Origin: Mesodorylaimus sp. YZB2_4
Lineage: Eukaryota > Nematoda > Enoplea > Dorylaimida > Dorylaimidae
DNA length: 64,000 nucleotides
Direction of reading: 5' to 3'
NCBI GenBank assembly: GCA_030248295.1
Contig: JASANH010001153.1
Span: 181,983 to 245,982 of the forward strand
Part shown: piece after piece, positions 1 through 64,000 of the stretch
How the letters are laid out: every line of letters starts with the position of its first letter
Numbering within the stretch: position 1 is the first letter of the stretch
Notes under the pieces: generated by a model
What the model was told of the DNA's origin: nothing
What the model saw: only the letters and a program-made list of their open reading frames with translations
Database searches by the model: none
Made by a program: the position numbers and the translations under genes

Positions 1-134
1 TGCACTGAACCCATTTTTCGTGAGAAGAATTGTCGACAACGTGACAACTAAGGTGCAGGTTTTATGGGCGATCTGGACAGGTTGCTTCTGCGTAGATCTT
101 GGATCAGGCGCTATCCATTATCCTTACTGTGTTA

Positions 135-2787
135 ATGGATGACATCACATTACGAAAAATGTCCCAAGACTCAGTCATTTCAAAGACCAAGTCGCCGGTT
201 GAGAACGGTGACCATATCGACTCAACCAATGGAGATTTACTGAAAAATCGAGTTCTAACTTTGGAAACGAAATTTGCAAAGGCGGAAAATATTTTACATC
301 AATATGAAGAATCGATGTCAAAGGCACCCAGAGGTAAGCTTTGCTGTTGGTTCTTTGTTTTAGAAAACCTGATTTTGAATTTTTTTAGCGATTGATAAAT
401 TAAACAAAACGGTATCAGCTGTTGCTGGAATGAGGGAAGCAGTTGGGAGCAAGAACAGAATCAAAAAAGTCGTGTGGACTGCGTTATTTTTAGCTGGATT
501 AGCTGCTACTTTATATGTCATTTATGGAACCTTGTATGAATATTTTGAAGAGCCCACGGCGACTAAGGTAAGCAAATTCAAAATATCGGTTGGGATAGAG
601 ATACGTTTGCTATAATTTATGAGACTACGTAGTCTTATCTAAAGTTTTGTGGAACTCGACATCAACCACTGTAGTCCCAAAACGAAAAAAGACATTGTAG
701 ATGTGTAAGTAGATTACAAAATATGATTAATCCAGGCAATGAAAAAAAAGGATCAGATGCTTGTTTTACTACTTATGTATCCTAAACAGGCTTCTTTCTC
801 TCGCCACCCAGTTTAGGAAAGTGTCAAGACTCGCCACTAGACCTAGGCCTATCTAGGCAGCGCAACGAAAAATGTTTGAGTTAGTGCAATGGTAGCCTTG
901 ACATACCATCGTATTCGACACCCCGCTGTGGGTGCGCTGTCTTGTGGCGTGAGATCACGATCTCCAGGGCAGCACGTTCATCCTCACCTGCTAGAACAGC
1001 CGCGTAGGGTTTATGCGACCTTGAAGCTAAAATTGTCGAAGCAGCAGCTGTAACAAGACGCCTCCGTCGGGTGTGTCCTTTGACTTCGCAATTTAACCCT
1101 CGGACTCCCGTGCAAAAATCGCAAAAAACTCAAAAATTCATTAATACGCGTAAAATTTAGAGGATAGTCACGAGATGCATTTTGGGATAGTTTAATATGC
1201 CCTCGCTTGCGTGGTCAGCAGTCAGGGCTTCTATGTAGGATGCGTGTTCAGAAACTATTCCTGTTAGATTGACAGATGTTCAGATTGCATAGCGCTATGT
1301 AATCTGAACATCTATCAATCAAGGCTCCTTAGCAATCTGGAACAATCTATCCTCAACGCACCTCGCAATCTGGAAGTATAACTCTCCTGTTTGATCCAAC
1401 TTTTTGTCCTGGACTTTGGTTTCTGATCATTCCTCCATTATCTTCACATCTATAGACCTCAACCATGGCTCGCACTCTGTTTTGGATGTCTAACGTTTTC
1501 CACTGTCTTTACCTAAAGCAAGCTCTAGACCCTAAGCAAGTTGTAATACTGAAGGCTGTTGCACAAGCAGGTTTTTCTTAGACAAGCATGAATATTCTTT
1601 TTGCCAATTCACTTTCTTTGCAGATCAATTTAAACGTCTCTGTCGAATACGACCTTCCGACCATAGCCATTTGTCCCTCGCAATGGATGGACGTTGAAAA
1701 GGCGCTGAACTTAGGACTAACATTAAACGGATTAAAATATTCTCTTGGCTATCTCGACGGCTCCTATCAAAATTTTCTGCATAGCAATCTCCAAACAGCA
1801 AAAAAAGAGTTTCTGTCATTTTATAACTCACGCAAGTTCTCATCTTTACTCGACTATTACAAAACAATATCGCACGACTTGCCCACCGTCTATTCCAGCA
1901 ACGAGTTTGACCATAAGCCCTCAGTGATCAAGCTAGACGATCCAAACGCCTGGGTTGAAAAGATATTCATTAATTATGAAATGTGCTTTGCTTACAGAAC
2001 CAATTCTTCCTTGAGGAGCATGTATACGAGGATGAGTGCAAGTATCAAGTGCGCAGATATGACTATGAACGTGGCGCAAGCACAATCTGGGTTGTGGATT
2101 CAAGTGGTTACCGACTCGGACCTCCTGAATACTATTTATCCTCCAATTTATATTCCATCTTCCACTAAAAGCAAAATTTTGATCGACTCCAAGCGTTTTA
2201 TTGCACTAAATAGAAAAGAACGACCATGCGCAGAAAGCGACGCTGTTAAAGGCAGCTACTCGTCATTTTCGTGCGCAGTGGCTTGTCAAAATGAACATTA
2301 TAAATCTCTAATTAATTGTCAGCTATTTCGATATTCAACAGTGAGTAATGCCAGCAGACCCGAGGCATATTGCCATTATGCAGAGAAATTACCAATTCGA
2401 AACCTAGATCTCGACGAATTCAGATCAACCAGCGAGAACGCAAACATTACCAAACTATGTCTTGAACGATGCCCAGAGCGGTGCGACCGTACTGTATATC
2501 AGCCATTCGTGCAGTGGCAGTTGCCACTGGAATCAAAAAGTAAAACAACTACCACGGCTGAACTGTATTCTGAAAATGCAGCTAATCACAAAGGAGGCGC
2601 AATAATTCTTGAACAGTTTTATACCTACAGTAAGATCGCACTGATCGCAAATATCGGCGGCACGATGGGGATATTTATTGGAGCAACTCTGATGACACTG
2701 GCACAAGTGTTCTGGTTTTGTGGAAGCTGCTTTTTTGAAAGAATGAGGAGATTGAGGATTGTTTCACCGAAAAAAGGAGAAGTCTGA
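135..2787 (+). CDS. DEG/ENaC-family sodium channel subunit, paralogue 1 (three exons)
   Basis: Predicted amiloride-sensitive-type cation channel subunit of the plasma membrane. Exons are 135-333, 389-567 and 1624-2787 (513 residues); introns of 55 and 1056 bp have GT-AG ends and join in frame. Exon 1 encodes a charged, coiled-coil-like cytoplasmic N-terminus. Exon 2 holds TM1 (about residues 94-112) and ends in the P-T-A-T-K step into the ectodomain. Exon 3 starts with the Y-D-L-P-T-I-A-I-C-P segment typical of the family, then a Cys-rich ectodomain with C-P-E-R-C, then TM2 with pore motif G-A-T (479-481) where G-x-S is usual. The His-Gly gating motif before TM1 reads Ala-Gly here. The ATG at 135 was chosen because it aligns with the starts of the two paralogues downstream; an internal ATG at 159 is possible. 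The ectodomain is compact. Family assignment is firm; ligand and ion selectivity are unknown. Confidence 0.88.
1267..1320. repeat. 54-bp near-perfect palindrome in intron 2 of channel paralogue 1
   Basis: Two 27-nt halves match as inverted repeats at 25 of 27 positions with no loop. The centre is the perfect 12-mer CATAGCGCTATG. It could extrude as a cruciform or fold into an RNA hairpin. No flanking element was recognised. Confidence 0.8.
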
Positions 2788-4198
2788 TGTTATCCTGGTG
2801 TCGTCAGTTTCAAAAATTTGCTTCGATGATAAATGTTTTCGAGTATAAGTTTTACTCTGCAGGTGAACTTTTTTCCTCTGTACCGTATGGAAGCGTAATA
2901 ATTCAGAGTTGGATGTACGTGTAATGTGATAGCTGCCTTCCCGCACGACTCAGGTCCAGGCACCAATCGAAGCAAAACTGACTGAGTGATTTGGTCCGTT
3001 ACAACAACAAAGTTTTATGGAGACAAACGACAGCATAATACCTGAATTGGCAACTAAACTGGAGCTCATGCGCTGGACAACATGATGATCAAAACAGGGA
3101 ATGTAAAGCATTAAATAGAGCTGTACAGTTCCGTGGCACGGCTGTTGACTCCGACTGACGATGAGATTTCTAGAAAAAGGAACTCACAGGACAGCATGTA
3201 GGGTTTGGAATACACGGGTGACATCGCAAGATGGTAAAATGGAGAAAATCAACACTGCACATACAATCGTGGACTAGGAACTAGTAAAGGAACACGTTAT
3301 GGCACTAGCATTTTAGGTGCACTGCAAACAGTCTTATGCAAATGACTTCCATCAACTAACGCCCTCCTTACAGTAACGCGTGTTTGAAATTACTGTATGA
3401 CAATTTCTCAGCCAATAATTCCTGCGCATTTCACACTGGCTGTCTATTCTCACTTTGCGCACATTCTCAATCTGATGTTGAGATATCGATATTTAAATAT
3501 TTTAATATCTATACCCATATTCTTCAGGATATCTAAGTCTAATTGTCGTTTTGCAGCTGAGTTACGAATGGATAAAAAGATATGGAATTGTAAGCGTTTA
3601 CGAGATCTAAAACTGGCCCTTTACTGCATAAGAATCTGATACTGGTAATATAAATAAAAAGGTGATAACGGGCCATCGGTAAACGATGTCCTCTGGAAGA
3701 AAATTGGGCGCAGGTGGATGTTAGGGTGGTGCTTGTACAGGTTGACGCCCAATGGATCCCTTTTTGAAGTGTTTGCAAGAGATGCACTGCAAACTATCTT
3801 TTGCAAATCACCAAATGATAAAAGATTACAGGCACGCATGCACATGTGCATACTCGTACATCTAGGGGAAAAGGCACACTCGAATGACTGATCGACCTTC
3901 TTACCTAAGCTCCTAGAGAGCAGTGACGTAAGAAATTGCTAACTTACGAAACAAAGATGAACCCTTTTTCCAACCTTCCTTGGGATCTGTGGCACCATAT
4001 GGTTGTAACCAAGTCTACACTACTGCGCAAAATTAAGTTCCACCCTGTGCGCATCCTGATGTATTCAATTTCTTGTGCCTGCATCATTTCACAAAATGGT
4101 TACACTAACATGAAACTCACATCAGTAAAAAGAAAATTCAATGCCGAACAAGACAAAAAAAAATTTCTTGGACTTGACAAAAAATCACGTAATATCGA
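2788..4198. other. Intergenic spacer, no gene seen
   Basis: AT-rich DNA between channel paralogue 1 and the Tc1-like element. Short open frames here lack recognisable domains or splice context. No canonical AATAAA was seen close to the channel stop codon. The right part (about 4000-4198) may include the 3' flank of the Tc1-like element, but no terminal inverted repeat could be paired. Confidence 0.5.
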
Positions 4199-5447
4199 TC
4201 AATATTTTGTCGGCCCTCCTTTATTATCCTTGACTTCTCTCAAACGCCGTGGAACATTATCGACCAAATTCCGACAAAATTCGACTGGAATCGATTCCCA
4301 AATACTTCTGATCGCATTCCAAAGCTCATCCGCATTCTTGTAAGTATTTTTACGTAATTTTCGATCAACATAGTCCCATAAATTCTCGATCGGATTGATA
4401 TCAGGAGATTGAGGTGGCCAATTATCGATCCAATCGATATTTCGATCCGCGAACCACTTCTTGACCGACTTTGCCGTGTGGCATGGCGCGTTATCTTGCT
4501 GGAAAATGCCACCAGGATGATTGTTCAACGTCGGGACCAAATTTTTCTCCAAAATATCGATGTAATCGACAGCTCGCACATTTCCACTAATTCGATGCAA
4601 TGGACCAACACCAGCCGCAGAAAAAGATCCCCAAACCATCAGACCACCCCCGCCATGTTTGACCGTGGTTTGGAGGCAATCTGGTCGAAACCGTTCCCCA
4701 GGTCTTCTGATACAATTTTCTGGGCGATCAGAAACAAATTCAAAACGAGATTCATCGGACCACCAAACACTGTTCCAGTAGTCCATTTGCCGATCAACAT
4801 TCGCCTTACACTAATTCAATCGATTTTGCCGATTCTTCTCGCTAATAAGTGGTTTCTTGGCGCATCGATACACCTGGTATCCAATTTCCTTCAGTCGGCG
4901 GCGCACAGTGTCTCTACCGATCGAAATTCCGGATAAATCACTGAAATCTTTCGCGATCGATCCCAGCGAGCTTTTCCGTTTGGTCTTCGCAATCCGTGTT
5001 AGCTGGCGATCGTCGCGATCGGTGGTTTTTCGAGGTCGTCCTTGGCCAGATAATCGCTTGACGGATCCAGTTCGCTCATATTTAGCCAAAAATTTCCGAA
5101 TAGCTCGATCGGATGGTATGAAATCGCCGTTCGATTTGGTTTTTTCCAATTCTTCGACAATTTTTTTCGACTTGTATCCGCTTTTGTGCAGCTGAATAAT
5201 CTTTCCAGCAACTAATTCCGATATATTTTGACGTTTCTGAACATCTGTAATAGAAAACACACAGTTAAAAATCATACGGACAACACAGATCACTTGAAAT
5301 CAATAAAATCGATCATGATCATCCAAGAATCGATCATAATCGATTTTAAGGTCCATAGAGCTGATCAGTCACAAAAATTATCAGGGAACAGCTCAACAAA
5401 GTCGTAGATACTCATTGAAACAAAGAAAACCACTCACTTTTAGCCAT
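4199..5447 (-). mobile_element. Tc1-like DNA transposon, transposase with one in-frame stop and a micro-exon start
   Basis: Cut-and-paste transposase read on the minus strand. A 10-nt first exon (5447-5438, Met-Ala-Lys) can be joined across a 193-bp GT-AG intron (5437-5245) to the main frame. That frame has an N-terminal helix-turn-helix DNA-binding part and a catalytic part with W-S-D-E-S, Q-Q-D-N-A-P and N-P-I-E-N-L-W. There are 35 residues between the second Asp and the Glu, so the triad is DD35E rather than the DD34E of Tc1. A single TAG at 4813-4811 interrupts the frame, and the sequence on both sides stays in the same frame and matches the family, so this copy is probably dead by one nonsense change. 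An imperfect 16-bp inverted repeat (5305-5320 with 5332-5347) lies in the intron. Terminal inverted repeats could not be identified with confidence. Confidence 0.85.
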
Positions 5448-8400
5448 TTCGATTTATTCGAATAGTAAATCGTCGAAGTTGAGGAAGTATCAAAAACCCG
5501 AAGAGGCCAGCTTTTGGGCAGCTGTCATTTGAATTATTCTCAAAAATGTTTAAACGACCCTAACTTTGCAAACTGTAGGAGGCGTAGGAGGGTGGTTATC
5601 GACCGTGGTCGGCTAAACAAAAACTCCAACTGGAGTAAGCAAGTCTTGCGACTATACCTACGGCTGAAACGTCAATCCAAGGGGTTGACGTCTCCTAGCC
5701 AGGGGAGAGTATCGACTACCCTCCTATCGCCATGGCCCAGCAGGCAGGAGGGTTACATGGTCAAATAGATTTCGTTTACAGTTAGCCAGCTCTAGGGTTT
5801 AGTCTACCAGACACACTGACCTCACAGCTCTAAAAATTATTTTATTTTGCTTTATCGATATATAAAGGTTACGAAATCCTTGTCTCACCATATGGTAAAC
5901 CAGGGTTGACTAGAATATGGTTCAAGCCACAGAAAGAACCCCACGCGGTCCACGGACACGTTTCCATATAATTCAAGAAATGGGATTTTCATTTTAGACT
6001 CGCCAAATAATTCGAGAATCTGCTTCTCATCTGCTTACGGAAGCGATCGATGATGACAATGACGGTGATTTAAGCGATCAAAATCAGTGATCAAGATCAA
6101 TGAAGAAATTGCTGATCAAGATGATGCAGGTTTAACGAGAGCGAGCTTTGAGAAAGCCACGAAATGATTTTTTAATGTGAATGATGTGCTGACGAATGCT
6201 TCTTGCCTTTATAGCTGTGGTATAATAAAATCCCACACTAGTATGTAGAGACTCTAACAAGCTAGAGTGATATGATATATGTAGGCCCCGTGATCGCCTG
6301 GCTAATAAATACAAAGACTTTGAAAATCCGTGATAAATCTCTGTGTACTTTTTATGGGTGCCCCACACTTTTGCGAATTACCACTGCTGCGGCCCACCAA
6401 TCGGCTGATTTTTTATTTCTGATCCAGGAGCTCAGAATTTTTTCAACAGGAACTTTTGTTCCTTTGCCTTGGTGACCCTATCACACATTTTATGCAAATC
6501 AGTGATGGTCACAGGGGTCGAACACAGGGGATGCAGGGAACCGTGAATTTTTACTTCCCCCCCCCCCCCACTTATATCCTTTGTGGTAAAACACTTACTG
6601 TGTGCGACACAAAATCATAAGATTTATTTTGAGCACCAACTGATTTTTCTCTCATAATTTGGCCGTTCGCGTCACTTTTATTGCTCGCTCTAACAAAACT
6701 GAATATCATATCACTGGAAACATGCGAGTTACAAAAGGCCTCAGGCCTTACTGTACTTCTGTACAGTAATGTAAGCCAGGCCTGTTTGAAATTTTATAAG
6801 CCGTTTGGTACGTGTACGTGTACGGTTTTTTAATTATGACATTTCCAAAGACCATTGTAGGGGTAACCTTCTTCCGGGTTCCGCTTTTTATCTCTCTTTG
6901 TCTGGCTGCTCCGATAACTTATCAGCCCCAACACAATTACTTTTGGCGATAAGCCAGACCTGTTTGAAATGCTGATAATACCCTCATTTATGTACACAGT
7001 ACATATGTCATCTGGATATGATCTTCTTCAAACCCTACAGCCTGTGGGTGCAACAAGTGAGACAATACAGTAATCTGCGGGGGTCCGTCTTTTTGTCCAG
7101 TCAACATAAAGCGAAGTTGAGAGACCTGATAAGACTTGTTAGTCCTACCATGACAATTGAGTGGATCACAGCCCTAAACAGATTCTTGTAGTGCAGTATT
7201 TTTCAGGTCTGGCCTGGGCGCAATCATCACATTGCCCGATAACAGGTGAAAGAAATGAGTGTCCACTAAAAATCTGCTCAGACTGATCGTGAGAATTTTA
7301 TGTGAGTAATACAATATGATTAGCATAGAGTTTGTACACACGAATCCTCGAGGTATTGTGCTCGTATCTTCATTTGGGTAGGCAGAAGGTAGGCAACTAT
7401 TAATGAAATCAGGCACTGCGCGTTTATGCTCTGACAGACAGGAGCTCTGTTGGGTGTGCTCGAATCGCACGTTTTTCTGTGAGCTTCGTGTCCGCGATTA
7501 CTGTATGTTGAACTCTAAGCGGTCACGCTGGACCACTTGAGGAAACCCAACTTTTGGAACTAACCTGAGCGCAGATATTCGATGGACATCAGTTTGTCTT
7601 CGGCACATTTCACGACTGCTACTCTGCCCACGTCGTAGTCTCAAAATTAGAGTAACTTCTCATCGAGTCACCTCAGCGGAGGTGAAATATGTTACGTTCC
7701 CTCTAGCTTTTTCAACCGGTATTTTGATGATGGATTTGGTTTCGCCCCTGAGCCGAGTCATAAACTGAAGATTTGGTATTACTCGTAGTATCATCGTGAC
7801 GCGTCCCCTTCTCGTTTCAAAAATGCGGCAAAGAAAAAAAAGGCGTCACTTGTTGATTTTTCTTTACTACTCGTTATGTTGATATTGTTTGGGTATCCAA
7901 ATTTGGCCATGAGTCATCGCACAAATCAACGGAAAAAAACGTGAGCTAAGTGGAAAAGAAGGAATTTTGCAAAGTTTGTTTACTCACACAAACGTATGTC
8001 GAGACCATATTTGCCTAACACCTTTCTAGTTTCAGACATCAAAACCAAACATGCCTTTTCCACTACTTGAAAAAGCTGAAACATGCGATGTAACGTTATA
8101 ATGAAAAAAAAATAATTTTTTGTATCCTTTCGAATCAGCCTTTCTTTGTTTGATATGCCTTCAAAGATACCAATATATCGTCACAACATTGAAGTTACGG
8201 CTGCTTCTCATCATTCGCTTTATTATTACACCATGCACTACATTATAAGGTTTTCACAGAAAGCACAAAAAACACGCAACAAAACGCTTGCTAAAGACAC
8301 ATGAGGGTATTTCTACAAGTAAATTAGGCTCCTTATCTAAAACCTGTTTTCTGCAGATGAGCTGTGTGTTTCAGTTGCACTCATGAATATTTGTAACTAG

Positions 8401-9907
8401 TTTACTTGGGCTGGGTACCAAGGCTGTGTAGTAGGTTCGAATCCGCCGAGAATGGTCGCGAGTAAGGTGTAGGGTGGGTTAGCGATCCACCTTTTTTTTA
8501 TTTAACCTCCTTCGCTTTCATCGTCAGCCAGACAGTTTCTAGGAAGAGGTTGCGAATTCACAAGATAACATCCCTGCAAGTTTTGTCATGTCATGTCATA
8601 CTTTATCCATAGCCAAGCACCATGAGGCGCACTCGAGGGGCTCAAGGGCTCGAGAGTTTTTCTTCCTAGATCAGAGCTATTACGAGTAGAGAATGCGCTG
8701 GTGCGTGTAGGTCCGAGGCTTTTACTCTTTGCTTTTATGGCAAGCCGAAGTAAACATCAACATCCCAGTCCCTGTTCCAAAAACATTTTTTGACTCATTC
8801 CCCCTTGAGAGGTGTCCGTTTTAGCAAACTGTGGAATGTGTTGGCAAGGGGATCTTGGAGAGCGGCCCAGATTCCTCATTCCACGAACTCCCAAGAAAGC
8901 CCACATGTGACTCTTGAAGATCCAGTGCTGAATGGAAGCCCTGGAGCTCCCATTTGTGTGTCTCCCTTTGAAGCCCAGTGCTTCCAGGGACAGCGACGCG
9001 CGCTTTAAGCCATGCCGATACTATCTTCCGTTTCTCTCATCTTCAGATGGTATCGGGTCAGTCATCCACGACCTTGCGTGCAAGGTCAATGTCCTCGCCT
9101 TGATTTTACTTTCCGCGGTCCAAGTAGAGTTTAGGAAGGCTTTTTCTATCAAGTGGTGCCAATGTCAGGTAACACGACTTTGATTAAAAAAATCTTACGG
9201 TAACGCTGATTTCAAAAACTTGAGGCAACTTGGCTTGGGGTCCATGGAAAGGATTCTTTTTCTTTCGCGAAATATTGCTCAAACTAAAAACACTTTTACA
9301 CTTTTACACTTTACACCTTTCCCTCTTCGTGTGCAATCTATCTCCCCCCCCCCCGCACCCCTAACCAGTTTCTCGGAACACTTACAAATAAATAGCTCGT
9401 GCAGCCAGTCTCATGTTTGCGTGGAATTTGGGTTGTAGGTGCCAGAATTTCATTTACTCGTATTATGTAGCGGTTACCGTAAAAAGTTTCAACCAGCACG
9501 TGAATATTGGCCCGATAGTAAATACAGGGGCACGCCTATCAGAGAGAATCCCACAGACTACCATATTTTCATTTTTGCGAATACTTCGGCGACACAAATT
9601 CTCTGTTCAAGGCTTTACATACATGTATGAAATGGTGTGCTAAACAGAAAATACTGGATTTGTCCAGCACACCGTAACGGCGGCTTCCTGCTGCGCGTTT
9701 GAAACGAGCCCGACAATTTTAATTTTCGTGAGCTCCAATACTCAGAGTGTTGAACTGGTTTTAGTTAGAACCTGAATTTCGACATTTGTGGGAGGTATTG
9801 AAGGTAACACGAGGAAAAGTAGGCGATAGGGGATAAACCGTGTAAGGCGACTGACAAAGTGTCCATATCCTTTTTAGAGCCGTCTTCGCAATTGATCGCT
9901 CTGAAAA
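5448..9907. other. Long intergenic spacer, no gene recognised
   Basis: About 4.4 kb without a supportable gene. It contains a C-run near 6550, another C-run near 9345, and two short partial repeats around AAGCCAG-CCTGTTTGAAAT (about 6774 and 6953). A B-box-like sequence (GGTTCGAATCC, about 8434) suggests a tRNA-derived fragment, but no full tRNA or SINE could be built. Short open frames here have no recognisable domain. Confidence 0.5.
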
Positions 9908-11980
9908 ATGGAAGAAATCCCGATGCAAAAGATCTCCCAGGAATCCAATTCCTCAAATAAGAAGTCGCCAGTTGAGAATGGAGGTCCAAAAAATGCATCA
10001 CCAGCCAAAGAAGAATCGCTGGAACAGCGGGTACAAACCTTGGAAACAAAATTTGCGAAGGCGCAAAAAGTTTTGGGTCAATACGACGAAGCAGCAGTAA
10101 AAGCTCAACGGACTGGTGAGTAGATGCTGGATTCTAAAAGAACAAAGGAACCTCAAAAGCGTTTTTAGCGATTGAAAAATTAACAAAAACAGTAACAGCT
10201 GTTGCTGGAATGAGTGAAGCCATCGCTAGTAAGAACCGTGTTAAAAAGATCGTGTGGAGCGGGTTATTTATATTGGGACTAAGTGCCACCTTATACGTCC
10301 TTTACGGGAATATCCAAGAATATATTGACGATCCTACGGCAACAAAGGTATGAGAGAGAGTTTAATTACAGCTAGCCCGCGTAAGGTATGCGTTCAAACG
10401 TGCCTGATGTAGAAATCACCTTGGAAGAGGATAACTTGTCTTCCGAATTTGATCTCAGGACTCAAAACCAACAAAATAAAGCAGGGGGGTGGAGATCTCC
10501 CCGTCATTCCCTTCAATCTCTTCTAACCCCGACCCTTGAATTGAGTTTTAAAACCGCAAATCCGTGTTGAGTCGTGAAAAATTATTGGAACTTCTTATGA
10601 AATGGGTGGGACTTCTCAAACTTGCGCTCCTGCCATTAAAGGTTGATCAAAGCACGAATTTTGCGAAGAAACACAGCGAATAAGAGGTGGCTGACAAAAC
10701 AAGAAAGTCAGGAGTCTGAAGATCTCTGCTGAGGAACCTACAGTGGGTCATTGGAAGTGGCAGATACTTCAACGATTTTACTTTCGCACATTTTTTTCTG
10801 ATCAGTCATTTTGTTATAGATCAGTCTAAACATCTCTATCAACTACGACATACCGACAGTCGCCATCTGCCCCTACCAGTGGATGGACACTGAAAAAGCA
10901 TTGTCAATGGGACTAACCATAGACGCATTCAAATATTCCCTGGGATATCTCGATTCGTCATACGCGAGTGTTCCAATTACTAATCTTACAAAGGCAAAAG
11001 AAGAATTTCTAGTATTTTATGACTCAAAAAATTTCTCGTCATTACTCGACTATTACAGAAGTATTTCTCACGACATGCCAACTGTGTACTCGAATGAGGA
11101 GTTTGAGGAAAATCCCTCGGCGATAAAGTTAGGAGACCCAAACGCGTGGGTCAGAAAAATATTCATGAATTACGAAATGTGTTATGCTTACAGAACCAAC
11201 ACATCAGCCAGGAGTCTGTATACTAGAATGAGTGCAAGCATAAAATATGCTGATAAGACCATGAACGTGGCACCGGCCCAATCTGGATTATGGATCCAAG
11301 TGGTCACCGACTGGGACTTTCTGAATACTATTTATCCCCCAATTTATATTCCACCTTTCACGAAGAGCAAAATTCTGATCGACTCGGAGCGATTTATTAC
11401 ACTGAACAAGCCAAGAAAGCCATGCGCTACGAATGACAGAATAAACAACACGTATGCCTCATTTTCATGCGCTGTGACCTGCCAGAATGAACAATATAAA
11501 GATCACGTTAAATGCAAACTATTCCGATTTAGCAGAGTCAGCAGAGCCGTTGGACCTGACTCCTATTGCCACTACGCCGAAAAATTACCAGATCGTGACA
11601 TTGATCTTGGTGAATTTAAAGCAACTGATGAAAATGCGAATATCACTCAGCTCTGTCTCGATCGATGCCCTGAGCGGTGTGATCGAATCATATACCAGCC
11701 ATCTGTACAATGGCAATTACCACTCGACTCCACCACTGAAAAGATGACACTCGTCGAACTCTACTTTGAGCATTCTGCAAATTACAAAGGGGGCACGATA
11801 ATTCTGGAACAAATCGATACATATAGTGCGATGACATTGATCGGAAATATCGGAGGAACATTAAGTATGTTTATTGGAGCCACTTTGATCACCCTCGCGC
11901 AAGTTTTGTGGTTTTGTGGTGGTTGCATTTTTGATAGAATGTGCAAGTCGCCAAAATCTTGCGGGAAAGAAACAGGTTAG
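9908..11980 (+). CDS. DEG/ENaC-family sodium channel subunit, paralogue 2 (three exons)
   Basis: Second member of the tandem channel array. Exons are 9908-10115, 10169-10347 and 10820-11980 (515 residues); introns of 53 and 472 bp fall at the same positions and phases (1, then 0) as in the other two copies. The N-terminus has an S-P-V-E-N-G motif and a coiled-coil-like stretch. TM1 lies at about 97-115. The ectodomain opens with Y-D-I-P-T-V-A-I-C-P-Y-Q-W and carries the conserved Cys set including C-P-E-R-C. TM2 contains G-G-T-L-S-M-F-I-G-A-T. As in the other copies, the pre-TM1 His-Gly motif is replaced by Ala-Gly and the pore has G-A-T. It is closest to paralogue 3 by eye. An AATAAA lies 26 nt after the stop. 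Probably a homo- or heteromeric trimer subunit, as known for the family. Confidence 0.88.
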
Positions 11981-12005
11981 TTTTTGTAATTGTAAGGTGC
12001 TAGAA

Positions 12006-12011
12006 AATAAA
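12006..12011 (+). promoter_or_regulatory. Putative polyadenylation signal AATAAA of channel paralogue 2
   Basis: Exact AATAAA hexamer 26 nt downstream of the stop codon at 11980. Position and sequence fit a 3' end signal; cleavage was not observed. Confidence 0.5.
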
Positions 12012-13711
12012 CTGTCTAGAGTAAAACTCACGCATTTAGCCTTTTATGTTCATCATTCAGGTTCACGCTTAACCACGTCACCAAACTCTGGGATGCTCAC
12101 TCGAGGGTGAACGGCCTTTTTTCAACGAAGCATTCATAAAACCGTATAAAAATATTAGCGACATTTTTAGTGTTTGCGAGGCATGCCTTAAAAGAGGAAG
12201 TTTAGGGAATGTCTTTTCTATAGGGAATGAAAGTTATCACTGCAGCCTTCGGTCCCCTGACCTCACTCACAATCAGCCTCAAGGTTTTGCCTCGTTGATG
12301 CTGCCGTTGACATGCCGTGCATACAGAAGATTGCAGTAGGCCAGGTGGTTATTGCATCTCTCGCGTCAGTCTGTCGTGTATTTTAACGGAATCCCTTCAC
12401 ACACTTTTCATTAAAGGTGACATGCAGATGGCGTGAACTAGAGAGAGAAGTGCATAATTTACGCTTTTCGCGAGCCGATTTCTCCATGCGTCAAACATGA
12501 AAATGGGCATGAAGTGCCTTGCCAAAATGTTAGGCAGTGTAGCCTTGTTCACACAGACGACCCTTTTTAATTTAACAGTGCACTCACCTCATCGTCATAA
12601 CTGCAGAACCGTGTTCATTGACACTCGTGTCACGTTTCCACCAACTCGTGACTTTTTCCAATGGTATTCTAAAGATGGATCGGTTTTTGCACTTTCATCC
12701 TCCGCAAAAGGGAAATGCCAGTGCGATTCGCGAACAGAAGATTGATAATAATTTCATTATAGCGACGTCCCGCGGTGACGCATGGGTTAGAAAGATGAGT
12801 TCTATTAAAAATGTTGACGCCTAAACGCGTTTGCTTTTTTTGCAGCCTGTCTTAACGTCGGCGTGTTTTGCATGTAAATTTCGTTCAGTATCATTTGACA
12901 ACCTATTGAACCAACACCAAATTTGAACTTAAATTTATTCCCAAAAAAGTCAAATTTGCATCGTCTTAAATATTGAGCACATGTCATAGCAAACAAAAAA
13001 ATATAAATGTAATCGCTGACATACATCTAGCTACGACTAAAACTAGTCTGAGCAAGTTTACACTCACGCTTGTCAGACAAATGTAATTTTTAGCAAAAAG
13101 TAAAATCTAAAAGTTTTAATTTCGGCCAAATACTCGTAAATAAACCAAAAATCTCTTATTATACCGAGAAGTTGGAATATTTTATTTAAAAGTGGTTGAT
13201 CTACACTGCATCATTGGCAATAGTACACTGGCCGTCGTCATTCCCTACACAGTATCTTATTAGTGTTTACTCTTGCCAGTAGTGTTTACTACTGAAAAAA
13301 CCAGATTCTGAAACACTTGTTGAGGCATATCTGAACACTGATTCTCCTTTATGTATAGCAGGCTCGACATCGGAAACCTGTTTCCTGTACATGAACAACG
13401 CCCAGGTAAGGTAATCCCTCATAGATCTTTCACCACTTTCACTACGACCAGTTTTCCAGGTTGTACACTGGTGCGCTCGGCTGAAGTCTAGTGTTACCTT
13501 GTGGCGGGGGTTTCTTTTCTAGCTAACTTTTTCCTAGGGCATCTTTTTCTTCGATTCTGATTTTGGAAGAGAATCGTGAGCTGTCAAACTTGGCTTCCCT
13601 TTCAAATTTTGATTGGAAGTAGAGTCTTCAAAACAGATCGAATTATCGATTTGTTGGTGTAATGGGTAAAAATATTCACACATCCTCAACAGCGTAGATT
13701 AAATGTGGAAT
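12012..13711. other. Intergenic spacer, no gene seen
   Basis: AT-rich DNA after channel paralogue 2. No recognisable protein domain, tRNA or structured repeat was found. Confidence 0.45.
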
Positions 13712-14155
13712 TTAAAAAAGTGTAGAAAAAGGTTCATCTCGACCAACGGGCATCAAAGCGCCAAGAGTGCTGTATTCCTTGAAAATTTTCCCTCGTGGAA
13801 TAACGGGTGTTCGTAAAAAATCTGTACAATCGAAAACGCTCTTTTCCCATGCGAATAGAAGAGCTAGTGGAATAAAACTTATGGCAATAGAAAGAGCAGG
13901 AAAAACTGAATGAGATGAAGCCGATTTCAGACTTAATAATTCCTTAGCGGCTAGCAACGTCAATCCGGGACGGAACTCAAAGTGAGAGCGTGTACAACTG
14001 ATTGATCTTTTTGGGCCAATACTTGATACAAGTGACCTTCCCTCCGAATTTCTTTTTTGTTGTGAATTTTCTAGGCTATCAGCTGGCGATCCATTCGAAA
14101 ACCTTCGGAAGATCTCCTGGATAGTCGTTTTTTTGGACTCCTTTAGTTTGAACAT
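13712..14155 (-). CDS. Hypothetical ORF, 147 residues, one possible membrane segment
   Basis: Open frame from the ATG at 14155; the frame extends further upstream without another ATG. The protein is Ser/Lys-rich at the start and has one hydrophobic stretch (A-L-S-I-A-I-S-F-I-P-L-A-L-L-F) in its second half. I recognise no family. It lies opposite to and between channel paralogues 2 and 3. It lacks the ICP and Cys-rich signatures of the channel family, so it is not called a channel fragment. It may be an exon of an unseen gene or a chance frame. Confidence 0.25.
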   Translation of the reverse strand: MFKLKESKKTTIQEIFRRFSNGSPADSLENSQQKRNSEGRSLVSSIGPKRSISCTRSHFEFRPGLTLLAAKELLSLKSASSHSVFPALSIAISFIPLALLFAWEKSVFDCTDFLRTPVIPRGKIFKEYSTLGALMPVGRDEPFSTLF

Positions 14156-14718
14156 GTTAATTTTACAAGATGGAGATTCACTTTGTGAAACTTTCACACG
14201 CGCAATCTTAAGGCCAGCTTATTGAAAGGCATTCTTCACAATACGACTTGTTATGAGGGAAGCGAAAAGCAAGTTGTCGATTCAGAATTTCCTGGGCTAT
14301 CTCCTAGGGTGTTCAGTGTAAAGTGCTTGCTTCGTTCTTGCCGTAACTAATGCCGTTTTACGAGTCGTTTGTACAAATTTCTTATGAACACCCGTTATTT
14401 GCTGTGGAGCCATTTTCAGGCTGTTACGAGTAGGTTTGAGGAAGGGTGAGGTGGTTCTAGTCGGAGATGGGTCGTTGCCCCGCCAGAACCTATTTTTATT
14501 TTTCACCACCCAAGGTTTCACCATGTTATGTCGCTCATCATCAACCGTTTTGTTCAGGGAATCACATGGGAGAGGGAGAGATTTTTTCAACAAAAAAAAT
14601 GTTTCGAGTGTTGACACCAAAGCAAATATGTCACTCTCAATAATGACTGAAAAATGCTAAGGGGAGAATAAGGTCATGATTGAATCACGATACTAAAACC
14701 ACATCACAATAGCACTAT

Positions 14719-15150
14719 AGGCCGCGGTGGTGCAGCGGTTCAGCATTTGTCCGCTCGTCGCCTTGGGCGAATGGCTGGTCTGGTCCCGGGTTCAATCCCC
14801 AGTGATGGAAAGTGGGACGGAAACCCACAATGACTTTGCTTGCCAGGCCGTGGGTGAATCATCCGGTACCGTCGAGGCGCTCCGAGTATAGAGACGGAAG
14901 CCAAACGAGGAGACAGTCCCGGCTGTCGAACACCGACAGGGTTCAAAGCCCACCCGCCATCGTCGAAGGAAGTCAATGTCCAGAATGTCCTCGTGTGGAG
15001 GGCCTCCCAGTGGAAACGTCAGAGGGAGCCTGCCGTGAGAGCTGGTCACCTCACGGCCTCGCTTATCATATCAAACACAGTAGGCAGGGGGTTGAATATC
15101 CCGTGGAGTATGGGCGCTGCGCGGGGCCGAACCCACAAAAACCAGTGGCA
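14719..15150 (+). mobile_element. tRNA-derived SINE
   Basis: The 5' head resembles a tRNA gene with an internal RNA polymerase III promoter. An A-box-like GGTGGTGCAGCGGTTCAG lies at 14726-14743 and a B-box GGTTCAATCCC at 14789-14799. A GC-rich body unlike the surrounding AT-rich DNA follows. The head starts GGCCGCGGTGGTGCAG, much like the head of the minus-strand SINE near 27,158. The 3' boundary is approximate, and no clear tail or target duplication was found. Confidence 0.6.
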
Positions 15151-15951
15151 CTTTGGCAGCTGTTTTTATTCCATTTGCCTCCCCGTACAAATCCATTCCA
15201 AATATATTCCTTCAGTGCAATAGTCTATACAGTTATTGGGAAAAATTCAAAAATTCATGAACACTTTCGTAAACACCATCAGAGCAGTAGTGACTGCATG
15301 TACAGGCACGTCTATCGGAGAGGAGCACTGACTGTCCTAGTTTCGCGGAAACTCCCCACATGAATTTTCAACCAGTGGCTTAAAAGGTATGTGCCAGGCA
15401 CTAAATACTGGATTGATCCGCTGTGGCCTACTCAAGGCTTCCTGCTGTGAGTTTCACCTACACGCTAGGGACATGGGTCTGATTTTATGCATCATCCTAC
15501 GTTCAGCGTATCGAACTAGTTTTAGAGAATGAATTTTGACGACGTTAGTTAGAACGAATTTTGAAGGCCGTTTAGCAACTGTTCACAGGAGGGAAGGTTG
15601 TATGCACGTTCATGTAATCGACATGTTATGGAATGGCGAGGTACACTAACTATGAGACCTATCTTCACACCTTCAACGGGTGCCCTTCATTTTGACATGT
15701 ACTGTTCGGGTCTTCGTGAAAAAGCAAATTTTGGGGAGGGAGGACGCATGCCCCTGCTCATTCTGACGTTTAGCGTTGGATATGCTTTATTTTTAGCACT
15801 AAAGTCCTCTTAGCAGAAAAACAATTGTGGTTGCGCGTCTGCAGGTAAAAAATTTTTGGAACTTCTCGAAAACTGTATGAACCATTTGCGCACAGGTTTT
15901 TCAATTTTTTCCAGGTGCGCTCCGTAAGCAAGCTTTCATTGACAACCAAAA
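15151..15951. other. Spacer upstream of channel paralogue 3
   Basis: No gene seen. Presumably contains the promoter of the downstream channel gene; no TATA box or other element could be assigned with confidence. Confidence 0.4.
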
Positions 15952-18942
15952 ATGGAAAACGCCTCGAAGGAAAGTAGTTCCCAGGAATCTAATGACTCGA
16001 AGAAGAAATCGCCAGTTGAGAATGGAGGCCCAGAAAATGGGTCAGCAGTCAAAGAAGAACCGCTGAAACAGAGGGTACAAAATTTGGAAACAAAATTTGC
16101 CAAGTCAGAAAAAGTTTTACGTCAATATGACGAAGCGGTCGTGAAGGCCCAGCGGACTGGTGAGCGGCAAGTTGTAGACACCTTCTGACAAAAGTGTAAG
16201 CCAAATTCGGAAACATCTTTTTTAGCAATTGAAAAATTGACAAAAACAGTAACAGCTGTCGCTGGAATGAGAGAAGCGGTTGCCAGTAAAAGCCGAATTA
16301 AGAAAGTTATATGGACAACTTTATTTTTGATGGGTTTGACCGCCACGGTATTTATCATTTACAAAACTATCCATGAATATTACGGCGAGCCTATGGCAAC
16401 AAAGGTGAGTGCAAAAGCTGTGTTTGCTCCAAAAGTTTGATCACATCACAAGATCACAAAAGTTTAAATTCATCACAGCGAAACTTTTTTGAATTAATCG
16501 ATTAAATGCATTTTCTGTGGACAAAATCTTGGAAAAAGTCGACTTGTACTGACCGCAGCTCTTCCTGCCGGTGACTTATAATATTAAAAGTCCACACTTG
16601 GTATCCTAAACTACTGTTTCAAAGAAGTCTGGCGAATTTACGGAAGCGTGGGTGGAGGTAGAAAATTCTCACTGATATCGTCTGTTCTCACCAATGTACT
16701 GTAATGGCATGAGTAGCATAAAAAATGGTTGGCGGTCTTCCAAGCTTGGCCTTCTCGCAGGGTAAAAATTTCAAGACGAAATAGCAGGGAGGAAGCCAGA
16801 AGCATCAGCCTAGCCTGGGTACTTTGTCGCGCAGAAAAGTTGCAGGCATTCCCTCTTTGCCGACCCGACCCCTACCCTTGTCTGTTTTTGTCCAAAATGT
16901 TGCAACCCCCCTCCTGGCTGTGGACGTCCTCTATACTGCGTGAGTAGTTATTATGTACATGCTTTAGCGAGCATGAACGTTGTTTTTGTCGAAATTGTCC
17001 GTAGCGTATCAATGCAAATTTCGGACTAAAAAATTATATCCCACCATTTAAAATTACCTCTAGAGTAAACAGTTGGGCTTAGGAACTTAACATTATCAAT
17101 TTGTGGCGCACTTTTTTACCAACTTCCGTGCTAATTTTATTCCATAAGATCGATTACACTGTTAAATCGCGAAAAATGTGAAAAAAATAATTTCCACCTA
17201 TTTTTTACCAATGCGACTGAAAATCGTAGCGGTTACAGTATTCTGCTATCCTGCGCTTAACTGGCAAAAGCGCGCGAAAAGCGTGCAATTCAATTTTTCC
17301 GAAAATTGGATTTTCGCACTTTTCAAAATAATGATACGGATCTGAGCAAAATGAAGTATGCCAACCTTATTTTACATGGGGACTGCATATCACAACATAC
17401 TCATCTTCTTCAAGGTTACCCCCTGCGCTAGTGTAGCTTTAAACAGTTACAGGACCAACAACCTTCACGTGCGCGCGAAGGAAACGTTTCTAAGGAGGTC
17501 GTAAAAATTAGGAACTGTACCCTTCTTTAGAATGGCCTGAGGCCTCAGTCTGCAGAATGAACTGGCATTCGGATGCTCGATGTCGCCATACACCCGAAGC
17601 AGTCACGAACTGCTAATTTTTCGAAGTCATCTGAAATCGTGCATGCTCACTATGCAGTGACTATTCTAACCCGCATTACAGAATGATCCTCGGAGCTGCA
17701 GTATTTGCGAAGATAGCACCACATTTCTGATAGTTTCCCTGATCACTAGTAAAGTTCAACGAAATGTATCTTGTTTTTCAGATCAGTTTGAACGTCTCAA
17801 TCAACTACGACATACCGACAATCGCCATCTGCCCCTACCAGTGGATGGACACTGAAAAAGCATTGTCAATGGGGCTAACTTTGAATGCATTCAAATATTC
17901 CTTGGGATATCTCGATTCGTCATATGCGAATGTTCCAATTACGAATCTTACTAAAGCAAAAGAAGAATTTCTAGCATTTTATGACTCAAAAAATTTCTCG
18001 TCATTACTCGACTATTACACAACAATTTCCCACGACATACCCACCGTGTACACAGAGTCCGACTTTGACAAGAATCCCTCAGCAATCAGATTGGACGATC
18101 CGAAAGCCTGGGTCAGAAAAATATTCATGAATTACGAAATGTGCTTTGCTTACAGAAGCAATATATCCGGCAGGAGCCTGTATACGAGAATGGGTGCAAG
18201 CATAAAATATGCTGATAAGACCATGAACGTGGCGAAGGCCCAATCTGGATTGTGGATTCAAGTGGTCACCGACTGGGATTTCCTGAATACTATTTATCCC
18301 CCAATTTATATTCCACCTTTCACAAAGAGCAAAATTCTAATCGACTCGCAACGGTTTATCACACTGAATAGCAAAGAAAGACCGTGCGTTTCAAATAAAA
18401 ATGTAACCAGCACTTATGCTTCGTTTTCATGCGCTGTGACCTGCCAGAATGAGCAATATAAATCTCTGATCAAGTGCAAGCTCTTCCGATATGGCCGAGT
18501 CAGTAGAGCTGTCGGCCCAGAGTCCTATTGCCACTACAGTGAAAGCTTACCATTCAGAAACATGGACCTCGACGAATTCAGAGCTACTGAAGAAAATGCG
18601 AATATCACCCAGCTTTGTCTCGATCGATGCCCCGAGCGGTGTGATCGAGTCATATACCAGCCATCTGTACAATGGAAATTACCACTCGACTCCAAGACAG
18701 AAAAGATGACGTCTGTTGAAATTTATTTCGAGCATTCAGCTAATTACAAAGGGGGCACAATAATTCTGGAACAAATTAGCACCTACAGCACAATCACATT
18801 GATCGCAAATATCGGTGGGACGTTAGGAATGTTTATTGGAGCTACGATGATGACTGTTGCCCAAGTGGTCTGGTTTTTTGGTGGGTGCGTTTTTGACAGA
18901 GTGCGAGTGGTGTCTGTTTCTTGTGGGGGAAAAGGAGGATGA
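15952..18942 (+). CDS. DEG/ENaC-family sodium channel subunit, paralogue 3 (three exons)
   Basis: Third member of the tandem array. Exons are 15952-16159, 16226-16404 and 17782-18942 (515 residues); introns of 66 and 1377 bp keep the phases seen in paralogues 1 and 2. The second intron holds one copy of a dispersed repeat (17,225-17,440). The protein has an N-terminal S-P-V-E-N-G motif and coiled-coil-like stretch, TM1 at about 97-115, a Y-D-I-P-T-I-A-I-C-P ectodomain start, the Cys-rich domain with C-P-E-R-C, and TM2 with G-A-T in the pore. Pre-TM1 Ala-Gly replaces His-Gly, and the Glu usually found after the pore is Gln (A-Q-V-V-W). Identical architecture in three copies indicates tandem duplication of a complete gene. 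Divergence is greatest in the middle of the ectodomain, where ligands usually act in this family. Confidence 0.88.
17225..17440 (+). repeat. Dispersed repeat, copy A (inverted relative to 27,846-27,966)
   Basis: Contains GGTTACAGTA...CTATC and GTATGCCAACCTTATTTTAC plus CTTCTTCAAGGTTACCC, all matched in reverse complement at 27,846-27,966. Copy A carries about 75 extra bases between the first block and the rest. No coding capacity; family unknown. Confidence 0.6.
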
Positions 18943-21900
18943 GTTTTCTGTGTGTCAAATTGTAGTTATTTTTGGATTGCTTTTATAAAGTTACCAAAAG
19001 ATGGACTTTTCGTGAAGACGATTGATGAGTGGTAGTGCTTGAATACGAGTAGCTGCATCGACTGACAATCCGCACCGTGAGCACATGCGACAAATTCGAC
19101 GTTCGACGTTCGTTCGGCTCAAAATTAGATCGACAGGTCTCGAGATATTGTCTGAAGTGTACCAGTTAGTAGTCTAGATTTTCAATGTGGGATTAACCGT
19201 AAACACAGATATGGGACAAAAAGAAGAGTCTCGTTAATTAAAAACAAGCCAAAGAAGCTCAGAATTTGTTTGCGGTTTCACTGTTTATTAACTCATCTAA
19301 GATCCAGGAACCTTACTAAACGAACTCAAATCAATATAAGGCAATTTTGCAAAGTCCCTTCCTGATTGTGATTTGTAACCAAGGTGAGGTTGAAGTACTG
19401 TATGAAAACATCGCTTGGATCGTACTCTGATCTCAGGCCATCCGCTTGGTAACCCAACACTGGGCGGCATCAGCGTGTAATTCTGGCCCATCTCCCATGA
19501 CCAAATCCAGTGTGCCTTAAGCTTTTGCCAGCAAATTTCAGCAATCACAGGATAATGAGCTGGACGGATTCACGCATCAATAATGCTACAACAACGAAGG
19601 GGTAATACAACCTGTACAGTACGACGTCGTACGCCAGAAACGATGTCGTTTTTATACTATTGGGGCCTAGTTAACCTGAGCGAAATATTCAAAAGAAGCG
19701 GTTGGGGGATATACAAATACGACGTCTTATGCAAATGAGCTTTTTCAACCCCCCACTCCCCCTCCCTCTCCCCCCTCCCTCCCTGTCGTACAAAATCGTT
19801 TTTTCATAGACCCCCCCCCCCTCAAAACGGCCCTAAACTATGTCGTATGGGCAGCACCCCCCCCCTGCTCCAGCAAAGTTCTGATAAAAGAATTATAAAA
19901 TCATCCTCAGCTTCTGATATCAGATTCGGTAGACCTTTAGACTGCCTAAACTCACTTCAAACTGATCAATTAAGAAGGGGTTGGCTTGACGCCAATAGAC
20001 ACCAAATGGCTAGACGCCTCTAATATTTTCCACAGAGTTTCGATTTTGCACCTAGGTACAAACTACAATGTCGCTTTTTAAAGTTCGAATTAACAGTTGG
20101 CGACGTTCCCTCTCAAGTGGCAAGAGCATTCTACAAAATTTGCTTCCACGCATGCGTACATCGTGCAATTGGTCGAGAACGACTTGTTGTCCGTGGTATG
20201 GCCCTGATACGAGCGGTTATATTGCTGCGGAAGTGAGCGCGAGGACTGTGCGGTTTCGAGGACACGTAAGTGAGGAGTAGCGGCTGCGCAAAAAGCGCGG
20301 CCAAACACGACGCGGTTTGTCCAGTACTGCGGATTATATCGATTTTTTGTTGCAGCAAGTGCTTGTAGGTGATAGGCGTGGGGTTGGAGCGTAACCATGG
20401 GCTTGGAAGGAGCCGTGATTAAAACAGTAAGCGAAGTGGCCGCGAATGGAATTGACAAGAGTCAAGAGGCGAGAGTGATTTTGGAATCGCCCTTGGTCAC
20501 GTTACGTCCTTATGGTTACGATCACGTTGGAATGACGCAGCAACGGCATTGAGAGTCATGAGGTGGCACGGGTCCAGGGCCAGATTTGACCATCACCGCT
20601 GATGACGCCTCTTCAACCAGCATCTTCCCAGATTGCCACAGTTTAGGCTTTGTTCCGCCAGCACCGAAGCGAATTCAACCGCCGCTTCAAGAAGGTAAGG
20701 ATCGGGCGAAGTGCCTCGGACAGACCTTAGTGGTTCCATCGACTGATTGACGAGCGGGTCGCTCAGATGGAGGGCGTTTGCGCGTACGCAGCGTTTGGAG
20801 AGCGTGGCGGCAGCTCAGTTTCAGCGTTGGGTCCACCGCCACGCAGCCACCAAGCGCAGGGACATTGACCAGCCCGAAGCGCCATTACAGCGTCGACAGA
20901 AAGTATGTCCAGCAGCTTTGTCGACATGAGGGAATTCGGTTCGGCCCTCGACTGTATCGAGACTTTTTGGAATTTTTGGACAATGGTAAGTTCGACGACG
21001 CCGTCACACACCCTACGATTGACCGGCTGGGTCGGCATAGTGCGTGGAGTCGTAAATGGTGCGGACTGGAGGCGCCAGTGTGTGAGCATTATGGATTGGC
21101 TTCAATATCGTAAGTGGTTTTGCGTTTTGCGCATTTTTTCATTCATATCTCTATTCTAGCCTTAACCAGAGGATCGTGATAACTCAATCAATATTTTAAT
21201 CAGTTTTTAATCGTATTTATATGCTTTATAGTTATGTGGGTTTTATTATTCATGCCAGTGCGTTTTTTTGTGTTTTTAAAATATTTTGCGTGCACTTTTC
21301 AGGATAGGAGTGTAGGAAATCCGCAGACATCCGGGGCCGCCTGGGGTAGTTTTCGAGTTTTATCCACCCATGAATGGCACAGGACCGATGAAGGTCTTTT
21401 CCCGGAGGGGGAGCGTGTTGTGACATTGCCGCTTGAGGGCGCCTGTAGTTCTCGGGGTGAGGCTTGGGCAGTTGGCTCGTTGAGGAGGGGACAGGCATCT
21501 TGCCCGTCGGGCGAACAAGAACGACCAACTAGCTCCTCTCAATGAAACTCATTCGACAGAGTAGACAAAATTTAAAAAAATTCAACAAATAACTTTTTCC
21601 TACATCTCGCTTTGTCTGGAGCAAGTCAGTGCGTTTTTGGGTGAGAAGCTTTTTCCACCTTTCATGTTGGCCTACTATTGGTAAGGCACGTTCACCATAC
21701 CAGCAGCCCAAGACCGTTGCGTATACCAGCGCAGCTAGCAGTCAGTCAGTAAGTCAGTACTCTCTCGGACGAAGAAGGCTGCCTGGTGTGCATCACAGTT
21801 TGAAGTCCAGTAGCAAGACAAAATTCTGAATTGTGAATTTACTTACTGTAGCTTACCAAAAAAGTAATATCATACGGGAAAAACTACTCAAATGCAGGCA

Positions 21901-22760
21901 GACATTCTGCTCTCACTTTTTCAAAATTTCGATCTCGAAATCTGGTAAAGTGAAAAAAGAGTCGCTTTCGAAATGAAAATCAAAATTTTCGTTTCAGCTT
22001 ATAAATTTTGCTTCCTTCTTTACTCTTTGTATCGAGGTCGGTATGACTTTTTGGTGATGTGATTGTCTGCTTGCCTTTCTCTCCGATGGTCTACGGTACA
22101 TGCTGGAGGAGAAGTGTCCATATTTTCTCGATTCAGCTTCATCATTTTTCTTATGCTGATATACATATTTCATGTCTCTTTCCTCATGACCCCATAACCT
22201 TTTTTGTAATCAGCGTTCAAATCTTCCTGACGACAAAATTGGAAAAACCCTTTCAAATCAACATATTTTTGACGTCCTTGAGCTTTCTAGATCAAATACT
22301 GGAGAGGGGATATATTTGAAAAATCCCTGCTTGGTTCCTCTAAAAGCGAATATAATTATGCAAAAATACATAGGGATTTTAAACAGAGACGTGCTATAAA
22401 GCACGACACGGGCTAAAGGTCAGAAACCCGGAAAACACCCTCAAGACTTTCGTCGAAAGCATTGGCTTGAAATAGGTATCCTATCAATATTCTCAAGTGC
22501 CGTCCTTCATTTCATTGGGCTACTTCATCATCGAATAAATTAATCGAATTCGCTCACGAAGGCGAAGCGGCACGGGACACTGTGATAAGGTTACCGAAGC
22601 GCGTGACGCTTGGTCAAACAGCTTTCTTGCTAACTAGCTTGACTTTTAGTGCTTTCTTTCTTTATCAACGATCTTACGAGGGTCGCTTTCTGCCCGCCTT
22701 CGTGAGCATTTAAGCGACCGTGGCTGCCATATTCTAGCATTGTGCTACGTTCCTAAAAGT
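18943..22760. other. Intergenic spacer with a GC-rich patch of possible decayed coding sequence
   Basis: Most of this 3.8 kb is ordinary spacer, with pyrimidine and C-runs at 19,740-19,865. From about 20,340 to 21,115 the composition shifts to GC-rich. Frames there are long but broken: one begins at the ATG at 20,397, and another ends near an Arg/Tyr-rich segment (R-F-G-P-R-L-Y-R-D-F) around 20,930-20,980. I recognise no family. It may be a decayed gene or exons of an unassembled one. Part of 21,418-21,490 is a dispersed repeat. Confidence 0.4.
21418..21490 (+). repeat. Dispersed repeat, copy 1 (second copy at 46,325-46,400)
   Basis: Shares GCCGCTTGA-GG-GCC, TTCT-GGGG-TG and GTTGGCT with 46,325-46,400 in the same orientation. 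Diverged and non-coding. Confidence 0.45.
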
Positions 22761-23981
22761 ATGGCTGGCAATCAGACCGTGAACAATACTGACGATGATA
22801 CGTCCTGTCGCGACAACAATCTTCGTGGAGAGAATTTGAGTGACTATCTGAAGGCATGTATTGTTATCCGAGTCACCGTTTCGGTTTTTGCCGTCGTGGC
22901 TAATTCAAAGTTGCTTTATCTACAAAGAAAAGTGAAACTATGGTGTCAGACTGACAGACCACTGATTCTGGGAATCTTAGTAGTCAACCTTATCCAGTCC
23001 ATCGCAGTGATTATCAATGGTGGGACTAGATTAGTCAGTTCCGATAGTTTGTTCAAAATGAACACCCTCTCCCACCTGTCGTGGATGGTCATCATTGGAG
23101 ATGCCTCAGTCACTTCTCTAGTCCTCTACATAGCTGTTCTATCTCTGAGAAGCTTTTTTAGAATCAAAAAATTCTATACTTCTAATGGGAAAAGGTGCAC
23201 TAATATTAAGTTGCTAACCGTTTTGACATTTATAATTTCATTGGGTGCCCTCACCATTTCACTTTTTGGGCTAAATACGCATAACCTAGCGTTAGAATTC
23301 CTACCCGAAAAGCATCTCGGGGTCGATATAGTATTCTTTCTCGGCTGCTTCATCATACAAATAGCTACTGCTCTCATTTTGCACAAGACAAAACGATTGA
23401 TTCACAATGTGCAGAGCGACTTTGCGGTGAATCGTATTCAACAGCGTCTCGAATCTAGGGTCGAGCTCTATCGCACCATCGAGCGTACCCGAGCCCTAAT
23501 CCCGCTCTCCACACTGAATGTTGGCATTTGGTTCATACTTTGGGCTGTCGATTTCACTTTCGATCGAGTGATCGCCACGCAGCGGTATTCATCGTGCGGT
23601 ACCTCGCCAGAATACGCCATCTGGTCGTCCATAATGGACATATGTGCTGGAGTCTACGCCATCGTTTATCCTTACATGCTAACGAGAAAGCACGATCCCT
23701 TTCTTCTGAGCCTGCGGAAAGCAGTATGCTGCATCTACGACGTGAATTGCGGAATCGGAAATTCAGTATCTGCCAATGATCTCTCGCTAAGTATTGCTGT
23801 GGTCAATGCTGCAACTGGCCAGAATAGAAGTGACGTCCCAGTGTCGACAGTGAATTCTCATTGGGCTGCTATCAGTGCCCAATGGGTCAATGTCGAGAAA
23901 TTAAGAAAACCTGGAAAATGTCAGAGCCCGGCGGAAGATCCTGGGACCAAAAAGGTCAGTCCAAACGCCTGGGTTTTGTAA
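22761..23981 (+). CDS. Seven-transmembrane receptor, nematode Sra/Srab/Sre-like
   Basis: Predicted chemoreceptor-type GPCR of 406 residues in a single exon. The first ATG in the frame is at 22,761 and is taken as the start. The short extracellular N-terminus has N-Q-T and N-N-T glycosylation sequons. Seven hydrophobic segments follow. The segment R-V-E-L-Y-R-T-I-E-R-T-R before TM6 resembles the conserved Glu/Asn/Arg stretch of the nematode Sra/Srab/Sre receptors. There is no DRY motif and no NPxxY; TM7 ends in Y-P-Y-M-L. The Ser/Asn-rich cytoplasmic tail of about 80 residues could be altered by splicing at a GT near 23,951. General 7TM assignment is firm; the subfamily is tentative. Confidence 0.72.
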   Translation: MAGNQTVNNTDDDTSCRDNNLRGENLSDYLKACIVIRVTVSVFAVVANSKLLYLQRKVKLWCQTDRPLILGILVVNLIQSIAVIINGGTRLVSSDSLFKMNTLSHLSWMVIIGDASVTSLVLYIAVLSLRSFFRIKKFYTSNGKRCTNIKLLTVLTFIISLGALTISLFGLNTHNLALEFLPEKHLGVDIVFFLGCFIIQIATALILHKTKRLIHNVQSDFAVNRIQQRLESRVELYRTIERTRALIPLSTLNVGIWFILWAVDFTFDRVIATQRYSSCGTSPEYAIWSSIMDICAGVYAIVYPYMLTRKHDPFLLSLRKAVCCIYDVNCGIGNSVSANDLSLSIAVVNAATGQNRSDVPVSTVNSHWAAISAQWVNVEKLRKPGKCQSPAEDPGTKKVSPNAWVL

Positions 23982-26433
23982 AGGTAGCCAAGTGCTGGGT
24001 GGTCTTTTCTCATTGTTCGTATCGTGCATTACGTATACTGTAGCAGTATTCGAAATGCCTGCAGAAGTACTGTAGGCAGCTCCTATTCGTCGCTTTTCGA
24101 CAGTCAGTCCTGCCATACTGGTAGTGGTGAACGCTGGTGAAGGGACCTGGCTGATCTCCAGTATCTGAAGTGGTCTGACGTGGTGCAGACCATATTGGTC
24201 AACACCTACAGCGCAGTCTGAAAATGGCCATAGAACACAGAAAGGTATAAGAGTACTATTCGATGTTCCAGGTTCGACTATGAGCTCTATGAGAGCTTTG
24301 ATATCAAGGAAGTGGATGAGAGGAGCTGAATATATACCATTGTATGTGTAAGGCATTCCCTCAAAAAGAGTCCTCAATGTCTCTCTCACTAATTGACTCA
24401 GATACTTGATTTCGGCTTTTCTAGCCTCCTGAAAACACTCGTGTTTGGTACTGTACTGTAATTACTCGCGGTCTCAAGCTGTGGCACATATGCTACACAG
24501 CGCGTACCTATTTTCGTCTATTTTTCCTTGCTGGAAACTAATAAAGAAAGATTGTCGATACTGTACAGTCCACGCGAACAGTTTCGAGTAAATTGTGTTA
24601 TCGTCAAGCAAAGGCCACGTATAAAGCAATTTCACATGTTATGGATCCTTGATTCTATGATGATATTATTTACCCAGGCAGAAGAATATGTATGACAGAG
24701 GACACAGAATGTGGAAAACTGCTTCCTAAAAGAAGCTAAAACAATGTACTCTTCACGCCAGAGTAAGGTTGTGATGTACCACAGAGCATATTGGGCCTTA
24801 CGCTCAACACGTCTGGGTACTGTACATATTTTCCCCGCCCCTATTCTTCATCGACATTGGCTCACTTGTGGATGATGCCTGCACAGTTTAAAATTAGGCG
24901 TCAAAGTCGATAGAAAAGGAAGCTGTGATGCTAACCACGCCTAAACAATTCCAGCCTATGATGCAATCCCAAGGACTATGCGCCACAGTTTACAAGATAG
25001 GGTTGCAAACACAATATACATTCACAAATACGTATGTGCCTTTGGGAGATGAGCGCTCTGTTGCCCCAGCGAAGCTGATAGAGAAGCAGAGCAGAGCGTC
25101 AGTGAATGACGTTGGACAATAATTACATTGAGCACTCTACTTGAACTTATTGTATTCAAGACAATCATAAACCTGATTATGTGTAAGTTAAAGGGCTAAC
25201 GAGTACGGTATTCGGGGGGAGATATTGAGAAAATTCAAAAGATGAACTTTGGGCCATGTGATCATGCACATAAATAATCAAGCAGGGCGTCCACAAATAC
25301 TCATTTCAAGCTAGTCGAGTTGTAGCTTGTTTCGTGACGGATGTTATTTGAGCGGGAAATATGTAAAAATTTTCAAACTCAAAGTCCTGTCATGAGTTGA
25401 TTGGACTGGCTCTACAATCAGGGTTATCCTTGCAGCTCATGCACACCCTTTCTGCACACAGCATTTAGTTCACTTCTCCCCTGAAACACCTGTCCATGCG
25501 AGGTTCTTTATCCAATTAACTACCAAGATGGGATCACGTGGATACCATGTGGACATGAGAAATCCCACATCGGACCATGGCATCCTAGATGGTGCGCATG
25601 TGCGAAATGTATCCTTCATATGTGATAACAAGTGCCCTCGTGGGCTTGCACGGATAATATGATCATGGAATCGTACGGTCCGACATCAGGTACCCGACCC
25701 TTGCCCTTAATAAAAGCCCGCCCCGAAAAGTTGGGTTCCGGTCGGGTTCTCATCCTGAAGCCCAGAAAAGGCTTTCATAGCACACATAGATGGAACAAAA
25801 TTGACGGCCCCACACGCTGCTATTGTCGCTGTCGCATTCCATCAAAAAATAGGTGAACAAACGGATGAAAACAACTAACAATGCAACTCCTACAAGTCTC
25901 GTTCTGACACCTGCAAAATTCTACACAAGTTATACGAGTCTCCGGCCCCTTTTTCTGTGAACTTATGAGCTTATGAAACTGGAGCTCGTAGTCGTCCTAC
26001 GGCTCTTGAAACACGGCTTCGGAGCTGACCGTTCCCTTTGGTGAAACGCGAGTCACTTGTGGACTTGTAACTTGGTGGTCGACTAAATGATAGGCTTCGC
26101 CAGCGATAATTCGTTGAATAGACAGAGCCGAGCGCACTTGACATCTTCTGTACATTTTGAATCATGCCCATCGTCAGATGGGATCAGGTCACAAGTGGCA
26201 TTCCGCATCGAATTATCAAGAACTCTCCTTGTCTAATTGTGTGTAACGAGTATAGAAAGGTGTGTGCTCTGAGGACGGCTGGTCCACTTGGCTGATGCGA
26301 AAAGGGCTTTACATAATTATTCAACATATATATAATACACATAATTATATAACATATATAAAATATTTATAAATATATAACATATACTAACAATCCGCGA
26401 GGATATTTCCGCAGGCGGAAATCCTCCACGGCT
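23982..26433. other. Intergenic spacer, no gene recognised
   Basis: About 2.4 kb without a supportable gene. A very AT-rich tract (about 26,317-26,388) with repeated CATATATA units lies just before the TIR element that follows. Confidence 0.45.
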
Positions 26434-27407
26434 TACTGTAAATCACTTTAATTTCGCAGTTTTAGCGGATGGCCTGGACCGCGAAATTTTTATGCAGAAA
26501 AAATGGATTTTCAGATAAAACACAGGTTCATGGTCTTACCTATTTTTTAGCCACCCTCATAACTTTGATTTGAACTTCACCCCACATCAGTTTCCATAAA
26601 CGTTTCGAACCACCTTATCAAAGAATGCGGACATTTCACCTCATTAATGTAGTGATGCGCTGGACCAGCATCTTTAACACTACTAAAGAGATCAGTCTTT
26701 TCTCAATCTGCGACCACCATAAATTTATGACCAGAAGCTATCAAGAGCTTTCAGCCCATTGAGCATGCAGTTGTTTGATCACTGACAACCTGATCCACTT
26801 TTGTCGATTGCTTACATGTCCATCCGACTAGGGACCATCTAGGATGCATGCCTGGCAAAGGTGCGTGTTAGTTGTTACTCCGCGATGTTGGTGGACCCCA
26901 TGGGCTAATCATACCCAACCGTACCTAAGAGGGGGCTGGGTTTGAGAGCGTCTCACCCCATAAGACCTCTCTTCGTTTATGGAACCCGAAATGAATGAGT
27001 TGTGAGTCACCCACCGCCCGCCGTCAGGCGTGCAAGGCGCAGAGAGAACTTTACCTGGTTCTCAGACAGCCCGAGTCGAACCCAGGGTGGCGGTCTCCAG
27101 CTCTGCCAAGCAAACTGTGAGTGACAGAAGCCTTTCACTACTACACCACCCAGGCCGCTCCTCACTCATCTAATAGTAGAAGTCCCTACATGCAGGAAAG
27201 CAGGCGCACAACGGAAGCTTATATTGTGTTCTTTAAAAAGATCGAACATTTTGGTACAGTCTGAAGAATCGGCGGGAGATCCATCACATGCATAAAACTG
27301 GTGATTGACTCTGAGCCAGAAACCGCGAAAATTTGCACCCGCGAAATTTTCCAAAACTCCTAGAACCGCGAAAATTGGGTACCGCGAAATTAAAGTGATT
27401 CACAGTA
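26434..27407. mobile_element. Non-autonomous TIR DNA transposon (974 bp) with TA ends
   Basis: Left end TA-CTGTAAATCACTTTAATT and right end AATTAAAGTGATTCACAG-TA form 25-bp terminal inverted repeats with two mismatches, flanked by TA. Subterminal motifs of the form CCGCGAAA-TTTT recur inside both ends. There is no transposase frame, so it is a MITE-like passenger. The TA flank suggests mobilisation by a Tc1/mariner-type enzyme; this is inference. A SINE is inserted in its right half. Confidence 0.7.
26865..27158 (-). mobile_element. tRNA-derived SINE nested in the TIR element
   Basis: Read on the minus strand, the head GCGGCCTGGGTGGTGTAGTA gives an A-box-like region (complement of 27,131-27,151). 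A B-box GGTTCGACTCGGG follows (complement of 27,070-27,083). The body is GC-rich. The head resembles that of the SINE at 14,719. The 3' boundary near 26,865 is approximate. Confidence 0.65.
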
Positions 27408-28704
27408 TATACGGTATGTCGGTTTCTGCTCGTCATTTTTTCTTAGCGACGGAATTTTGAAGAAAACTTATCGTTATCCAAGATGTGGGTATAACTCGGA
27501 TTTCCGAGGTGACACGCTTAGGTAGCTCAAGGAGACACCGTGTCTGGAGGCCATGCACAAAGAGGATATGAGCGCGATTTTACTCGTATTGTGTTTGAAA
27601 GACTCAAATGTCAGGGCAACAATATGTCACAAAACAGAAAATTCCAAGACGCCAGAAAAATGTAACCCAAAGGATACGCAAAATCTCAATTTCATCAATG
27701 AATGCTATCATGCCATCTACACTTACTGTATGTACCTGAGCTTCAGTATGTGTCCCTCTTGCTGTTGGGTGTCTCCATGACTTATCTCGGGTGTCTCCCT
27801 ATGATTTCAGAGTCGCGTCAGAAAATCCGAGGTGTCTCCTTACAGCTATAGCACAGGGTAACCTTGAAGAAGGTGAGAGTGCTGTGATATGTGGTCCCAT
27901 CGTAAAATAAGGTTGGCATACTTCGTTTTTCTCAGATCCGTAGATAGTAGACTACTGTAACCGCAAAGGAGTTTCAGTAACATTCGTGAAAGATAGGTGA
28001 GAACTATTTTTTTCTCAGTTTCTTTGAGAGATTCTCAGAGTTCAACGGCGTATTTGATCTTATTCGTGATTTCTGAGATAAAACCGTGCTTCGCCGAATA
28101 GCCTATATCGATGTTAGGTCAACAATAATGTGGATATGTTTACATTTGGATGCTAACATTTTGGTGCTGAAACTGTGAACGACTCAATGGCGAGAGTTTT
28201 ACACTCACAGGCACTCAGGATGGCAATAAACGTTCAGACAATAAACAAAAAAGGAGAGGCGCGATAAATTTCATTAATGCTTGTAAATTAATACTGCACA
28301 CACAATAATTAATGAAATTTTTTTCGAAACTAAAAAAATAAAGCAGATATATTCCTCTGCTAAAGCATGCAAGTTTGCTGTCGAAATTGTCCTAGCGTAA
28401 GTATCATTTGTGTTTGTGTAAATTTGCGTGCAGTTTTGATTTGAAAACTTTTCAGTCAATGGTAATATCACCGACTCGTCCGTCGCCTACTTGACGTCGC
28501 CTAGTTGTCCGTGTCCGATTTCGACTGGCCTGTTTGAGCTCTTTCTACAAAAACACTCTCAACTTTTTTTCCAAAGTAAAAATTCCACAGCGCTGTAATG
28601 GCAAAAATTCCTATAATACACTCGCACAGTTCTGTCATAGAGAATTGACTATAAATCTACACGAGTCTGTAGTTCAAGGTCTACGTCAGACATGCGAAAA
28701 CGAA
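27408..28704. other. Intergenic spacer with a dispersed repeat
   Basis: No gene seen. It holds repeat copy B at 27,846-27,966. Sequence downstream of the minus-strand receptor gene is included; no clear polyadenylation hexamer was assigned. Confidence 0.4.
27846..27966 (-). repeat. Dispersed repeat, copy B (inverted relative to 17,225-17,440)
   Basis: The reverse complement matches copy A over GCGGTTACAGTA, CGGATCTGAG, GTATGCCAACCTTATTTTAC and CTTCTTCAAGGTTACCC, with blocks in the same order. This copy is the more compact version. Confidence 0.6.
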
Positions 28705-30084
28705 TCACAGCTTTGCCCAAAGGGTTTTAAGCCCAGCTCGATATTGCGGCTGCACGAGGCAAGTGACGAATGGATTTCCACTTGGATTTGACATGATCAA
28801 GACGTATGTGAGCAGCTGGGCGAATATCATCCATTCACTCCACCTTTCACGATCGTTGTAAAAAATCAGTGTAAACAATCTATATGGAATTGACGTAGAG
28901 AAAGACCAGACTGTTGTACTAAATACAAAAATCACCGTTTTCAGATCCTTCTTCGGTTTAGACGCTTTAAATCGGCGAAATGATGTATTTTCTTCAAAAC
29001 TTGTTGCTGGATCTAGGATTTCAGTACCTTTGCCAGAATCGCTTTTTGTTTGAATCGTTACAGGATTATCACGTCTAATGCATCGTTTCTTCACGATGTT
29101 GAGAAGATGACTTTTGCGACCCCTAGCGTTCCCAAATACTAGCCGATACTCCGCAGCAGCAGCCCTCCTGGCCACCACATACACGTAGATACTGATCAGC
29201 AAGGAAATGGAGATGGGCAGCATGAAGGCCAAAATGACCAACGAGAAATACGCGGAGAAGCTGTCCAACTCGAAAAACCCGCGCTGGCATTGGTCTCGCA
29301 AAGCATTGATTGGACCGAAGACGAAGAATGTTGCCCACGAAAAGGCCACTGTCCAACAGGCCGAAATGCAGATTTTGCCTCGCCTGCAGGTGACCAGTAC
29401 GAGGTAACGAAAGGGAAAACGTAGGCTGAGAAACTTGTCGATATTCAATAGCAATATGCTGATACTCGAGGCCACGGTCGATAAATTAACCACGTACAAA
29501 ACGAAAGTGCAGAGGATTTCGTGCGGGTAGAAGCCGATTGTGAATTCGAAGAATGTCGTCGTGCAATGGACTGACAAGAATATGAAATCAGCTATGGCCA
29601 TACTCAGAATGCATAAATGCTGGGTTTCACGCTTCGAGTTCTCGAGTAAGGTTTTGAGGGAAATGTAAATTATGAGGGCATTCATGAATACACCAACAAC
29701 GCCGATCATCAGGGCGTAGATGCCTGACGCAAAGACGAGGGTGTGATAGATTCGGATTAGAGAAGATTCATTGGAAAATAAGTTGGTTGAATTTTGAATT
29801 TCTCTGTCATCTTTTGTGGCTGGAAATGCTGGAATAAGGAATTCGAGATGACTGACGTTCATTGCCTCGCAGGTTAATTTGCAGGGTGGTGCTTTCTCGA
29901 GCTGCATAGGTCCAGCCACTATTGTTAGGCCTGAGCGGGTTGTCGGCATGAGAAATGTAATCTTCGGATGGATCGCCTGAAGGGAGGGCAGAGGAGAATT
30001 TCCGCCCGGCTGATCGTGAGTGATGCGTTTTGGGCAGAGGTAATTAGTGTCCCGAACAACATGACCGATCGATATGGTTGTCAT
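28705..30084 (-). CDS. Rhodopsin-class GPCR, inverted-duplicate copy A
   Basis: Class A seven-transmembrane receptor, 459 residues from the ATG at 30,084. A second in-frame ATG at 29,862 (residue 75) gives 385 residues and fits the length of its paralogue better. N-glycosylation sequons precede TM1. TM2 has the S-M-A-I-A-D pattern of class A receptors. Cys residues before TM3 and in the second extracellular loop would form the usual disulfide. The DRY motif is D-K-F (N-I-D-K-F-L-S-L-R-F-P). TM7 reads S-N-P-S-G-N-P-F with no final Tyr. The third cytoplasmic loop is long and basic. About 97% of residues up to TM5 match the receptor at 42,790-43,905, which lies in the opposite orientation. Amine- or peptide-type ligand cannot be decided. 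Confidence 0.82.
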   Translation of the reverse strand: MTTISIGHVVRDTNYLCPKRITHDQPGGNSPLPSLQAIHPKITFLMPTTRSGLTIVAGPMQLEKAPPCKLTCEAMNVSHLEFLIPAFPATKDDREIQNSTNLFSNESSLIRIYHTLVFASGIYALMIGVVGVFMNALIIYISLKTLLENSKRETQHLCILSMAIADFIFLSVHCTTTFFEFTIGFYPHEILCTFVLYVVNLSTVASSISILLLNIDKFLSLRFPFRYLVLVTCRRGKICISACWTVAFSWATFFVFGPINALRDQCQRGFFELDSFSAYFSLVILAFMLPISISLLISIYVYVVARRAAAAEYRLVFGNARGRKSHLLNIVKKRCIRRDNPVTIQTKSDSGKGTEILDPATSFEENTSFRRFKASKPKKDLKTVIFVFSTTVWSFSTSIPYRLFTLIFYNDRERWSEWMIFAQLLTYVLIMSNPSGNPFVTCLVQPQYRAGLKTLWAKL

Positions 30085-30885
30085 ATTCAGATAATCTTAT
30101 TTATATTCTCTTTTCCTTGACCTATCCTTCGAGCTTGATTTATGATAGATTCGAGCCCTGGGCCTACTTTGAATACTGTCGTCAACGAACGACTGCTCAA
30201 TAATTGCGATGTTACTGTGTGTTATCTGGTCTATTTGAGGATTAAGGACTGGTCGGGTGCAGTTGGCATCGATTGGCCAGCGCCATCGGCATGAGTAAGA
30301 TTCCTGCACGCATTTTGAAAATAATGGGCGACGATAGCGTAATGAATTCATCGTCTTCGATTAATTTAAAAAGCGCCCTAAAAGTTCTACGACGTGTTTT
30401 TCCCACACTTCATTGGCAGTGCTAATAGTGCAGCCAGAGCAGTCGTGGCATTTCTACTGCGACGTAAGCGTATGCTGGTAGCTTTCTAAAAAAAGATGTA
30501 CTTTCAAAAAGCCTCACAGGGATTTCAACCAAAATCAGCTGCGCATAAATGGTGCAATAAAACAGCTAAGAATAAAAGCTCTGCAACAAAATTGACCAAA
30601 ATTGGCGCCTGCGTGCGCTTTATTTCAATTCCCTGTGTTATATTGAAAAAGGCTGGCTGAATACAGTACTGGCTTGTGATAGCATTCCAATTATATGAGT
30701 CTCTCTGGTCTTTAGGAAAATAGACCGGATTCAATGCTCGTGTAAATCGGCCCTCGAATGACCTATTTTTCATGGATAATTTGAAATAACTACGCCTCTA
30801 GGGAGATTTTAGCTTCAGTTACCTTTTAGAGTGCGGAGTGCACTCTAGAATCGATGTCGTATTATTGAAAAAAGAATATTATATC
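30085..30885. other. Spacer upstream of GPCR copy A
   Basis: No gene seen. An 84-codon minus-strand frame at 30,097-30,351 has no recognisable domain. It does not join the receptor by an evident splice. Confidence 0.4.
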
Positions 30886-33087
30886 AGCAAAAAACTCATG
30901 TAGTGAAACTGGGAAAGGTAGTACATGAGGTTTTGTGCAAACCTAGGTGCCGTACGAGAGCAAAAGTAAAACGAGTCAACAAGACCTTTTAATTCTACAA
31001 CCGCACGGGACAGACACACAATACATACTGACTGACGAAATCTCGGCAGACAACAAGGCACTAGCGAACAAGGTACATCAATAGCACGACAACCAATCAT
31101 GAGCACGCAAGGCGTGGCTAACTAGGGACGAGCATGAAGGAAGTGTCTGACTCACAGGCAAGGCCGTCTGGGTCACCAGATCGAAAAAGAGAGGGGGCAA
31201 ACAAAATTCGAATAGCCACACCCTTACAGTTTGATGCGCCTTCGGAGCAGGCCAGTCCAGGCTGAGCAAAGGTGATCGAGAAAGATCCTGCCTGGCTACT
31301 GGCTGGTCACATGTACTCGCGGGTTTAGGGTTGACAAGTAGACCATAACAACAAGCCTCATTTATGTCACCAGCTTGGGGAAGGTTGCTGCTAGAAAATG
31401 GTCACATCTGCAGCTCTTGTATAGTGGATCTTTCAGGGACTGTGTTGTGAAAAATGTAATTATACTTGCAGGACAGGTCTCTCTTTCAACTGCGCATTCT
31501 CCTACTCAGGCTGGAACTTTGATGAATTTGCAGCTTCGTGAGACATTCTAGCAGCACAACGAAATTCAGACACTGGGATGTTTTACGTGACTGGCGATTT
31601 TGATCCAATGCATGGAATTTATAAGTGCTTATGAATATTATTTCAAAGTGAAGATGAATTTGGTGAGTCATCCACGGATGGAATTTGGGTCTGCAATGAC
31701 ATTCTGTGGCCACTAGTGTTCTCCTACTGCAGATTTTCTTTACATATCCTCAGATTATCCAGCAGTTGGCCAAAGCAGCATACGGCAAGGAGCCTAGGTA
31801 ACACATGCTCGGAATGTTGAACACACAACAGGTAGTATAGTGGCAGATAATATTTTAGTTTACATGCAGGAAAACTTTTTTCTTCAGAAAACTGGTCAGA
31901 GTTTTATAGCTCTTTGTCTTGAGTCAATGAGTCATGAGTTCTGTCGTCTGCCAGATTGCCTGAGAACTGAGATATGCAACTTCAGGCAGGAAAATTGTAA
32001 TGACAACTATTTGAAGCCTAGTAAATTTAATACTTTTATTATAACTGCCCATGAGATTTGGCTCCATCTTATGATTTATACATGAGGAAATGATCTATTT
32101 GTTGCGTGTATACGCGCGGACCTGTCGATGCGTCCACGCTAGCCTTTGGTGATACTGCTTTTGGATCACAAACGCGTTGTCTTCCTGTTGCCTCGTGTCA
32201 GTGGGGAGTCGATAGGACAGGATAATCTTCTTTCCCTGATCTATATTACCTTGTGCAGTGGATAACCCAGTTTTTTACTATTGTATAAGATACGGTACTT
32301 GTTATGTTCAGCGCCCAGTGAACTCTAGGGCTCAAAGCTAAAACGCTGTGATTTTATAAACTTGTAATCGAGTCCATAATAAAGCATTTAGAGGTCGTGA
32401 AACAAGCTCCCTCTAAAGTCCCTAAGCCATCATTCTTTGCAGGAAATTTTTACTTTAGTACCTACCTGCGAGATATACACGTCTGGTCAGCAGAAGCCAC
32501 CCAGCTAGATCTACAATAGCTACCCATTCTTGAGGCCCTGACATTTTTGGAGTGTTAAACGGCTGTGCACCTTTTGGGGTCTATTGTCAATAAGTGAAGG
32601 GATCATCACCCTGGCGCCAGACGCTGTATTGCAAGATTCGCATATCCTTGGCATTTAGAGATAGCAAAAGGACATTTGACCAGAATATATTTGATACGAA
32701 TGGGAAATGACGGCTCAGTCACTATTTATTGCGCATTCACTGATGTCTGGATAGGCAATGCGAAATAAGGTGCCGGACTTGCTCCTCCTGCTTGATTTTA
32801 TCGCGATCACGAAATCGTCAAGCAGAAGCATGCAAGGTCCGCTGCTTCTGGAACAATACCTTGGTGCATCAGCATTGCTCAGAGTAGCATCTGGTATGGC
32901 TGGTGACATGAATGAGGCTAGTTGTTATGGTCTACTTGTCAAACCTTAAGCCGCGAGTACATGTGACCAGCCAGGGCCAGGCAGGATCTTTCTCGATCAC
33001 CTTTTGTCAGCCCGGACTGGCCTGCTCCGAAGGCTCATCAAACCACATGTACTACCTTTCCCAGTTTCATTTCATGAATTTTTTGCT
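30886..33087. mobile_element. Foldback-type element with long inverted arms (2.2 kb)
   Basis: The right arm 32,899-33,087 (189 bp) matches, in reverse complement, 30,886-30,933 joined to 31,229-31,374. Shared blocks include GAAACTGGGAAAGGTAGTAC, CCTTCGGAGCAGGCCAGTCC and GACAAGTAGACCATAACAAC. The left arm is interrupted by a 295-bp insertion with LTR-like ends. The 1.5-kb centre (31,375-32,898) has no recognisable coding sequence. A third fragment of the arm end lies at about 40,821-40,847 (TGTACTACCTTTCCCAGTTT), so the family is dispersed. Exact outer boundaries and target duplication were not resolved. Confidence 0.7.
30934..31228. mobile_element. Candidate solo LTR (295 bp) inserted in the left foldback arm
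   Basis: The insertion begins TGTGCAAACC and ends CCCTTACA, i.e. TG...CA. It is bounded on both sides by GTTT (30,930-30,933 and 31,229-31,232). The matching right arm of the foldback element has a single GTTT and no insertion, giving a natural empty site. TG...CA ends with a 4-bp duplication fit an LTR left by recombination. The LTR family is not known. Confidence 0.6.
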
Positions 33088-35460
33088 AATTTCACTCCTT
33101 TTTCAGTCCTGACTCTTCTCCACCCACCTAACATACCCCCTCGAGGACTGGTCGCGTGCGAGCACATGAAATCGTGGGTGCAAGTAGAACCGTTCTACAA
33201 AATTTGCTTCTACGCATGCGCGAGAGATTAAAAGCGGTGGTGATTGTTTTGTCGCCCGACAACCATGACGAGTCTTCCACTAAATCTCTCTCGCTCGCTC
33301 AGCTAAGTTTAGGCACTCGTTTGCACGTGTGTTGGTACTAGTATTTCAAGGAAATACAACCTTTCCTCCAGACGAGGCGTTGCACTGTTCACTGAGTTCA
33401 GCAAACATTAGGTCAGTTCTGTATGTCATGAGGATCCCTTTTATTTCAGTCCCATTGACTTCCAACATGTTGTGCCCAAGTCAAACTTGATGGTGAGTGA
33501 CAAGCAGTATTCAAAAAACCAAATTTCCTGCCACATTTTTATAAAATATGTTGCAGCATTATCTCTAGTCAATTTTTTCACGCTGCCATTCACGGTATGA
33601 CATTTTAATCTCGTTTTCAGCGCATCCTTTATCGTTAAAGGACAACAATAGGGCATCCTTGGCACGGCGTAAAAACACCGGTGTTTTGCCATGACCTGCA
33701 TTTTTGCAGTATACTTGGCAAGCTCTTCAATAACAACGCGAAGAAAGAACGCTTTCGTTAAACATATTGCTCTTTTTTTAAGACATGGCAGCTTTTGTAG
33801 CTTTAAAAAATGATGTTTCGGTTTGACTTTTAATTTTGCGCCGTTAAAATGTTGTTCTATGCTACTGGTCTTGTGAGTCTCATACTTTTACTGCTTTTAC
33901 ACCATTTCCATTTACAGGATTTTAGACTCACTTTCCCTTGTATCTACTGTCTATTTTGTTTATCGAAGCTCATGCAGCGACCCCGTTTTGCGACTAACTC
34001 GCAAAAATGTGAGGGAAAGATGCGAGCTTCCGCAAACCGGTCCATCTAACGTCCGCTGTTAATGTCAGTCACTCTTCATATTACGCCTTTTCTGCATAAA
34101 CACCGTTTTTTAAAGTCACTTCTTTAATTTGAATCCCGCGGCTTTTTTTTTTTTAGTATCGTTTTATTTTTTAGGTATAACTGTCATCGTCATTCTTGTG
34201 CAGAGACAGCTTTCAAAATGTACAGGAAGTGTTGAATCCCAAATTTTGAATTTCCCGCCATTTTAAAAACTAGACATTGGTTTGTCGTACATATATATAT
34301 ATATATATATAACTGAAATTCCATGAGTCCTATGACCCTGTATCCTCGATGAGCCACCAAGTCATATCCTGCAGAATTTTTCTGCGTTTCCAAATTTTTT
34401 GAGTTTTTATGTTTAAATGGACCCCCAACAAAAAGCAAAACTTCTAAATTTTGTAACAAGTGACATTTTTTGGTCAGGAATTGCTCCCAGCATCTTCCTG
34501 ACTCGACTGAGCCATAAAAAGTCGCCCTGCGCCTCTCCTGACGGTTTTCATGAGGTCCAAAAATGCAAAAAATGATAATTTTGCCTGAGTGGACCCCCTT
34601 TTGAGCACCCTACAGCAATCTGGGACAATACCTGGTCAAAATAAATGCCAAAAGGCACCAGCAGTGATGTTACCCTGTCATTTGAGAATATAGCTGGATC
34701 CCCCCGCTCTTACACAGCTCCAGATCGGCGTTTTGATCTACCAGGTCTATACATACATAGATGCATGGGTATACATATAGATACCTACATACATATATCA
34801 CGCGGGCACGTTTCTGCTCATAGAAGAATAACCAGTGAAGACTTTGAAAAAAATTTTTGTGCACACCTTCCCCAACTAGCCCCTCATATCCATACCAAAT
34901 TTCATCGGCTTTTGCCGCACGGTCCGCGAGCTATAGCGAAAATAAATAACCAGGTCGGGATTTTCGCCCTCGCACGCCTAGTATAAGTGAAGCCTGCACG
35001 GATAGAGATTTTAGAAATTTCTTCGAAAGAACTTAATCTAGTGTAAAGTTACGCTAAGAAACAAAATTTAATTGCCTTATGACAGCAGGCTGTTGAGATA
35101 TCGCTGTTGGTGTGGCACATGTACACATGGGGGACGCTACCGCGCCCCCATGGATTCATATTCAGTACCCACGTATTATAGGGGATGACCAAGCTTCTGG
35201 ACCTCCAGTACCTCTGCAAAGAAAGTGGACTGCAAAGGGGGGCCATTGGTAAATGAAAATTTCTACTTCTGAAATAACTGAGATTTGCAGTCCATAATTT
35301 TGGCCACCTCTAATAACACGAGGATGATGAATCTGTATAGTATGTTCTTTTTCAATTTTACGACATCCGTTCTAGAGTGAACTTCGTTTTTAACTTCGGT
35401 ATTTTGATATTTCTTGCTTCAATTGTCCATCAATTGTCAGTTCGTAGATCTTGACATTTT
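33088..35460. other. Intergenic spacer, no gene seen
   Basis: Contains an (AT)n microsatellite at 34,291-34,311. A short sequence at about 33,193-33,222 (TTCTACAAAATTTGCTTC plus ACGCATGCG) also occurs at 20,129-20,158. No recognisable genes or RNA genes. Confidence 0.4.
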
Positions 35461-35469
35461 TTGAGAGCA

Positions 35470-36760
35470 GCATCAACATCGCTGACTTCGTCCTTGGGAG
35501 GGGGGCCAGATCGTCTTCCCAAACAGAGGGTCGAAGACAAGCTGGAAAACTTTAAATTTTGGCGGGAAAGTTTAACGGGACATTTGGACTTCCTTGCAAA
35601 ACCTGCATTTTACGCGTCCCTCTTTCAGGCCAGCCAACGACCACTTTTCAAAATATTCAAAAAATGAAACCGCGACGATGATTGCTGATTGCTGCTGATT
35701 GTTGATGTCATGTTTCAGGGCACAAAATCAAAAGCAGGAGAAATATTGAACAAGATAGCTGATAAGGGATTTGTGGTGATGGTACACTTTCTTCTGGATG
35801 TTACTCGCACACTGGCTAAATTCTCGATACGAGCTGAAACTTATCGTTAGGTGCGTATTGAAGAAATCCAACCAGCCTACTCAGGATAGCTTACTTGTTA
35901 GCAGCATGAAAGAAAACTGCGACACATCAATGTCTGACTTCATGCCCAACCAAGTTTTTTTTTCCGGAGGTCCAGCTGGCCAAAGCACAACGCGCAGCCT
36001 CGAACACTACTTCGCCTCTCGGTCTGTCAGACGGAGAGCGAAAATCCCGCTTGCAGGCGACGTTGGAATAGAACTTCACGAAGACACCCAAGGCTGGCAA
36101 GAGAAGGAAAAAATAAAACGACTGAATCAAATTTGTGGCCTTTTTCTCGATTGCTTAACAGGTCACATTCAGAATTGGTTTCCAGAGGACGCATGTGCTG
36201 ACTTTGACTTTTTGATCTGGCGAAGTGGCCCAGCGATGAGGGAGAACTGCGTTTGGCAAAGCGTCGATTGAATCGTTGGTGCGCAGGTTTCTGATAAATA
36301 TACTGTAGACCTTGCAACTGTGAACAAGCAATGGGAGAACCTTGTGACTGCTATTTCGGAGGACGCACAGTTTTGCAAGTACAAAAGGAGCAGTCTTGTC
36401 ATATTTTGGATGCATTACCAGCATGGCAACAATTTAGATGGCCCTTAAAATTAAAAAATTTGCCATTGGCAGTGCGGAAGCGGAGCGTGGTTTCTCTCAT
36501 CATGAAAGACATCAGAATTAGTCGGCCTGCGCTGCCTTCAAAAAACTTAGAGGATCTAATGGTCATTTTAATCAATGGACTGAAGCTGGAGAAGTTTCCA
36601 GCGGTTCTGTATGCGCAAGCGTGGGTAAACAATGAAAGAGAGCTTACCATGATGGGTCAGGTAGAAGTGGGCGCACGAAACCAAGAGAACCAATTGAGGG
36701 CGATGAGGGAACGCAGGACGTCCACGAAGAAGCTGATGATGATGTCGCTGTAGGAGAGCA
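35470..36760 (+). pseudogene. Decayed hAT-type (ZNF862/KIAA1586-like) transposase
   Basis: Blocks in different + frames follow the order of hAT-like transposases. First comes a stretch around 35,719-35,850 with a V-H-F-L-L-D-V-T-R-T-L-A-K helix. Next is 35,850-36,240 with F-L-D-C-L-T-G-H-I-Q-N-W-F-P-E-D. Then 36,318-36,430 carries T-V-N-K-Q-W-E-N-L-V. Last is a dimerisation-like end at 36,430-36,650 with R-S-V-V-S-L-I-M-K and L-E-D-L-M-V-I-L-I-N-G. At least two frame changes and stops separate them, so it is non-functional. No zinc-finger part or terminal repeats were identified. Family assignment rests on pattern memory of the C-terminal blocks and is moderate. Confidence 0.5.
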
Positions 36761-39035
36761 GCTAGATGACCTGCAGCGCATGTCGCAAAGCAACTTATTT
36801 TAATCCACTTTCGAGTATAAATATATAGATTCTTGCATTTTAGTATTCAAATTTCCCGCGAAAATTCAAAACTTTGTTACAGCCCTTGACGCCCTAGCCA
36901 GGCAACATATGGGGTCTTCGCCAAAAGAAACTGAAATTTTTCTTTGGGCAGGGGGCGTGGACCTAAAACAGGGGGTCTAAAACAGCAAAGTACACCTGTG
37001 TATACCTTGATACCCTTGCCTGGCGAAATATGGCGGTCTACAAATGTCAAGGGTCCCCGCTTACAAAATTCTATAGGGTCTATGTACACGACCTTGGATA
37101 GCCAGTCAGCGATGTTGAGCATGCAGTTTCTTGCGAACTTCCAAACTGGATGGCCCTTTTTCGAGTAGATGAGCTAGAACTTTGAAAGCAGTGAAAAGAA
37201 AAATACTTTTTCGCACTGGATTTGTGTCAGACGTGTAAAAACTCGTACTGTGTGTAAAGTTCGAATAAGTGCAAGTTCTTTGAAAATTTATTATATTTAC
37301 GAACTAGATCCACCTGCCATTCAACACAGCAATCTTTTTCTTTTTTCTTCAAATTTCCTCTCACTCACAGTGAGCTCCGTAAAAAAGCTGTAAATTTCAC
37401 TCTCTGCCAAATAGACAGAAATTTTCCTTTAATTTCTGCTGATCATAATGAATAAAAATGATTTTGCGATAAAGCTGCATTACTTGGTTTTTGCTTTAAA
37501 ATCAAAACCGTATTTAACTACTGTATACCTAGCCCGCACCTTCGTGCTGGTTTTTGCGTCTTTTGCTTGCGAAAAAATTTTATTGCATTCATTTTCACTC
37601 GATTGCTTACGCACATAAACGGTGACATAATTCATGATGCAGCCCTCTATTCATACTCACAGTCAGTCAGCAAAATATGCGAAGCAAAGCGAGCAACTAC
37701 AAGTGCACGTTATCTTGGTGCCCAGTGGCCTTGAACTAGCGGAGTCCACCGAGCGGTTACTCGGAGCAACATCAACAGTGGAAAGTAGGCGTTCCCACCG
37801 ATCCCGCTCTCTTTATTAACACAAATGGGCGACTTCAGTCCACAGCAAGAATAGAAACAGCTCACACAATTAGCAGCTGTAAAGCGAACATGTCCAACAC
37901 ATCTATCATGTGCAAAGCTTACACGGTCATAAGCGACCAGCGGGACATGAACAATGTTATCCTAATGACTGCGCTATAGACCAGTCAGAAGCATGTCATA
38001 AAAGTCAAGCTCACTTGGCTAGCAAAAGATGTTCTGTTTTTAGTTCCACAGCGAAATAAATAGCGAGACATGCAGTACGAGGGAGTTCAAAAAGTTATCG
38101 AAATTGTTTCATAAAACTGCAATCACAAACTGTTTTATCTCCTGCTCATCAACTTTACACTTTGCCGATGCAAATATAATCCACGAACCTTTTGAACACC
38201 CCGTCTATGCCAGAGCTCATAAGAGTGAGTACTGCGTACAGTAGTCTCGCGAAAATTATTGATTCATGCTGTCCAACTTTCACATTCCTAGCGAATCTGT
38301 CGATAATATCTTTGGCATAATCTACTTACATAAAGCATACGATTAGCTACTAACGGTAAGTAGCTGGTTAGGGGACCGAGGGCACTGGCTATGCTGTCTG
38401 ATCGTGAGTCGAGGACGCACGTGTCTGGTCGTGAGTCGCAGGACATGCATACAAGAAAGTCCTATCCTACATCAAACTACACCTGTCCTATCTAAGGACC
38501 CGCTGACCTAAGAGTGCGAGTGGCTTGGATCCAACAAAAAGTCTAGGTTGCTGCACTGGTGCATATCTGTCATATACAAGCATGGACTCCTAGCGCCACA
38601 CCCTTATTTTCCCTCAGCCCCCTCAGACAGGTAATCAAGAAGTCAGACAGCCAGTCGTGTCGAGTCATGCGGCACCCACCTCTAGGGGTCTTGACGTCCT
38701 TCACGGATGGCGCCTTAGCGGCTTTTCGATATAAACCAGGTTTATTTTTGCAGTAAACAACCATTTTCAAATCTCAAAAACGCTTGAATATCCATACCTT
38801 TTTATCAATATCTTGGTTGTGAAAAGATATAATATATTACCTGTTTTCTTTCAGAATACACGCCCTTCACGTGCCGCGTGTTCATTCCAAAAAAAACAGA
38901 TAGTAGATATGGATATCCCAAAAGATACGGATATGGATACGGTCTCGATATCGATATCGATATGCCAAATGATATAAATATCGATCACATATAGATGTGG
39001 ATATTGATATCAACAGTGGTCACAACTAGCCTCAA
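36761..39035. other. Intergenic spacer, no gene seen
   Basis: AT-rich with no recognisable gene. A pair of weakly related segments at 36,880-36,925 and 37,005-37,045 (CC-TTG-CGCC-TGCC-GGC...ATATGG) suggests local duplication. A GATATCGATATC tract lies near 38,945. Confidence 0.4.
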
Positions 39036-39254
39036 AAAAGCAGACATCAGAACCCGAACCCGGCGGGTGGGCGACGGGTATGGGTACGGGTTTGGGGAAG
39101 AGGCGACGGGTACGGGTATGGGCACGGGTATTCGTTCTTGTTTTTTTTTTTTAATAGCGCTACAAATTTGAATCTAATGCAGTTTGTGACTGTTTTTAGC
39201 AAAACAGTTCTGATGTCTGCTTTTATGCGGCGGGTATGGGTACGGGTATGGGTA
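39036..39254. repeat. G-rich minisatellite bracketed by an 18-bp perfect inverted repeat
   Basis: AAAAGCAGACATCAGAAC at 39,036-39,053 is the exact reverse complement of 39,207-39,224. Degenerate CGGGTATGGGTA units lie just inside the left arm (39,066-39,130) and just outside the right arm (39,228-39,254). It could be a small insertion or a hairpin-forming repeat. Confidence 0.6.
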
Positions 39255-39372
39255 CCAATGCAGGACTCTGAAGTAGATAGGTATTATAGACCAATTCAAT
39301 CCCATTTAATTTCCGATTGATTTGGTCTATAAAATTATACTATAAAAGTAAATTATACTTTTCAGCGAAATT

Positions 39373-40389
39373 TCAGGCGCGATCATTTGCTGTTCGATTA
39401 CTGCTGGCTAAAGCGATAGGAACTATAGTAGCCTGGTGTCCTATTCCAAACTTGCCCCTGGTCACTAAACCTATGAGTCTCCTCCTCAGTCTAGTGTTCA
39501 CACTTAAATATACGGCAGGGTTGATGCAGTGATTTGATGTCCAGGTGAACTGCATGCAAAGTAGGACGGCGGGTGTGGTCCAACCCAGACTAATTACAAT
39601 TGTGTACAAGACTTCGGTTACTGTAAACACTAGCCCCAAAATAAAACATTGCACCAATAATTTGATTTCTCTTCGCTGATTTTGACTCGCATCTAAATTT
39701 TGTATGGACTTCCTCATTTTGTGCACCCAACGCAGAGATAGGATGTTCAAAATTATTTCAATGGCTGCGCAAGTAGAATTAAACGATGTGTTGTACCAAT
39801 GAAGGAAATGGCCATAGGGGGTGCTGGTGTCGAAACCCCACGTGAAAACGGCTGGCACAAATCCAAATACCTTTATGCACAGAGAACCGTAAAAGTAGAA
39901 CAGTGTAAAGTAGACCCACGGTAGCACATGCAGCACACGCATGACCTTCGGCCTGAAACAGACGATGATAGAAGCCTGCAGCGAAAACTACTCAAAGCCT
40001 TACTTAAAAATCTGTCCAACCATATGCGATCTTGTTATTGCGATCCATCGACTAAATGCGATCAAAACGAATAAAACGCAGTTTACGTACCAGCATACCA
40101 GCGAGATCAGTCCCATGATGCGATCCAAGAAATCCAACTGGACCTTCGTGATCAGAACCGAGCCAGCGTAAAAACCCAGTGCGGCCAGTTCGAAAATGTC
40201 AGCTATGCTTAAATTAATCATTAACCTATACGTGGGGTTTTGCATATCCTTGTCAGTGTACATCAGGTACGAGCATATTATGTGCAGCGGGATGAAGACG
40301 ACTCCAGTAAGCACGTACGCTATGCCAACGTCGACTGATATTTCACGGCCACCAACATAGAGCGAGGCAACGCTGTCACTTTCGTTCAT
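39373..40389 (-). CDS. Seven-transmembrane receptor, nematode Srt-like (two exons)
   Basis: Predicted chemoreceptor-type GPCR. Exon 1 is 40,389-40,004 and exon 2 is 39,952-39,373. The 51-bp intron has a GTAAGG donor and TTTCAG acceptor and joins in frame (phase 2), giving 321 residues. The N-terminus has one N-glycosylation sequon. N-P-T-Y-R-L-M before TM2 is like the N-P-x-Y-x-x-M of nematode Srt receptors. TM3 ends in F-S-R-W-I-A-I. TM7 carries N-P-A-V-Y (NPxxY form) followed by basic residues. Single-exon reading would cut the protein in half, so the splice is needed. Srt-like placement is moderate; 7TM assignment is firm. Confidence 0.75.
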
Positions 40390-41275
40390 AGTGAAGGTAC
40401 AAAGTTAGCTCTGGCTACCTAATACAGTATCTTTGAGGCAGCGCCGGACAGAATTTAGTGGTGCTGGGTACAGTTGAGAACACGAGATTAGTTAATTTGC
40501 TACTAACCCGATTTTAGCACAACGAAAAACTTTTGTTCTGGAACTCAATGGAATCTCGTGCTCAACTTCATCTTTATTTCATGTCTTACTTAGTTTCTAT
40601 GATATCCAGCCTCTGCATATTAGGAGACACCTTCGACCAAAGCCAGACGGTCAGGGGTGCTGCCGCGGCAGATGCTTCTAACCGTGGATAATCACGCAAG
40701 GGCAAGTTGAACCTGGCGATCACGCACTTTAGGTGTGAAAATTGACTGGATTTCTTGCCGCGCGCAGTAAAATTGTGTAGGTACGAAACAATTATTCAAA
40801 AAATGCGCAGTAAGAAAAATGTACTACCTTTCCCAGTTTTTTCACAAATTCTTTTGTAATCTGTCATAACGATTCGCACTGAACAATAGTGCACATTCGC
40901 AGTAACTTTTGTAGGTCAGGGTCAGGGTCAGATAAACGTGTGGTCATCATCATCATCATCATTTTCCCATCATTCAGTCCCGCCTTTGGGTAGGCCAGGT
41001 CTGGGCCAACGTGCGATATTGTTACAAAATCGTAAAGGACTACTGTACTTTATCATCGACAGTCAGAGATAGCAACGCGGGTAATGTGTCTATTTTACTT
41101 TCGAGTGCGAATACGCGTTTGGTGACGGTAAAACATGATCATTGAACGCGGTTTTTTATAGCTCTCTAAATGAAGCATTGCGGTCACGATAGAAGACGAA
41201 CCGCTCACGGGTGCACTGAACAGTAGGTGGCTGAATATTGCACCACAACGGTAAAAGATGTTTCAGGTCTTCACT
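40390..41275. other. Spacer upstream of the Srt-like receptor
   Basis: No gene seen. It holds a foldback-end fragment near 40,821-40,847 and a short TCA microsatellite at about 40,944-40,962. Confidence 0.4.
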
Positions 41276-41737
41276 ATACCGTATTTCCTCGAAATTTTCC
41301 CCAGGGGGGAAAATTTTTCAAATGGGTCCCAGACGGAGGAGAATAACCAGAGGGGGAGAATAAAACTCAAACATTTTCCAGATGCCAGAAAGAAAGATAT
41401 CAGTAATAGAAAGATAGACAGTTTACAGCTTCCCAACAAGTGCTGCAAACTTTGCCTATTTCAATACTTCTCTTTCCGTATTCATGCTGCTCCTAACCGA
41501 ATTCAATCAATATGCACGATATCTTAGTCTTCAACCTCATCTTCATCATCTGACTCTTCAAGGAAAACATTTTCTATCATGCTAACACTAATTCACATTT
41601 TCCTCACCTGATAATTTTGTGCGGTAATTCGAATTCGTCCCCGGGGAGGATTTCCACAGGGGGGAGAATAAAGTTCAGTCGGGGTCTATACGGGGGAGAA
41701 TAACCAGAGGGGGGAGGATTTCGAGGAAATACGGTAT
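41276..41737. mobile_element. MITE with TA-flanked terminal inverted repeats (462 bp)
   Basis: Left end TACCGTATTTCCTCGAAAT (41,277-41,295) is the exact reverse complement of the right end at 41,719-41,737. Both ends carry TA, consistent with a TA target. Related GGAGAATAACCAGAGGGGG blocks sit near both ends (about 41,336 and 41,694). There is no coding sequence. Confidence 0.75.
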
Positions 41738-41805
41738 TTGCAGTGCTGCTAAATAAAACAGCATTTCCGAAGCTCTATCCAAAGCCAACCCAACTGTCAG
41801 GGTGA

Positions 41806-42026
41806 CATACGACAACCTTTATCGATTATACATGTTTTTCAGATATGGTGTTCCAGGCGCTGCCTCTGCCACAATGCATCACTCATCCTATTTGAAATTC
41901 TTCTCACGATTATTCCGCCTTTATACAGAGGTGGAAAAATACGAAATTAACAGGCCGACTGACTTGCTTAGGTCTTCATCATCAGGGAATATCTCGAGAC
42001 AGGAGACCTTGGTAAAGTTCAGTGCT
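41806..42026 (+). repeat. Direct duplication, copy 1 (copy 2 at 42,537-42,747)
   Basis: Aligned blocks shared with copy 2 include CTTATCGATT/TTTATCGATT, GTTCCAGGC-CTGCCTCTGCC, ACATTCTTCTCACG and ACGAAATTAACAGGC-GACTGAC. Divergence is clear but order is conserved. The copies are about 0.7 kb apart and non-coding as far as can be seen. Confidence 0.65.
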
Positions 42027-42536
42027 CTCTATAAAGCACTTGTTCTGGTATGCGTTCTTTGCTGCCCATGCACATCCAGGGATGACGCCCCCGCCCTTTT
42101 TATATACTATAGCCCGCAGTTGTCATGCACAGTTTACCTAGCCCTCGCACAACGGCTTGAATGCAGTGCACCAGCAGCGAGGTATACAGAATGCTAGCAA
42201 TAGTTGCTGCATGCGGATAGGATTACGGCGCATTGGAAAATGTAGAACACGCCAAAGAGATTTGCGGTTTCCATGAACATTTTAGGCAGGAAAGAGCATT
42301 CAAGCACCGAGAGAGTAGATGATAGATTCATCACGCTACAATCTCCACTTCAACCCACACACACACACACATTTCTTTCGCTCATGTGGCCGTTGAGTCA
42401 ATGCCCCTTGCACCTGGCTTTAGGGCATGCGATCACTCAGAGGCAGCACGCCTTTTCAACGTCATTATTCAAACTAAAGCCCCGTCACTCAAATCAAGCT
42501 TAAGAAAGATGTTTAAAGGAAAAACTAAAATTATCT

Positions 42537-42747
42537 GAACATGACAACCCTTATCGATTGAGCATGTTGCTCAGCATGCAATGTTCCAGGCACTGCCTCT
42601 GCCCCAACGCATCACTCTTTCTTGTTAACATTCTTCTCACGGTCTTGGGAAAATATTCTCACGAAATTAACAGGCTGACTGACAGCGCAGATCTTCATTT
42701 CCTGGGGTTAACGCGGGAGAAAAGACCCTCTGGTAGAATTTAGCTCA
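42537..42747 (+). repeat. Direct duplication, copy 2, abutting the start of GPCR copy B
   Basis: Second copy of the duplication at 41,806-42,026. It ends only 42 nt before the receptor ATG, so it occupies the 5' leader and proximal promoter region. Equivalent sequence was not seen upstream of the inverted receptor copy. Confidence 0.6.
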
Positions 42748-42789
42748 CGAGATAACGAACATCAGTTATCTTCAGCTTCACTTTCTGCC

Positions 42790-43905
42790 ATGCTAAAAGA
42801 AATTCAAAATTCAACCAACATATTTTCCAATGAATCTTCTCTAATCCGAATCTATCACACCCTCGTCTTTGCGTCAGGCATCTACGCCCTGATGATCGGC
42901 GTTGTTGGTGTATTCATGAATGCCCTCATAATTTACATTTCCCTCAAAACCTTACTCGAGAACTCGAAGCGTGAAACCCAGCATTTATGCATTCTGAGTA
43001 TGGCCATAGCTGATTTCATATTCTTGTCAGTTCATTGCCCGACGACATTCTTCGAATTCACAATCGGCTCCTACCCGCACGAAATCCTCTGCACTTCCGT
43101 TTTATACGTGGCCAATTTATCGACCGTGGCCTCGAGTATCAGCATATTGCTATTGAATATCGACAAGTTTCTTAGCCTACGTTTTCCCTTTCGTTACCTC
43201 GCACTGGTCACCTGCAGGCGAGGCAAAATCTGCATTTCGGCCTGTTGGACAGTGGCCTTTTCGTGGGCAACATTCTTCGTCTTCGGTCCAATCAATGCTT
43301 TGCGCGATCAATGCCAGCGCGGGTTTTTCGAGTTGGACAGCTTCTCCGCGTATTTCTCGTTGGTCATTTTGGCCTTCATGCTGCCCATCTCCATTTCCTT
43401 GCTGATCAGTATCTACGTGTATGTGGTGGCCAGGAGGGCTGCTGCTGCGGAGTATCGGCTAGTATCAGATAATGACACCGATCGCAAAAGTCATCTTCTC
43501 AAGATCGTAAAGAAAAAGTATGTTCGACGTGATAATCCAGACTCTGGCATGCTGCAAGAATACTGTGATCCTGCTATTGGTAATGAACTTACAGAGGCGG
43601 CAAAAGATTCCAAAGAAAATTTATCAATGCGCCGATTCAAAGCTGGTAAACCAAAGTCTGATTTAAAAACGGCAATTTTTGTATTTAGTACGACAGCGTG
43701 GTCGTTCTCGACGTCAATTCCGTATCGATTATTTACCCTTATTTATTACAACGATCGTGAAAGGTGGAGTGAATGGATGATATTTGCTCAGCTGCTGACA
43801 TACGTCTTGATCATGTCCAATCCAAGTGGAAATCCGTTCGTCATTTGCCTCGTGCAGCCGCAATATCGAGCAGGGCTTAAAAATCTTTTGAAATCCAAGC
43901 TGTGA
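42790..43905 (+). CDS. Rhodopsin-class GPCR, inverted-duplicate copy B
   Basis: Single-exon class A receptor, 371 residues. From N-S-T-N to the end of TM5 (about 220 residues) I count only six differences from the receptor at 28,705-30,084. TM6 and TM7 are likewise nearly identical. The third cytoplasmic loop is strongly different: K-S-H-L-L and R-R-F-K-A flank an unrelated middle with Q-E-Y-C-D-P-A. It shares the D-K-F form of the DRY motif and the S-G-N-P-F end of TM7. The start was chosen at the ATG immediately before the homologous region; the longer N-terminus of copy A has no counterpart here. The two genes are in opposite orientation about 12.7 kb apart. Confidence 0.82.
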   Translation: MLKEIQNSTNIFSNESSLIRIYHTLVFASGIYALMIGVVGVFMNALIIYISLKTLLENSKRETQHLCILSMAIADFIFLSVHCPTTFFEFTIGSYPHEILCTSVLYVANLSTVASSISILLLNIDKFLSLRFPFRYLALVTCRRGKICISACWTVAFSWATFFVFGPINALRDQCQRGFFELDSFSAYFSLVILAFMLPISISLLISIYVYVVARRAAAAEYRLVSDNDTDRKSHLLKIVKKKYVRRDNPDSGMLQEYCDPAIGNELTEAAKDSKENLSMRRFKAGKPKSDLKTAIFVFSTTAWSFSTSIPYRLFTLIYYNDRERWSEWMIFAQLLTYVLIMSNPSGNPFVICLVQPQYRAGLKNLLKSKL

Positions 43906-46900
43906 TTCTGTATCACGCCCCGTTTATTAGAAGCCGCACCCGGCAAGACACAAGGCAACACTGACCCATAAACAACGAAGGAGGCACCTTATATACCAGT
44001 GGAACTTGATCAGTTTGCATGGAGCATGCAGGTATCACCAATTATCATATATCTGGTCTTTCATCACTAGTCTTCTCTGGTTCGAACCGGATTCTCTGAT
44101 TCTCTTGTTATCGACCAATGTTCTTGTTGACTGAATGTTCTTGTTATTGACGACCAGGAACTGGCTGCGTGCAGGCCTATAACGTAAACACTACACCCCT
44201 GACAATTCGTGCCACGAGCTAGTAGGAATGACTTTTTCCGATAATAAATTTTAATTTTGTGATTAAGCGGCACCGTAATTCCGTTTAATAAGAGTGCCCC
44301 TGGCGAGTAGGGAAAACCTCGCGACGGTATGCTGGCCATACGGCACTCAGATTCAGTGCTGACACAGCCATGAGTTTCGTCCATGGAGGGTACTGTAGGT
44401 TTGAAAATGGAAGAAGCTGTGCCAAGTGAGCGACTTGTTCATAATTACTGCAATCAAGTTGCCCGAAATGTATTTTGGAAAGATAAAACTTGTTTTTTGT
44501 GAGTTGGTGCAATGCAATTTTTCATCACCTTTAAATAAGTTTTATTTCTTCGATCGAACCTATTAAAAAAATGATATTTCGGGGATGTATTCGCCATGTA
44601 TGTACTGTAAGCAGGAATACGGCGCTCCCGTTTTGGGCGCTCTGCTGGGCCATCTGCGCACCACTTTATCGCCGCGCGGATGGGGCGGCTGCGCGGTCAT
44701 TTTAGTGACCAGAGCTGGGCCAGCCCGGACTGGCATGTGGCGTATGGGGCTGCAGCCTGTAGGGATGGAGGGACTTTTCTTTAATAGTGGCAAAGAGCGC
44801 CTAGCGGGTAGAATGTAATTTTTCAAGCAAAGGCCCTGTACTCTACCTCTTTTAAGTTTTGATGAAGCGCCAAGGAAGGCGCGCTGAAAATTAAAGTGTG
44901 CTTTGTGAACTCCCGCCAAAATTACAGTATGGAGAACTACCGAAGTAGAAGAAATTTAATACCGTGACGTTTTTTTAGACATTCGCCCTTTGAATTCATT
45001 ATTACAGTACAATATTAAAATGCAGTTTAAAAATTCAATATGCTCAATATGCCTTTTCCGTTGTTTAGCCTACACATGACATCTGCTGCTGCATTCACAG
45101 CCGGTTTTTTATGAGTGCGCTCATAATCTATTTCACTTAACGGCAGCATGATCAATCTGCGAAATTGTGAACAGTCTCACGATTGAATTGGAGATCACCA
45201 TCACAAACTACCTATTCGACCTGAATCTTACAATTAGCTGAACAACATGAGCAAGCGCGGGAGCATGTATGGGCGAGGTCCAGATGCCTGGAGTCAAGGG
45301 ACTTAGAATATTGTGCACCGCGCCGTATGCGCCGCCTTTTCTTGATTTGTTGATGAAGTTGTATTTGTAGCTACTCTTTGCAAATAGAATATGCGAAAAT
45401 GACACCTGCTAAAGAAACGTAAATCACAGGTTTTCTCATAAGCCCATCATCTTTCGGGTACTTGTCTTTTCCCTCATATTGCAGGGGCAGGCGTGAAATG
45501 CACACGGGGACTGTTGACAGCCTTTTTAAGGGGGAATTCTGAGAAATCAAATGGATTTTCGTCCGTCATATAACAGACTTTGAATTAATAGGTGGATGGG
45601 ACTGAACGCATTTTCTCTATTTCTTTCGGAACCTTCTGGTGTTAAGTTATTGTTTCTCAATTCGAAAACTTCGACGTCGTGGAAAAATAAAACTCTCTTC
45701 ATCTGGCACTTTCACCCATGGCTATATGTGCTCACATAGTATAGCAACGGTTTTACCACATGACAAACAACCCAGTTCTGCGTCCTAAAATGTGGGCTTC
45801 GATGGGCCAGCTGCGCGGCGCAAAATGGAAGCAACCCTGCCCCCCCTGGCGCAAAAACCGGGGAAAAAAACCCCCCCTGTAAGCCTAACCCACTCGGCCA
45901 TGAGCTGGGTGAAAAAATTTAAAACGCTTCACCACACGAATTTTCGAGTTATCATTGCCAATGTGCACACTTCATTCAACGCAAGTATACTAAGGGAGCG
46001 TCAATAAAAAGAGCGCGAGGGGATATAATTTTTCCCTTTTTTCAACCACAGAAAAAGCTAGGAAAGACAGGAATTCGATTTGGACCCTCACTGATATTTC
46101 GTAACGTGGACGGCTGACCAGCCAACGTCTCTTGACTCTTGTGTGTAATAATCACCTCCTCGCCTCGAGAGAATGAGCATTTGCTGAAGCAGCAAGAATG
46201 CATCTGCGAAAGAATTGAGCAGCCTTTCACAAATGTGGGATTTTGGGGCAACGGACCTTGAGCAACGGCTGACAGCCTGATTTTGGAGGCAGCAATGACT
46301 CGATTAGTCAAATATTGAGCGGTGTTGTGACTTTTGCCGCTTGAAGGCCCCTAAAATTCTTGGGGATGCGGCTAGGACGGTTGGCTTAATGTGGAGGAGC
46401 CAGGGCACCATAAGAACGGCACTATTATGGATCCGTTTCCAGCTAATAGTTCTAATTGCTTGGGGAGCCATTCTTCGTAGTTGCCCGCCCCATTTGGCAG
46501 ACCTGTGGTGTGGGCCAGGCGCCAGCAAGGGACTTCGATAGCATATTCCCAAGGGTCCACTGCGGTCGTTGTCTCCCGTTTGGTTCATACTGCAAAAGTC
46601 GAGGAGTAGACTCCAGGGTCCACTTGGTGACTTGAAGGCGTGGCGTAGACGCCTGAGGAGGTTTTGTAGGAGTCGGGATCACAGTGATCAATGCAGGAAT
46701 GAGCCTTTCTACCAGGCTTAGTTTATAGATATACCTTGTACCGCTCGCTTGTAAGATCAGCGTGGATCCCTCGTCACGTGAGCGTGGACTATCGTAGGTC
46801 ACAACAATGGCAGTTGCTCGCTCTGGGATATTGCAGATCGTTGTTTCCACAACTGCTTGAGATAGATCAGTCGCATGGATGTGATCACCATGCTTCTTCG

Positions 46901-48955
46901 TGATGGCGTATGTATCTGATTTTACAGTCGCTAATAACGGCGGCCTTTGCTTCGCTTGTAGAAATTACATTTCCTCCGTTGATTTGTTCTCAATTAGAAC
47001 GTTCTTTTCGATGAATATTCAGTATCCAGGGTGCAAACCTGATTGACTTTGCACGGATTCGGGAATGCTTCGAGGGTCGATACTGGACAATTGGAATGAC
47101 TATAATGGTCATCAGAGTAACAAATGGTCCACTTGTAAAACCGTGCTTGCGCCTTTACTCCTATAAGTACGTTCCGAAACTCTCTTTATCCCTTTTCGCA
47201 TGTTTGCGACCTGTTTTCTGCTCCCTTTTGGCGTCGAATCATCTTATTCTTTACAAAGTAATATTGATTGGGTCATGGTGACGTGAAAATTGGCACTAGG
47301 TTTTCATCTTCATTTTGTAGTACGAATCGAATGGAGTACTTTCCCGCGTACACGTGTAAGAGACACAGCATGTCCATAATGTGCGCAGGTACAGACACGG
47401 CTTACTGATTCACACCAGTTCCATTTAGCAATTTGCGTTTGTGCATAACAATTCCTTTATCACTAGGGCTGCGCACAGTGCAGGCAGTCAAGCAACACTC
47501 TCTCTGCGCAACAGTGACCACGTGTTATCAGAGGAGAAAAAGTCAGAGGGAGGTTAATGGGTATGGTTGTGAGCATAAAAGATCAGCGTCACGCTAGGCC
47601 AGTATATAAGCAAACGCTTCCAAATGATGCCGTTCTTTGAACTGACTGACTCCTAATCGCAGAAATGTGGCCGGGACAGTTACAGTATCTTTCGCAGGCG
47701 GACCTCGAACTGACAAACAGTCAGTTTGCGAAACATCAAACAGGCCACCCAAAGTCGACCTGACCACCAGCAGGCAGCCAGTGCGGGGATCATCTGGCTT
47801 TGGCAGTTCGCGATGGATGCATCGCAGAAGGTGAAGACTGAAATGATGTAAGGCACACAGGCTGGCCCTGGTTCTTGTTTGGAGAAAGTCCCTGCTCCTT
47901 CAAGCATTTAGATATACTGTAACGAACTAGCAACATTTCCAAGAATAGAAGACTAACCACTTTGGGTTTGCGCGCGGTGTGGGACGACACTATGCGCAGA
48001 GTCGCAAATCAGGAAGAAGTGACCGTCCAATGGACTGTTGACCACGTGATATTCGGCTCCCACGATCCCACTGTGTCACCCGAACTGAGGAAACGAATGA
48101 ACACAATAATGCTTGTTGCTAAGCAATGCATACAGTATATTCGCAACGACGCGCTAAATCTCTCTCATACTCAGGTATTGGGTTCTGCCTCTTTTTTAGG
48201 CGTTACTTGCTGTATCAACGGTGCGCGGCTCAATCGCTAGGTCGACTGGAATTATTTCATGTAGTTTGGTAATGCTACTCGTAATGTAGCATGCACTTCC
48301 TTCTTTTCTTCACGAACGTTGAGCGAATGAATGTTCCCTTTTCCCTCCTTTTTCTAGTCTGACACAATAAAATACAAAAAAACTTTGGGTATGAGAAGTT
48401 GATCTAATGATTTTGAATCACTTCAGTTATGGGCATAGCTTGCAGAAGTCAGTTGGGAACAAAACGATTCTCTTTATTTTCAGATATTTATGAAGGCAAT
48501 TGCAGAGGTCGGCGGATAAAAAATCACGATTAGAGGTCAAGCTACTGTTTGTGTAACGTGCGGTAGAGCATGCTTCTTGACCAATGGTTTGGCACTTGCC
48601 ACAAGTCTGCCGGTTTGAGAAGTGCCTGATGCCAGTGCCGTCATTTCGCGAATTGTCTAATAAGACGTCAGGCAATCCTCGCCCGAACTCGCCACTGCTG
48701 GCCTTTTCATCCTCTGACACCTACCGGTTGGCGTTCAGTGTCCACCAGTAACATGACCACAAGATGTATCGTGGGGCATCATAGTTACTAGGTTAGCCGT
48801 GCGGCGCCCAATGCAACGTAGCATTTGGCCCAGATCGTAAAGTTCTAATGTCGCCAGCCTTTTTCTCAGAAAGATATCTTCGAGGGCGATCGTCCAGGTT
48901 TTTTACTCTTCGTCATCATTCCGTTTGATTTGTTCATTGATTTCCTAGATTAGCG
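43906..48955. other. Long intergenic spacer, no gene recognised
   Basis: About 5 kb with no recognisable protein or RNA gene. It contains one dispersed repeat (46,325-46,400), C-runs near 45,840-45,880, and scattered short frames without domain signatures. The last few hundred bases presumably include the promoter of the SEL1L gene. Confidence 0.45.
46325..46400 (+). repeat. Dispersed repeat, copy 2 (first copy at 21,418-21,490)
   Basis: Same block order as copy 1: GCCGCTTGAAGGCCCC, TTCTTGGGGATG, GGTTGGCTTAATGTGGAGGAG. Diverged, non-coding. Confidence 0.45.
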
Positions 48956-53739
<4,784 letters not shown>

Positions 53740-54360
53740 TAACTGGAATCACTGCAGTGTTCGAACTTATATTTTATTTGTTTCCTGTTTCTTTTCGATG
53801 TGATGAAAAAAGTTTTTAGTTTCGTGGAGGTGACGTGTGCCTTTCTCAAAACATACTTGAGTATTATGTGGAAAGGGATAATTGCATGTAGTTCGGGTGG
53901 TTACCATTGTCCTGTAGTATACTGCATTGAATACAGTCGAGAGCGGATTATGACCAGTGGTCTCACGTATGCACCCTAGGGGTCAACAAAAAATTTTCCA
54001 AGGGTACGCATGCGCGATTTTAGCCCACCTCTATTGTTATCATAAGATCGCTGAAATTCCGTTATAAAACATGATGGATTTCGGCATCATTTTCTTGACG
54101 GCACAAGGACAAGCTTGCAATTCGCGCACAACGGTTTTTGCGGGCCAGCGTCCATGGTCGTACTGTCTTTCTTAAGTTCCATTACGGCTGTCCCTGCCCT
54201 CCATCTTTTTGAGAACGTATTCTCAATGCGGGCGCCTTGTTAAGGAAGTAAGGAATCACACTCTTGGCCATGAGCGCAAAAAAGGCACTTTACGTAGTGT
54301 TTTAGTTGGATATCTTCGGCGTGGGGGTGATTCGAATGCCCCACAAAAGATGCACCCGCC
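53740..54360. other. 3' flank of sel-1, no gene seen
   Basis: Contains the presumed 3' UTR of the SEL1L gene. No classical AATAAA was found soon after the stop. No other feature recognised. Confidence 0.4.
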
Positions 54361-54674
54361 CTTTAACCCTTTCTTTTTCTCCTACAACACGAGGACTCCG
54401 CATCCCCAACCCCCCCCCCACAACCCCCTGAAACAAAAACCAACACAAGACAAAAAAAATAAACCAAAGGGGCACACCCCCCAAAAGAAAGGGAAAAAAA
54501 AAAAAAAAAAACAACCCCCCCCCCAAAAACACCCCCCCCCCCCGGCCTTGGCCCGCGCCCACAACCCCTCCTCCCCCCCCCCGCGGCGTGCCCTGGCGAG
54601 GAAAAAAAAAAAGGGAAGGGAAAAAACCCGGGGGTTTGCGGGGGGGGGGGCCCCCCCCCCCCCCCCCCCCCCCA
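54361..54674. other. Homopolymer-blurred segment, probable sequence or assembly artefact
   Basis: Runs of C, A and G of 8 to over 20 bases follow one another with almost no ordinary sequence between, ending in a G-run then a C-run up to 54,673. This is unlike anything else in the window and resembles a low-quality read end or misjoin at the retrotransposon boundary. Pro/Lys- and Gly-rich open frames through it are by-products. The start of the 5' LTR probably lies in or before this stretch. Confidence 0.65.
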
Positions 54675-55102
54675 GAAGAGCTTAGTGCAACCCTGGTCCT
54701 GTGATGGGGGTTTCCTTCCCCGTTCGGTGCAGGCCGCCCGGCTGCACGTGCCCTTGCACAGGTGCTCTTCCATAGGCCTGACTGAGCAAAGAGAGTCCAG
54801 ATCAAACCGGATCTATCTGGTTATGTTCCTCGCCCGGATCGGTCCTTCTGACCGGCCCGCCTAGACTGCTCGTCAGTCATCATCTACTCGTCGATCGGTG
54901 CGGTTGGGACTATTTCCCCAGCTGCCCTTCCCCCATAAGTGCTCTTCACTTGGTTGGTTGTACCAGCGTAGAGGTGTCCGCCTGTCGGCCTAATAAAGAG
55001 GTATCTATATTAGTGTCCGTTTCAGTAGGGACCGCGCAGGGTAGATTCGAACCTTAGTACGCGTGTAGGTCTTCCATCCCTATACCTGGGGAGGATACTA
55101 CA
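54675..55102 (+). repeat. Probable 5' LTR (3' portion), left boundary unresolved
   Basis: Moderately GC-rich sequence directly before the primer-binding-site candidate. It ends ...ATACTACA, i.e. with CA, and contains AATAAA at 54,992-54,997, as expected for the R region. The left edge runs into the artefact segment, and no 3' LTR is available for comparison. Confidence 0.5.
54992..54997 (+). promoter_or_regulatory. Putative LTR polyadenylation signal AATAAA
   Basis: Exact hexamer 105 nt before the presumed LTR end. Confidence 0.45.
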
Positions 55103-55103
55103 T

Positions 55104-55121
55104 TGGCGTCGCGAACTCCCT
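55104..55121 (+). other. Candidate primer-binding site
   Basis: TGGCGTCGCGAACTCCCT starts one base after the CA end of the presumed LTR. TGG is the complement of the tRNA 3' CCA, and many animal Ty3/gypsy elements have TGGCG here. The matching tRNA could not be named from sequence alone. Confidence 0.5.
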
Positions 55122-55621
55122 GCGTCCGGTGTACGCCCGACTCTACAAACGTCGATCGACCGAGAGGAGAGTCGCTTGTCGACGTTATCATCTCTTCGAA
55201 GAAAGAAGAAAGAAGAAATTTTCAAGAAAAGAAGAATATTTATTATTTGTTTATTCTAGATCCACTTGATCTCTTCAGACAAGGTCTGCCCGTGGTTCGC
55301 CCAGTCTTGCAGTCGGTGTACTCGTCGCGGTACGGCTGATCACCTCCGTACGATTCCCGAAGCAGCTCGGCAACCAGATTCGCGTGGCGTTTGGGATCGC
55401 CCTGGTAAGTGCATCTGGTATCCCCAGACTCTACCAGGTAAATTGTCATTTTCTCGTTGCGTCTTTGGACTCGCCCTTATTTCGTGTCTCGGGCAAGTCC
55501 CCTATTCGGCATCGTGTGGTATTCTTCCCACAGTTTCTACACGCGGCTCGAATTTGTATTGATTATTTTCCTCGTGCCATTGTTTGTTTAACATCTAGGC
55601 TAGTAGCCCACGCTTGTGGGT

Positions 55622-58600
55622 ATGCGACGTGTGCACACATCTCGTCTTCAGCGACCAGATCAGAAAGTGCATTCGATCCGCCAATCGGTGCACGAAGTCG
55701 TCAACACAGTGGGCAGTGGTCATCAACAGCCCACCATTCAACCGTCGCATAGTGGTCTACAGCCTGCTGTAACTATGTCTACTAACGATCCTTTTTCGTC
55801 TTCAGGCCTCTTTCGCACCTCTGTGCGTACAACGGCCATCACTACGACACAGTCGTCATTTGGCAAGCTGTACACTCAAGCTGGCTCGTCTAGCAAAACG
55901 GTGTCTACAACAACAGCTACGACGCCTGTTTCTGTACCAGCTTCATCCGTCTCGAGCACTGGCTGCACGTCAGCTTCATCAGTGCCTACTGTAATTCTAA
56001 CATCGCCTCCGTTGCAAGGCCTCCTTGCTGAGCATTTCGCCGACCAACAGGCCGATGTGTCTACGCGTGATTCGCTCGCCTGGGACCATTCCGATTTGGG
56101 CGAGAATGCCATCAATCGTCCATTGGTAGCCTTTGGGTTGGGTAAGCATAATTTTTCTTCCTCTGCTCCTAACCCTTTGTCCCAGACGACCGATCAATTA
56201 GCCGAAGGGCATGTCCCGGCTATCGGCTCGCTAGACACAACTCAGGCTGCAATGCCTTCTCAAACATCTCCGTCGACAGTGGTATACCCAGCCACAACTA
56301 ATGCGATTGCGAGTAGCGAGTCTACTTTGAACCCTCCTGCACGCACCGCAGGAGCGACGGCCGGTGGTCAACATGGTACGAACAAACACCATACACATAA
56401 CGTCACGGCCTACGATATCATCCATTGCTCTGATATTCGCATTCTCGATCGCTGGGCTGGCATGGCTGGCTGGTTCAGCGTTTGGCCTCGAGATATTATT
56501 AAAGAAATGCAGCGCTACCCGTCGACGTATTTGCTTCTCTTGAAGCGAGAATTGGTCCTATATTGCATAGCTGACTATGTTTTTCGTTTTAAGAGTTTCC
56601 CAACAGGCCAAGTGCCTCAGAACGATCTGGAACTGCCAATGATCGGTTGGATGCAAGCGGCAGCATTCGAATTCTTCGAATTCACAAAGAAACAATTGCA
56701 CATCGAAGAATGTCGTAAGTACTTGCCAGATTCATTGTGTAACGATCATTTACCCTTCTTATGGGATCCTCTCGTCTATTGGTGGACTGCCTTTTGCAAC
56801 ATGCCACCCCCGACTGACACGTCGAAAGATCCGAAGACAGGTAACTCGTTTACTATAGTGCCTAACGAGAACCAAACTAATTTCTGCCGATTAAGACCCG
56901 CTGGTGGTCATAGGCATCCTGATAACGAATATCATGGGTTCAACACCGACCCTAATGTCGCCACATCCTTCTTTCCGGGTGAATCTGTAGTTCAGGCAAC
57001 TGTCAAGGGTATCCCGCCGTATCCGAGACACCCTCCAACGTCTGTTTCTACAGTAACCACTTCTTCTAGAAGGTCGCCTGTACCTACCGTCGTCAATATT
57101 CAACCTGGTTCGTCCAGTCATGTTACAGGTACCTCTCGCGACGACCCGGTTGGCGACGATAGACCACCCCGTGGTGGTAAGCCGAAACATCCCCCTGGTA
57201 ATGGCAAGCAACCAGGAGACGACGACAAGAAACACGGGAAGCGAGATGATGATTCTCGCAAGAAGAAACAACGACCGTCGCGTGATCCGCCTCGAAGGCA
57301 GCAGCGATCACGAAGAGACGATGTGTCGCCGTGCACTGTATCCACTAGCGATGCAGAATCCGATCATGATTCGAGTCCATCGTCATCGCCTCCCTCGTCG
57401 TCATCATCAACGACGACGGATTCATCTTCCGAGTCCTCCAGTTCGTCAGGATCGAAACATCGTCGATCGAGGAAATCGAAGAAAAAGACCAAACGTAAGT
57501 CTACTTCGAAACGTTTAGATACCCCACGATTACAACCTTTGGACTCGTTCAAAGGTGGTATGAATGGTGAGTTTCGCATTTGGCTTAGGCAATTTGAAAG
57601 TTGCATGCATTCTTTCAAAGACAAGGTGAAGTTGCGTTACTTCGCATCTTGTATGAAAGACGATGCTGCAATCACTTGGTCTCAGCTCTCCAAAGCTCAA
57701 ACCAAGTCTTTCAAATCTGCTGTTAAGGCAATGTCAGAAACTTATGACAGACCAGTCCATCCTGACACGCAAAGGCGGTTGATCCAAGCCTGCGTTCAGA
57801 CTGCTTCTGAGCCTGTCATGAAGTATCTACAACGTCTTCGTGAGTTAGCCCGTGGTCTTTATTCCAACGATTCGCAGCGAGAACAAGAAATTTCGTTCCA
57901 ATTCTCCGCTGGCTTAGTGGAACCACTCCGCTCAGAATTGGCGAAAGTCCTACTGTCGGAGAAAGGTCCGCCTGACCTTTCGCGGAAGATCCAACTCGCT
58001 TGTGATTACGAATCATATTTCGCTGTGAACAAGCCGTCTTCGTCGTCTGCAGTGACTATGGCTACAGTAAGTTCATCTGCTAAAGTACTGACAGCCTCTG
58101 CTTTTAACTCAGATAAGCCCGACGATTTTGTCGACGACGAATACGACGAAGATTACCACGACGACGAACCTGGCTCGTCCAACACGGTTCATCACACCTC
58201 ATTCCGTGGCCCATCTGGCTCGTATCGTGGACGATATTCACGCCCTGGCTCTCGTGGCCAACGAGGGTACCAACGATCCTATCGAGGTAACTCGCAATCA
58301 CGTTCTTATGGTGATCATCGTGGTCAATCATCCGAATTCCGATATCGAGACTCATCTCGAGATCGATATCGTGAATCGACGGATGATCGATATCGCGATC
58401 GCTATCGCAGTGATCAGCGATATGGGTATCGCCCTCGCGATTCATCATACGAACGGCAGTATGATCAGCGTGACCAGCATGGATATCGATCGCGTGATCA
58501 AACACCAGATCGATATCGCAATGACCGTCCGCGTGATCAATCTGCTGATCGCGACCCCCGTCGTGATCAATTATCCAGGCAACGACAAGCCTCGGGTAAT

Positions 58601-58852
58601 GAATTCAAGAACAAATGTCACAATTGCGGTGGCACTGGGCATTATGCTCGGAATTGCCCTAGTCCGTGTGTCTCCTGTGGACGCCCTGGTCATCTATCAT
58701 CCGAGTGCCCATCTCGTCGACGAAATGATAGTCTGACTCGCACTTCGAGTGCTCCTAATTTAAATCGTGGCCCCGATCGATTGCGTCGAACAAGTTCATC
58801 GGCGAATCTCTCTCCCAACCATCCAAAAAACGGGGAGAGGGCGATGCAGTAG
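55622..58852 (+). CDS. gag: Retrotransposon Gag polyprotein with two CCHC zinc knuckles
   Basis: Structural polyprotein of the Ty3/gypsy element, read from the first ATG at 55,622 (1076 residues); the ATG at 55,775 is an alternative start. In order: a Ser/Thr-rich N-terminal region; a globular part at about 56,400-56,820 rich in aromatic residues; a basic, Ser/Asp-rich linker (about 57,140-57,520); a retrotransposon-gag capsid-like domain (57,540-58,020) with W-L-R-Q-F-E and F-x-x-G-L; a long Arg/Tyr/Asp repeat region (58,200-58,560) built of R-Y-R-D-type units; and two knuckles, C-x2-C-x4-H-x4-C, at 58,616-58,708. It is about twice the length of many Gag proteins. The last codons contain the slippery heptamer that sends some ribosomes into pol. 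Confidence 0.9.
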   Translation: MRRVHTSRLQRPDQKVHSIRQSVHEVVNTVGSGHQQPTIQPSHSGLQPAVTMSTNDPFSSSGLFRTSVRTTAITTTQSSFGKLYTQAGSSSKTVSTTTATTPVSVPASSVSSTGCTSASSVPTVILTSPPLQGLLAEHFADQQADVSTRDSLAWDHSDLGENAINRPLVAFGLGKHNFSSSAPNPLSQTTDQLAEGHVPAIGSLDTTQAAMPSQTSPSTVVYPATTNAIASSESTLNPPARTAGATAGGQHGTNKHHTHNVTAYDIIHCSDIRILDRWAGMAGWFSVWPRDIIKEMQRYPSTYLLLLKRELVLYCIADYVFRFKSFPTGQVPQNDLELPMIGWMQAAAFEFFEFTKKQLHIEECRKYLPDSLCNDHLPFLWDPLVYWWTAFCNMPPPTDTSKDPKTGNSFTIVPNENQTNFCRLRPAGGHRHPDNEYHGFNTDPNVATSFFPGESVVQATVKGIPPYPRHPPTSVSTVTTSSRRSPVPTVVNIQPGSSSHVTGTSRDDPVGDDRPPRGGKPKHPPGNGKQPGDDDKKHGKRDDDSRKKKQRPSRDPPRRQQRSRRDDVSPCTVSTSDAESDHDSSPSSSPPSSSSSTTTDSSSESSSSSGSKHRRSRKSKKKTKRKSTSKRLDTPRLQPLDSFKGGMNGEFRIWLRQFESCMHSFKDKVKLRYFASCMKDDAAITWSQLSKAQTKSFKSAVKAMSETYDRPVHPDTQRRLIQACVQTASEPVMKYLQRLRELARGLYSNDSQREQEISFQFSAGLVEPLRSELAKVLLSEKGPPDLSRKIQLACDYESYFAVNKPSSSSAVTMATVSSSAKVLTASAFNSDKPDDFVDDEYDEDYHDDEPGSSNTVHHTSFRGPSGSYRGRYSRPGSRGQRGYQRSYRGNSQSRSYGDHRGQSSEFRYRDSSRDRYRESTDDRYRDRYRSDQRYGYRPRDSSYERQYDQRDQHGYRSRDQTPDRYRNDRPRDQSADRDPRRDQLSRQRQASGNEFKNKCHNCGGTGHYARNCPSPCVSCGRPGHLSSECPSRRRNDSLTRTSSAPNLNRGPDRLRRTSSSANLSPNHPKNGERAMQ

Positions 58853-58875
58853 GTACACCCATTGCTGCATCGCCT
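58825..58875 (+). promoter_or_regulatory. Programmed -1 ribosomal frameshift signal between gag and pol
   Basis: Heptamer A AAA AAC (58,825-58,831) is in the gag reading phase required for simultaneous slippage. A 9-nt spacer follows, then a perfect 9-bp stem GCGATGCAG (58,841-58,849) with CTGCATCGC (58,865-58,873). One further G-C and one G-U pair can extend it. The loop is 15 nt and contains the gag TAG stop (58,850-58,852). The pol frame is open from 58,759, so gag and pol overlap by 94 nt in the -1 relation. Confidence 0.85.
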
Positions 58876-61800
58876 GGTTCGACGACTGCAATCGCCGCAT
58901 CTGCTGCACCTCAAGGCTCGTCCTGTGATGAGGTCAAAAATGATCAAGCTCCGTCAACGTCGATTCCTCATTTGTCTTTTTCTTTTAATACTCAGGAACG
59001 ACATAATGTTTGTTTTCATAACGGCCAAGCAGCGTACATCCCAACGGGAGTACAGCTGCCTTCTATTACTACGCGTATTAATCACGTCGATTTGATTACG
59101 CTAATTGATAGCTGTTCGTCAGTATCACTTATTAGCGAACCGACTCTTCGTAGTGTCTTAGGCTCGTCCTACTCAAGAGACCTACTACAACCAGGTGGTA
59201 TTTCAGACTGCATCGATGGTGATGGTCAGATAATGCCCCTCTTGGGATTTATCAGCCTCGATGTGGTTATTGGTGGTAAAGTTGCTTTTAATACCCCACT
59301 ATTCGTTTCAGAGAAAGGCCAATACCAAGTCCTTCTCGGTGAAGATTTCAATCGTGAACGTCATCGATTTCAGTATCTCACCGATATTGGTGTTATTCGA
59401 TACACAGCCGGTGACCTGGCTGGTGTCGAGGTTCCGTTCAGAAAAGACAGCATTGTCTTAGGACGAAACAATATGGCAATGCTCACGTACGACATCAAAT
59501 TAGAGGCGCATGCTCATGCTGTAGTGCCTGTTCGTCTACCTCCAGCGTACAGGGATGTTGATCTCGTGATCGAACCCGTACACGTCGATTCTCGGGTAAT
59601 GATCCCGCGCTGTACTGTCAACGCACGATCAAAGAATTGTGTCAAGATCACAATGATCAACCTCGCTGGTTATTCCCAAATACTACCGAAGTACACGTAT
59701 GTTGGTTTACTATCTCAACCAGATCCATTCCGAGTGGTCCGACTCGATACTTATCGCAACCTGGCTCTGCGCGTCAGAGAAAGCCCTCGCAAAGTTTGGG
59801 TTGTTCCCGATCTCGTCCAGTACGATGACATCGGTGAGTACAGCTTCGTTGTCAACATAGGTCCTAAGGAAAGGCCCATGCCTAAGTTCCTTCAGCCTCA
59901 GCTACTTATTGACCCAGAGGTGGAACTCGTCAACCCCACCTTCACGACTGTTCGTGATTTAGAGGACTATAACTCTGAGACATGGCCGAAAGATGTTCAT
60001 ATCGACCCTAATGATCCTGATAGGCAACAGACGCTCTTGCGTAGACTCAATGTTGGCCATGATCAACTTTCAGAAGCCGATCGTGAGAAACTTCGAAAAG
60101 TGGTAGCCTCAAACTGTGATGTTTTTGCGCTAAACAAATATGAGATTGCAGGTACGCATTTAGCGAAGCACAAAATCGACACAGGCGATGCCAAGCCCAT
60201 TATGGCTCGACCTCGTCGCCTGATCGAAAGCCAAAAATCGATCGTGAAAGAAGAAATTGGCAAATTGCTTCGCCTTGGTTGGATTCGACCATCGCGCTCT
60301 TCTTGGGCATCTCCGATCGTTATGGTCAAGAAGAAGAATGGCGATTGGAGAATGTGCATCGATTTCCGAGCTGTTAATGCTGTGACACGGAAAGATGCGC
60401 ATACGCTCCCGAACATTCACGAAATGTTGGATACATTGCGAGGTAGTACCATCTTTTCTGTTTTCGATATGACTTCGGGTTACAGCCAGATCCCCTTGGA
60501 TCCGTCAACGGCTGAGAAAACAGCATTCATCACCCCCTTTGGGTTCTGGGAATATGCAAATATGCCGTTTGGCCTCTGCAATGCCCCTGCTGAATTTCAA
60601 CGATGCATGGAACTGGCTTTGAGTGGTCTTCTTTGGCAATACGTCATGTGTTATCTTGATGATATTATTATTTTTAGCAGATCGGTTGATGAACACGAGT
60701 CCCACTTGGCAGCCGTGTTCGATCGACTTCGATATGCTAACCTGAAATTGGAACCTTCGAAGTGTTCGATTGGAATGGACAAGGTCGAGTACCTTGGACA
60801 TTGCATATCGAAAGACGGTTATCGTCCAACAGACGATAAAATCGATAAGGTTCGCAATTTTCCGGTTCCCCGTAACCAAGACGAACTACATAAGTTCATA
60901 GGTCTTGCTAGTTACTATCGATCGTTTATCGAGGGATTTTCTCAACGATCTCGTTCCCTGAGGCATCTCCTCAGAAAGGGTACCAAATTCGAATGGACAG
61001 ACGCTTGTCAGTCAGAATTCGAAGACCTCCGTCAGCGGCTGGTTTCTCCACCAGTCCTGCGATTCGTCGATTTCTCTTTACCTTTCCGGTTGAGCACAGA
61101 CGCTAGCAACACGGCTATTGGCGCAGTGCTGGAACAATACGACCCAGCCCGTCCAACGAAACCGTGGCCGGTGGGCTATGCGTCTCGTACGCTCAACTCA
61201 GCCGAACAGAAGTATTCGACGATCGATCGAGAATGCCTCGCCATTTATTGGGGCATTCTCCATTATCGATATTATCTCTATGGTCGCCCGTTTGAGGTAT
61301 ATACCGACCATAAACCGCTCCTACAATGGTATAAGGAGAAAGATCTCGAAGGTAGGAGGGGTAGGTGGTTACTCAAACTACAGGATTATCTGTTTAGCAT
61401 CACTCACGCTCGTGGATGCGATAATGGTGCTGCTGATGCCTTGTCGAGATTACCAACAGCTGATATTGTACTATTTGCAGCATTGCATCCATATCAACGG
61501 TGTAATCGATGTAGTGCCTCCGTTTTGGCCGCATTGATTCCTCATGGTTTCACTTCGACGCCTGCGCCTGTCGCAACAGAGGAAGTCCAGACCTATCAGG
61601 ACGCCATCGACATGATAGATGCGCTTCCTGCACCAGAATTCCATTCCACGTCTGAGAGTGAGTCTGTTCATGATTCCTGCTCTGATCCCCGTAGTGGATA
61701 TGAATCAGAGAGCGACGATCGTATCGATTGCCCGCCCGAACTCCTGCATAGGAGTCTTCGGTGCTGGCGATACGTCAAAATTCCAAATGCTTCTTGCGTG

Positions 61801-63975
61801 AATGAGGTGCTCCCTTCACCTCTTACTGCTGCGTTTTCTATGAATATGGTAGCTTTGACCAATAAGCTTGAATTACCAGCTATTCCAGAGTACGACAGTG
61901 ATTATGATAGTGCCGTCGATTTGGCAGTGAGTTCGGCGAGCCCGTCTCAGCCTTCTCACCTGCCAACAGCTCGTGTACATGTCACGGATCGAGTTGATCC
62001 TAATGATGCGACTTTAGAATTGTCTGTTCAACCTGATCATAATCTATCTTTAGATTCTGACTCTGATCAGGATGATCTCGAATTGATTGATGAATTAGAC
62101 CCTGATTGTCAGGTGGAAACACAACTCGATATTCCTTCATTGGCATCCGACGTGTTTCCCGACGCGCCTTCGCGTAAGTTACTTTATAAGATGCAACGTG
62201 ACGAAGAATATTTGTTTCAGATTATTCGTCACCTAGAAGGCTATGATTTGCTTCCTGCAAAGTCAGCACGAATAGCGAAAGACTATTTATTGGACAAGGA
62301 TGGAATCCTCCTGCATAGGTGGTCTCATCGTGGTCGTCTCGTCGAAGGAGCCGACATCCACGACAGAATTGTCGTCCCTGCGGTTCTGCATAAATTCATC
62401 TTTGATTCTGCCCACAGGGACGCCAATCATCCCGGTTTCGACCGATTATTCGCAGCTTTGCGATGTAAGTTCTTTTGGTCTTCTATGCGTAGAGATTTGC
62501 GCCGATGGTGCTCTGAGTGCGGCACTTGCGCACGATTCAAGCAGCCACATCGATATGAACGGCCGCCGATGCAAACAGTGCCCAGAACAGCCCCGTTCGA
62601 CACTGTTGCGATCGATGTGCAGGGACCTTTCCCTGTCTCCAATAAAGGCAACCGTTTCGTAGTGGTCATTATGTGTATCTTCACAAAATGGGCCGAAGCT
62701 TATGCTGTTCCCGATCAAACGGCCCCTCGCATTGCTCGTCTATTGGTCGATGGATGGATTGCCCATCATGGATTCCCGAGAGTCCTACTCAGTGATCGTG
62801 GCTCAAATTTTCTTTCCCGACTCGTCCTACGCCTTTGCAACGAGTTTGCTATCAAAAAGGCATCGACGACTCCGTACCATCCTCAGTGTAATGGTAACGT
62901 AGAAAATTTGAATAAGCTTATTGGCTTTTCTATGGCATGCTATGTGCACCCTGATCAGAAGGATTGGGACAACCGACTCCAACTGATCATGATGCACTAT
63001 AGACATACCCCTCACTCGACAACTAAGGTATCCCCATACCTTATGTGTCACGGACGTGAGCCTCCTACGTCCTTGGATGTCCTGCTGGCTCGACCCGCCA
63101 CCCAGCACATCCCGACGACTGATTATGTCGATCATTTGCGTGTTCGCATGGCAAGCATTGAAGCTAAGGTTCGAGAGAATCTTGCAATTGCCCATCTTCA
63201 TCAAAAGATGCAATTTGACAAGACAGCTAGGCCTCTTTCTTTGGAAGTTGGTGATTGGGTTAGGAAGCCTAATTACCACTACAAGGAAGGCCTATCTCGC
63301 AAACTTAGTCTTCATTGGCTTGGTCCATACGAAGTTGTTATGATCCTAGGTGACACAGGTGTTATTATCCGTAGTGTCCTGGATCCGACCAAACCATTGG
63401 AACGTTGGCATCCACAACTTTTGGTCAAGACCAACGAATCCATCGAAGGTATCAGTGCACCCACGCCCGTTGTGGTCGACCCTGCACTGGCCGAAGAATC
63501 CGAAACTATTCAAATCGACACTCCTGCTGTGGTTTCCCGTGAACCTGATCAGCGTATGGAAACGATTGATTCTGGCACTCCTGCTGTGAGTATGCCCCCT
63601 GTCCTCACAGACAAGCCCGGTGGTGCGTCTCAAGGTGAGAAACCAGGTGAATTTCGACGTGGTCAAATTGTGTGGGTCAAGGTCACAGGGTATCCGTGGT
63701 GGCCTGGCCTCATCGTCGAATTCCCTGATGGTTATCCTATCGATTTTGAAAACAAGGAGAAAATCATGCGCACTTATGAGAGTTTGTTCCGCATGTCGGA
63801 CATTTCTCAAATTTATCGTGTACTCTTGTACAATGATAACATGAACGAAGTTTATGTCCACATTAATGCGCTCAAAGACTTCAAGGATCACTTGTCCTAT
63901 TTTGAAGCGAAGTTGAAACAGAAAACGTATCTAAAAAGGGTAGAAAATCCAAATTTCACGAAGCAGTGCGTTTAG
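58831..63975 (+). CDS. pol: Retrotransposon Pol polyprotein: PR-RT-RNaseH-IN-PWWP
   Basis: Made as a Gag-Pol fusion by -1 frameshifting; the frame has no ATG near its start. Aspartic protease with D-S-C-S (Asp at 59,107), where D-S/T-G is usual, and a later L-L-G-E-D. Reverse transcriptase with V-F-D-M-T-S-G-Y (Asp at 60,466) and Y-L-D-D (60,652-60,663). RNase H with T-D-A-S (Asp at 61,099). A Ser/Asp/Glu-rich linker of roughly 220 residues (about 61,550-62,190). Integrase with an HHCC zinc region (62,413-62,535), catalytic Asp at 62,614, Asp at 62,794 and Glu at 62,902 (DD35E). GPY/F module (G-P-Y at 63,322). A Pro/Glu-rich spacer, then a PWWP domain starting near 63,655, with Y-P-W-W-P at 63,691-63,705. 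The frame is uninterrupted. The end at 63,975 may be premature for the PWWP fold. Confidence 0.93.
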   Translation, partial: RGEGDAVGTPIAASPGSTTAIAASAAPQGSSCDEVKNDQAPSTSIPHLSFSFNTQERHNVCFHNGQAAYIPTGVQLPSITTRINHVDLITLIDSCSSVSLISEPTLRSVLGSSYSRDLLQPGGISDCIDGDGQIMPLLGFISLDVVIGGKVAFNTPLFVSEKGQYQVLLGEDFNRERHRFQYLTDIGVIRYTAGDLAGVEVPFRKDSIVLGRNNMAMLTYDIKLEAHAHAVVPVRLPPAYRDVDLVIEPVHVDSRVMIPRCTVNARSKNCVKITMINLAGYSQILPKYTYVGLLSQPDPFRVVRLDTYRNLALRVRESPRKVWVVPDLVQYDDIGEYSFVVNIGPKERPMPKFLQPQLLIDPEVELVNPTFTTVRDLEDYNSETWPKDVHIDPNDPDRQQTLLRRLNVGHDQLSEADREKLRKVVASNCDVFALNKYEIAGTHLAKHKIDTGDAKPIMARPRRLIESQKSIVKEEIGKLLRLGWIRPSRSSWASPIVMVKKKNGDWRMCIDFRAVNAVTRKDAHTLPNIHEMLDTLRGSTIFSVFDMTSGYSQIPLDPSTAEKTAFITPFGFWEYANMPFGLCNAPAEFQRCMELALSGLLWQYVMCYLDDIIIFSRSVDEHESHLAAVFDRLRYANLKLEPSKCSIGMDKVEYLGHCISKDGYRPTDDKIDKVRNFPVPRNQDELHKFIGLASYYRSFIEGFSQRSRSLRHLLRKGTKFEWTDACQSEFEDLRQRLVSPPVLRFVDFSLPFRLSTDASNTAIGAVLEQYDPARPTKPWPVGYASRTLNSAEQKYSTIDRECLAIYWGILHYRYYLYGRPFEVYTDHKPLLQWYKEKDLEGRRGRWLLKLQDYLFSITHARGCDNGAADALSRLPTADIVLFAALHPYQRCNRCSASVLAALIPHGFTSTPAPVATEEVQTYQDAIDMIDALPAPEFHSTSESESVHDSCSDPRSGYESESDDRIDCPPELLHRSLRCWRYVKIPNASCVNEVLPSPLTAAFSMNMVALTNKLELPAIPEYDSDYDSAVDLAVSSASPSQPSHLPTARVHVTDRVDPNDATLELSVQPDHNLSLDSDSDQDDLELIDELDPDCQVETQLDIPSLASDVFPDAPSRKLLYKMQRDEEYLFQIIRHLEGYDLLPAKSARIAKDYLLDKDGILLHRWSHRGRLVEGADIHDRIVVPAVLHKFIFDSAHRDANHPGFDRLFAALRCKFFWSSMRRDLRRWCSECGTCARFKQPHRYERPPMQTVPRTAPFDTVAIDVQGPFPVSNKGNRFVVVIMCIFTKWAEAYAVPDQTAPRIARLLVDGWIAHHGFPRVLLSDRGSNFLSRLVLRLCNEFAIKKASTTPYHPQCNGNVENLNKLIGFSMACYVHPDQKDWDNRLQLIMMHYRHTPHSTTKVSPYLMCHGREPPTSLDVLLARPATQHIPTTDYVDHLRVRMASIEAKVRENLAIAHLHQKMQFDKTARPLSLEVGDWVRKPNYHYKEGLSRKLSLHWLGPYEVVMILGDTGVIIRSVLDPTKPLERWHPQLLVKTNESIEGISAPTPVVVDPALAEESETIQIDTPAVVSREPDQRMETIDSGTPAVSMPPVLTDKPGGASQGEKPGEFRRGQIVWVKVTGYPWWPGLIVEFPDGYPIDFENKEKIMRTYESLFRMSDISQIYRVLLYNDNMNEVYVHINALKDFKDHLSYFEAKLKQKTYLKRVENPNFTKQCV
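63951..63957 (+). promoter_or_regulatory. Possible second slippery heptamer at the PWWP C-terminus
   Basis: A AAT TTC lies in the correct pol phase for a -1 slip. After such a slip the frame stays open to the window end and encodes F-H-E-A-V-R-L-A-K-L-A-A, which resembles the closing helix of PWWP domains. The unslipped frame stops at 63,975. A one-base deletion is an equally good or better explanation. Confidence 0.3.
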
Positions 63976-64000
63976 CTAAACTTGCAGCTAACGAAAAGGA

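Follow-up and report, generated by a model that had tools for sequence, protein, structure and literature searches.

The window, the 64,000-nucleotide stretch of DNA analyzed here, ends within an animal LTR retrotransposon of the Ty3/gypsy group, the integrase of which is closed by a PWWP domain, and related families of the same genome share this fusion, making up a diverse group of such elements. The domain lies at the end of an uninterrupted pol frame (58759–63975, + strand, 1738 aa from stop to stop), and translation of this frame bears out the order of motifs reported in the preliminary description, with GQIVWVKVTGYPWWP followed by YRVLLY and then by FKDHLSYFEA in a single open frame. The profile search proposed there as a check places PF00855 above its curated cut-off in the window pol (Pfam hmmscan; E 1.1e-9, 39.1 versus 25.6 bits); the match spans pol residues 1635–1723 (window approximately 63661–63927) and profile positions 1–76 of 93, with the last 17 positions of the profile unmatched. 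When the window PWWP was compared with PDB chains by phmmer, NSD2, MSH6, DNMT3B, NSD3, and PSIP1/LEDGF were recovered (best E 2.1e-6), with similarity highest over the first 25–46 residues. An AlphaFold model made from the single sequence was poor (pLDDT 50) and was kept out of the evidence, and a fold search with that model gave no match at E ≤ 0.001; the fold is therefore assigned from sequence profiles. All eight family representatives given carry Pfam matches to PWWP (E ≤ 0.01) and to rve, and Chromo is absent from the Pfam families listed for these eight, which in that respect lack the C-terminal chromodomain of a chromovirus.

The pol frame shows the Ty3/gypsy order of reverse transcriptase, RNase H, and integrase, all on the + strand. 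A weak protease match (Pfam E 0.21) accompanies the reverse transcriptase (60325–60801; PF00078, E 8.1e-34, residues 523–681), RNase H (61069–61389; PF17917, E 9.1e-34, residues 771–877), the H2C2 zinc-binding region of integrase (62374–62544; PF17921, E 2e-13, residues 1206–1262), and the integrase catalytic core (62587–62883; PF00665, E 4.8e-9, residues 1277–1375). The C-terminal region of the integrase contains the sequence LGPYEVV in a module with approximate limits of 63199–63438, which we take to be the GPY/F module. The PWWP domain follows, and both the Pfam matches and the domain order thus uphold the earlier placement of a PWWP after the GPY/F module in the integrase of a Ty3/gypsy element, at the site where chromoviruses have their chromodomain.

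Upstream of pol, a gag frame on the same strand (55607–58852, stop to stop) matches Retrotrans_gag (E 1.7e-8) and the zinc knuckles of zf-CCHC (E 3.4e-10) in Pfam, and pol lies in the −1 frame relative to it. Inside the gag–pol overlap is a candidate −1 slippery site, AAAAAAC (58825–58831, +), which the gag frame divides as A AAA AAC; the heptamer alone occurs 33 times in the window on both strands, and the weight lies on its phase and its position in the overlap. Seven nucleotides past the site is a hairpin (58839–58875, +) with a 13-bp centroid stem and a folding z of −2.49 (200 shuffles, 2 as good), and the stretch of slippery site and hairpin is also present in the copies on contigs C402 and C77, with one loop base differing. 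Given an in-phase site in the overlap and a hairpin 7 bases on, translation of pol probably depends on −1 frameshifting. A partial 5′ LTR of uncertain limits (54684–55070, +) agrees at 375 of 387 bases with the region of the 3′ LTR in L023, the copy on C77. The sequence just before this match (54380–54680) consists of homopolymers and low-complexity stretches and resembles sequencing or assembly noise. Elsewhere in the window are three similar consecutive frames (1582–2787, 10820–11980, and 17743–18942), the first two of the amiloride-sensitive sodium channel family, and a pair of near-alike rhodopsin-type GPCR frames on opposite strands (28705–30096, −, and 42712–43905, +). The sodium-channel and GPCR frames, along with a COX1-like frame elsewhere in the genome that reads through TGA, mark the source as an animal.

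The window terminates at the end of contig C166, 73 bases beyond the last base of the PWWP match, so that the window copy has its 3′ LTR out of view. Frames of 1776 aa on C402 and C77 extend farther past the PWWP, and the window copy diverges from them over roughly the last 70 bases of its contig. The 469-aa stretch of the window from integrase to PWWP is matched on four contigs (C342, C77, C552, and C402) at 98–99% identity over 457–458 residues with no stop, and at 15 more loci at 59–61% over 456–458 residues (10 of the 15 free of stops), along with many shorter or broken copies. Twenty loci (L011–L030) were picked from Pfam PWWP hits, mainly for long frames, and every one of them has a frame holding both an integrase match and a PWWP match; the PWWP matches were scored with a local profile that includes the window and nine of the 20 and is therefore not independent, but the loci themselves had been chosen by Pfam. 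In seven (L011, L012, L013, L014, L015, L021, and L029), paired LTRs of 96.9–100% identity enclose the PWWP frame, and 4-bp target duplications were recognized by eye in the flanks of L013, L015, L021, and L029. With LTRs this similar and target duplications in place, some copies must be young.

The fusion also recurs across this genome. PF00855 has at least 146 hits (150 of 173 candidates scored), and, among the matches listed, 88 of the 146 overlap an integrase match or follow one within 1.6 kb, so that 88 of 230 integrase loci carry a PWWP. Those integrase matches were pooled from several searches, leaving out matches that cover only the C-terminal end; with such matches kept, the looser count, again among the matches listed, is 94 of 146 PWWP hits and 94 of 236 integrase loci. 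For integrase core hits in frames of at least 900 aa, a PWWP is found in 20 of 60, a count with L030 as a known miss. The remaining PWWP hits include host genes and broken elements. That a host PWWP gene was joined, by artefact or chance, to a single retroelement copy at a contig end is suggested by the nearness of the contig end to the match, but this reading has next to no probability and is refuted by the other copies of the fusion, namely those at 98–99% identity on four other contigs, the PWWP within the seven LTR-bounded relatives, and the 88 PWWP hits that overlap or closely follow an integrase match; the domain belongs to the element, as the preliminary description had held, and not to an assembly join. 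Separately, the long contig C73 has COX1 matches (C73:251445–254668) in which TGA codons are numerous, and fragments lie on other contigs; these are either mitochondrial inserts or a mitochondrial join.

The PWWP of the window family is under purifying selection. Among the window copy, C402, C77, and C342, 13 of 92 PWWP codons vary, every one of them synonymously. For independent, neutral codons the probability of this outcome is about 1e-9, and 4e-8 when transitions receive a weight of 4 to 1. The 75 codons that precede the PWWP in the same four copies show 9 synonymous and 5 replacement changes (Fisher p 0.04). Synonymous divergence of C402, C77, and C342 from the window copy is higher in the PWWP (0.12–0.25) than in the integrase core (0.02–0.05), and it is possible that patchy recombination lies behind the difference. 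In the family of C236, C42, C514, and C682, constraint on the PWWP is weaker, with 2–3 replacement versus 2–7 synonymous changes in the five of six pairs listed; C336 differs from C40 and C385 by 2 and 2 replacement and by 12 and 13 synonymous changes in this domain. Between families, the domain has been retained yet evolves faster than the integrase: when the window copy is compared with seven sister-family copies, identity is 37–39% in the PWWP and 24–27% in the spacer versus 77–79% in the integrase core and 70–75% in the GPY/F module. Given the gap between PWWP and integrase identity, what the domain binds may not be conserved.

The residues at the positions of the aromatic cage bear on what might be bound. 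In PSIP1 the cage is described as M15, Y18, W21, and F44, with specificity lost in M15A and Y18A and no binding, perhaps through misfolding, in W21A and F44A (PMC3663649); the PSIP1 chain in our alignment is numbered one higher than these positions. The preliminary description had suggested that the element may integrate preferentially into H3K36-methylated gene bodies and had named the cage as a point to inspect. The window family aligns V, Y, W, and L with the four residues; V and L in place of M15 and F44 depart from an H3K36me-type cage and make H3K36me reading by the window family doubtful. The families closest to it, represented by L019 and L025, have V, F, W, and F at these positions; L012 has M, V, W, and F, and L014 has L, I, W, and F. 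The cage tryptophan is absent from the aligned sequences of L021 and L029. Judged from these residues, H3K36me reading is likely in some families only.

A writer of the mark may be encoded in the same genome. SETD2 carries an SRI domain, and two SRI pieces, both above the Pfam cut-off and one with an internal stop as across an exon edge, are present on contig C4; they may belong to an H3K36me3 methyltransferase. In the flanks of the seven LTR-bounded elements, three of ten picked frames match host families in Pfam, namely ubiquitin, GPCR, and, below its cut-off, glutamate receptor, a figure that comes with no control set.

We infer that chromatin tethering through the integrase PWWP is the likeliest mechanism, and hold it to be somewhat more probable than all else together. 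The PWWP would bind nucleosomes, through histone tail and DNA, and once bound would tether the intasome to chromatin of a selected type. A single protein would then combine insertion with the role that LEDGF/p75 plays for HIV-1 integrase and that chromoviruses assign to their chromodomains, and with a reader fused to the inserting enzyme, the elements may pick their landing sites without a host go-between. In families with a full aromatic cage, the target would most likely be transcribed, H3K36-methylated chromatin; the window family might recognize another mark or bind mainly through contacts with DNA and the nucleosome.

A rather unlikely alternative, if one to be taken seriously, is that the PWWP is a general DNA- or nucleosome-binding module that steadies the intasome on target DNA with no choice of histone mark. 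Replacement of the cage methionine and phenylalanine by V and L in the window family fits such a role, as do the faster divergence of the PWWP relative to the integrase core between families and the basic surface by which the PSIP1 PWWP is reported also to contact nucleosomal DNA (PMC3663649). However, L019 and L025 place F, W, and F at the positions of Y18, W21, and F44, which suggests that a methyl-lysine pocket has been kept in these families and tells against a purely general role. More tentatively than for tethering as such, and with the odds against it, we can imagine an old animal Ty3/gypsy clade with a built-in, LEDGF-like tether to H3K36-methylated transcribed chromatin, in which families later altered the pocket for different chromatin states. 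If true, these elements would be a natural series of retargeted integrases.

Trees built on reverse transcriptase, RNase H, and integrase make it likely that the PWWP was captured once. In a careful 48-row tree, 11 PWWP rows and L033 form a clade with support of 100/98, and L021 adjoins it at 89/90. A 40-row tree, which leaves out near-copies and L033 (a frame that runs off its contig), joins eight PWWP pols at 100/97 and all nine, with L021, at 65/56 and in 62% of 200 bootstrap trees. Separate gypsy lineages could instead have acquired the domain more than once, an origin that would fit either mechanism and that we consider improbable, though by no means negligible: a quick tree sets L021 outside the main PWWP clade, and the grouping of nine in the absence of L033 is the weak one, but the careful tree puts L021 beside the clade and the eight rows without L021 hold together firmly. 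L033 and L035 leave their contigs before the place where a PWWP would be expected, and Pfam found no PWWP in L031, L032, L034, and L036.

L033 (L033:3–4499, on C78) and L035 (L035:3–4094, on C316) are of a gypsy family in which a dUTPase (PF00692, E 4.7e-40 and 2.8e-41) separates RNase H from the integrase. At least eight contigs (C78, C111, C128, C174, C192, C372, C538, and C847) have an integrase core hit 707–718 bases from the contig start; our guess, from C78 as the one contig read, is that the seven others hold the same dUTPase family.

No counterpart of the fusion was met in the collections searched. In 120 database relatives of the integrase–PWWP stretch of the window (7991 candidates scored), precomputed Pfam annotation gives PF00855 in none, the chromodomain PF00385 in nine, and the DNA methyltransferase PF00145 in two, and the local PWWP profile gives no convincing match among them (best E 0.098). 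Two database gypsy pols with a DNA methyltransferase carry a further domain: P0087 has a chromodomain, and P0107 has a PHD finger. A search of 5.8 billion sequences with the GPY/F–PWWP end of L016 gave 566 candidates, of which none reached E ≤ 0.001, although for distant PWWPs such a negative is weak, and an IMG/VR scan gave 46 pattern matches, none of them a relative. The open PMC literature, among the matches listed, yielded no PWWP-bearing retroelement, its scope taking in few subscription papers and preprints.

Among known systems, chromoviruses likewise are Ty3/gypsy elements in which a reader of the Royal family follows the integrase in pol, whereas their reader is a C-terminal chromodomain and here it is a PWWP. 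The 70 Chromo hits of this genome fall in open frames no longer than 859 aa, and a long chromodomain-bearing pol frame was not seen among them. An arthropod retrotransposon family has reportedly, by the title of a 2019 article in Genome Res, captured a methyl-CpG-binding domain; it would resemble the present elements as a retrotransposon with a captured reader, there of a DNA mark, and would differ in both domain and mark. Gypsy-10_Ec32 of the alga Ectocarpus has a C-terminal Tudor domain that is, to its authors' knowledge, the first reported in a transposable element, in a study that also describes chromodomains on integrases beyond the chromoviruses and speaks of readers as having been acquired independently several times (PMC12477816). 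Gypsy-10_Ec32 too has a non-chromodomain Royal-family reader captured at the end of Pol, but a Tudor domain in an alga rather than a PWWP in an animal, and the word PWWP does not occur in the main text of that paper, which makes known both chromodomain and Tudor readers fused to an integrase (PMC12477816).

A functional parallel is LEDGF/p75 (PSIP1), the host PWWP protein through which HIV-1 is described as getting to active genes (PMC8149907). In both systems a PWWP is linked to an integrase and to a chromatin target, but LEDGF/p75, as portrayed in these sources, is a separate host protein that binds the integrase, whereas here the PWWP is within the polyprotein of the element (PMC8149907, PMC3663649). 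A natural set of integrase–reader fusions would make it possible to ask directly how a reader domain changes where elements land, and also how a host copes with elements that target its genes. If the integrases of this clade do carry their own PWWP, they would represent an independent solution to the problem, faced by HIV-1, of reaching active genes.
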